38,169 nt of DNA. Source: a virus. How positions within the stretch are numbered: position 1 is the first letter of the stretch; each line of letters begins with the position of its first letter. The stretch covers positions 1 to 38,169 of IMG/VR virus record IMGVR_UViG_3300042520_001788; one strand, given 5' to 3'. The translations under genes were made by a program, and so were the position numbers. Shown piece after piece: positions 1-38,169 of this stretch. The notes below the pieces were generated by a model that saw only the letters and a list, made by a program, of their open reading frames with translations, did not search any database and was not told where the DNA came from.

Positions 1-34
1 GAAAGTCTACAGATGTTTGTGTCTTGTTACTCAT
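1..34 (-). CDS. 5' end of a small phage protein, cut by window edge
   Basis: Reading leftward from an ATG at 34 the frame stays open to the window edge, giving MSNKTQTSVDF. The start lies inside the last codons of the upstream gene (8-nt overlap), as is usual in this tightly packed leftward block. The N-terminus resembles many small phage proteins with a hydroxy-rich beginning followed by a 'V(D/E)(F/W)' segment, but nothing firm can be said of its function. Confidence 0.45.
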   Translation of the reverse strand, partial: MSNKTQTSVDF

Positions 35-248
35 TATTACCTCCTTTGATTTTATCTCTCATCCATTTAGCACCATTAATTCTATCAACAAAAATTTGAT
101 TTTCCGTTGTGAACTCTTTTTCTATTTCCTCATTACTTGGTAGTTTTATTGGGGTTAGTGAATCAATAGTATCGTCTATCCGAGATGGTATAAATGATAA
201 TTGATAAAGCAGTTTTCTAACTTGCTCTTCTGTGTATAGCTTACTCAT
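27..248 (-). CDS. Small hypothetical phage protein (73 aa)
   Basis: Not recognised. The 73-residue protein starts MSKLYTEEQVRKLL, a charged, probably helical N-terminus seen in many small phage accessory proteins, and has no cysteine motif or membrane segment. Its ATG overlaps the stop of the upstream gene in an ATGA arrangement (245-248), so translation is probably coupled to it. Position in a run of same-strand small genes suggests an early, host- or metabolism-modulating accessory function, which is inference only. Confidence 0.7.
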   Translation of the reverse strand: MSKLYTEEQVRKLLYQLSFIPSRIDDTIDSLTPIKLPSNEEIEKEFTTENQIFVDRINGAKWMRDKIKGGNNE

Positions 249-631
249 TGCTGTACAATTTTAATTGTTCCTAAAGTTCCACTTGCTAACGCAGGAGAGG
301 AATAGACATTATCCCAGTCATTGTCTTTTGCAAGTTGATACAATATTGTTCTGGTGATTTGATAGGTGTTTCCGATAAACTCGGTGCTGTTGTATCCAAA
401 ACTTTGATTATCTGCAAAGTCAGGGAGAAGAACTCTTTTAGCCTGTCTTAGTAATTCCTCAGCTTCATCACGTCTTTTCATCTGCTCTTCAAATGGCAAG
501 CCTCTCAACATTTCTTCAATGGTGCTTCTTAACTGCCATTGTCCAGCAGCAAAACGAGACACATCATCCATGCAATCTGAGATCAACCTCATTTGCTCCT
601 CTGATAGTTCAATAGTGTATTTCTTGCTCAT
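245..631 (-). CDS. Hypothetical phage protein, start reassigned to 631 (128 aa)
   Basis: Not recognised with certainty. I start it at the ATG at 631 (MSKKYTIELSEEQ) because the 16 residues of the longer frame (to 679) are Cys-rich and unlike a phage N-terminus, and would run into the structured RNA-like stretch just upstream. The sequence is mostly helical with a charged 'EEQMKRRDEAEELLRQ' segment. The pattern I-E-L-(S/T)-x-E-Q near the N-terminus recurs in small phage proteins of unknown role. The stop overlaps the next start as ATGA. It is the first gene downstream of the tRNA-like element. Confidence 0.7.
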   Translation of the reverse strand: MSKKYTIELSEEQMRLISDCMDDVSRFAAGQWQLRSTIEEMLRGLPFEEQMKRRDEAEELLRQAKRVLLPDFADNQSFGYNSTEFIGNTYQITRTILYQLAKDNDWDNVYSSPALASGTLGTIKIVQQ

Positions 632-644
632 TGTATTTAGTTTG

Positions 645-816
645 CAAGGGAGGCAGGTTATGATCCTGCACGACAACACTCACTGGAAAGGCTATAACAG
701 GTGGTCCTGCTTATACCTTAGGTAATCCTCTTATGTGTTATCTATCTTACCTCCTTAGCGTCTACCATATCATGTACATACTATTACTCTTTGTACAATC
801 ATTCCGCCACTCCCCC
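645..816 (-). ncRNA. tRNA-Leu-like element with large insertions
   Basis: On the minus strand the 5' end (816 downward) reads GGGGGAGTGGCGGAAT and, after a 33-nt interruption, TGGTAGACGC at 769-760 or so; joined, these match the acceptor and D-arm of a class II (Leu) tRNA. The 3' end has a 5-bp stem GCAGG/CCTGC with a 7-nt loop followed by CTCCC, which can pair with the 5' GGGAG, as a T-arm plus acceptor would. The T-loop (ATCATAA) lacks the usual TTCRA. The D-loop insertion contains TGTACA twice, able to form a hairpin. The middle holds AGGTAA/TTACCT and a TATAAGCAGG/CCTGTTATA-type hairpin placed like a long variable arm. Total length about 172 nt against about 85 for a normal tRNA-Leu. It may be a decayed tRNA, an interrupted tRNA, or another structured RNA; no anticodon is assigned. 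Confidence 0.4.
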
Positions 817-968
817 GTGTTCCTCGTCTTTCCGAGGTGTCACCCAGCCGCCAAACTAGGTATTTATATATGACGATCTTGCCTTTTTAAACGACGTCGA
901 GAAGGCTAACTCTATCTCCTATACGATGAGAACAGTTACTTGAGCTTGTGTCAGAGGCTTACTGTGTT
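817..968. other. Gene-free stretch with further tRNA-like pieces
   Basis: No convincing reading frame is present on either strand. On the minus strand a segment around 901-945 reads AAGCTCAA, then after an interruption GATAGAG followed by AGCCTTCT. This recalls the D-arm and anticodon arm of a tRNA-Arg, again with extra bases in the D-loop position, but no matching T-arm was found. A CCTCG/CGAGG hairpin lies near 825-840. I treat this as possible relic tRNA sequence, not a called gene. Confidence 0.25.
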
Positions 969-1091
969 TTACGATCTCCTGGCCAACGGAGCTATTACTT
1001 TTTCTTTCTTATTCATTTGAGAGAGTACCCACGTCAAGACTTCTAGCTTTAATTCGTCAGAGAGATCCTCGCTAAAGGTCTTTCGGAGCAT
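969..1091 (-). CDS. Small basic protein (40 aa)
   Basis: A 40-codon frame from the ATG at 1091 gives MLRKTFSEDLSDELKLEVLTWVLSQMNKKEKVIAPLARRS. A GTG at 1103 in the same frame would add four residues and overlap the upstream stop. Composition (helical, alternating charge, hydrophobic heptads, basic tail) looks like a real protein, and the tight junction with the upstream gene fits the local pattern. No family is recognised. The start choice (ATG against GTG) is open. Confidence 0.5.
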   Translation of the reverse strand: MLRKTFSEDLSDELKLEVLTWVLSQMNKKEKVIAPLARRS

Positions 1092-1095
1092 TCGC

Positions 1096-1368
1096 TCATA
1101 CACCAGCTGCTTCACTATCTTCATCTGTATCCTTTTGTTCTAATGAGGCACGAAATAATCTTGCGTAGTTTTGAAACTCAGGATTGTTTCTCATTTCCGT
1201 GAGAGGCTCATGTGAGATGCCTTCAAATCCAGCAAGTAGCTTTGTTGCAGATTCTACGATTTCCTCATTACTTGCATCCAAGTTAAGAGCCAAAAGCTCT
1301 ATTAGTAATTTCTCAAATGCTTCAGTAAAGGCTTCTATCCCACTGCTTGTTAAATTTAATTGACTCAT
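1096..1368 (-). CDS. Hypothetical acidic helical protein (90 aa)
   Basis: Not recognised. The 90-residue product (MSQLNLTSSGIEAFTEAFEK) is acidic and rich in Leu/Glu, predicted almost wholly helical by eye, ending in a disordered DTDEDSEAAGV tail. It is the first gene behind a good Bacteroidota-type promoter (1384-1416) with a short A/T-rich leader and no Shine-Dalgarno site, so it probably heads the leftward operon that continues through the 40-residue gene. Confidence 0.7.
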   Translation of the reverse strand: MSQLNLTSSGIEAFTEAFEKLLIELLALNLDASNEEIVESATKLLAGFEGISHEPLTEMRNNPEFQNYARLFRASLEQKDTDEDSEAAGV

Positions 1369-1383
1369 TTTATATTATTTTCA

Positions 1384-1416
1384 CAAATGTAAGAATAACG
1401 GAAAACAATATGCAAA
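1384..1416 (-). promoter_or_regulatory. Bacteroidota-type promoter for the leftward small-gene operon
   Basis: Minus-strand TACATTTG (1391-1384) fits the TAnnTTTG -7 element; TTTG at 1416-1413 lies 21 nt upstream as the -33 element. The start codon at 1368 follows after a short A/T-rich leader. Confidence 0.6.
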
Positions 1417-1433
1417 TTAAGTTATTAACAATT

Positions 1434-1595
1434 TTAAATGTTGTTGGGAAGTTTGTATTCCTCTCCAGAGTTGAGACTTGACTTATAATCTTTGATGATG
1501 TCGCATAGGAGTGGCTTCTTACCGATCTGAGAGCAGCCTAATTGGTGAGCGTTATAGTACCCACATTCAGGGCATTTACTTTTTTGCTTTTTCAT
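1434..1595 (-). CDS. Small zinc-ribbon-like protein (53 aa)
   Basis: A 53-codon frame from ATG 1595 to TAA 1434. Near the N-terminus it has CPECG (Cys8 and Cys11), followed by His17 and further cysteines at 21 and 31. The CxxC knuckle with later Cys/His suggests a metal-binding mini-protein, as often found among phage accessory genes, though the second knuckle is not a clean CxxC. It is separated from the next leftward gene by an AT-rich gap carrying that gene's promoter. Function unknown. Confidence 0.6.
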   Translation of the reverse strand: MKKQKSKCPECGYYNAHQLGCSQIGKKPLLCDIIKDYKSSLNSGEEYKLPNNI

Positions 1596-1620
1596 AGATG
1601 CAAGGTACTATTTTTTTCAA

Positions 1621-1628
1621 TATCTTTG
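1621..1628 (+). promoter_or_regulatory. TAnnTTTG -7 element ahead of the rightward island
   Basis: TATCTTTG lies 21 nt upstream of the ATG at 1649, followed by an A/T-rich leader. No clear TTG -33 element is seen at the expected 19-21 nt distance, so the call rests on the -7 box and position. Confidence 0.5.
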
Positions 1629-1648
1629 TTTGTATAAATAAAAAATAA

Positions 1649-2071
1649 ATGGATAAGCCACGTAAAAATAAAGAGAGTGTAAAGAATCCACTCAGCTATA
1701 ATAAGAAGACTGGAGTTCTTACAAAAGGTAAGACTACTTTAAATACAGATACTGGAGAGCAGGTAAAGAAAAACTTATCTATTGCCATGCCTGGTAAGAA
1801 GGGTAATGGTAAGAATCGTTTCTACAGTATGAAGGAAGTTAGTTCCTTAGCTGGAGGAGAGAAGAAAGTCCTTAAGTCGAGAGAGGTTAAGGTGGATAAC
1901 AAAGGTAATAAGACTAAGACTAAAGTTGATGGTAATGTTACCATGACCAAGACTAAGAAGGCTGGAGGTAACTCTCGCATCTCCATTACTGATGCTAGCA
2001 CAGGTAGAAAATACTCTGCTAAGAATGCAATAGCTGCTAATAGAAAGGTTAATAAATTAAAGAGATCATAA
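1649..2071 (+). CDS. Lys-rich basic protein (140 aa)
   Basis: Not recognised by family. The 140-residue protein is extremely Lys/Asn/Gly/Thr-rich and highly basic, with short repeating K-V-x-K/T-K patterns (for example VKVDNKGNKTKTKVDGNVT). It has few aromatic residues and no hydrophobic core that I can see, so it is either disordered or a beta-repeat nucleic-acid-binding protein. A paralogous style is seen in the 130-residue gene at 3046, which also opens MDK-x-RKN. It is the first gene of a rightward island of basic small proteins with its own promoter. A DNA-condensing or internal virion role is a guess. Confidence 0.75.
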   Translation: MDKPRKNKESVKNPLSYNKKTGVLTKGKTTLNTDTGEQVKKNLSIAMPGKKGNGKNRFYSMKEVSSLAGGEKKVLKSREVKVDNKGNKTKTKVDGNVTMTKTKKAGGNSRISITDASTGRKYSAKNAIAANRKVNKLKRS

Positions 2072-2074
2072 GAT

Positions 2075-2212
2075 ATGGCAAAGGTACAGAGTACATCCAA
2101 TTTCAAGAAGAAGCCAAAGGTTAAGAGACCTGGTGTTATTGCAAAGACGAAGTGTTCGTGTTCTAAGACTTCTAAAAATTATGTTAAGTCATATAAAGGT
2201 CAGGGACGATGA
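2075..2212 (+). CDS. Lys-rich micro-protein with a CSC motif (45 aa)
   Basis: A 45-codon frame begins MAKVQSTSNFKKKPKVKRPG just 3 nt after the preceding stop and ends TGA overlapping the next ATG (ATGA, 2209-2212). The product is strongly basic with a KCSCSK motif in the middle. Its composition matches its neighbours, and the tight spacing at both ends supports it as real and translationally coupled. Function unknown. Confidence 0.65.
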   Translation: MAKVQSTSNFKKKPKVKRPGVIAKTKCSCSKTSKNYVKSYKGQGR

Positions 2213-2385
2213 AAAAACAGATGCTTAAAAGAAAGGATGGTAGTGTGTCTCCAAGAGGACTTTGGGATAATATCCGTAAAAAAGCTGAGGAAAACAAAAG
2301 GACTGGTGCTAAACCAAAGGCTCCTACTGCCGCAATGGAAAGACAGAAGCAAATCATTAAGTCTAAAACTAAAAAGAAAAAGTAA
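2209..2385 (+). CDS. Lys-rich small protein (58 aa)
   Basis: A 58-codon frame starts MKKQMLKRKDGSVSPRGLWD. It overlaps the upstream stop by 4 nt and shares the final A of its TAA with the next ATG (TAATG). The product is very basic, with a C-terminal KSKTKKKK tail. The 'SPRGLWDNIRKKAEENKRTG' type segment recalls small phage proteins of unknown function carrying a G-L-W-x-N-I-x-K pattern. No activity can be assigned. Confidence 0.65.
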   Translation: MKKQMLKRKDGSVSPRGLWDNIRKKAEENKRTGAKPKAPTAAMERQKQIIKSKTKKKK

Positions 2386-2660
2386 TGGCTAAGACACCAG
2401 CTTGGACTCGTAAGGAGGGGAAGGATCCAAAAGGAGGTCTCAATGCAAAAGGAGTTGCCTCTTATAGAAAAGCTAACCCTGGATCGAAGTTACAAACCGC
2501 TGTAACCAAGAAACCTTCTGAAATAAAGAAGGGGAGTAAGGATGATAAAAGACGCAAATCCTTCTGCGCGAGAATGTCTGGTATGCCCGGACCTATGAAG
2601 GACGAGAAAGGTAAACCAACAAGAAAAGCACTTTCTTTAAAAAAATGGAATTGCTCTTAA
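2385..2660 (+). CDS. Conserved basic phage protein, DUF6321-like (91 aa)
   Basis: This one is recognisable: WTRKEGKDPKGGLNAKG at the N-terminus, then KRRKSFCARMSGMPGP (about residues 56-71) and the C-terminal RKALSLKKWNC. These are hallmarks of a small protein family widespread in marine and freshwater phages and also in some hosts, which I believe is DUF6321; the accession is from memory. The family has no proven function. The invariant Cys residues in SFCARM and at the end (WNC) suggest metal binding or structure. It overlaps the upstream gene by one base. Its presence makes it likely that the whole island encodes basic nucleic-acid-associated or virion-associated proteins. Confidence 0.8.
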   Translation: MAKTPAWTRKEGKDPKGGLNAKGVASYRKANPGSKLQTAVTKKPSEIKKGSKDDKRRKSFCARMSGMPGPMKDEKGKPTRKALSLKKWNCS

Positions 2661-2668
2661 AAAAATAG

Positions 2669-2676
2669 TATATTTG
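2669..2676 (+). promoter_or_regulatory. TAnnTTTG -7 element before the 113-aa gene
   Basis: TATATTTG sits 18 nt upstream of the ATG at 2694 in a short AT-rich gap. A TTG at 2651-2653 is present but the spacing (15 nt) is shorter than usual. Confidence 0.45.
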
Positions 2677-2693
2677 CTTAAATATTTTATACC

Positions 2694-3035
2694 ATGAACG
2701 CATTCGATTTAAATAGAAAAGAATATATCCGAGTTAATAATAACGGAGGTGATCCTTTAACTGATTTTAGCAAGGTTACTTTCTTAACCTCTTTTGTTAT
2801 CACTGGAAATTCAGCGTATCCTTTACCTGTTACATATGATGGAGTAGCAGTTGATAAATCTAATAATGATTTATTTATTAATGCAAATGAGTATTGCACA
2901 GAATATTATCTAGATTCTGGTGGTTACGCCTGCTACATTTCGCAGATGGGTGTTTTGAATAGCACTACGAATGTTAATATTCCATACGCAAAGGTGAATG
3001 TATATGCTATGGACGGAAGAGATATTACAGCTTAA
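2694..3035 (+). CDS. Hypothetical beta-rich protein, possibly virion-associated (113 aa)
   Basis: Not recognised. Unlike its neighbours this 113-residue protein is not basic; it is rich in Asn, Tyr, Val and Thr with alternating hydrophobic patterns typical of beta-sandwich proteins. It has its own -7 box 18 nt upstream. The composition (short, beta-rich, few charged residues) resembles small capsid decoration or fibre-associated proteins, but location away from the structural block means this is only a suggestion. Confidence 0.65.
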   Translation: MNAFDLNRKEYIRVNNNGGDPLTDFSKVTFLTSFVITGNSAYPLPVTYDGVAVDKSNNDLFINANEYCTEYYLDSGGYACYISQMGVLNSTTNVNIPYAKVNVYAMDGRDITA

Positions 3036-3045
3036 TTAAATTACA

Positions 3046-3438
3046 ATGGATAAAATTAGAAAAAACTTATTAGGTCGTGATGTAAAAGTTACACGCGATG
3101 GGAGTACTAAAACTCGTGAGGTTACAGGTAACAAGGTAGCTAAGACTACTGTTACTAAAAATCTAAGTTCAGGTGGAAAGAAAATTACTACAAGTAAGAT
3201 TAAAGTTTCTCCAAGAGAACAAATGGTTGACGTTATTAATAAAACTAAATATACTGGAGCTGCTGGAAGAAAGCGTGTGCTTGATGTAAATCCAGAAACG
3301 AGCAGAAAGAAAACTACCTCTAAAGCTTTTTCAGTTGATCCTGCAAAAGCAAAACAGACAAAGAACACAATGTCTGTAAGAGAGAAGGCTAAGAAAGTAT
3401 ATAAAGGAACGAATTTACCTAAAAAATATAATGGCTAA
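3046..3438 (+). CDS. Lys/Thr-rich basic protein (130 aa)
   Basis: Not recognised. It starts MDKIRKNLLGRDVKVTRDGS; repeated V-K-V-T/ T-x-V-T-K patterns resemble the 140-residue protein at 1649, so the two may be divergent paralogues. It is very basic with no cysteines, and its last eight bases overlap the next gene. The first half looks like short beta strands separated by basic turns, the second half disordered. A nucleic-acid-binding role is inferred from charge only. Confidence 0.7.
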   Translation: MDKIRKNLLGRDVKVTRDGSTKTREVTGNKVAKTTVTKNLSSGGKKITTSKIKVSPREQMVDVINKTKYTGAAGRKRVLDVNPETSRKKTTSKAFSVDPAKAKQTKNTMSVREKAKKVYKGTNLPKKYNG

Positions 3439-3772
3439 AATGTATACCACATCTAAGACTAATCCTATTACAGGAATGTCTACAGATAATAATCCTCGTC
3501 AAGAAGCTCGTCAAGAAAAGAGACAGGTTAGAAGAGAAGAGAGAGCTTTAAACAAAAGCCTTAACGAGGGTATTAAAAAGCAAGGTAAGGCTTTAAAGCA
3601 ATACTACAAAGGCACTCCTGTTGAAGAGACTGCATCTACTCCAAAAACAAAAGACTGGAGAGACAAGGCTAAAGCAGACAAGGGTGGTAAAAAAGGAATA
3701 GTTGTGAAAGGCGGTAAGGGTGGTCGAGTGAATATCAACAAGATGGATGCGTCTTGTAAAAAACCTAAATAG
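3431..3772 (+). CDS. Basic protein with Arg-rich helix (113 aa)
   Basis: Not recognised. It begins MAKMYTTSKTNPITGMSTDN and continues with a strongly charged stretch of Arg/Glu/Gln (residues about 23-40) that should form an amphipathic or single alpha-helix, then a Gly/Lys-rich tail ending CKKPK. The start overlaps the upstream gene by 8 nt. Its 3' end overlaps the 3' end of the convergent gene on the other strand by 8 nt, so no terminator separates the two units. Confidence 0.65.
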   Translation: MAKMYTTSKTNPITGMSTDNNPRQEARQEKRQVRREERALNKSLNEGIKKQGKALKQYYKGTPVEETASTPKTKDWRDKAKADKGGKKGIVVKGGKGGRVNINKMDASCKKPK

Positions 3773-4019
3773 AATCTCGGTTCATAAAGATAGACTTAAT
3801 CGACTCGTAAGATAATTTGAATAGGCGTGGGTTTCCCATGCCTATTTCTATTACAGTATATTCTGGAACTAATTCATCAACCTGTCTTATGGACATCACA
3901 TCTCGGATATCAAACATGGTGGTGACTAATTGTTCCGTTGGTGTGAGATCAAAGAAGTCTATCCCTCCAGTATTGGTTAAGACCTCCATAGCCTCTATAT
4001 AAAAGCCTTTAATCAACAT
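3765..4019 (-). CDS. Hypothetical protein (84 aa)
   Basis: Not recognised. An 84-residue mixed alpha/beta protein without cysteines or membrane segments; motifs such as RQVDELVPEYTVIEIGMGNPRL look like a compact folded domain. It overlaps the upstream gene by 11 nt and converges with the rightward island with an 8-nt tail-to-tail overlap. It is the last gene of the leftward early block in this part of the window. Confidence 0.65.
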   Translation of the reverse strand: MLIKGFYIEAMEVLTNTGGIDFFDLTPTEQLVTTMFDIRDVMSIRQVDELVPEYTVIEIGMGNPRLFKLSYESIKSIFMNRDSI

Positions 4020-4212
4020 TTGGACGTAGTATATACCTAATAAGTCTGCGTAGGTTCTTTGCGTCTCTATAAGAGAGAGGGATCAATTGCCTACCACTCT
4101 CATTGGTAATGGCAATGTCCACTCCAGCTCCATTGGCCCATTCTGTAACTTCTAACATTTTGTTCTCTTCCTTATCGTGGAAGTAAGATACCTTAGTTTT
4201 TTTTGTGTGCAT
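4009..4212 (-). CDS. Hypothetical protein (67 aa)
   Basis: Not recognised. The 67-residue product has an N-terminal beta-rich half (VSYFHDKEENKMLEVTEW) and a C-terminal helix ending DAKNLRRLIRYIL. Small phage proteins with a similar 'LS-R-x-A-x-x-L' ending are common but uncharacterised. It overlaps the upstream nuclease-like gene by 20 nt and the downstream gene by 11 nt, which supports co-translation. Confidence 0.6.
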   Translation of the reverse strand: MHTKKTKVSYFHDKEENKMLEVTEWANGAGVDIAITNESGRQLIPLSYRDAKNLRRLIRYILRPNVD

Positions 4213-4681
4213 TTTCTTTAAATCTTAATAATTGATCTTGTTCTAGTACATACGAATCTCCTGTTCCAAGGTTACGAATGTTCTCTTCTTTTTTTACATC
4301 CTCTGATCGGGCGTATCCAGCAAAGCGAATAGTGTAGTCATCCTCAACTATAGCGAGGACATACATATCCATTGGTTGAGGATTCAACTTAACAATCATA
4401 CGCCCCTTTGGGAGGCGAGTGCTTTTTACATCTATGCTCAAATGTTTAAATATGCAATCTGGCTGACCTGCTGTATCATCTCCAAAGGAGAGGCTGAAGT
4501 GGATGTTGTGCCACTTGCAGAAGGCGTACTCAGAGAGGCATCCGTCAAAGTCTATTTCGTATCCCGACTTATCCGAGGCAAACTTCTGGTCCACCACGTT
4601 TTTTTTTCTGCTAACAAATGCTCTTGTGGAGGCCAATGTTCTTAGGAAGTGTACTTCCGATTCGTTTAATTTTATTATCAT
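4193..4681 (-). CDS. Putative PD-(D/E)XK-fold nuclease (162 aa)
   Basis: The order of residues fits the PD-(D/E)XK nuclease core: an N-terminal helix carrying Glu51 in GCLSEYAF, then PD at 74-75 in AGQPDCIF, then a strand IDVKS giving D84-x-K86. The predicted strand-turn-strand between PD and DxK and the length match small phage nucleases of this superfamily. These act as metal-dependent DNA endo- or exonucleases, for example in replication, recombination or host DNA breakdown. The ATG overlaps the stop of the 32-residue membrane peptide as ATGA. The superfamily is highly divergent, so this is motif-based inference. Confidence 0.6.
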   Translation of the reverse strand: MIIKLNESEVHFLRTLASTRAFVSRKKNVVDQKFASDKSGYEIDFDGCLSEYAFCKWHNIHFSLSFGDDTAGQPDCIFKHLSIDVKSTRLPKGRMIVKLNPQPMDMYVLAIVEDDYTIRFAGYARSEDVKKEENIRNLGTGDSYVLEQDQLLRFKENAHKKN

Positions 4682-4776
4682 GCAGAGAATCCGTTTTGGT
4701 TATCATTCCCGTCAAGATAAGCTGCAATAACTATTAGGCATGAAATAGCTAATGCAAGTATCAACCAGTTGTTCAT
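4678..4776 (-). CDS. 32-residue single-pass membrane peptide
   Basis: From ATG 4776 to TGA 4678 the frame gives a 32-residue peptide whose residues 4-20 (WLILALAISCLIVIAAY) form a clear transmembrane helix, followed by a short polar tail. Both ends overlap neighbours as ATGA (4773-4776 upstream, 4678-4681 downstream), so it fills the gap between the MazG-like and nuclease-like genes exactly. This junction geometry and the hydrophobic helix argue for a real gene. Possible roles include membrane anchoring or a host-envelope effect; none can be assigned. Confidence 0.6.
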   Translation of the reverse strand: MNNWLILALAISCLIVIAAYLDGNDNQNGFSA

Positions 4777-5147
4777 AGTAATAATTTAATATTTGGTGGT
4801 GAGTATGAAGAGGATTTTACAACCTTTCCGTAGTCATTATATACTGGTTTACCGTCCTCTAATTTTGACATATTAGATCGGTGTATCTCATTAAAGATAT
4901 CCTCTAATTTATCCTGAATACCGTGACGTATTGCAGTCCCAATCAGTACATAAAGCATATCCCCAATGGCATCAGCTACCTCCACTAAATTACCATCAGC
5001 CGCTGCATCTGCATACTCCTCTAATTCCTCTAATAAAAGTCTGTACTGGAGAACGATCTCGTTACGATCTAAATTTGTTGTTTCCTTTCTAATAGGTAGA
5101 TTAAAGGCGGTGTTGAACTCTTCTACTTTATCGATTAAATTTTTCAT
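4773..5147 (-). CDS. MazG-like / HisE-type nucleotide pyrophosphohydrolase (124 aa)
   Basis: An all-alpha NTP pyrophosphatase. The metal-binding signature is visible: EELEE at 40-44 (ExxE, with Glu41 and Glu44), then E56-x-x-D59 with Asp63 in VEVADAIGD. The C-terminal EIHRSNMSKL-x-DGKP-x-Y segment is typical of the phosphoribosyl-ATP pyrophosphohydrolase-like phage subgroup. Such enzymes hydrolyse (d)NTPs to monophosphates and pyrophosphate, adjusting dNTP pools or alarmone levels during infection. It is preceded by the best promoter in the window (5170-5199) and an AAAAACACACA leader immediately before ATG. It heads the operon running to 3765. Confidence 0.85.
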   Translation of the reverse strand: MKNLIDKVEEFNTAFNLPIRKETTNLDRNEIVLQYRLLLEELEEYADAAADGNLVEVADAIGDMLYVLIGTAIRHGIQDKLEDIFNEIHRSNMSKLEDGKPVYNDYGKVVKSSSYSPPNIKLLL

Positions 5148-5158
5148 TGTGTGTTTTT
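5148..5158 (-). promoter_or_regulatory. ACACAC leader motif before the MazG-like gene
   Basis: Minus-strand AAAAACACACA directly abuts the ATG at 5147. The same motif recurs in the leaders at 6064, 10516, 12771, 12814, 18868 and 21497. Confidence 0.4.
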
Positions 5159-5169
5159 ATTTTCTTTTA

Positions 5170-5199
5170 CAAAGATATAAAAGAATTTTGTAAAGTCAA
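5170..5199 (-). promoter_or_regulatory. Strong Bacteroidota-type promoter
   Basis: Minus-strand TTG (5199-5197), a 19-nt spacer and TATCTTTG (5177-5170) match the Bacteroidota consensus closely. The MazG-like gene starts at 5147. Confidence 0.75.
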
Positions 5200-5223
5200 T
5201 TGAATGATATTAACACGATCTTG

Positions 5224-6063
5224 TTATAACCCACAAGATCCTGAATCGCATGAATTAAAATCATCATCAAATAGATCTATCTGCAACCTATGCTTTTTTA
5301 TTTGAGCGTAAGATAATTCTGATTTAAACTGGTTTCCAGTTCTATCCTCTTGTTTAATGAACCAATCAAACTTTTCAGGGCATTTAGCACTCATGTGTTT
5401 TAGCAGCATTGGATTTCTGTGAAAACAGCCAATGCAGTTGTTCATGTACGCAAATCTAACAGGCTTGTCTTTCCAATATTCCTCCACATTGTCTTTATGA
5501 ATATTATTTTCAATCAAAGGAAATTTAGCGTATCTATATGGAAATACCTCCCATTTATTTTTACCATCTTTTCTTTTTTGAATAGTAGCCTTGTAAGTTT
5601 CTATTCCGTCCTCTCCTGCCTTTGCTAACATACGAGACGCTCTGTCCATTTCATTAGCTCTGAATCCTATTCTCATTTCTACTGGAAGTTCAGTGTGTTT
5701 TTTAAGGTAATGAAAGATAGGATCCGTCTTCATCTTTGTCGTGCAAAAACGAGTCATAATATTTGGCAAGTACATAGATTTTTTGTCTATTACATCTTCA
5801 AAGGCATCACCTGTAACCCATGTTATTTCAGATCCTATGAATTGTTCTAAATCAAGCATTGTGTAAATAATATCATCCATTTCTAAGGTGCCAATAAACT
5901 CAACACCTATTTTTTCGGATATTATTTTTCTTATGTTTTCATCTGGAAATATGCAACTTTTATCATTAGTTCTAACTAAAGAAAATATGTTATAATCCGC
6001 AGGGTAATTGGCAGCCATATAAGATGATGTTTTACCACCACTTAGGCTATTAACTGTTTTCAT
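5224..6063 (-). CDS. PP-loop enzyme of the PAPS-reductase family (279 aa)
   Basis: The PP-loop SGGKTSS at residues 8-14 binds the pyrophosphate of ATP or PAPS in adenine-nucleotide alpha-hydrolases. I start at Met 6063 (MKTVNSLSGGKTSS) because it is preceded by a TAACACACACACAA leader and the longer frame to 6117 only reads through the previous gene in another frame. Cysteines at 107 (RFCTTKMK), 210/213 (CIGC), 228, 272 and 277 could bind an Fe-S cluster or metal. Phage PAPS-reductase-like proteins are often linked to DNA or tRNA thiolation or other nucleotide modification rather than sulphate assimilation; no partner dnd genes are seen here. Crass-like phages often carry a gene of this family. 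Confidence 0.8.
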   Translation of the reverse strand: MKTVNSLSGGKTSSYMAANYPADYNIFSLVRTNDKSCIFPDENIRKIISEKIGVEFIGTLEMDDIIYTMLDLEQFIGSEITWVTGDAFEDVIDKKSMYLPNIMTRFCTTKMKTDPIFHYLKKHTELPVEMRIGFRANEMDRASRMLAKAGEDGIETYKATIQKRKDGKNKWEVFPYRYAKFPLIENNIHKDNVEEYWKDKPVRFAYMNNCIGCFHRNPMLLKHMSAKCPEKFDWFIKQEDRTGNQFKSELSYAQIKKHRLQIDLFDDDFNSCDSGSCGL

Positions 6064-6077
6064 TTGTGTGTGTGTTA
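6064..6077 (-). promoter_or_regulatory. ACACAC leader motif before the PP-loop gene
   Basis: Minus-strand TAACACACACACAA lies between the stop of the 48-aa gene and the ATG at 6063. It helps fix the start of the PP-loop gene. Confidence 0.4.
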
Positions 6078-6079
6078 TT

Positions 6080-6226
6080 TTACGATCCGCAGTAGAGGCA
6101 TCCCTCCTCATCATCATTATTTTGATTTAAGGAGGTGCGAATAGCCTCCATTTCTACCTGTGCATCCGTCCAGTCAGGGTGCATATTCTTAATTAAGTGT
6201 TTTAAAAAAAGCAAGTTATTTTCCAT
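6080..6226 (-). CDS. Small acidic protein with C-terminal CxxC (48 aa)
   Basis: A 48-codon frame from ATG 6226 starts MENNLLFLKHLIKNMHPDWTD and ends CLYCGS. The CxxC at the end after an acidic NNDDEEG stretch suggests metal or redox chemistry, perhaps with the Cys-rich PP-loop protein encoded next. It begins inside the last codons of the upstream 30-aa frame. No family is recognised. Confidence 0.6.
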   Translation of the reverse strand: MENNLLFLKHLIKNMHPDWTDAQVEMEAIRTSLNQNNDDEEGCLYCGS

Positions 6227-6308
6227 ATTTTTTATCTTCTTCGTATTCGTAATCCATTAAAGTGACAATAACAGGAGTGTAAGTCTCTGTTTCTTCATTG
6301 TATGTCAT
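6216..6308 (-). CDS. Micro-protein, very acidic (30 aa)
   Basis: A 30-codon frame from ATG 6308 to TAA 6216 (MTYNEETETYTPVIVTLMDY and an EYEEDKKYGK tail). It overlaps the upstream gene by 14 nt and the downstream by 11 nt. Support is the exact tiling between genes and plausible composition; it could be spurious. Confidence 0.45.
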   Translation of the reverse strand: MTYNEETETYTPVIVTLMDYEYEEDKKYGK

Positions 6309-6534
6309 CCATAGCTCTTCGTAGGTAGACGGCAAGGTCGAGGGCTTCTTCATAGGCTTCTTTTATCCAATCTTTCAAAATTAGATCTTTTCTGTCAACC
6401 GTGGTCCCATATTCTTTCAAACCTTTTTCTTCTCTTTTACGAAGATCTGCAATTACACTTTCAAGAGTATTTGAACTATTTTCATCCTTATAATTGTACT
6501 TGATTTTGCTTATAGTGGTTTTACTCTGCTCCAT
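6295..6534 (-). CDS. MazG-like helical protein, putative NTP pyrophosphohydrolase relative (79 aa)
   Basis: I start at Met 6534 (MEQSKTTISKIK), which overlaps the upstream stop by 14 nt; the frame to 6555 adds only MLNTTRH. The segment REEKGLKEYGTTVDRKDL followed by WIKEAYEEALDLAVYLRRAM is a well-known phage pattern: K-x-Y-G, then W-x-x-x-A-x-E-E-x-x-D-x-x-x-Y-L. It belongs, as far as I recognise it, to the all-alpha NTP-PPase (MazG/dUTPase-2-like) superfamily. The EExxD motif is present but a second acidic helix is not obvious, so catalysis is uncertain. Confidence 0.65.
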   Translation of the reverse strand: MEQSKTTISKIKYNYKDENSSNTLESVIADLRKREEKGLKEYGTTVDRKDLILKDWIKEAYEEALDLAVYLRRAMDDIQ

Positions 6535-6757
6535 GTGTCTCGTAGTGTTTAACAATTATATCTTCAACGAATTGTTTTTTTATTTCACTCCAGCTACCCC
6601 AATTTGTTTCGCTTGAAGATGGGTGAGCATCTACTGCATATGCTGTTCCTGCAAAGTTCACGATCTTAGTTAGAACGTATGTGTACTTCATGTCTAAGGT
6701 AACCTCACCGTTAAAAGTGTAAACGGTTTGATGCGGTTTGTCAATTGTAATTTCCAT
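6521..6757 (-). CDS. Hypothetical protein (78 aa)
   Basis: Not recognised. The N-terminal half (MEITIDKPHQTVYTFNGEVT) looks like a beta hairpin-rich small domain and the C-terminal half is a helix (KKQFVEDIIVKHYETHG). It sits between the DnaA-domain-like and MazG-like genes and its stop overlaps the next start by 14 nt, so it is part of the same transcript. No catalytic motif is visible. Confidence 0.65.
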   Translation of the reverse strand: MEITIDKPHQTVYTFNGEVTLDMKYTYVLTKIVNFAGTAYAVDAHPSSSETNWGSWSEIKKQFVEDIIVKHYETHGAE

Positions 6758-6764
6758 ATTTTTT

Positions 6765-7277
6765 TTATTCTTGAATTTTTAATTTATAAAGTAACTCTTT
6801 GTACGCTACTCGCGGTTGTGAGTATCCATGCTCTTCCATTTTCTCAACAAAGTATTGAACTAACATTCTATCTTTCCATGATGTCTCAACACAATCTTGA
6901 AATTCGTTAATGCCATATAATACTGTAGCATAGTGCTTATTGTCAAACTCTTCACCAACACCAGTTAGTGTAATAGGAAGTGTTTTATACATCATCCACA
7001 TCACCATTTGACGATAGGCAACATTTTCTCTCTTTCTATTCTTTTCTCCTGTTGCGTTGTAAACTTTCATAGCCAAATCTTTCATGAGGTCTATATAGTT
7101 TCTCATGTTAGTGCCTATAGCAACATTGTGAATTACATGGTTAAACTTGTCAGCCTCTTCTTTCAGGTGAGGCACGTAAAGAATTAGATCGTTAATGAAT
7201 CTTTCCTTCCTTTCATTCGGCACATATTCTAGTATGTCTCCAAATTGAATTTTCTTTTGTTCTTTTTCTGTTGTCAT
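6765..7277 (-). CDS. DnaA domain IV-like DNA-binding protein without ATPase (170 aa)
   Basis: Residues 81-127 follow the DNA-binding domain IV of DnaA: RKRENVAYRQMVMWMMYK aligns with the basic loop and helix of DnaA (R-x-R-x-V-x-x-R-Q-x-x-M), and GVGEEFDNKHYATVLYGI aligns with its signature helix-turn-helix (IGxxFGxRDHTTVLHAC). The N-terminal 80 residues are helical and carry no Walker A or B, so the AAA+ module is absent. A stand-alone domain IV can bind DnaA boxes or phage origin repeats. It may serve as origin-binding protein, or compete with or recruit host DnaA. It lies in the replication operon between the primase-helicase and nucleotide genes. Confidence 0.7.
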   Translation of the reverse strand: MTTEKEQKKIQFGDILEYVPNERKERFINDLILYVPHLKEEADKFNHVIHNVAIGTNMRNYIDLMKDLAMKVYNATGEKNRKRENVAYRQMVMWMMYKTLPITLTGVGEEFDNKHYATVLYGINEFQDCVETSWKDRMLVQYFVEKMEEHGYSQPRVAYKELLYKLKIQE

Positions 7278-7284
7278 TTGTTTT

Positions 7285-7707
7285 TTATTGATTTATCTTG
7301 TTAAACATTTCCTTCACATGATCTATTGAGTGATTTTGAATAAAATCCCAGTAGACAAATTTGTATAGATTATGTAAATATTTTTCCTGGTACTTTTTTG
7401 AACCATTTGGCTTTCCGAGACCAAGCTCTTTGCAAGTTCGATTACTTGCATTTGTTTTGATTTTCTCATTTACTTCTTTAGGTATTAAATTATTCTTTCG
7501 CAAATATCTAACATTTTTCTCACAAAATGCAAATAAAACTTCAATTATTTCTACATATTTTTTATCAACACAGATATGAACAGCTTCTATATTTTCGTAA
7601 AACGCTTCTTTTGAGCCGATTAGCTCTCCATTTTTATATGATGTTATTGCCACTTGTCTGAGTCCGTACTGGAAAGTTGGATCAGAATGGTATGTCTTCG
7701 TTTCCAT
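7285..7707 (-). CDS. Hypothetical protein in the replication operon (140 aa)
   Basis: Not recognised. I start at Met 7707 (METKTYHSDPTF), which overlaps the end of the primase-helicase by 26 nt; longer alternatives at 7719 or 7737 are possible. The sequence is mixed alpha/beta with many Lys, Asn and Tyr; a segment around TNASNRTCKELGLGKPNGSKKYQ could be a basic nucleic-acid-binding region. Position between helicase and DnaA-like genes suggests replication or DNA metabolism. Confidence 0.65.
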   Translation of the reverse strand: METKTYHSDPTFQYGLRQVAITSYKNGELIGSKEAFYENIEAVHICVDKKYVEIIEVLFAFCEKNVRYLRKNNLIPKEVNEKIKTNASNRTCKELGLGKPNGSKKYQEKYLHNLYKFVYWDFIQNHSIDHVKEMFNKINQ

Positions 7708-9430
7708 AAACCTCTTCATTTTTTTGTTCGTAATCATTTATTGGACTAAACCTTTCCTCGCTTCCGATCTCAGTGAAACGCTTGCACTTTACATCATATA
7801 CGAATCTAACTTCTCCAACTCTTCCCACAAAAGACCACCTGATTTTCTGAATGTGGACCTGTGTTTCTCCAGTTGCGTAATCTCGATAGACCACAAAACC
7901 ATTGTCACATTTGTTGAAGAAATGTGCTGAACCTGCAATGTCGTAGAGAGTAGGGACAACATATGCTCCATTCTCTTTTCTAATTTTAGTCGGATGTGCG
8001 ACAAGGAAAACGTGTACTCCATAACGATCTTTGAATCTTTTTACTTTTGTTAATGCCTCTGATATATATTGTGTTTCGCTCATCCCCTTTGGGACTTGAT
8101 GTTCTACGTAATTCCACGGATCTATTACAAGGCAATTGATTCCGTTTCTCTTCACAAGTTCGGCAGCCTTATCGAGAATGCCATCAATAGTCACATCCAT
8201 CTCATCTATCTTCATGAAGAAGAACATATCCTCCACAAACTCACGGGCAACATCAACCTCCTTCTCAGTCATCTTGTTTATCGGATTGTAGGAGAAAAAG
8301 GATTTGCCTATGAATAGTTCTGCTAACTCGGTGAATAGGATCTCTGTCGGTTGTTTCTCTGGAGAGAACATGGCTATCTTCCACGAGTGTTTTGCTGCAA
8401 GACGGACAATGATATTACTTAGAAATGTAGACTTACCTGCGTTGGGCGTGCCTGTAATTATCGTAAACTCAGAACCTCTAAATGAGATGTGATCATCAAG
8501 CATTGGATATCCAGCCTTAAGTCCTGTAGGAAAACCGTTGAGGTATATATCATTGATCTTATCTCTAACATCATTTACCTTTTCAATTCCCTCTATCGGG
8601 ATCTGATAAGCCTCAGCGATTACCTTATTCAACATCTCAGAACCGTAGGCGAGAAGTATCTCATTGGCATCCTTACATCCATCGATAGAATTTACATACC
8701 ATATCCTCTCTCTTCCAAGTCTCCTTGTCAACTCCTCTCGAAGAGAAAGTCCTGCTGAATCATTATCTGTAAAAATTATGATTTTTTCCTTGTCAGCAAA
8801 CTCATCAATACAGTTATCCAAGTATTTAAGATTCTGATTACCCTTAGAGGCTCCATTTGGGACGCTTACGACAGGGTAGATTCCACTTTCGTGCATTGAG
8901 AGGCAGTCCATTTCACCTTCAACGATTACACACCATTTATAGCCCTCTAATGAGGTCAGATTGTACATGATCAATTCTGCTCCAGAAACCATTCTGAAAT
9001 TCTTCTCTGCATCACGGTACTTTACGTTGACTAAAGTGTCGTTTTTGAAGTAATTGAAGCAGATAGCATTTCGGCTCTTCTGTACCTGAGGGAAGAACTG
9101 TTCCTCCTCTGTAACTTTAAATTGGAGCAGAGTGTTATTTGATATACCTCTCGACTCAAACCAAGAGACAACCTTATCACTCACCTTCTGCAATCGAGAA
9201 ACAGGTCTCACGTATTCCACTTTCCTCTCATTAACATTTACACTCTTGCCATCTGAGGCCGAGCATGATGGGTAGTGGCACTTGTACACTCCCATCTCCA
9301 CGTTAACGGAGAGACTCTTGTCCTTCTTGTTTGATCTCCCTTCGACACAGAACGGGCAGTTAACCTTCTGTTGTCCTGAGATGTCCTTGCACTTAATTCC
9401 TAGTGCTGTTATTTTTTGGTAGTTGCTCAT
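7682..9430 (-). CDS. Bifunctional primase-helicase, T7 gp4/Twinkle type (582 aa)
   Basis: All modules are visible in order. A zinc-binding domain has Cys25, Cys28 (CPFC), Cys51 and Cys56 (CHYPSC). A TOPRIM fold has the acidic EGE at 171-173 and DND at 222-224. A DnaB/RecA-like helicase has Walker A GTPNAGKST (327-335) and Walker B CLVID (433-437), then VAHPTK and a later basic finger. The enzyme makes RNA primers and unwinds the replication fork as a hexameric 5'-3' helicase. Its ATG overlaps the upstream initiator-like gene (ATGA). Length is close to T7 gp4 (566 aa). DnaB-type helicases occur in crass-like phages; fusion with primase is the T7/Twinkle arrangement. Confidence 0.9.
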   Translation of the reverse strand: MSNYQKITALGIKCKDISGQQKVNCPFCVEGRSNKKDKSLSVNVEMGVYKCHYPSCSASDGKSVNVNERKVEYVRPVSRLQKVSDKVVSWFESRGISNNTLLQFKVTEEEQFFPQVQKSRNAICFNYFKNDTLVNVKYRDAEKNFRMVSGAELIMYNLTSLEGYKWCVIVEGEMDCLSMHESGIYPVVSVPNGASKGNQNLKYLDNCIDEFADKEKIIIFTDNDSAGLSLREELTRRLGRERIWYVNSIDGCKDANEILLAYGSEMLNKVIAEAYQIPIEGIEKVNDVRDKINDIYLNGFPTGLKAGYPMLDDHISFRGSEFTIITGTPNAGKSTFLSNIIVRLAAKHSWKIAMFSPEKQPTEILFTELAELFIGKSFFSYNPINKMTEKEVDVAREFVEDMFFFMKIDEMDVTIDGILDKAAELVKRNGINCLVIDPWNYVEHQVPKGMSETQYISEALTKVKRFKDRYGVHVFLVAHPTKIRKENGAYVVPTLYDIAGSAHFFNKCDNGFVVYRDYATGETQVHIQKIRWSFVGRVGEVRFVYDVKCKRFTEIGSEERFSPINDYEQKNEEVYGNEDIPF

Positions 9431-10164
9431 ATTTTCTTGAAGTATCCTGGTTCTGCTCTGTCTATTTCTTGTTGTGTTTTTAAATGTGTTCCTCCGAATA
9501 TGTCCCTAACCTTAATCTTCCCCTCCTGAATCTTGTATTGATCCTTAAACCAATTGTTCCTCATCTTACTCTTCCAGTTTAAGACTTTGTTGCCGTAACT
9601 ATCCGTCCACCCTAAATCAACATAGTACCCATAACATTTGATTGCCGTTTCCTCGTTATAACCATGCTCTTTGAAGAATACCTTTACTTCTTCTTCAGTT
9701 GGCGGCACAAAACTTTTCTTCTTCGATTTTGCCAATATATTATTTGTATTTGTATTAACTTCTGTATTTGTATTAATACTCTGTCTTTGTATAGGCATAC
9801 TTTGACCGAGGTCGGCAAACACCGATGTCGGCTTTTCCCGAGTGTCGGAATCTTCTAATATCGGATCCTCATAAACAACGTGATTCCACCCTTTAAAGAC
9901 TTTTGTCTTGACATCAATAACCTTAACTGATATTATATAACCTTTATCCTGTAAGTTTTTAAAAACACGGTCAATAGTGCCTTTAGAATCTGGCATATTT
10001 TCATGCAGCTTGGATTTATATAATATCCAATCTTCTGGTAAAGAAAGAAGGTAGACAAGAAGACCTCTCTCCTCTATTGTTAAATTTTTTGATCTAAGAA
10101 CATCATTCTTGACCATAGTAAAATCTCTTACTGATTTTGCTCTTACAATTTGTCCTGTGTTCAT
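9427..10164 (-). CDS. Winged-helix replication initiator/loader-like protein (245 aa)
   Basis: Residues 1-95 match the helix-turn-helix domain of phage and plasmid replication proteins: VRAKSVRDFTMVKNDVLRSK, then LTIEERGLLVYLLSLPEDW (typical 'L-T-x-x-E-x-x-L-L-x-Y-L' helix) and SKGTIDRVFKNLQDKGYI as recognition helix and wing. The C-terminus (PPTEEEVKVFF, W-T-D-S-Y-G-N-K-V-L-N-W-K) resembles DnaT/DnaD-like primosome segments found in many phages. Being encoded directly before and overlapping the primase-helicase, it probably loads that helicase at the origin. It is preceded by a structured leader and promoter. Confidence 0.75.
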   Translation of the reverse strand: MNTGQIVRAKSVRDFTMVKNDVLRSKNLTIEERGLLVYLLSLPEDWILYKSKLHENMPDSKGTIDRVFKNLQDKGYIISVKVIDVKTKVFKGWNHVVYEDPILEDSDTREKPTSVFADLGQSMPIQRQSINTNTEVNTNTNNILAKSKKKSFVPPTEEEVKVFFKEHGYNEETAIKCYGYYVDLGWTDSYGNKVLNWKSKMRNNWFKDQYKIQEGKIKVRDIFGGTHLKTQQEIDRAEPGYFKKI

Positions 10165-10268
10165 AATGTGAAAAAAAATGCCCCGAAGAATGGGGAGGTA
10201 GCAGTCTCACACCATTCAACAGGGCTAATATTTTTATGTTTTTTGATCCGCTGCTACTCGAATCGTAA
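10165..10268 (-). promoter_or_regulatory. Structured 5' leader of the replication operon (attenuator candidate)
   Basis: Transcripts from the promoter at 10270-10300 would carry about 100 nt of leader. It can fold as a 7-bp stem GTAGCAG/CTGCTAC (10251-10257 with 10198-10204) enclosing about 46 nt with an A-rich loop, immediately followed by a CCCC-N7-GGGG hairpin and eight U. This layout (sensor-like stem followed by terminator, just before the first gene) is that of an attenuator or protein-responsive leader. I do not recognise a known riboswitch class. Confidence 0.45.
10171..10195 (-). terminator. Terminator-like hairpin inside the leader
   Basis: Minus-strand CCCC (10195-10192), 7-nt loop, GGGG (10184-10181), then CA and eight T (10178-10171). 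The stem is only 4 bp, so termination may be partial, as expected for an attenuator. Confidence 0.45.
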
Positions 10269-10269
10269 A

Positions 10270-10300
10270 CAAAGATAATAAGTTTTACGCTGCTCTCCAA
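10270..10300 (-). promoter_or_regulatory. Bacteroidota-type promoter of the replication operon
   Basis: Minus-strand TTG (10300-10298), 20-nt spacer, TATCTTTG (10277-10270). It overlaps the last codons of the 72-aa gene and drives the leader before the initiator-like gene. Confidence 0.7.
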
Positions 10301-10503
10301 ATACGAACACCGCCATCCATAGTTCTTGCGGTTAACTCGTAGTTTCTTTTCTTCTTTTGGTAGAACAATTTAGCTAAGTACTTTGAGGTCTCTCCTTTTA
10401 CAAAGAAAGAATCTCCAACTTCTAATTCTGGCAAGATGTATTCAGTCTTGCGTCCTCTTCCACTACTATCTGGGATCGGAATGTTTTTGTCAATGTGTAA
10501 CAT
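10285..10503 (-). CDS. Conserved small phage protein, 'IPIP...GVRIWR' family (72 aa)
   Basis: The N-terminal KNIPIPDSSGRGRKTEY, the central LELEVGDSFFV (here PELEVGDSFFVKG) and the C-terminal DGGVRIWRA are marks of a small protein family found in phages of many hosts (I believe DUF7303; from memory). The conserved basic and aromatic residues suggest nucleic-acid binding, but function is unknown. It is the first leftward gene from the divergent region, with promoter at 10536-10568 and an AAAAACACACACA leader. Confidence 0.75.
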   Translation of the reverse strand: MLHIDKNIPIPDSSGRGRKTEYILPELEVGDSFFVKGETSKYLAKLFYQKKKRNYELTARTMDGGVRIWRAA

Positions 10504-10515
10504 GGTTTTTTATTA

Positions 10516-10528
10516 TGTGTGTGTTTTT
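10516..10528 (-). promoter_or_regulatory. ACACAC leader motif before the 72-aa gene
   Basis: Minus-strand AAAAACACACACA lies between the promoter and the ATG at 10503. Confidence 0.4.
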
Positions 10529-10535
10529 ACTTTTG

Positions 10536-10568
10536 CAAATGTAATGACATTCTTACAAATATTACAAA
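10536..10568 (-). promoter_or_regulatory. Leftward divergent promoter
   Basis: Minus-strand TTTG (10568-10565), 21-nt spacer, TACATTTG (10543-10536). Confidence 0.6.
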
Positions 10569-10644
10569 TAAATTTTAATAACAAGTTAACCTCTGTTTGT
10601 TGAAAACTATTAAAACCATTCCTTTATATTCTAAACTTTATTGT

Positions 10645-10652
10645 TAAATTTG
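10645..10652 (+). promoter_or_regulatory. Rightward divergent -7 element
   Basis: TAAATTTG lies 19 nt before the ATG at 10672. A TTTA at 10623-10626 is the nearest thing to a -33 element, so the match is partial. Confidence 0.5.
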
Positions 10653-10671
10653 CAAAACAAAATTACATAAA

Positions 10672-11016
10672 ATGAATATTAAAGGAAAAATCAAATCGGT
10701 AGGTAACACCGAACAGAAGAGTGCCAAATTTGCTGTTAGAACATTTGTTCTTGAGATTGAGGGTAAATACCCTGAGATTATTGAGTTTCAACTTATAAAC
10801 AATAATACGTTTATTATTGATACGTATAAAGTTGGAGATGAGATTGATGTTCATTTCAATCTAAAAGGGAGAGAGCATAACGGTAGAGTATATAATTCTC
10901 TTCAGGCATGGAAGATTGAGGGAGAACCTAAATCAAACAATAATGAGTCAGCATCAACAGAAAACGCCCCCCAGACCACAAACCAAAATAAAGACGAGAG
11001 CGACCTTCCGTTCTAA
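10672..11016 (+). CDS. SSB-like OB-fold protein, DUF3127 type (114 aa)
   Basis: The protein follows the DUF3127 layout known from Bacteroidota: MNIKGKIKSVGNTEQKSAKFAVRTFVLEIE, then YPEIIEFQL, then KVGDEIDVHFNLKGREHNGRVYNSLQAWKIE, i.e. the five strands of an OB-fold. A long polar Asn/Gln/Ser linker follows and the protein ends DESDLPF, like the acidic C-terminal tip of SSB that recruits replication partners. It therefore most likely coats single-stranded DNA at the phage fork and docks other proteins by its tip. It is monocistronic: own -7 box, then a strong terminator straight after the stop. Confidence 0.85.
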   Translation: MNIKGKIKSVGNTEQKSAKFAVRTFVLEIEGKYPEIIEFQLINNNTFIIDTYKVGDEIDVHFNLKGREHNGRVYNSLQAWKIEGEPKSNNNESASTENAPQTTNQNKDESDLPF

Positions 11017-11024
11017 GTCAAAAA

Positions 11025-11053
11025 GAAAGTCCCCCTACTTAAGGGGGATTTTT
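11025..11053 (+). terminator. Rho-independent terminator after the SSB-like gene
   Basis: Stem TCCCCCT/AGGGGGA (11030-11036 with 11042-11048) with a 5-nt loop and flanking A/T pairs, followed by a T run. Confidence 0.85.
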
Positions 11054-11054
11054 G

Positions 11055-11062
11055 TATTTTTG
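11055..11062 (+). promoter_or_regulatory. TAnnTTTG -7 element for the 114-aa gene
   Basis: TATTTTTG directly follows the terminator and lies 15 nt before the ATG at 11078. No TTG at -33 because the terminator stem occupies that place. Confidence 0.4.
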
Positions 11063-11077
11063 GATAAAATAAAATCT

Positions 11078-11422
11078 ATGTTTTTCAAATCCAAAAAGAA
11101 AAAAGAAGAGGAATCTGCACCATTACCTGTTCTGTGTAGCACGTACTGTGTAGTCTGGAATAGCGAAGAAGAAATAGAAAACAATCCAAGTCAGGGTTTG
11201 TACACTGACTTTGTTCCTATTATTTTTGACGTAACTAAGGTTACTGCAATACAAGCGGATGTTGAGTTTAGAAACGATGGATCGGCATCAATAGGATCTA
11301 GAACATTAATATATTTAATAGGTTCTAACGAGCCTTTAATAATTGACTGCCCATATAAAACATTTGTGGAGTCATTCACTTTATTGAAATCAAACGAGGC
11401 TTACAACAATACTAAGGTGTAG
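11078..11422 (+). CDS. Hypothetical protein with Lys-rich N-terminus (114 aa)
   Basis: Not recognised. I place the start at ATG 11078 (MFFKSKKKKEEESAPLPVLC) because the frame upstream to 10916 would run through the terminator and the SSB-like gene in another frame. After the basic/acidic N-terminal 15 residues the protein looks beta-rich (VTKVTAIQADVEF, RTLIYLIGSNEPLIIDCPYKTFVE). The last part resembles a small PH- or LytTR-like beta domain but no family is claimed. It lies 24 nt upstream of the metallophosphoesterase. Confidence 0.65.
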   Translation: MFFKSKKKKEEESAPLPVLCSTYCVVWNSEEEIENNPSQGLYTDFVPIIFDVTKVTAIQADVEFRNDGSASIGSRTLIYLIGSNEPLIIDCPYKTFVESFTLLKSNEAYNNTKV

Positions 11423-11446
11423 TTTTAAAATATTTATACCAGCTAT

Positions 11447-12604
11447 ATGACAATCCAAAAATTAGTACAGATACTTCACGCTAGGCCAGGTTACTTAAAA
11501 TCAGGACCAAGTTACATATCAAGAAAGTTTAAAGTTAATATTGAGGACGCTACCTCAGCTTTAAGGGCTGCTAGATCTGAAAGAAAACAAGTCAATAGAA
11601 AGGTAGTGAAGGTTGAGTTGTCTAATGATTCTGATAATGTTATAACCGAGTTCGAACAGTACTTAGATAGAAATGGTATTGATCACTCAATGGTTAATTC
11701 AGTTAAGTATTGGCAAAACATGAAAGGGGAACAGCGATTCTCTGTAGTAACTAAAAGTGAGAGAAGAGCTGAAGAGATTCAAAAAGACATTGAAGAATTT
11801 GCAGCTAGTTACAGTCCTAAAGCTAGAGTAATAACTAAAGGCAGAGGACCTGACTACAAAGTGAAGTCAACTCTTGAGATCTCTTTGCCTGATATTCACT
11901 ATGGAAAATTAACAGATATTACCTTAGAGGAAATGGAAAAGCAATTCCTTGACACTATTGAAGATTTAGTTAACAAAGGAAGAGGAATAAATATTGAGAA
12001 GATTCTTCTCCCAATCGGAAATGACGGAATGAATACAGATGGCATGAGAATGGCCACAACAAAGGGTACACCTCAGCATGATGTTATTGGATGGAAAGAA
12101 TCATTTAAGGGATATTGGACTCTAATAGTTAGAGCAGTAGATTTTTTAAAAAGTGTAGCCCCTGTAGATATTATTGTTGTATCTGGAAATCATGACTACG
12201 AGAGAATGTTTTATGCTGGAGATGTATTGGCAGGGTGGTACAGAAATGATCCAAACGTAAATGTAGATAACTCTACAATGCCTAGAAAATATTACAGATA
12301 TGGTAAAAACATGATAATGTTTACCCATGGAGATAATGAAAAACCTGCTGATATGCCTCTAATAATGGCTACTGAGAATCCAGAAATGTTCGCGGAAACC
12401 GAGTTTAGAGAGGCTCATTGTGGACATTACCACAAAGAACAAGTAAATGAATACCGAGGTGTTAAGGTGAGATTTCTGCCTTCAATATGTGCGTTAGATG
12501 AATGGCACAAGAAGATGGGGTATCAATCATTAAGAGCAGCTCAGGCGTTTATTTGGAATCATGATGAAGGTCTTGAAGGATATTTACAAAGCAATGTTAG
12601 ATAA
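11447..12604 (+). CDS. Calcineurin-like metallophosphoesterase (385 aa)
   Basis: The full set of metal-binding motifs is present: D149-x-H151 in PDIHYG, a G-N-D at 191-193 (usually GD), GNHD at 247-250, THGD at 293-296 and GHYH at 326-329. The family uses two metal ions to cleave phosphodiester or phosphomonoester bonds; phage members are usually compared with SbcD/Mre11 nucleases. The N-terminal 50 residues (KLVQILHARPGYLKSG, then SALRAARSERKQ) look like a helix-turn-helix that could bind DNA. It lies between SSB and packaging genes, so recombination, replication or DNA end processing is likely. Many large phages of Bacteroidota carry a similar gene. Confidence 0.85.
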   Translation: MTIQKLVQILHARPGYLKSGPSYISRKFKVNIEDATSALRAARSERKQVNRKVVKVELSNDSDNVITEFEQYLDRNGIDHSMVNSVKYWQNMKGEQRFSVVTKSERRAEEIQKDIEEFAASYSPKARVITKGRGPDYKVKSTLEISLPDIHYGKLTDITLEEMEKQFLDTIEDLVNKGRGINIEKILLPIGNDGMNTDGMRMATTKGTPQHDVIGWKESFKGYWTLIVRAVDFLKSVAPVDIIVVSGNHDYERMFYAGDVLAGWYRNDPNVNVDNSTMPRKYYRYGKNMIMFTHGDNEKPADMPLIMATENPEMFAETEFREAHCGHYHKEQVNEYRGVKVRFLPSICALDEWHKKMGYQSLRAAQAFIWNHDEGLEGYLQSNVR

Positions 12605-12622
12605 AACAAAAAAAATACAATT

Positions 12623-12724
12623 ATGAAATTATACATTTTGTCATTTGGCACTGCCTATGAGACAGATAATGGTAGAGAGGCAATATTGTTGCTTCATAAG
12701 TTTACACAGGTAAAAAATCACTAA
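12623..12724 (+). CDS. Micro-protein (33 aa)
   Basis: A 33-codon frame MKLYILSFGTAYETDNGREA with an ILLLHKFTQVKNH end. It begins after an A-rich leader like those of other genes here and is followed at once by a hairpin. The start of the sequence looks like a beta strand with a turn. It could be a real peptide, a leader peptide, or a truncated gene remnant; nothing in it is diagnostic. Confidence 0.4.
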   Translation: MKLYILSFGTAYETDNGREAILLLHKFTQVKNH

Positions 12725-12730
12725 CAAAAA

Positions 12731-12755
12731 ATGGGAACCGTTGTTCCCACTTTCT
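12731..12755 (+). terminator. Probable terminator
   Basis: A 7-bp stem TGGGAAC/GTTCCCA (12732-12738 with 12743-12749) with a 4-nt loop, preceded by A6 and followed by CTTTCT. The U tract is weak. Confidence 0.5.
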
Positions 12756-12765
12756 GCACACAAAT

Positions 12766-12836
12766 AAAAAACACACACAGGACTAGAACAGTCCTATACA
12801 AAAGTATTTCAATTTCACACACGAAAAAAACATTAT
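12766..12836 (+). promoter_or_regulatory. Leader with hairpin and two ACACAC motifs before the late genes
   Basis: This stretch contains AAAAACACACACAG (12766-12780), a hairpin AGGACT-AGAAC-AGTCCT (12779-12795) and TTCACACACGAAAAAAA (12814-12830) right before ATG 12837. The hairpin is not followed by a U tract. It looks like a structured untranslated leader for the packaging/virion operon; no TAnnTTTG box is seen in it. Confidence 0.4.
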
Positions 12837-13466
12837 ATGAAGTATTTGAATTATTTACCTGTTATTTTAAATGATGGAAATCATTTAGTTACGGGTTTTA
12901 ACATAGGGGAAACTAGAATACATATGTCACTTCACCAAAACGGTCAAGATGCAGAGTATTGGACAAACATTGACTGCACGGTACACTCCGATTATTTAAC
13001 GTGGAAAAAGGGAGATAGCGTATTTATTAAGTACAATGAAATCCGAGAAATGTGTGGTGTATACGGAGAGTCAAATAGAATTATTTTTGATGGAGATGCT
13101 AAGGTTCATCTTGCGAATCCAGAAATGGTTTATCTTACTATACGTGATGGAGAAATGATTATTCCTAACGGATTTTCTTTAGTCCTTCCAGCTTTACAAA
13201 ATAAAAAGAAAAGTGATTTTGTTATTACAATTGATAAGGACGAGGAAGATACATTTGAAAAAGATGTGTGGAGAATAATAAAAGTTGGAGGTCCAAGTCC
13301 TGAAAAAGAACTTGCCTTTGGTACTGATGCTATCCCTCAAGAGGGGTGGTATGTGAAGGTAAGAAAAGATCGTGGCGTTCCTCTAGAGGCTCACTTAAAT
13401 AAAAAGCTTAAGGAGAGATATTTTTTAATTAGACACAATGATGTAATGGGTTATGAAATTCGATAA
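12837..13466 (+). CDS. Hypothetical protein at the head of the late operon (209 aa)
   Basis: Not recognised. The 209-residue protein starts MKYLNYLPVILNDGNHLVTG and is beta-rich with many aromatic residues in the first two thirds; the C-terminal part (RIIKVGGPSPEKELAFGTDA) appears to be a separate small domain. There are no membrane segments. Its 3' end overlaps the next gene by 14 nt. As the first gene after the leader and close to the terminase it may be a virion or packaging accessory protein. Confidence 0.7.
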   Translation: MKYLNYLPVILNDGNHLVTGFNIGETRIHMSLHQNGQDAEYWTNIDCTVHSDYLTWKKGDSVFIKYNEIREMCGVYGESNRIIFDGDAKVHLANPEMVYLTIRDGEMIIPNGFSLVLPALQNKKKSDFVITIDKDEEDTFEKDVWRIIKVGGPSPEKELAFGTDAIPQEGWYVKVRKDRGVPLEAHLNKKLKERYFLIRHNDVMGYEIR

Positions 13467-14118
13467 CAAAGAGTTTGAGAAATTAAAATATCCGATCCAT
13501 AAGATACCTATGGATCAGCCTGTTCTATTTGAATTTTCTGATCTATCTAAATTCTCTATAATATTCTCGGCAAATGATTTACCTAAGCAATTAGATCCAG
13601 ATCTTGTTCTGAGATATTTGATATTTATGTATGATCTTGGATCTCCAGGACAGGGTATACCTGACTTAAAGAGAAGAAAGACATGGGCTATGCAGTGCCT
13701 CAATATTGAACCTCCATATTCAAAACATATTACAGATATGTTGTCTTGGAAAATTAAGGGCGTGAATAGAAGGGCAATATATTTCTTACTGCTTATGGGT
13801 GGTGAACAGTATATGGTTTGGAAGTCCGCAGAGGAAGCCCTCTTACGTTACACTGAATTAGAGATTAAATTAGAGGCAGAGGATGAAGCAGCTCAAGCAA
13901 AGATAGTTCAGGCAGAGAAGACGCGAAGGGAGATTATTAATATGACTATGAGTCAGATTACTTCTTCTAAGAATGAATTTTTGCAAGGAGAAAAAAGTAA
14001 GGATCTTGATGATGAGTTGACTGAGTTTACTTTGCTCGATTCGCTAGGCATTAGGCCCGAAGAATATATTCGTGAATTTCAAGATAAAGGGGATGTATTT
14101 CCTGAAATAGATGCGTGA
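13453..14118 (+). CDS. Possible terminase small subunit analogue (221 aa)
   Basis: Not recognised by sequence. It lies directly before and overlaps (8 nt) the large terminase, the place where small terminase subunits are normally found. The middle (residues about 100-170) is helical with a long charged coiled-coil-like region (LRYTELEIKLEAEDEAAQAK, then AEKTRREI) that could make an oligomer. An obvious helix-turn-helix is not visible. The assignment to a packaging role is therefore based on position only. Confidence 0.65.
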   Translation: MKFDNKEFEKLKYPIHKIPMDQPVLFEFSDLSKFSIIFSANDLPKQLDPDLVLRYLIFMYDLGSPGQGIPDLKRRKTWAMQCLNIEPPYSKHITDMLSWKIKGVNRRAIYFLLLMGGEQYMVWKSAEEALLRYTELEIKLEAEDEAAQAKIVQAEKTRREIINMTMSQITSSKNEFLQGEKSKDLDDELTEFTLLDSLGIRPEEYIREFQDKGDVFPEIDA

Positions 14119-16519
14119 TAGTAAGTACCCATATCAAATAGCCGACTCGTCTGTATTTTTAAATACGGATGATGAGGACTTGTTTAAAATTGAAATACCC
14201 GTTCCAACTCCTGATCAATATTATAATCTTCCATATGAGGAGGCTATAAAAAAAATAGATGGCTACGGATCCTCTCCAGATAAGCAGAGATTTCAATATC
14301 AAGAGATGCCTTCTAAATTAAAGGATATTGAGGCTGTAATTAGAAAGAAGAAGCAAATTAAACCGAAAGATGTAGTACGTCTTGAGGATATAGATGAGGA
14401 GTTGTTTAGTAATGCGGCATATTACTCTAAAGAAATTATTTGGATCAAGAAGCAAATTAGAAGGCACTACAAAGGTTACTTCTTTTTTAACAATGGTAAG
14501 CCTACCTACATACCAGGGTGTATGTATACATACTTAAACTTTTGGCCAATTGGCAATCCTAAAAATAAGGATGGCTTACCTGAATATAGAGATAGAGATA
14601 GAAGGTGGTTTGCAGGTGTAATGTATTCATACACAACACGTGATGGTGTATTTAAATTTAAGGTGGTTTATACAGATGGTAGTGAATCATTTGTTAGATA
14701 CTTTAATAACAAAAAAAGTGTTGATGAGTTTAAAGAGATTAATCCTCAGTGCTATGTTGAGGAGGGTAACTTTATTGTTGATACTGGAGAGAGAACGATG
14801 TACGGAGTTATCTACCCTAAACACCGAAGAGAAGGTGCCACATCGCGTGCAGGATTTCTAAATTGGTATGTAACGGCAACCATGGGGATACAGCGTTTTG
14901 GAGGTATTCAGAGTATGTCAGATTATCACTCCACTCAAGTATTTGTGGACCATATTGCCAAGCGTCTGCGTAGAATGCCATTCTTCTTTAAGTTAATGAC
15001 AGAAGGATCTTCCGTTCCTAAGGAAGCCATACAATTTACGGCACCTGCAAACAGAACGGCAGGAGGTGTAGGTACAACTTCTCTCCCTCCACACGAGGGT
15101 TGGATTAATCACCGACCATCAGGAGAGAGAGCATACGATATGGAGAAGCTTCACTTTATTCACCATGATGAGGTGGGTAAGGTAGATCCTAAAAATGGTA
15201 TTAATGTTAATATCATTGATAGATGGAGGGTTGTTATGAAGTGCCTTGCACAAGGACCATACATACACGGCCTTGGTCTTTTAACATCCACCTTAGGGGA
15301 AATGGAAAAGGGTGGTGGTGATCAAATGAAGCGACTTATTCTTGCCTCTAAATTTGAATCTCGAAATGATAACGGGCAAACAGCCTCAGGTTTATTTACA
15401 ATATTTTTCCCTGCATATGATGGACTTGATGGTTTTATTGATGAATTTGGCAATTCCATTGTTGACGATCCTAAAAGACCTGTTAAGAATAGTGATGGCC
15501 GTATGGTTTCTATTGGGGCTAAAACATATTTGCAAAACAAGAGAAAATCATTTGAGGCAAGTGATGATCAAACGGGTTTAATTGAGGAGATGCAGAACTT
15601 TCCATTTACATTGAAGGAATGTTTTATGTCAGCATCTAAAGACTCCTCATTCCCTGTGTTGAAGATTAGAAGAAGAATTAGTGAGCTTACATTCCAGCCT
15701 CACTTAACAAGAAGATATAACTTTGAATGGGAATCAGGACGTGGATCACGTGTTATATTGAAAGAAACAGAAGAGGGTAAATTTATTATATCTCACCTTC
15801 CTCCTCATGGACTCCGCAATTTAAAGGAGTGGGATACAGACACCGAATCATGGAGACCATCATGGAATGTAATGAATAGATATGTATTAGGGGCCGATCC
15901 AGCGAAATATGAGACTCATGAGGTAAGTGGTAAAAAGAAGTCATACCACGCAGGAGCCATGTTCTATAAAAGAGATATGTCTACTGATGGAGATAATGGC
16001 ACTGAAATAAAATTGCGTAGTCAATGGAATAGTGATAAATTTGTACTTACTTACAAACAAAGAGATGTAGGTAGAGAGGAGTATGCTGATGATATGGCAA
16101 AGGCTTGCGTATTTTACGGAGCTATGTTATACCCTGAGATGAATATTACTCACCTCTACGAACACTTCTTAGAGTGGAAGCTAAGTGGTTACCTATTATA
16201 CGATATGAATGAGCAGGGAGAGAAGAAGCCATTGCCTGGTAGGATTACCACGGACGGCTCTAATAACTCAGCAAAGCAGGATATATTTGATACATGGGAG
16301 CAATACTTAAAGGATGGATGTGAGTATGAGAATCATATTGAAATTTTAGAAGAAACGGCAAATATTGACGGGAGAGCAGAGATGACAAAGTACGATATTT
16401 TTACAGCTGGAGGCTATGCACTTTTGGGAAGTAAGTCATTATACCCTAAATTTGTAGAAATGAATGAACAAGCTTCTAAAATTGATGGTGATTTATTTGG
16501 TACTTTTGATTACTTTTGA
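14111..16519 (+). CDS. terL: Terminase large subunit, crass-like (802 aa)
   Basis: This is the ATP-driven DNA packaging motor and genome-cutting nuclease. A Walker A-like PKHRREGATSRAG lies at residues 236-248 (adenine motif/P-loop of the 'RREGATS' kind), Walker B LHFIHHDE at 347-354 ends in the catalytic Glu, and a C-terminal RNase H-like nuclease has Asp596 in VLGADPAKYE with a late acidic D-x-F/D-I-F motif (KYDIFTAGGYALLG). The P-loop is far from the N-terminus because a 200-residue N-terminal extension precedes it, and the length (802) exceeds the 450-700 usual for TerL; both are features I associate with crass-like terminases. It is followed 10 nt later by the portal gene. Confidence 0.9.
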   Translation: MRDSKYPYQIADSSVFLNTDDEDLFKIEIPVPTPDQYYNLPYEEAIKKIDGYGSSPDKQRFQYQEMPSKLKDIEAVIRKKKQIKPKDVVRLEDIDEELFSNAAYYSKEIIWIKKQIRRHYKGYFFFNNGKPTYIPGCMYTYLNFWPIGNPKNKDGLPEYRDRDRRWFAGVMYSYTTRDGVFKFKVVYTDGSESFVRYFNNKKSVDEFKEINPQCYVEEGNFIVDTGERTMYGVIYPKHRREGATSRAGFLNWYVTATMGIQRFGGIQSMSDYHSTQVFVDHIAKRLRRMPFFFKLMTEGSSVPKEAIQFTAPANRTAGGVGTTSLPPHEGWINHRPSGERAYDMEKLHFIHHDEVGKVDPKNGINVNIIDRWRVVMKCLAQGPYIHGLGLLTSTLGEMEKGGGDQMKRLILASKFESRNDNGQTASGLFTIFFPAYDGLDGFIDEFGNSIVDDPKRPVKNSDGRMVSIGAKTYLQNKRKSFEASDDQTGLIEEMQNFPFTLKECFMSASKDSSFPVLKIRRRISELTFQPHLTRRYNFEWESGRGSRVILKETEEGKFIISHLPPHGLRNLKEWDTDTESWRPSWNVMNRYVLGADPAKYETHEVSGKKKSYHAGAMFYKRDMSTDGDNGTEIKLRSQWNSDKFVLTYKQRDVGREEYADDMAKACVFYGAMLYPEMNITHLYEHFLEWKLSGYLLYDMNEQGEKKPLPGRITTDGSNNSAKQDIFDTWEQYLKDGCEYENHIEILEETANIDGRAEMTKYDIFTAGGYALLGSKSLYPKFVEMNEQASKIDGDLFGTFDYF

Positions 16520-16529
16520 TTATTAAAAT

Positions 16530-18863
16530 ATGAACGAATATACTGTACTTTGGCCTAGGGATGATATCGATCCTAAGAAAAAGAATAACAACTGGTTATC
16601 TCAAGTGGGCCGTGCCATTTTTTATCGTTATGAAAATAACAAAACGTACTACAGTCGACATGACCTTGCGCGTTTATTTGAAATAAAAAATTATTCTGAA
16701 GGGAGACAAAGTCCTCAGAAATATATTGACATGTGGGCTAGCCGTGGGGATGAGAAGACCAAGGGTGCAAATACGGGTTTAAACATGGCTAATGCCCGTG
16801 GTAAACGTAAAGGATATGCAAATATTGACTTTACTCCATTCTCTATGGCTCCTGAGATCAAGAGAATTATCATGTCTGTATTAGGCACAGAGAATCAGAG
16901 AATACAAGTAGACTCTATTAATCCAGACGCTCGCAATCAAAGAGCATTAAAGAAGTACCAATTATATATTAAGAGTAAATTAGATCCGATCTTAAGAAAA
17001 ATAGGTAAACCTCAAGTATCTGAGAATGAATTTGTTCCTGAAAACATTACAGAATTAGAGCTATACGAAACTCTTGGTGGCTTTAAATTAAACTTTGAGA
17101 TTGGCATAGAAAAACTTGCTGAGTTCGGTTTAAAAAATAGTGATTGGACAAAGATTGAGCGTCAACTTAAGGATGATGCTATGAACTTTGGATTCGTTGT
17201 AGTTAAGGATTATACTGATCCTGACACAGGAATGGCAAAGGTTAAATATATTGACGTAACTAAATTTGTTTGCGCTTGGACTGACGAGAGTCAAGGTGAT
17301 AACAGTCCTTTCGGAGGTCACTTCCAAAAATATAGTTTACCTGAAGTTCGTAAGATTCTCCTTCAAAACGGATACTCAGAAGATGAGACTGAAGGTCTTG
17401 TATCAAAGATTGCTAAGTGGTCTTACGATACTGTTTACGCTAATGATAGATACGGATGGTCTTGGTACTCACAAAGAGATACCATTACAGATCGTATGCG
17501 TTACGATGATTTCTTTGTTGACGTTCTTGAGTTTGAATATATATCTAAAGACAGTAATTTCTTCAAGAAAAGATATAGAGATGGAAGTGTTCAGTTCTAT
17601 AAGGATATGTTCGGAGATGTTGTAAATACAGAGAAGAAGAAAACAGTAGTTGTTGACGGCCATTTTATATACGAAGGTTATTTCTTGCCTGGTGCCAACA
17701 TCACTGTGGGTGGTAAGCAAAAGAATATGAAGAGGGTTAATAAGCAAAAGCCACAACTCTCTTATCGCTTCCTTAGAGTTCCAGGTAAATCTATTACAGA
17801 GACGGCAATGCCTATCTATGACTCAATGCAAATTAATCACCTTAAGTTGCAAGCTGCTAAATTAGCTGCTGCTCCTAAAGGTATTGCAATTGATGTAGGT
17901 GCATTAAATATTAACAGTATTGCTGGTACCATGTTTACTCCATTTGATCTTGTTCAAGTTTACTCGCAAACGGGTAACTTCTTCTACAAGTCTTCAATCT
18001 TAGGAGGTAAGGTAAACACCTCTCGTTCATTTGAAGAATTAGAGGGTGGTATTGGCAAGCAATTAGCGGAATGGATTACAGCGTATCAGCATGATGTAGA
18101 AAAATTATTACAGATCACAGGTATTACTCCAACAATGGCAGGATCTCCTGCAAAGGGTGACAAGCTAGTTGGTATTGCGGAACTTGAGGTTGAGGCTACT
18201 AATAACGCTCTATGGCCATTACAACAAGCTCTCGAGCAATTGAAAATCAAAGCCGCTGAGAACATTATTCTTCGCGCCTTAACCACAATGAGATACGACA
18301 AAGCTACAAGAGATTATTACAGCGGTGTATTTGGTCAAGCTTCTGTAGACGCTATGATGACAGGTGCTGAAATGACTCTTGACGAGTTAGGTCTTTCTCT
18401 ATCAAATAAAGTTTCTCAAACACAGAAATTTAAGATCATGGAGGCGGCAGAGACTGCGCTTAAGGTAGGTCGTAATGGAATGCCTGAGATTGAACTCGCT
18501 GATTACACTATGATCATTGAAATGTTAGAGAAGGGTAGAATCAAAGAGGCTACCTGGTACTTAAACTACAAGTCTGCTAAGAAGAGAAAATATAATGATG
18601 AGATGGCGGCTCAGAATCAACAGGCGCAATCACAGTCATTAATTGATCTTGAAAGAGCTAAGTTGGACGCTGAATTAGCCAAGATAGATGCTAAGAAAAA
18701 CGCTACAATTGAGCAAGAAACAGTTCTCTCTCAACTTAGAATACAGGAGATGCAGGCTATGCAGGCCGCTAAGACAGAAGGTAATCTTGCCGAGTTAAAG
18801 ACGGAGGCATTCCTTCAAGAACAGACGGGAGCAGAGATTACAGGCTCGATGAGAAAAAAATAA
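16530..18863 (+). CDS. Portal protein (777 aa)
   Basis: Size, position directly after TerL and composition fit the dodecameric portal ring through which DNA enters and leaves the capsid. The N-terminal half is mixed alpha/beta with many aromatic residues (YGWSWYSQRD, YEYISKDS-like). The middle has a long helical stem region (MQINHLKLQAAKLAAAPKG) followed by a clip-like segment. The C-terminus (from about residue 690) is a Gln/Ala/Lys-rich coiled coil resembling the barrel helices of podovirus portals. No nucleotide-binding motif is seen. Its length is near that of crass-like portals. Confidence 0.85.
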   Translation: MNEYTVLWPRDDIDPKKKNNNWLSQVGRAIFYRYENNKTYYSRHDLARLFEIKNYSEGRQSPQKYIDMWASRGDEKTKGANTGLNMANARGKRKGYANIDFTPFSMAPEIKRIIMSVLGTENQRIQVDSINPDARNQRALKKYQLYIKSKLDPILRKIGKPQVSENEFVPENITELELYETLGGFKLNFEIGIEKLAEFGLKNSDWTKIERQLKDDAMNFGFVVVKDYTDPDTGMAKVKYIDVTKFVCAWTDESQGDNSPFGGHFQKYSLPEVRKILLQNGYSEDETEGLVSKIAKWSYDTVYANDRYGWSWYSQRDTITDRMRYDDFFVDVLEFEYISKDSNFFKKRYRDGSVQFYKDMFGDVVNTEKKKTVVVDGHFIYEGYFLPGANITVGGKQKNMKRVNKQKPQLSYRFLRVPGKSITETAMPIYDSMQINHLKLQAAKLAAAPKGIAIDVGALNINSIAGTMFTPFDLVQVYSQTGNFFYKSSILGGKVNTSRSFEELEGGIGKQLAEWITAYQHDVEKLLQITGITPTMAGSPAKGDKLVGIAELEVEATNNALWPLQQALEQLKIKAAENIILRALTTMRYDKATRDYYSGVFGQASVDAMMTGAEMTLDELGLSLSNKVSQTQKFKIMEAAETALKVGRNGMPEIELADYTMIIEMLEKGRIKEATWYLNYKSAKKRKYNDEMAAQNQQAQSQSLIDLERAKLDAELAKIDAKKNATIEQETVLSQLRIQEMQAMQAAKTEGNLAELKTEAFLQEQTGAEITGSMRKK

Positions 18864-18867
18864 AATA

Positions 18868-18889
18868 ACAACACACAAATAACACACGT
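18868..18889 (+). promoter_or_regulatory. ACACAC leader motif before the scaffold-like gene
   Basis: ACAACACACAAATAACACACG ends one or two bases before the ATG at 18890. Confidence 0.4.
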
Positions 18890-19969
18890 ATGGAAAATGA
18901 AATGAAAGCTACCAGCATCTTTGATGCCTTGGGGGTACAGGATGAAAACAAAGTAGATTTAGGAAGTACACCTGAATTTACTCCAAGTACAGATGGCAGT
19001 GAGGGTTCTTCAAGTGCGGCACCAGAAGCGGTAGAAGAGCCTACATTTAAAGCCTCTGATTTAAAAGCTATCTTTGGAGATTTTGAATCAATTGATTCTA
19101 TCAAAGAGAAGTACATGACCATTGAGGAGCGTGCTAAAAAGTTTGATGAGTTTGAGCCTTATATTTCAGAGAGAGAAACTCTTGTTAAAGAATTAGAGTC
19201 TCCTTTTGCAAATGAAAAGCTAGCTAACTTAAATGCCTTTATCAAAACCACAGGCATTAATGATTTAGATGTTGCCAATAAATTTGTTGGAAAAACAGCC
19301 TCTGATATGCGTCAAAGTCCTATTCAAACGATGGCACTTGCTGAGGTTATTAAAGATCCTTCTCTTCTTGAAGATTTAACTTTCGATGAGATTTGTGAGA
19401 CCATCGCAGAGGAGAATAACACCTATGTTGATGCCTCTAGTGAAGACATTCCTAAGACAATGAAGATGAAATTAGGAAAAAACATTTCTATTGTAGAAGA
19501 AAAATTAAAAAATATTGGTGAGAATAAAGATTTTATTGCATCTTTGCGAGAACAAATTAACACTCAAAAAGAGGGTGTTAACAAGTTAGTTAGTGATTGG
19601 AAGCCAATTGTAACAGAGGCATCAAAGATTAACGAACTTGACATTGAGATTGATGGTTTAAAAGTAAAGACTTCGGTGTCGGAGGAGACTAGAACTATAA
19701 TCAATCAAGAGGTCATGGGAATTATTTCTTCGAACCCTTTACCTGCTAATGAACAAAATATGGATGCTATAAATATGTACATCCGCACACGTGCCGAGGC
19801 ACTTGAGGCGAAGAATGTATATAAAGCTCTAATAACCGCTGTGAGAGGGGAGGCCCAAGAAGCAGCTCTTAGAGAGTTCCATAATGGATCAGAAGTGGTT
19901 AAGCACGAGAAACCTGACGCTAAGTCTGAGAAGTCTCAATTACAAAGGTACTTCGAGTCACAACCATAA
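18890..19969 (+). CDS. Scaffold-like / capsid assembly protein (359 aa)
   Basis: The 359-residue protein is highly acidic and almost wholly helical after a disordered Ser/Glu-rich N-terminus (SEGSSSAAPEAVEEP). It lies between portal and major capsid genes, exactly where scaffolding proteins are encoded in tailed phages. Long charged helices (KLKNIGENKDFIASLREQIN) and a short basic C-terminal tail (KSEKSQLQRYFESQP) are typical of scaffolds, whose C-terminal basic end contacts the capsid protein. No protease motif was found. The function is inferred from place and composition. Confidence 0.7.
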   Translation: MENEMKATSIFDALGVQDENKVDLGSTPEFTPSTDGSEGSSSAAPEAVEEPTFKASDLKAIFGDFESIDSIKEKYMTIEERAKKFDEFEPYISERETLVKELESPFANEKLANLNAFIKTTGINDLDVANKFVGKTASDMRQSPIQTMALAEVIKDPSLLEDLTFDEICETIAEENNTYVDASSEDIPKTMKMKLGKNISIVEEKLKNIGENKDFIASLREQINTQKEGVNKLVSDWKPIVTEASKINELDIEIDGLKVKTSVSEETRTIINQEVMGIISSNPLPANEQNMDAINMYIRTRAEALEAKNVYKALITAVRGEAQEAALREFHNGSEVVKHEKPDAKSEKSQLQRYFESQP

Positions 19970-20004
19970 AAAAAGTGATTTATTAATTTTAAACATTCAT
20001 TACA

Positions 20005-21438
20005 ATGGCAAATACATTTGCTCCTGTTTCGGGTGAAGGTTTAAATGGCGGTCTATTATCGTTATTTGACGCTTCATACACAAGTGGACTTTTGGTTCCA
20101 CACTATTTACGTACGTTGAAAAACAAGTACGGTGACAACGGTCTTTCTGACTTCCAACTTTTGATGGGATTAGGAATGAAGCGTGGTGTTCAAAACATCA
20201 CTGGATGGCACTGGGAGAAAGGTTTCTACGATGCTGCTGTAAGCGGTACTGTTCAAACTGGCCCTACAGGCAACCAAGCTGTTATTCGTGTTGAAGGTGA
20301 GACAATCAATAGCGTTGATATCAACTTGATTTATTCAAAAGTTGGTCAAGTAGTTATGATTGCTACTGAAGCTACTCTTCCTTTGGCTCGTGTATCTAAT
20401 GTTGCAAAAGTTCCATCTTCAGATGATTATTTGGTTACTTTAGATGCTGTTGTTTCTGGATCTCTTTCTGTATTAGTAGCTGCTGAAGTTCATACAATTA
20501 TCGTTGTAGGTTCTGCATGGGCTGAAGGTTCTGATCAACCAACTTCATCTCAGTCTTTCTGGACTAAGTACAACTGGCAGACTCAAATCTTCAAGGAGAC
20601 TTACGAATTAACTGGTACTCAAAAAACCAACGCTCCTCAATTCATGGAAGTTGAGTATGGTGATGGTCGTACTAAGAAGATGAACGGTTTCTTCTACGAA
20701 GGTCAAGACGAAGCTGAATATCGTTTGATTAAGCAAATCGCTTTATCAATGATCTTCGGTCAAGCTCAAACTAACTCTGCTGTTCCACAAACTTTCTCTG
20801 GTCTTGATGCTGAGATTGGTTCAAGAGGATACACTGCTGAGATTGGTGCTGCTGCTGGTGACTTTGGTGTTGATGACTTGCGTACAATTGCTACTGAAAT
20901 GTCTAAGCGTTACTCTAGCAACTTGTTCTTGACTTGGTTAACTCAAGAGTTGTACTCTGAAATCAATCAAGACGCTCAAAGCACTGGTTACTTTGCTAAT
21001 GCTAACGTAAACGCATTGAACTCTTCAGTTGCTGACGTATTCTTCGGTGGTAACATGAGTGATGTTGAGGCATTAACTGGTACTTTATCTTACCAAGGTT
21101 TAGTTGTAGATGGTTACAACTTCATGTTGAAGCAAGCTCGTTTCATGCAAGATCCAACTACTTTGGCTGCTGTTAACACTAACGCTTTACGCAGACGTGG
21201 ATGGGTTATTCCATTGAACAAGATGGCTGATGCTGAAGGTGTTCTTCGCAACCGTATCGAGTTAGTTTACAAGGAAATGAACGGATATAGCCGCTTCATG
21301 GAGATCACTGACGATGGACGTGCTTCTGCTCGTAAGATTGGACCAAGTGACGTTGCTAAACTTTACTTGTCTTCAGACATCGGATTTGACTTCTTCGTAT
21401 TGGAGCAATTCACTAAACTTAGCCCAGTAAATCCATAA
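20005..21438 (+). CDS. Major capsid protein (477 aa)
   Basis: Position after the scaffold-like gene, length and composition fit the HK97-fold major capsid protein of crass-like phages (about 490 aa). The N-terminus is Gly/Ala/Leu-rich (FAPVSGEGLNGGLLSLFDAS), followed by an E-loop-like region and a long beta/alpha core rich in Ala, Thr and Gln; the C-terminus (KLYLSSDIGFDFFVLEQF) is hydrophobic. Codon use differs visibly from neighbours, with far more GCT, ACT, CAA and GGT and fewer A-ending rare codons, as expected of the most highly translated virion gene. It is followed by a terminator, so it can be made in excess. There is no fold-level proof here. Confidence 0.85.
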   Translation: MANTFAPVSGEGLNGGLLSLFDASYTSGLLVPHYLRTLKNKYGDNGLSDFQLLMGLGMKRGVQNITGWHWEKGFYDAAVSGTVQTGPTGNQAVIRVEGETINSVDINLIYSKVGQVVMIATEATLPLARVSNVAKVPSSDDYLVTLDAVVSGSLSVLVAAEVHTIIVVGSAWAEGSDQPTSSQSFWTKYNWQTQIFKETYELTGTQKTNAPQFMEVEYGDGRTKKMNGFFYEGQDEAEYRLIKQIALSMIFGQAQTNSAVPQTFSGLDAEIGSRGYTAEIGAAAGDFGVDDLRTIATEMSKRYSSNLFLTWLTQELYSEINQDAQSTGYFANANVNALNSSVADVFFGGNMSDVEALTGTLSYQGLVVDGYNFMLKQARFMQDPTTLAAVNTNALRRRGWVIPLNKMADAEGVLRNRIELVYKEMNGYSRFMEITDDGRASARKIGPSDVAKLYLSSDIGFDFFVLEQFTKLSPVNP

Positions 21439-21455
21439 TTTTTGGATTAATATAT

Positions 21456-21491
21456 AAAAAGGGGAGGTGAGTTTCTCCCTCCTTTTTTTTT
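21456..21491 (+). terminator. Terminator after the major capsid gene
   Basis: AAAAAGGGGAG pairs imperfectly with CTCC and CCTTTTT, loop about GGTGAGTTT, followed by a T9 run. The stem has a small bulge. Confidence 0.7.
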
Positions 21492-21496
21492 CTTTT

Positions 21497-21522
21497 TCAC
21501 ACACGTAAAAACAACACAAAAA
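21497..21522 (+). promoter_or_regulatory. ACACAC leader motif before the 287-aa gene
   Basis: TTCACACACG followed by A-rich ACAACACAAAA lies between the terminator and the ATG at 21533. TTCACACACG also occurs at 12814. Confidence 0.4.
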
Positions 21523-21532
21523 AATATACACT

Positions 21533-22396
21533 ATGCTATTCATGGACGGTGAAAAATTCTCGCTTGACGCAGAGGATCTAAATCAATTAAAGTCTGTATT
21601 TCCAGATTTTATGATTAAAAACAAAACTATTAGAATGACTCACAATGGAGATGCAATAAGAAAATTGCAAACTAATAATCCAGGTATGCCATTTGTTTTT
21701 TCAAAACCTAAACATGGAATGTTATTATTCCATAATTTTGTAGATCCTACAACAGGTGAACAAAGAGAAATTCGTTATAGCAATGGACCTCCACAATATA
21801 GAAATGACGGGCGTAAAGTATTTCCTGCTAAGTCCATACCTATTGATTCTAATTTTATTTTTGATCCTAAGAAAGATAAAGAGTTATTGTGGTTTGTGTA
21901 CAACTTTAGCGGTCTTTTTGCTAATGGCTTAAAAGGAAAACCTAATTCTCCTTACAAATTCATGATGCCAGAAAGAGAAGCTACAGAGAAAGCAAATTCT
22001 CAAATGGCAGAAGCTCGTGCTAAAGTAGCAATTGCAAACTTAACAAGAGAGCAGTTAGTTGACTTCGCTAAGAGTAATATAGTTATTAATGCTGATGATA
22101 CGAAAGAAGTTATTATTTCACGTATCTACACCATTATGGACAAGAACGCTGAATACCGTAACTATGTGATTGACACTCTAACTCCTCCTCAAAACAATGA
22201 GATTCTTGAGATTATCGAGAAGGCGTGGAACTTAGATCGTTTAGTTCCAAGCATGGATGGTACGCAGACAATTTTGATTGTAAACGGCAAAGAAGTAACT
22301 CTTGCAGATCTACCAGTAGATGACAAACAAGGCTTGGCTGACTTCCTATCTAAGGATAAAAAAGCTTTAAACCTTGTTAAGAAGGCAATTAGCTAA
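21533..22396 (+). CDS. Virion-module protein, unknown (287 aa)
   Basis: Not recognised with certainty, but a gene of about this size next to the major capsid gene is common in crass-like phages. The first half is beta-rich with many Phe/Pro (HGMLLFHNFVDPTTGEQREI). The middle is helical (KANSQMAEARAKVAIANLTR). The second half resembles a short HeH/SAP-like helix-extension-helix (LTREQLVDFAKSNIVINADD), which in other proteins binds DNA or terminal factors. An internal Met four codons in (21542) is an alternative start. It is followed by its own terminator. Confidence 0.7.
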   Translation: MLFMDGEKFSLDAEDLNQLKSVFPDFMIKNKTIRMTHNGDAIRKLQTNNPGMPFVFSKPKHGMLLFHNFVDPTTGEQREIRYSNGPPQYRNDGRKVFPAKSIPIDSNFIFDPKKDKELLWFVYNFSGLFANGLKGKPNSPYKFMMPEREATEKANSQMAEARAKVAIANLTREQLVDFAKSNIVINADDTKEVIISRIYTIMDKNAEYRNYVIDTLTPPQNNEILEIIEKAWNLDRLVPSMDGTQTILIVNGKEVTLADLPVDDKQGLADFLSKDKKALNLVKKAIS

Positions 22397-22420
22397 GAAT
22401 ATTTCATAAAAATCTGAAAT

Positions 22421-22450
22421 GGGGTACAGTTTGTACCCTATTTTTTTTTA
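22421..22450 (+). terminator. Rho-independent terminator after the 287-aa gene
   Basis: Stem GGGTAC/GTACCC (22422-22427 with 22433-22438), 5-nt loop, then TA and a run of nine T. It lies where the following gene's long frame would begin, hence that gene's start was moved downstream. Confidence 0.85.
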
Positions 22451-22478
22451 TCTTCGTGGTATAATTCGTAATAAAACA

Positions 22479-24044
22479 ATGGCTACTACATTACACTTTA
22501 ATATAACCACCAAAAAGGTAAAGGTTGATCAAACAGTTTCTCAAGACTTGTATGGTATTATCACAGGTCCATCAGGTGTTGCTTTCGTTACCAAAAATAC
22601 AATTGGGAATGAGTTGATTGACGGAAGCACTCAATCAATTTATTTCAACCTTCCTCTTGATACTTCAAATAATATTGTGTATGGTACATATACTTTGAAA
22701 TATGGTACCGCAGTTATTAATCCTAATAATCCTGCAACATACACAGCTGTATCATTTACATATTTAGGTGCCGATACTTTAACAGCTTGTTTTACTGTAG
22801 AGCATAATTGTGATTACTACCCAACGGGTTTAATTTCAGCAACTGACTCTACTTATTATGGAAATGACGCAGGTACTGCAAGCAGCCCTGAGATTCTTTC
22901 TCGCACTATATCTTTATTCTATCCTGAAGGTTTAGTAAATCCGACTCCTGCTGTTAATCCAGCAGAGGGAGTGCAATCACCAATTACTACAGGTAATTAT
23001 ACTCTTACAGTAGACACACTTGCAACAGGAATGTGGACAGCTATTATGGATGTTCAATTATTGTATACTCAAGATGACGATTTGGTTATTGAATATCAAT
23101 TAAAGAAGACATTAAATCATAATGTAGCATGTTTAGGTCAATTGTGTTCTATTAACGAATGTATTGACGGCATGACTCAAGCGTTTAATTCTGACGTTGC
23201 TTGTGGTGTTACTACTCCTCGTTATGCAAAGCAATTAACATTAATTAATGCTTACTTCTCTCAATATCAAATGGAGAGAGCTTGCGGCAATACAGCTAAG
23301 GCTAATGAGTACTTGAACTTAATGAACGAATTAGTTGGAGGTGAATCTTCTTGCGGTTGTTCAGGATCAGGCTCTTGTTCAGGTTCTTGCGGATCTTCTT
23401 GCTCTTGTGATTCTTGTGGAGATGATAACACACCACGTTGGATTAATACTCCTGGATCTACTACTCAGTCTATTTTAGAGCAGATCCAAAGTGATATAAC
23501 AAATATTGAAGAGGATATTGTGCAATTGCAGGACGAGGATACTGATATTTGGAATGCGATAGATGATATTCAAAGTGATATAACAAATATACAAGGTGAT
23601 ATTACTACAATTGAAGGAAATATTACTACAATTGAAGGAAATATTACTACAATTGAAGGAAATATTACTACAATTGAAGGTGATATAACTACACTGCAAG
23701 CTGATGTGGAAGCTCTTCAGCCTACATATAAGGTTTATACAGCTCTTATGAGTCAAACAGGGACTAACGCTCCAACAGCAATTGTTTTAGAAAACACAAT
23801 AGGAAGTATTTTGTGGACTAGAGTTTCTGCTGGAGTTTACAGAGCAACATTAGCCGATACATTTTTAATTGATAAGTTATTTATACCTTGCCCTAGTAAT
23901 GGTTTTGACTCGTCTGTTAATACAGGTGGAGGTGGAGCTTCATATAAACTAGCTAGAAACAATGACGCTATTATTCAATTAACAACCTCTTCAATCGATG
24001 ACGTGTTGAACTACACTCCAATTGAAATTCGAGTATATAACTAA
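22479..24044 (+). CDS. Head-fibre or appendage-like protein with coiled-coil repeats (521 aa)
   Basis: I start at ATG 22479 (MATTLHFNITTKKVKVDQ) because the longer frame begins inside the terminator. The N-terminal 260 residues are a beta-rich virion-like domain. Then comes a Cys/Ser/Gly-rich linker at about residues 287-311 (SSCGCSGSGSCSGSCGSSCS), with ten or so cysteines. It is followed by a heptad coiled coil made of near-identical NITTIEG units encoded by a 21-bp repeat, and a C-terminal globular domain of about 105 residues. The architecture (anchor, linker, trimeric coiled coil, tip) is that of a trimeric fibre; in crass001-like virions head fibres exist. The attachment site cannot be deduced. 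Confidence 0.75.
   Translation: MATTLHFNITTKKVKVDQTVSQDLYGIITGPSGVAFVTKNTIGNELIDGSTQSIYFNLPLDTSNNIVYGTYTLKYGTAVINPNNPATYTAVSFTYLGADTLTACFTVEHNCDYYPTGLISATDSTYYGNDAGTASSPEILSRTISLFYPEGLVNPTPAVNPAEGVQSPITTGNYTLTVDTLATGMWTAIMDVQLLYTQDDDLVIEYQLKKTLNHNVACLGQLCSINECIDGMTQAFNSDVACGVTTPRYAKQLTLINAYFSQYQMERACGNTAKANEYLNLMNELVGGESSCGCSGSGSCSGSCGSSCSCDSCGDDNTPRWINTPGSTTQSILEQIQSDITNIEEDIVQLQDEDTDIWNAIDDIQSDITNIQGDITTIEGNITTIEGNITTIEGNITTIEGDITTLQADVEALQPTYKVYTALMSQTGTNAPTAIVLENTIGSILWTRVSAGVYRATLADTFLIDKLFIPCPSNGFDSSVNTGGGGASYKLARNNDAIIQLTTSSIDDVLNYTPIEIRVYN
23601..23684 (+). repeat. Tandem 21-bp repeat, four units
   Basis: Unit ATTACTACAATTGAAGGAAAT occurs at 23601, 23622, 23643 and 23664 (last unit ends GGTGAT). 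Flanking sequence holds degenerate copies. Each unit encodes one heptad (I-T-T-I-E-G-N) of a coiled coil. Confidence 0.9.
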
Positions 24045-24050
24045 TAAAGT

Positions 24051-24797
24051 ATGACACTAGACGTAATATACGAACAAGTTTATTTAAAGCTAGGAAAGGA
24101 TGCCTATGGTAACGTAGTGACTCCCGACAGCTTTAATAAAGCACTGAGCTACTCTAATATCGAGAAGCTGAATGACTTCTTAGTTGTGTTAGAGCAGGAT
24201 GAGGAGATGATTGATAATCTACGTCCTTTTGTTGTTACGCTTGGTGATAGCTCATCATCTCCAATTTATTTAGATGATTACGGATACGCTGTTCTTCCTT
24301 CAGATTACGTAAGATATGTTCAGAGTAGCCGTATGGATTACACGAACAGTACTAGCGGATCTACGGAGGTTTATAGGCATATTGAGATGTTAACAAATAA
24401 GGATTTCTCTTATAGACTTAGCACATCTTTATATACTCCAACTATAAGTAGACCAATTGCTACAATACAGAATGAAAAGTTATTAGTTAGACCGAGAGGT
24501 ATAAATGACATTAGTTTTACTTATATTAGAATGCCATTAACTCCCAACTACGACTATGACTTTAGTGATATCACTTTGCTTCCTGTATACCTTCCTCCAG
24601 GGACAGATCACGGTGATCTTCCTGACACTACTGTAAGACCTGGTTTTACGGCAGGAGATCCGAGTGAGAGTGTTGAATTGGAATGGCCAGAAGACGTTCA
24701 TGATGATATCATCAATATTATTTATAAATTCTTCGCTATCAATCTTAAGGATATGAATAGCTTACAGACGATAGAAATTGAAAAAGGTAGACCATAA
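24051..24797 (+). CDS. Head-tail connector/ring protein candidate (248 aa)
   Basis: Not recognised by sequence alone. It is the first of three moderate-size genes joined by TAATG-type junctions (24797 and 25390) just before the very large tail protein, the position of ring proteins in crass-like virions. The N-terminus (TLDVIYEQVYLKLGKDAYGN) is a helix found at the start of head-completion adaptors. The rest is mixed with a proline-rich loop (LPVYLPPGTDHGDLPDTT). Role in capping the portal is inferred from order. Confidence 0.65.
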   Translation: MTLDVIYEQVYLKLGKDAYGNVVTPDSFNKALSYSNIEKLNDFLVVLEQDEEMIDNLRPFVVTLGDSSSSPIYLDDYGYAVLPSDYVRYVQSSRMDYTNSTSGSTEVYRHIEMLTNKDFSYRLSTSLYTPTISRPIATIQNEKLLVRPRGINDISFTYIRMPLTPNYDYDFSDITLLPVYLPPGTDHGDLPDTTVRPGFTAGDPSESVELEWPEDVHDDIINIIYKFFAINLKDMNSLQTIEIEKGRP

Positions 24798-25390
24798 TGA
24801 CTAAGAGAGACCTAGTAGATTTAATACAAGAGCGTTTGGCTAGCGGTGACGTGCCGAATGATATTATGGGGCGTTATAAGTATCAGACAGTGTCTGCTCT
24901 TATTGCCATTGTATATCAAGAAGCTGCTACGGCTGACAACTCAGTACTTGGCACCATGGTATTACCATACGACCTGCCAGTAACTTGTGAGAACGGAAAG
25001 TACTTTAGCACGCTTACTGCTGCTCCTGCATACGGTCCGATGAGTGTTAAATACGCTACAGACTCTTGCGGCAATACTTACTACTCTCGTCAAAGTGACG
25101 ATCAGAATTTATTCTTAAGTAGAATTAAGAATATGTCTAAGCCTGAGTTCTATGTTCGAGGTAAGAAATTAATCTGGACTTGTAATCCAAACTTTAATAC
25201 AACTACAGTTTATATGGTTCCTAACTTCTTAGATATGGATGATAATGAGGAAGCAGTAATGCCTAGCTCTATATCAGCCATTTTAACTCGTGTGATTGAA
25301 TTAGTTCGCGCTACAGATACAAGACCTCAAGAAGTTGTAAACAATACGAGCCAAGATAATACTCCTAAACAAACTAATTACGCTCAATAA
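24797..25390 (+). CDS. Connector/ring protein candidate (197 aa)
   Basis: Not recognised. It starts MTKRDLVDLIQERLASGDVP, a helical N-terminus like those of head-tail adaptors, continues with an aromatic beta-rich core and ends in a polar tail (EVVNNTSQDNTPKQTNYAQ). Its first base is the last base of the previous stop codon, and its own stop shares a base with the next ATG. This indicates coupled translation of three connector components in fixed ratio. Confidence 0.6.
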   Translation: MTKRDLVDLIQERLASGDVPNDIMGRYKYQTVSALIAIVYQEAATADNSVLGTMVLPYDLPVTCENGKYFSTLTAAPAYGPMSVKYATDSCGNTYYSRQSDDQNLFLSRIKNMSKPEFYVRGKKLIWTCNPNFNTTTVYMVPNFLDMDDNEEAVMPSSISAILTRVIELVRATDTRPQEVVNNTSQDNTPKQTNYAQ

Positions 25391-26133
25391 TGGAAGGTAC
25401 TCCAGTAAAAAATATAGAATACGTAATTCAATCTGCACTCAACCGTGTTAAGGGGCAGACTACAGAGATCCCTCGTTTAGAGCAGATCGGTATAGAATGG
25501 ATGAGTGAGGTTGTTAGAGGGACTACAGCTTTCCCTTGCCTTAAGGTAGCACACTTAGATATTAACTCAGTTAATCAAGTTGCCCTTCCTCCTGATATCA
25601 TGAGATACACAAAGATTGCTCTTGACTACGGTGGACGTTTGTGGACACTAGGCCTCGATCCGAACATGTCTCTTCCCACAGACATGCAAGCGTGTGATAG
25701 TATAACGCAAGCAGGTGTAACAGACGTTCAGACTGGAGTGTATTTTATTGACCACTCATGGAACGGAGTTTATTTCCCTGCCCTCTTTGCAGCAGGTGGT
25801 GGATTTAACCAGGCTTACTACAGAGTGGATCCTACAAATACTTTTATACAATTAAGTAATGAGGTACGAGGAGGAAAGATTGTCCTAGAGTATTTAAGCA
25901 CAGGTGCCGATATTAACTCTCAGACTCTTGTCCCTCACTACTATATCGAGCCAATGAGGAATTATATCATATGGCAATTAGCAGAATTTGAACCACAGAA
26001 ATATCCTGTGAACACTGTAAACAGAGAGAGAATTTATACCGAGTCTATGGCAGATGCAGCGATGTCTCAAGGTAATACTATTGATGAATTACTTGATGCA
26101 TACTACTCAGCTCCTGGATTAAAACTACGATAA
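25390..26133 (+). CDS. Tail-tube/ring protein candidate (247 aa)
   Basis: The sequence pattern, N-terminal helix (IEYVIQSALNRVKGQTTEIP), then LKVAHLDINSVNQVALPPDIMRYTKIALDYGG-type beta core and a C-terminal helical region (YIEPMRNYIIWQLAEFEP, with RERIYTESMADAAM), resembles tail tubular A (T7 gp11)/P22 gp4-like adaptors as found in crass-like and other podoviruses. In that role it connects portal to tail. It directly precedes the giant tail gene with a 3-nt gap. The homology is by shape and position, not by diagnostic residues. Confidence 0.65.
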   Translation: MEGTPVKNIEYVIQSALNRVKGQTTEIPRLEQIGIEWMSEVVRGTTAFPCLKVAHLDINSVNQVALPPDIMRYTKIALDYGGRLWTLGLDPNMSLPTDMQACDSITQAGVTDVQTGVYFIDHSWNGVYFPALFAAGGGFNQAYYRVDPTNTFIQLSNEVRGGKIVLEYLSTGADINSQTLVPHYYIEPMRNYIIWQLAEFEPQKYPVNTVNRERIYTESMADAAMSQGNTIDELLDAYYSAPGLKLR

Positions 26134-26136
26134 GAT

Positions 26137-29100
26137 ATGTACTCACAGTCAAACTTTTTTTACGGAGGTATAAATACCGATGATGAGGACCGCTTAATAC
26201 CAAATACAGATTTTAGAGATGCTTTATACTCTAGAAACTATGGTATTAACACTTCAGATGAGGGAGCTTTACAGTCAATGACTGGTAACTTATTAAGAAC
26301 CAATAACAATTTGCCTATTGGAATTAATATTGTTATCGGTGCCTGTGAGGATACTGAAGGTAAAGAAGCTAGTACAAGTGGCAACTTAATTCTCTTTGTG
26401 TGGAATGATTTAGATTACCACACGATTTGGAGATACAGCACTCAAGATTTATCGTATACAAAGATACTTGAGAGTTCTATCCTTAATTTTAAATTAGATT
26501 ATCCTATTTATCACTCAGCGGTTGTTAATAACTTGCTGTATTGGACCGATAATTATTTTAACTCATACGAAGGAAATGATTTCAATCCTCCTCGAAAAAT
26601 TAATATTGAGAAGGCAATTCTATACACTGAATCAGGCGGTACAGATCCTAATGGTTATTCTGAAATTACTTTTGATAATTTAGATTGGATTAAACACCCA
26701 CCTTTATTTTCTCCTGAGCCAGAATATTTTACCGATACTACTGAGACTGCAAATAACCTAAAGAATAAATTATTTCAGTTCCGTTACCAATATATCTATG
26801 ACGATAACGAAGAATCCGCATGGTCTCCAATATCAATTATGGCACTTCCTCCAAGTGGGGAATACATCTCTCAAACAGTAAATATTGATCCCTTTATAGA
26901 TAATACTATTAAATTAGATATAAGCACAGGATCCTCTATTGTGAGATTGATTCGCGTGGCATACCGTATTGGAAATACAGGTGAGTTTTTCTTATACAAA
27001 GAGTATGACAAATTAGAAGAGGGGTGGGATAATGAAGATACTGAGACCATAACATTCAAAAACGAGACCTCAGGGCCTGCAATAAGCAACTCTGAGAGAA
27101 ACTACGACCTAATACCTCAAGTAGCAAAAGCAATTGAATACTTGCCATCTAATGAGTTCGCAATAGGTAATTACGTAGAAGGTTACGACAAGCCTGAAGT
27201 TAGCACAAGTGACTTTCAATTTACTATTGACAGATTCGCAATTGAAGATACGGCATTTACAACTCCTTTAGCTGATTTTATAAATGCTTATATAAGTTTA
27301 GGGTATCGATCTCAGGTAATTAGTTTATGTAATTACGGTGGGGATGATTTTGTAAAGTATAGATTTGAACCTGGAGACACTATTATTATTCAGTTAAAAG
27401 ATTTAGATTCGTATTTAAATAATACAGTCTTACCAGATCCTGCTTTATACTTTACGGTGCCAGAAATAGATGGCGCATTGTATGGTACAGATTTATCCAA
27501 AATAGCTTATGTAAATACTTTGTTAATTGATTTCTTAGCTGAAAATGGGGTTAACGCGTTGGTTGTTCCAGCAAATACTATAGTAATAGGAAGTAATACT
27601 ATTTCATGGGATACATTACAGCTGACGGCAAAAACTTGGTTTAGTCAGACGGAGCAACAATTAGACACGTCTAACACAACTTCTTATAATTCAAAAATAA
27701 CAGTTTTAAGAAACAATAAATCCACAAGAACTTTTAAAACTGGTGCTAGTCATGAATTTGCAATTCAATATTACGATAGAGCAAATCGTGACGGAACAGC
27801 CGTATTAATTCCAGCAGGGGAAGTATATAATCCTTTTAATACAGATCTATCTGATAATAACTTAAATAACAATTTAGGATTTAATAGACAGCCTTATTAT
27901 ACTCAGATGTTATTGGAAATAGCTAATGATTTTCAACCACCTGTATGGGCAACAAATTATCAAATATTATATAAACCATCTACAAATATTGCTAATTTCC
28001 AACAGCGTTCTGTTAAATCAATTATTTATAATCCTGACAATACAATATCTTTAATTTTAGAAAATTATTATAAGTCAGATGATAATGGACAATTCATAGG
28101 TGCTTCAATAAATCAAACTCCATCTCAAAGAGATCTAGTTCGTTTTGTTAGAAAAAGAGCTTTGTTTGAAAAAGAAAAAAATGAGGTTTTATTAGCTATT
28201 GGTAATGATATAATAACTACAAGTCAAGCAACATCAAGCACGTATCTATTTGATTTGGCAACTTATTTAACAGAAGCTTTTGATCCTGGATCTGATTTTA
28301 ATCCTGTAACAGGTATATATACAGTACCTGCAACAGACAATTACAATTTTAGTTTTTTAGGTCAATTGCTATTAACTTGGGAAAGCGGATATGCAGATCC
28401 AAATTCTGTAACTCTCATACCAGGAATAACTATAAATGGTGGAGCTTTTACTCAAATAGCTGCTCCTTATGGTTTTGCATACCCAACATCACCTATTACT
28501 TTTAATGTAAATAGCCAACAGTATTTTTCTTTAACCGCTGGAGATCAAATTAAATTTTATTTAAAAGTAGGTAATGAACCTATTGGCCCAGTGTATTCAC
28601 CAACAGCAACTTTAGATATCGAAGGGTTACAGGTTAAGGTATTTAACGGATTAGTTGATTATGACAATTACCATTATTACCCTGAATATGTAACAGATGA
28701 TATTAACAAAATTCAAGAGCTGAATGTCATGCTATACGATCCAGCAGGTGGGCCTGAAGGAGAAGAGATGATTACGGTAAATTATTTTGACTCTAATTTA
28801 CTTGGTGATTATTTACAGTACACAGGAGAAAATACAAATAAGACTTTAGTAAGCGGAGGGTTTCAGATTGAGATTTACACTCCTAAAAAACAAAGTGAGA
28901 ATGATCCTTGGTTTGAGACAGGCATAGAGTTTCCAATATTAAATGCTCATACGGAAGATCGTGTACATGGAGGTGATACAAATCAAGTATTAAATATAAC
29001 TAATGCTGAATTAAATCTTGATTGTGGTGACGTTTATATACGTCAACGTATTATGGCAACAGGGTATACTTATACGGGAGATCTAGAGAATATTGGAGAT

Positions 29101-30591
29101 GCCAATGATAATTTAGGATCTTGGTTCTGCGAAGATCCTCACTACTCTGACTACTATATTTCTAATTGGAATAACAAAGGGCGTATTGCTCTATATTCTC
29201 CATTTGCTAAGAGACAGCATTTAAAATCTTCTATATATCACACCAATGCATTTATTGATAATACTCAAATAAACGGACTGAGCCGAGTTGAGTTCTTTAA
29301 TAATGTAGCTCTTAAAGAAGAGCAGGGTGGTATTAATAAATTGATTCAAGTAGGAGATATATTAAAATCATTCCAAGACAGAAAGATTACCTCTGTGTAT
29401 ATACAAAAGGCATTTGCTCTTAATGGAGATGGAACGAACAATGTAATCCTCTCTGATAAGACATTTGCAGGTATTCGACCTCACGATGATGACTACGGTA
29501 CAATACACGCAGGATCAGTTTCTCGTGTAGAGAATAATGTATTCTTCTATGATTATTACAATTCTGCATTTGCAGTAGTAACAGCAGGTGGAGTTATTAA
29601 CATATGTGAACAAGACAAGAAGTTTTCAAAAGGGGTACGTGATTTAACGGCAAGAATAAATAATATTTACGGAGGTTATAACAACGCTAATATCTGGTCT
29701 CACATCAACCGTAATAATAACGAATATACATTTTATGTAAGCGATAAAGTTTCTAGTAACCTCCCTACACAAAATGAGATATCTGTTTTTGCCATGACTA
29801 AGCCAAACCAAATAATCTTAGTTGGCAATTACACAAGTGTATTATCTTCAGGTGACACTATTTTTATAGATGGATCTAGCAATCCTGAAAATAACGGTTC
29901 TTTTGTAATATCATCAGTATCATATAATGCAGGAACGGGATCTACTCAAGTATTAATCTCTAATCCTCCAATAGGTTTTGACAATGAGACAGGTCCAGGT
30001 GTTTCGCTCTATTACTACGGTGATTTTGAAGAAACTTCTGGAGAAGGTATGTCTTATTCCTATGAGAGAAATAGATGGATTACTCGTCTTCAACATGGCG
30101 TTGCTTTTGCCACTCAATTAGGTAACAGAGCTTACTCTACGGGAGGTGGAAATATATTTACATTTGGAGAGTTATATGAAGAGAATTTTGGCTCAGAATT
30201 AACTTTTTTAGGTTTAGTTAGAACCCAACAATTAGACTTTGTATTTAATGATAATCCAACGGTTGTGAAAAGATTCTACACTCACTTGCAACAGGCTAAC
30301 TACCCATTTTATGTACAGGTATCTGTTCCTGCGAATCAAACATATCCATTGGGCATGTCGAGTAATATTCCTTCAGCAGTTCTTAAAAATCAAGAGGGGT
30401 ACTACGTCTCAAGATATTTCAGAGATTTAAACGATCCTGCTTTTACCTCTCCTCTAGAGGCGAGAATGAATGGTAGAGAGCTTAGAGGATACGTATTAAA
30501 ACACACTCTAACAAACTCTGATACAAGCGTTAAAAAGATACTTATGAATGTTGGTGTTAACTTCGCAGCGTCAGAACCAATAATTCAGTAA
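26137..30591 (+). CDS. Giant tail 'muzzle'/tubular B-like protein (1484 aa)
   Basis: The 1484-residue protein is beta-rich, with high Asn, Thr, Tyr and Gly and few Lys/Cys, no membrane segments and no enzymatic motif. It starts MYSQSNFFYGGINTDDEDRL, similar in style to T7 gp12-like tail tubular proteins (a short N-terminal strand that packs against the ring), and its C-terminal part (ERNRWITRLQHGVAFATQLG) resembles beta-propeller/nozzle segments. In crass-like virions a protein of this size forms the muzzle at the end of the short tail. Its place after three ring candidates fits well. It is followed by a short gap with a TATATTTG box. Confidence 0.75.
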   Translation: MYSQSNFFYGGINTDDEDRLIPNTDFRDALYSRNYGINTSDEGALQSMTGNLLRTNNNLPIGINIVIGACEDTEGKEASTSGNLILFVWNDLDYHTIWRYSTQDLSYTKILESSILNFKLDYPIYHSAVVNNLLYWTDNYFNSYEGNDFNPPRKINIEKAILYTESGGTDPNGYSEITFDNLDWIKHPPLFSPEPEYFTDTTETANNLKNKLFQFRYQYIYDDNEESAWSPISIMALPPSGEYISQTVNIDPFIDNTIKLDISTGSSIVRLIRVAYRIGNTGEFFLYKEYDKLEEGWDNEDTETITFKNETSGPAISNSERNYDLIPQVAKAIEYLPSNEFAIGNYVEGYDKPEVSTSDFQFTIDRFAIEDTAFTTPLADFINAYISLGYRSQVISLCNYGGDDFVKYRFEPGDTIIIQLKDLDSYLNNTVLPDPALYFTVPEIDGALYGTDLSKIAYVNTLLIDFLAENGVNALVVPANTIVIGSNTISWDTLQLTAKTWFSQTEQQLDTSNTTSYNSKITVLRNNKSTRTFKTGASHEFAIQYYDRANRDGTAVLIPAGEVYNPFNTDLSDNNLNNNLGFNRQPYYTQMLLEIANDFQPPVWATNYQILYKPSTNIANFQQRSVKSIIYNPDNTISLILENYYKSDDNGQFIGASINQTPSQRDLVRFVRKRALFEKEKNEVLLAIGNDIITTSQATSSTYLFDLATYLTEAFDPGSDFNPVTGIYTVPATDNYNFSFLGQLLLTWESGYADPNSVTLIPGITINGGAFTQIAAPYGFAYPTSPITFNVNSQQYFSLTAGDQIKFYLKVGNEPIGPVYSPTATLDIEGLQVKVFNGLVDYDNYHYYPEYVTDDINKIQELNVMLYDPAGGPEGEEMITVNYFDSNLLGDYLQYTGENTNKTLVSGGFQIEIYTPKKQSENDPWFETGIEFPILNAHTEDRVHGGDTNQVLNITNAELNLDCGDVYIRQRIMATGYTYTGDLENIGDANDNLGSWFCEDPHYSDYYISNWNNKGRIALYSPFAKRQHLKSSIYHTNAFIDNTQINGLSRVEFFNNVALKEEQGGINKLIQVGDILKSFQDRKITSVYIQKAFALNGDGTNNVILSDKTFAGIRPHDDDYGTIHAGSVSRVENNVFFYDYYNSAFAVVTAGGVINICEQDKKFSKGVRDLTARINNIYGGYNNANIWSHINRNNNEYTFYVSDKVSSNLPTQNEISVFAMTKPNQIILVGNYTSVLSSGDTIFIDGSSNPENNGSFVISSVSYNAGTGSTQVLISNPPIGFDNETGPGVSLYYYGDFEETSGEGMSYSYERNRWITRLQHGVAFATQLGNRAYSTGGGNIFTFGELYEENFGSELTFLGLVRTQQLDFVFNDNPTVVKRFYTHLQQANYPFYVQVSVPANQTYPLGMSSNIPSAVLKNQEGYYVSRYFRDLNDPAFTSPLEARMNGRELRGYVLKHTLTNSDTSVKKILMNVGVNFAASEPIIQ

Positions 30592-30599
30592 TTTTTTTG

Positions 30600-30607
30600 T
30601 ATATTTG
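30600..30607 (+). promoter_or_regulatory. TAnnTTTG -7 element before the cargo-type genes
   Basis: TATATTTG is 20 nt before the ATG at 30628, in the only sizeable AT-rich gap after the muzzle gene. No -33 TTG at the proper distance. Confidence 0.45.
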
Positions 30608-30627
30608 AACTTTAAATTTATATTGAC

Positions 30628-31317
30628 ATGAGTTTAGCACTATTAGGAGCAATACAGGCCGCAGGCCAGATAGGCTACGGAGCATACCAACAAATACAAG
30701 CTAAGAATCTTCAGAAGAAACTTGGACCTCAACCTACGTATGATTTTGATTTTGCTAAGAGAGGCGTTGCAGGTCAATTAAACCTTGCTCAAGGCGAGGC
30801 TCCTGGGTTAACTCAACAACTACAGGCTGTTAATCAGAACGTGGCTAATACCACTCAGAACATAGCTAATATGGCACCTTCTGGAGCAGCAGGTCTTGGA
30901 GCCTTAGTTGGTGTTAACGCTAATGCTAATCAGTCATATGCTGACATTATCGGTCAGGGAGCTATGACAAAACAAGGTCTTATGCAGACTTATTTGCAGG
31001 GACTTGGCGGTCTACAGCCCTTTGCTGACCAAGCTTTTCAAACTAATAAATTCGTTCCTTACAAAGAAATGCAAGGAGATGTAAAAGATCTACAATTAGC
31101 AGGAACACAGAATATCGGAGGTGGTATAGCCTCAGGTTTTGATACTATTGGATCTTCAATCGCAGCTAACTCTGTAGGTGATCTAACTACTCAGGCAGTA
31201 ACTCTTAGAGGGTTGAATCTTAGTGAACAAGTAGTATTAGACGCGATAAAGGGTTTATCTCCAACAGATGCTACATACAGATTATATAAAACAGCTTATC
31301 CACAATACGTTAAATAA
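30628..31317 (+). CDS. Ala/Gln-rich internal virion protein candidate (229 aa)
   Basis: The protein has an N-terminal Gly/Ala-rich, membrane-seeking segment (MSLALLGAIQAAGQIGYGAY) followed by Gln/Asn/Ala-rich helices (QLQAVNQNVANTTQNIANMA) and no catalytic motif. Small Ala/Gln-rich proteins with a glycine-alanine hydrophobic start, located after tail genes, are typical of podovirus ejection proteins (compare T7 gp14 or P22 gp7), which form part of a channel into the host. It shares its stop base with the next start. The assignment is by composition and order. Confidence 0.6.
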   Translation: MSLALLGAIQAAGQIGYGAYQQIQAKNLQKKLGPQPTYDFDFAKRGVAGQLNLAQGEAPGLTQQLQAVNQNVANTTQNIANMAPSGAAGLGALVGVNANANQSYADIIGQGAMTKQGLMQTYLQGLGGLQPFADQAFQTNKFVPYKEMQGDVKDLQLAGTQNIGGGIASGFDTIGSSIAANSVGDLTTQAVTLRGLNLSEQVVLDAIKGLSPTDATYRLYKTAYPQYVK

Positions 31318-32798
31318 TGGCTTTAGAAACAAACGCTAGAATACCGAGTCCTTACGTATATCAACCAGTTGATTTTGGAGGTAAAATAGATGCTGAAGCG
31401 GCTAATAAAGCTGCTGCTCTAAAAGCAGGCGTACAGGCTAAAAAAGACTTAAAGACAAAGAACGATGCGGCTCTTGCTGTAAAACCTACGTGGACTACAG
31501 AAGGGGTGTTAAATGGTGCCATAGAGAATAAGGCAAACCAAATCCGTGATACGTATAGCAAGATGGCTGCGGCAGGTATCCCTATTTGGGACGCGACTAC
31601 TCCAGAGGGATCGGCCTTTGCTGAAGAGATTGCTAGCCTTAATAAATTCTCTAATGAGATGAAGGGTTATGAGCAAGATATTAATGAGATAGAAGGTATT
31701 AAAGGAGCTGACCAAGACGCTTATAAATTTTATGTTGAACAGATTGGAAAAGCTAAAGATCCATCGTCTGTAGATGCAATTGTTACAGATTACAGAGAGA
31801 ATAAAGAGCTTCTTGCTAAGGCTCCTGATAATAGGAAAATTGTAGATGAAACGGTTGGTCGAGTGCCTTTGGACACAGAAGTGGCTGATATTAAAGCGGC
31901 AGCTTTAAACATGAAGCAGATTGATTTGAAAAAAGAAATACCTTCAGATAAAATACAGCCTATTATAGATAAAATTAAAACCTCTAATGAAAGTCAGTTA
32001 GAGGAGAAGCTATTCAATTTTAAGAAAGATAAAGGAATCCCAGATGCTGAGTTTGATCAATACACCGATTACGATGATTATTTGGCCGATAAGGTTAGAA
32101 CAGCTGTCGCGTTACGTGCTAATGTGGGGGTACAAGTAAAAGGCACGATGACTATTAATGTCAATAATGCTGGTGGTTCAAATGAAACAAACACAGGTAA
32201 TACAGGTATTTCAGGACCAGGTAATGTTGGTTATCAATTTAATTCAATCGGGATTCCTGAAAATGTTGGTGGAGTTTTCATGATGCCAATAAATGTTAGT
32301 GATGATGCTATCAAAAATACAGGAGCTGCTATAGAAAATCGTGCTGGTCAGAATTACGTTAAACTTGAAGATCTTTGGAGATTTGAAGATAAAGATAATC
32401 CTCACTCTAAGATTCTATTAGATTGGGTATGGACAGAAAAGCAAGCGAAAGATAAAACTTGGAAACCAGACCAAGGTAGATATTACACTATAGACAATAA
32501 AGAAGTTGTAGGTAAACCTAGTAATATTATATGGGATCAAGATGGGAATGGTTGGGCAAACATTGATAGCGGATCAGGTAAAAATGTAAAGGTATTAATA
32601 TACCCTAAAACTCCAGATATTTACGGCAGTCAAAGCGATGTGACTAATAACTCTAAATCAAACGCTAAACAACTTCTAGTTACTTTTGATGAAGCTACTC
32701 CAAAAGGCACATTAGATTCTAAAGCTATGAGTGATCCTTGGGGTACTGTAAATAATATATTCAATAGAAAGACAGGTTTAGTTACAGATATTGAGTAA
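31317..32798 (+). CDS. Internal/cargo protein candidate (493 aa)
   Basis: Not recognised. The N-terminal 250 residues are a helical, Lys/Asp/Ala-rich rod (KAAALKAGVQAKKDLKTKND). The second half is beta-rich with a WDQDGNGWANIDSG segment that looks like a Ca-binding-type loop or beta hairpin, and ends polar (KTGLVTDIE). The first residues (ALETNARIPSPYVYQP) resemble the short N-terminal segment of other phage internal proteins. It lies between the Ala/Gln-rich protein and the giant gene and is joined to the former by one base, so a capsid-carried, ejected protein is likely. Confidence 0.6.
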   Translation: MALETNARIPSPYVYQPVDFGGKIDAEAANKAAALKAGVQAKKDLKTKNDAALAVKPTWTTEGVLNGAIENKANQIRDTYSKMAAAGIPIWDATTPEGSAFAEEIASLNKFSNEMKGYEQDINEIEGIKGADQDAYKFYVEQIGKAKDPSSVDAIVTDYRENKELLAKAPDNRKIVDETVGRVPLDTEVADIKAAALNMKQIDLKKEIPSDKIQPIIDKIKTSNESQLEEKLFNFKKDKGIPDAEFDQYTDYDDYLADKVRTAVALRANVGVQVKGTMTINVNNAGGSNETNTGNTGISGPGNVGYQFNSIGIPENVGGVFMMPINVSDDAIKNTGAAIENRAGQNYVKLEDLWRFEDKDNPHSKILLDWVWTEKQAKDKTWKPDQGRYYTIDNKEVVGKPSNIIWDQDGNGWANIDSGSGKNVKVLIYPKTPDIYGSQSDVTNNSKSNAKQLLVTFDEATPKGTLDSKAMSDPWGTVNNIFNRKTGLVTDIE

Positions 32799-32823
32799 GG
32801 TGCAAAACATAGAGTTTTCTTAT

Positions 32824-32831
32824 TATCTTTG
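32824..32831 (+). promoter_or_regulatory. TAnnTTTG -7 element before the giant gene
   Basis: TATCTTTG lies 26 nt before the ATG at 32858. A matching -33 element is not seen. Confidence 0.5.
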
Positions 32832-32857
32832 TTAAACTATAAAAACAAATCCTACGA

Positions 32858-35800
32858 ATGGCTAGCACGAAAGATCTATACGATGAGTTAAAGGGAAATC
32901 CTCTTGTTAATGTAAAAGATGACTATGAGACTTTTAATGCAAAGCTAAAAGACGCTAACTTTTTAAATCGTTTAGATGAAGTCATGACCAAATTTGGTAA
33001 GGACATCAATAATTACGATATTCCTAAAAAAAAAAAGGATGGCGAGGTCGAATCATCTCAGCCTACAGAGCAGCCATCAGCGACTACAGAGGAAACCCAA
33101 GCGGTTGGTGTTGAGCCTGAAGGAAGACCTGAAGAGGGAGAACCTGGATATAACCGTGAGTTAGGTCCCGATCAAGCATTTATAGATAGAGGCTTTACAG
33201 ATTACGGCACTTTTTGGCGTAATTTAAAGACTGGTGAAATTGTCTACAAGCCAAAAAAAGAGGCTAATAAGAAGCCTGATATGCCTGTTTCTGATTTACA
33301 GGAACCGCCTAAAGCTCCTGAAATGCCTGAGACTCCTGAGCTTATGGCTCCTGAGAAGCCTATTGAAGAGCAAGTCTTAGAAACACAGGCAGCTCAAACT
33401 CCAAATACAGATGTTAACAACTTAGACAAAACTACTGTAGTAGGTAGTGTTATTTCTGAGAAAGAGCCTGATGCAAATAAGGTTAATAAAATTGTAGATG
33501 ATGCCAATGCTGTATCAGGTAATACTTATAAAAGAAAGAAGAAGCCTACAGACAGCCCTAATCAAGCTGTAATTGCATATACTCCTAGTTCTGCAAGCGA
33601 TACAGTATACGTCTCTCAAAACGGCAAGGTTAAGTCTCTTGACAAGAGAAGCTCGGAATACTCAGAGATTATCAGTAAGAATCCGTACACAGTTCAATTA
33701 CAAAACTCAGAGGCTTTTAAGGATCTTTTACAACTCCAAAAGGAAGGAAATAAACAAGGTTTTCAAAACTATTTAGAGACTGCTGGTAATCCTGCTGCAC
33801 AAGAAATTGCAGACAGAGCCTTTGGTGGTTTTACGAATGAACCTATTATAGAATCTACTATCATCAGTGGAGACAATAAAGATCGTGAGATCCCTGTTCA
33901 AAACACTCTTTTAGGTAAATTAAAATCCACAAATTTATATCAAGCTACTGAAAGTCTATGGAATAATATCATCAATAAAAATGTTGATCGTCCATGGCAA
34001 GAGGAGAAGGAATATGACACGGAGGATTTCATTAACAATATTGATCCAAGTTTGAGTGAGGAAGAGAAGCAATCTCAACAAGCATTTGACGTAGCTTTTC
34101 AAGCAGGCACGGAAAAGACAGTCGCTAAAGAACCAAGAAAGTTATCAAAGCCTTTGTATATAAATACAATTGACGAAAATCTTTTGTATACTCAATTAGA
34201 AGAGAAAAGAAAGGGGCCTGAGTTTATAAAAATAAATCCTAAGACCGGTGCCTACGAATTTCCTAATGCAAAAGATGTTAATGATTTCTATGAAATAGAA
34301 GGTAATCGCGTAGGCAGAAAAATGGCTGAGTCCTTTATGAAAGAATGGGATGCCTCACCGGAGCAAAGTGAATTTAGAAAAAACGGTTACAATCAATATA
34401 AATATCAAGTATATAAGGATTATAAAAACTGGCCTATAAATGGAAGCGGAAGTAATTTAGAGTTTTCTTTAGAGACTATAAAAAATAAAGAGGCAGAAGC
34501 AGACTTTAATGATCTTAATGAAAATGGATATAAAGATGCATACAGCACTCAGATTAAAAGCCCTTATGATGTTCAATCAGAAATTGACAACATAAAGAAA
34601 ATATTAGATGCTCAACCTAATATGCCATATGCTGAAAAGCAAAAATTATATAATCAATGGGGAAGTCTTAATGACTCTCTTCTATTTATATATGAGCAAA
34701 ACATTCAAGATTACGCAACGTATTTAAGGAATAAAGGCCATGAAAAGGAGGCTGCTGATATGCTCTCTACTTATAACTATTATAAGAGAAAGACAGGTGG
34801 ATTCCAAACTATGCCTGTAAGTGAATTAGATGATGCGGACAAGCGTGTTATAATGAACCTTCGCAATCAGGCTGTAAATACTACTATGCGTTATTTACAG
34901 TCTAAATATCAAACTCTTTCAAATACAGTAGATATACTTACATATCAAAAACTTGCTCAAAAACCAATGCAAGTTGTGTCATCTCAATTTGAAATTCTTA
35001 AATCTATTGGTGCTTTAGATGAGAATGGCAATATAAACCCTTCCGCTAAAATTAAGCAGAGCGATCAAGTCAAATTAAGTGATGCAGTACTTAAGATAAA
35101 TTTAGCTAAGGATCAAGTTGCAAGTGCGGCAGAGTCGACAGGAGCAACTCCAGAGAATCTTAACGAGTTAAAAAGATTAGGTGAGAAACTAGGTAATTTG
35201 CAAAGTGTAGAGTTCTCTTTCTACCAAAACTATGCAATGAATGACCTTCGAGAGGAAGATGAGAACGAAAAAAGAAATCAAAAGATAGCCGAGGATAGAA
35301 TGAAGTCAGAGGACTTCTTTACTTCCTTCTTCTATACGGCATTATATGGAGGTAGTAATCTATTTGTATCAGGACTATCTACGCTTGCTAAATTAGGTAA
35401 AGTCCCTGATAATATTGCCGATGCACTTGGAGATGAAACTCAACTATTTGACACTTGGTCAGCTCATGTAGATGAATTGATTAAGGACATGAATGGCTAC
35501 CAACCCCAAGATATGGAGGGACTTTCAGGTATGCAGCAGTTTTGGATGAACACAACAGCAGGTATTGGTAATTTAGGTGCTATGGCTCTTACTGGAATAG
35601 TAGGAGGTCCTCTATTAACAGGTCTTACAATGATGTCAGATATGACTGACATGGCTAAGTCATATGGACTAGATGACGATGAAGCAGCTCAATTTGGATT
35701 ACTTACCTCCCTTGTTCTTGGTAAAATTACTCAAATAGTTCCTGAATCAAAAAACTTCTACGATGGCTTAAAACCTTCTATTAAAAATATTCTTAAGGAA

Positions 35801-38169
35801 TACGCTAAAGGTAGAATTACCTATCAAGAAGCAGTAAGAATGTTTAACAGAACACTTTTACCGAGCCTTGAACAACACTTCAAACAAATAGGTGGCGAAA
35901 CTGCAGAAGAAATGTTGGAAGAGTTCGTAACTCAGTTAATGGGTATGGGAGCAAATTTAACATGGGACAATGCCTCATTCAACAAAAACTTTGATCCAAA
36001 CTCTATTATCGGAGCAGGGGAAAGTGCAGCTTCTTTAACTGCATTTTTAGCTCCATTTAAAAAAGGAAGAAAGTGGAATGTACTAGAACAAGATGCCTTG
36101 CTAAGTATTGTTCAAAATAAAGAAACAGTATTAAAAAATATAACCTTTGATTCTAAAGAGGAATTAGATGAAATTACTAAGCAATTGACTGAATTGGAAA
36201 ATCTTGAAACAGGATTGCAGTCAATGCCAGGGTATATGGAACTATCTAATGAGAAAAAATCTAAGGTATTAACTGATTTATACATTGCTAAAGCAATGGA
36301 ACTTGCTGCTAAGAATAGAGGCCTAGGTAAAAATGATCCTGGATATATCGAAGCAGAGAGAATGAGAGAAGAAGTTTTAAATTCTCTAAAGGCACCTGAA
36401 AAAGGTGAAATACCAACACAACCAGAACTACAAAAACCAGAAATAAATGCCGTACAAGAGCCAAGCACAACAGAAGTTCTTCCAAGCCAACAAGGCGAAG
36501 TTAGAGAAACAGGGCGTAAACGTCAAGGAATGGAACCAAGCATCCAAGGGGAAGAAGTTGCCCAAGAAAGTGGGAAGAAAAAAATAAACTCAACAGAAGA
36601 GTCTCAAGCCTATGTTGATAAATTAACCGAAGTTAAAAACAATGATCCTGAAACTTACTGGTCAGTTAGCATACCTGAGGTTGAGGATGTGGAGAACGGC
36701 ACCATCATCATGAATGAAGATGGACAGGCTGTTGTTGGAGCTGATGGTGATATTAAAGCTGTCTATAAAAACCCTGATAGCGAGGCGAGACGTGTCTCTG
36801 ATACTCTCTTAAAAGAAGCTATTAAAGCAGGTGGAATTAAGTTAGACAATTTTGATATATATCTCACTAAGATATACAAAGAGAACGGATTTAGAATTGT
36901 CTCTCGTCTTCCATTTAATGAGGAGTATGCTCCAGATGGTTGGAATAAAGCAAAACACGGCACTCCCGATGTTGTTGCTATGATATACGATCCTGAGAAC
37001 AAGTTAAACATTGAAGAGAAGCAGTTTACAAATGAGCAGTACGATGAGGCGATAGCCTACCGTGATACTTATGTAGATGCTCAGAGAGAGGCTTATGCAA
37101 AAGCTACAGAGTCGGAAGTTGATACAAAAGCTCAAGAGCAAAGAAATTCTATAGCTAATAATCTTAGAAAATGGAAAGGTGACAGTGGTAATATGTACAG
37201 TGCTGGCCTTGGTATTCCTATCGCTATTTGGAATGGTGCCATTGAGACTATTGCTACTGCTCTTGAAGCAGGTGTTAATCTTGCTGATGCAATTCAAAAA
37301 GCGAAAGATTATCTTAAAAGAAATTATGGTAAGGATTACGATGAAAAGCAGTTTGCTGAAGATGTAATGAACATCTCTTTAGATAAGGTAATGGAAGACA
37401 AAGCTAAATTCGTTGAAACAACTAAAGAAGTTGCGAATGAAGTTGAGTCTGGAGTTATTGAAGGCAAAGATGTTGACACTTGGATTAAATTCTCTAATAA
37501 GATAGTTGATAAAGAAACAAAGAGAAAAGAAAAAGTAGAAGTATTTAGAGGTGAAGTTAATCAAGAAAATGTTAAGGAAAACGCTCAAGAGTCTTATAAT
37601 AGTACTGCATTAAAGTTAGCTCAATACAATGTGTTTGCTTCTGAAGACTTTAAAAACATAGTAAAAGACTTCAGTGCATTACCTGCTAAAAAACAAAAAC
37701 AATTAATTTCTGATTATGCTGGACTAATTGATAAGAAAATTGCATCTATCCAGAAATCAATAGGCAAGTTAGATAAAAAAGATGAAAATTACAAAGCTGA
37801 TAAGGCAGAATATGAAAATGATATAAAAGCTTTAAAGGAAGCTAAAAAGAATAAGTCTTTTGAAGATGTGTTAAATTCATTGGATCAGTTTTCTCCTAAC
37901 ACAAAAGCAAGTATTATATCAGACATTTTCTTGAATAAAGAAATTGTGTATAATAATAAAGGTGAAGCTATTGATTATAAGAAATTAAATAAAGATCAGC
38001 AGACTCAAAAAGCTGAAGCTATTTATCAGAAGGCAAAAGAGACTGTAATTTCTAATTTAACTACCGTTTATAATTCTGTAAGTCCAGCAATTAGAAACTT
38101 AAGTAAATTGTGGTATGATGGGGCAAATTTAATTTCACAAGAATTTGGTAAACAATATGATTTGACTTT
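32858..38169 (+). CDS. Giant cargo/internal virion protein, 3' end outside window (at least 1770 aa)
   Basis: From ATG 32858 the frame stays open for at least 1770 codons to the window edge. The N-terminus (MASTKDLYDELKGNPLVNVK) is followed by a KKKK-coding A11 run and a long Pro/Glu-rich disordered region (residues about 65-240). A helical middle follows. Hydrophobic, Gly-rich segments lie at about 819-840 and 895-960 (GNLGAMALTGIVGGPLLTGL), as in ejected membrane-crossing proteins. At about 1250-1390 is a GNAT-like segment: FDIYLTKIYKENGFRIVSRL, then LPFNEEYAPDGWN and a TPDVVAMIYD strand. The rest is charged and helical. Crass-like phages pack very large cargo proteins including virion RNA polymerases; no polymerase motif such as DFDGD is visible in the portion given. 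Confidence 0.8.
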   Translation, partial: MASTKDLYDELKGNPLVNVKDDYETFNAKLKDANFLNRLDEVMTKFGKDINNYDIPKKKKDGEVESSQPTEQPSATTEETQAVGVEPEGRPEEGEPGYNRELGPDQAFIDRGFTDYGTFWRNLKTGEIVYKPKKEANKKPDMPVSDLQEPPKAPEMPETPELMAPEKPIEEQVLETQAAQTPNTDVNNLDKTTVVGSVISEKEPDANKVNKIVDDANAVSGNTYKRKKKPTDSPNQAVIAYTPSSASDTVYVSQNGKVKSLDKRSSEYSEIISKNPYTVQLQNSEAFKDLLQLQKEGNKQGFQNYLETAGNPAAQEIADRAFGGFTNEPIIESTIISGDNKDREIPVQNTLLGKLKSTNLYQATESLWNNIINKNVDRPWQEEKEYDTEDFINNIDPSLSEEEKQSQQAFDVAFQAGTEKTVAKEPRKLSKPLYINTIDENLLYTQLEEKRKGPEFIKINPKTGAYEFPNAKDVNDFYEIEGNRVGRKMAESFMKEWDASPEQSEFRKNGYNQYKYQVYKDYKNWPINGSGSNLEFSLETIKNKEAEADFNDLNENGYKDAYSTQIKSPYDVQSEIDNIKKILDAQPNMPYAEKQKLYNQWGSLNDSLLFIYEQNIQDYATYLRNKGHEKEAADMLSTYNYYKRKTGGFQTMPVSELDDADKRVIMNLRNQAVNTTMRYLQSKYQTLSNTVDILTYQKLAQKPMQVVSSQFEILKSIGALDENGNINPSAKIKQSDQVKLSDAVLKINLAKDQVASAAESTGATPENLNELKRLGEKLGNLQSVEFSFYQNYAMNDLREEDENEKRNQKIAEDRMKSEDFFTSFFYTALYGGSNLFVSGLSTLAKLGKVPDNIADALGDETQLFDTWSAHVDELIKDMNGYQPQDMEGLSGMQQFWMNTTAGIGNLGAMALTGIVGGPLLTGLTMMSDMTDMAKSYGLDDDEAAQFGLLTSLVLGKITQIVPESKNFYDGLKPSIKNILKEYAKGRITYQEAVRMFNRTLLPSLEQHFKQIGGETAEEMLEEFVTQLMGMGANLTWDNASFNKNFDPNSIIGAGESAASLTAFLAPFKKGRKWNVLEQDALLSIVQNKETVLKNITFDSKEELDEITKQLTELENLETGLQSMPGYMELSNEKKSKVLTDLYIAKAMELAAKNRGLGKNDPGYIEAERMREEVLNSLKAPEKGEIPTQPELQKPEINAVQEPSTTEVLPSQQGEVRETGRKRQGMEPSIQGEEVAQESGKKKINSTEESQAYVDKLTEVKNNDPETYWSVSIPEVEDVENGTIIMNEDGQAVVGADGDIKAVYKNPDSEARRVSDTLLKEAIKAGGIKLDNFDIYLTKIYKENGFRIVSRLPFNEEYAPDGWNKAKHGTPDVVAMIYDPENKLNIEEKQFTNEQYDEAIAYRDTYVDAQREAYAKATESEVDTKAQEQRNSIANNLRKWKGDSGNMYSAGLGIPIAIWNGAIETIATALEAGVNLADAIQKAKDYLKRNYGKDYDEKQFAEDVMNISLDKVMEDKAKFVETTKEVANEVESGVIEGKDVDTWIKFSNKIVDKETKRKEKVEVFRGEVNQENVKENAQESYNSTALKLAQYNVFASEDFKNIVKDFSALPAKKQKQLISDYAGLIDKKIASIQKSIGKLDKKDENYKADKAEYENDIKALKEAKKNKSFEDVLNSLDQFSPNTKASIISDIFLNKEIVYNNKGEAIDYKKLNKDQQTQKAEAIYQKAKETVISNLTTVYNSVSPAIRNLSKLWYDGANLISQEFGKQYDLT

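What the first reader, a model, noticed from the sequence alone, without database searches (positions are those of the whole stretch)
645..816. tRNA-Leu-like element interrupted by structured insertions
Seen: minus-strand acceptor and D-arm sequence GGGGGAGTGGCGGAAT and TGGTAGACGC matching class II tRNA, split by 33 nt that contain a TGTACA...TGTACA hairpin, and a 3' T-arm-like stem followed by CTCCC that can pair with the 5' end. Inference: either a tRNA with unusual D-loop and anticodon-region insertions, a decaying phage tRNA, or a tRNA-mimic RNA that has kept stems while losing the T-loop consensus. The exactness of both ends makes chance unlikely.
Basis: partly seen in the sequence, partly recalled or inferred. 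Interest (0 to 1): 0.65.

Follow-up and report, generated by a model that had tools for sequence, protein, structure and literature searches.

The report
Phage tRNA-shaped RNA with swappable core
This stretch encodes one member of a large, apparently undescribed class of phage RNAs that keep the ends and elbow of a leucine tRNA but replace the part that reads the genetic code with interchangeable, unrelated RNA domains.

Summary
On the minus strand, 816..645, there is a 7-bp acceptor, a Leu-type D-arm split by a 33-nt hairpin, an 88-nt "centre" with no anticodon arm, and a 5-bp T-arm with an off-consensus loop (ATCATAA). ARAGORN and Rfam miss it.
It is not a lone oddity. Viral contigs hold hundreds of tRNA-like elements with the same scaffold: covarying acceptor, Leu-type D-arm, T-arm and A15/U48. 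Their centres are unrelated to each other. Among 163 elements found by 3' end alone, 2 have a canonical anticodon arm. Arrays of up to seven lie among true tRNA genes.
D-loop hairpins and centres are exchangeable modules. The window's centre recurs nearly unchanged on two different acceptors and before different genes. Its D-hairpin recurs in L062 with another centre, so the window copy looks like a recombinant.
Best reading: an autonomous phage RNA using a tRNA body as a scaffold and processing signal for a trans-acting cargo, possibly a decoy against host factors. The architecture is well supported; the function is inferred. The closest known object is T4 species 1 RNA (rnaC). I found no publication or Rfam family describing the class.

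The parts
810..816 (-). 5' strand of acceptor stem, GGGGGAG
   Evidence: Pairs 7/7 (two G.U) with 652-646; relatives have AGGGGAG/CTCCCTT, or AGTCAGG/CCTGACT with the same centre
801..809 (-). T8 and 5' half of Leu-type D-arm (TGGCGGAAT; A14, A15)
   Evidence: same in the 58 contigs
768..800 (-). 33-nt D-loop insert, 6-bp hairpin TGTACA/TGTACA with conserved 13-nt loop
   Evidence: Identical insert in L062; class of 10 distinct sequences, 100% paired, change on both sides at pair 1; absent in relatives with the same centre
758..767 (-). 3' half of D-arm, TGGTAGACGC (G18 G19)
670..757 (-). 88-nt centre replacing anticodon arm and variable loop; ends in T48
   Evidence: Recurs with few changes in 10 IMG/VR contigs on two different acceptors and before different genes
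653..669 (-). T-arm, 5-bp stem with loop ATCATAA (off the TTCRANY consensus; relatives with the same centre have GTTATAA)
645..652 (-). 3' strand of acceptor CTCCCTT plus discriminator G73; no encoded CCA
245..631 (-). 128-aa ORF (MSKKYTIELSEEQM...) starting 13 nt after G73
   Evidence: 27 relatives in viral contigs, some with the same, a different or no tRNA-like element upstream

Best explanation
The stretch is a phage small-RNA gene built on a tRNA-Leu scaffold. Shown from sequence: the acceptor stem, D-arm, T-arm and tertiary-core positions (U8, A14, A15-U48, G18 G19, T-loop) are kept across the family, while the anticodon arm and variable loop are replaced by one of many unrelated RNA domains, and the D-loop may carry an exchangeable hairpin. 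Inferred: the RNA is cut out of a longer transcript by RNase P and RNase Z like a tRNA and stabilised by the tRNA elbow and CCA addition. The centre then works in trans as a displayed cargo, most plausibly a decoy or inhibitor of a host RNA-binding or RNA-sensing factor in the phage-host arms race. The window copy is a recombinant: a 5' half with D-hairpin as in L062, joined to a centre as in L067. Its elbow is weakened (T-loop ATCATAA).
For: 58 viral contigs with a D-loop-interrupted Leu D-arm, most carrying full acceptor and T-arm. With the T-arm chosen by sequence alone, 18 of 24 distinct acceptor pairs match 7/7; mean 6.2 paired vs 4.2 shuffled, maximum 5.0 in 2000. 163 distinct elements in 104 contigs from a 3'-end search: canonical anticodon arm in 2, A14 154, A15 154, U48 142. 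Centres fall into about 130 sequence groups. Identical or near-identical centres occur with and without D insert and on different acceptors. D inserts were found only in D-loops. Centres show compensatory changes and stay conserved while the adjacent gene diverges. Arrays of 7 and 5 elements, and 2 inside a 26-gene tRNA array. Same centre precedes unrelated ORFs.
Against: No expression, processing or binding data. The anti-defence role is inferred only from hypervariability and module swapping. Many centres are singletons with modest folding signal (mean z -0.93) and no shared closing helix. The window copy and its closest relatives lack a normal T-loop, and the relatives lack G18 G19, so tRNA-like processing may fail there. 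Many elements sit just before an ORF, which could mean a leader or processing role.
Confidence: 0.5

Rival explanations
1. Processing punctuation or cis leader: the tRNA-like fold mainly lets RNase P and RNase Z cut polycistronic phage transcripts, or shapes the 5' leader of the next gene; the centre is neutral filler.
For: Elements are tightly packed against ORFs: previous stop within 40 nt in 72/225 vs 17/118 canonical tRNAs and 112/1125 random places; next ATG within 40 nt in 83/225 vs 33/118 and 277/1125, often 14-24 nt of A-rich leader. The window element ends 13 nt before an ATG.
Against: Centres are not filler: families with conserved loops and compensatory changes, near-identical centres on different scaffolds. 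Same centre precedes unrelated genes. Consecutive elements also occur within tRNA arrays.
Confidence: 0.25
2. Decaying phage tRNA-Leu genes that lost the anticodon arm and gained random insertions.
For: T-loop of the window copy is off consensus; true tRNA-Leu genes exist in some of the same phages.
Against: Acceptor stems covary. The window centre differs from L067 and L073 by about 2 and 6 of 88 positions (counted by eye from the printed sequences; the script's own count was out of register) while fourfold sites of the next gene differ 4/39 and 13/30. The same centre is found on other acceptors.
Confidence: 0.06
3. Real tRNA-Leu genes interrupted by introns in the D-loop and anticodon loop that are spliced out.
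For: Removing the 33-nt insert leaves a standard Leu D-loop.
Against: No anticodon stem flanks the centre, and no closing helix above chance across centres (38 vs 34.7 expected). No Rfam intron match. No RtcB ligase in 17 carrier records. Carriers can have large ordinary tRNA sets.
Confidence: 0.04
4. The D-loop hairpin alone is a selfish palindromic insertion and the rest is secondary.
For: Presence/absence polymorphism with the same centre.
Against: All inserts checked lie at the same D-loop position and none elsewhere in held sequence; the hairpin has a conserved loop and covaries; most elements have no insert yet still lack an anticodon arm.
Confidence: 0.1

Closest known systems
Phage T4 species 1 RNA (rnaC), with species 2 (rnaD), small stable RNAs in the T4 tRNA cluster
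   Same: Phage-encoded, beside tRNA genes, 139 nt, canonical T-arm CCGGGTTCGAATCCCGG and a replaced middle; annotated as small stable RNA with no function given
   Different: The predicted acceptor pairs only partly and there is no Leu-type D-arm; a single element kept over most of its length in about 700 phage records, not a modular series with interchangeable centres
Class II tRNA-Leu
   Same: D-arm sequence, U8/A14, A15-U48, G18 G19, T-arm, mostly A73 in the family
   Different: No anticodon arm, unrelated centres, hairpins in the D-loop, shared AGTCAGG acceptor in many members
tmRNA
   Same: tRNA-like acceptor/T-arm domain with the anticodon arm replaced (established knowledge)
   Different: ARAGORN finds no tmRNA in the window; keeps a D-stem; no recognised tag ORF
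Engineered tRNA scaffolds for recombinant RNA (from my own knowledge)
   Same: RNA cargo placed where the anticodon arm was, tRNA body used for stability
   Different: Artificial; here apparently natural and diversified

Membership tests
Functional tRNA-Leu | 7-bp acceptor stem and 5-bp T-stem | tested here: met
   12/12 pairs, 1 of 20,000 shuffles
Functional tRNA-Leu | 5-bp anticodon stem with 7-nt loop | tested here: not met
   No gene found by ARAGORN in the window; 2 of 163 relatives have one
Functional tRNA-Leu | TTCRANY T-loop | tested here: not met
   Window ATCATAA; relatives with the same centre GTTATAA; met in most of the family
Functional tRNA-Leu | Recognised by RF00005 (Rfam tRNA) | tested here: not met
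   Window no match; some short relatives reach it
Functional tRNA-Leu | Leucylation by LeuRS | not testable with these tools
   Window has G73; most relatives have A73
tmRNA | tmRNA structure and tag ORF | tested here: not met
   ARAGORN tmRNA search at default threshold found nothing
T4 species 1 RNA (rnaC) | Sequence homology to rnaC | tested here: not met
   A 1.2-kb array of elements had no match to T4-like records
T4 species 1 RNA (rnaC) | Stable RNA in phage tRNA array with T-arm and replaced middle | tested here: inconclusive
   Architecture similar; stability and processing not testable
Phage tRNA-scaffold RNA class described here | Covarying acceptor, Leu-type D-arm, T-arm, no anticodon arm, centre shared as a module | tested here: met
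   window deviates in the T-loop

The most novel reading that the evidence does not exclude
Phages, probably mainly of Bacteroidota, use a natural 'display system': a constant tRNA elbow that is processed and stabilised by host tRNA enzymes and carries rapidly swapped RNA cargoes (centres and D-loop hairpins) that act in trans against host defence or host RNA machinery.
Probability: 0.3. Interest if true: 0.92.

Novelty: new variant of a known kind. Interest (0 to 1): 0.74.

Why it matters
Short members are called as tRNAs with nonsense or undetermined anticodons and longer ones are missed, so this class probably distorts tRNA counts in viral metagenomes. If the RNAs are made, they would be a large set of natural tRNA-scaffolded RNAs with swappable cargoes and covarying domains. 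That gives a concrete, testable entry to the question of what T4-type 'species' RNAs in phage tRNA clusters do, and a possible new source of anti-defence RNAs.

Tried and rejected
Intron-permissive ARAGORN at default threshold gave nothing; lowered thresholds gave only scattered false calls. Rfam permissive search: only chance snoRNA matches. Antisense pairing of 15 centres to their own phage genomes: mostly within the shuffled range; two centres of G022 exceeded all 10 shuffles by 1-2 nt, not convincing. General closing helix or tail hairpin in centres: not above chance. Splicing by phage RtcB: absent in 17 records; CCA-adding enzyme in 1. Annotated phage collection: no match for the scaffold or an array beyond a single 46-nt piece. 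Papers on tRNA-like elements in phages: nothing matching. MFE folding of the whole element does not recover the tRNA fold. A 'one centre, one downstream gene' rule was tested and failed.

Full report
WHAT IS THERE. In tRNA numbering: acceptor GGGGGAG (816-810), T8 G9, D-arm 5' half GGCGGAAT (808-801), a 33-nt insert (800-768) with TGTACA/TGTACA stems, D-arm 3' half TGGTAGACGC (767-758), an 88-nt centre (757-670), T-arm GCAGG-ATCATAA-CCTGC (669-653), acceptor CTCCCTT (652-646) and G73 (645). T-stem and acceptor together pair 12/12, reached by 1 of 20,000 shuffles. ARAGORN at its default threshold, also with introns allowed, and Rfam find nothing. The MFE fold of the whole stretch is only mildly non-random (z -1.8), so folding alone would not have been convincing.

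A FAMILY. A pattern for a Leu D-arm split by 18-46 nt (GTGGCGGAATN{18,46}TGGTAGACGC) hit 58 viral contigs. Nearly all are complete tRNA-like elements: 7-bp acceptor, hairpin in the D-loop, a centre of very variable length and sequence, and a consensus T-arm. When the T-arm is picked by sequence alone, 18 of 24 distinct acceptor pairs match 7/7, with mean pairing 6.2 of 7 against 4.2 for re-dealt partners (maximum 5.0 of 2000). In these, 163 distinct elements were found in 104 contigs. Only 2 have a canonical anticodon arm, whereas A14 (154), A15 (154) and U48 (142; 140 with A15) are kept. T8 and G10 were partly required by the scanner, and A73/C74 by the search pattern, so they are not counted as evidence from this set. 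The tRNA core is therefore under selection while the anticodon arm is gone.

MODULES. Among 166 centres, 25 groups have two to four members and about 107 are unique. Centres and D-loop hairpins combine freely. The same centre occurs with and without a D insert (L018/L104, L058/L160, L037/L144, L041/L175, L012/L026/L052/L105). D-insert sequences were found only at this D-loop position. The 33-nt insert class is 100% paired in 10 distinct sequences, with one pair changed on both sides. One centre family folds as an H-type pseudoknot whose outer stem has three compensatory changes (four sequences only). Another 117-nt family keeps loops while stems change.

THE WINDOW COPY. Its 88-nt centre recurs with few changes in ten IMG/VR contigs. 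Most use the acceptor AGGGGAG/CTCCCTT, but L222/L224 use AGTCAGG/CCTGACT. The downstream gene differs between them. These relatives lack the D insert and the G18 G19 pair and have T-loop GTTATAA. L062, in contrast, has exactly the window's D insert and the AGGGGAG acceptor with a normal T-loop but a different centre. The window element is best seen as a recombinant of the two. Counted by eye from the sequences printed (the script's own centre count was out of register by one base), the centre differs at 2/88 and 6/88 positions from L067 and L073, while fourfold-degenerate sites of the next gene differ at 4/39 and 13/30. That argues against free decay, clearly for L073 and only weakly for L067. 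At the same locus other relatives carry a different tRNA-like element (L075, L076, L081) or none (L072, L074, L078).

CONTEXT. The window is a 38-kb virus record. Its portal-position protein is distantly similar (21-24%) to portal proteins of Flavobacterium and Maribacter phages, with Cellulophaga phages also in the tally, so a Bacteroidota host is likely but not shown. In complete records read here, seven consecutive elements lie among tRNA genes in G022, five in G011, and two within a 26-gene tRNA array in G010 that has its own tRNA-Leu(UAA) and (UAG). Elements are packed close to ORFs more often than canonical tRNAs or random places, but same-centre elements precede unrelated ORFs.

HOW IT MAY WORK. 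Shown by sequence: constant scaffold, replaced anticodon arm, modular exchange, selection on both scaffold and centre. Inferred: tRNA-like processing and CCA addition, stability from the elbow, and a trans-acting role of the centre. From established knowledge, bacterial LeuRS does not read the anticodon, so a Leu-type body with A73 might still be charged; the window copy has G73 and may not. Hypervariability and swapping resemble an arms race, hence the decoy or anti-defence proposal, which I hold at low confidence. Pairing to the phage's own genome gave no convincing signal. The main rival is RNA-processing punctuation or a leader role.

COMPARISON. The nearest known object is T4 species 1 RNA: a stable RNA in a phage tRNA cluster with a canonical T-arm and a replaced middle, conserved over most of its length in about 700 phage records. 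The new class differs in its Leu-type D-arm, full acceptor and interchangeable centres. The scaffold gave no match in 50,697 annotated phage records, and an array matched only one 46-nt piece of a 635-kb phage. Literature searches found no description, within the limits of an open-access library. I therefore rate it a new variant of a known kind (phage tRNA-like stable RNAs), with a more novel reading left open.

Noticed in passing
window 877-1001, minus strand: A second conserved element (AGCTCCGTTGGCCAGGAGATCGTAAAACACAG...CTGTTCTCATCGTATAGGAGATAGAGTTAGCC...CGTCGTTTAAAAAGGC), about 115 nt, in about 16 distinct contexts across phages with or without a tRNA-like element next to it; its first hairpin varies in a compensatory way (CTCC/GGAG, CCCC/GGGG, CCAC/GTGG). 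No Rfam match.
   Followed up: partly
window 822-837, minus strand: Small hairpin CCTCG-GAAAGA-CGAGG just before the acceptor; similar hairpins with a GGAAAGAC loop occur before or after elements or genes in L074, L075, L084, L082.
   Followed up: no
L246 (LR745206.1, 634,780-base phage), about 452-575: Apparent non-canonical tRNA-like element with a different D-arm (GAGC..GCTC) in a huge phage, suggesting other tRNA bodies are used the same way.
   Followed up: no
H79, Escherichia phage AV115 (OR352945.1): The last 27 nt of the T4 rnaC query match a region annotated tRNA-Asn at 100%, so species 1 RNA may share or derive its 3' half from a tRNA-Asn gene.
   Followed up: no
L013 133-547: ARAGORN calls a tmRNA gene with a long tag (DNTNSRQEIGASIINMAFANANVAMAA) in a viral contig that also carries a tRNA-like element.
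   Followed up: no
L013, L033, L046, L104 centres: A 117-nt centre family with conserved loops (GTAAGCGGA, AGAGAAAACCACAAATGGCAT) and changing stems, on scaffolds with different D-loops; no Rfam match in L033 and L104.
   Followed up: partly
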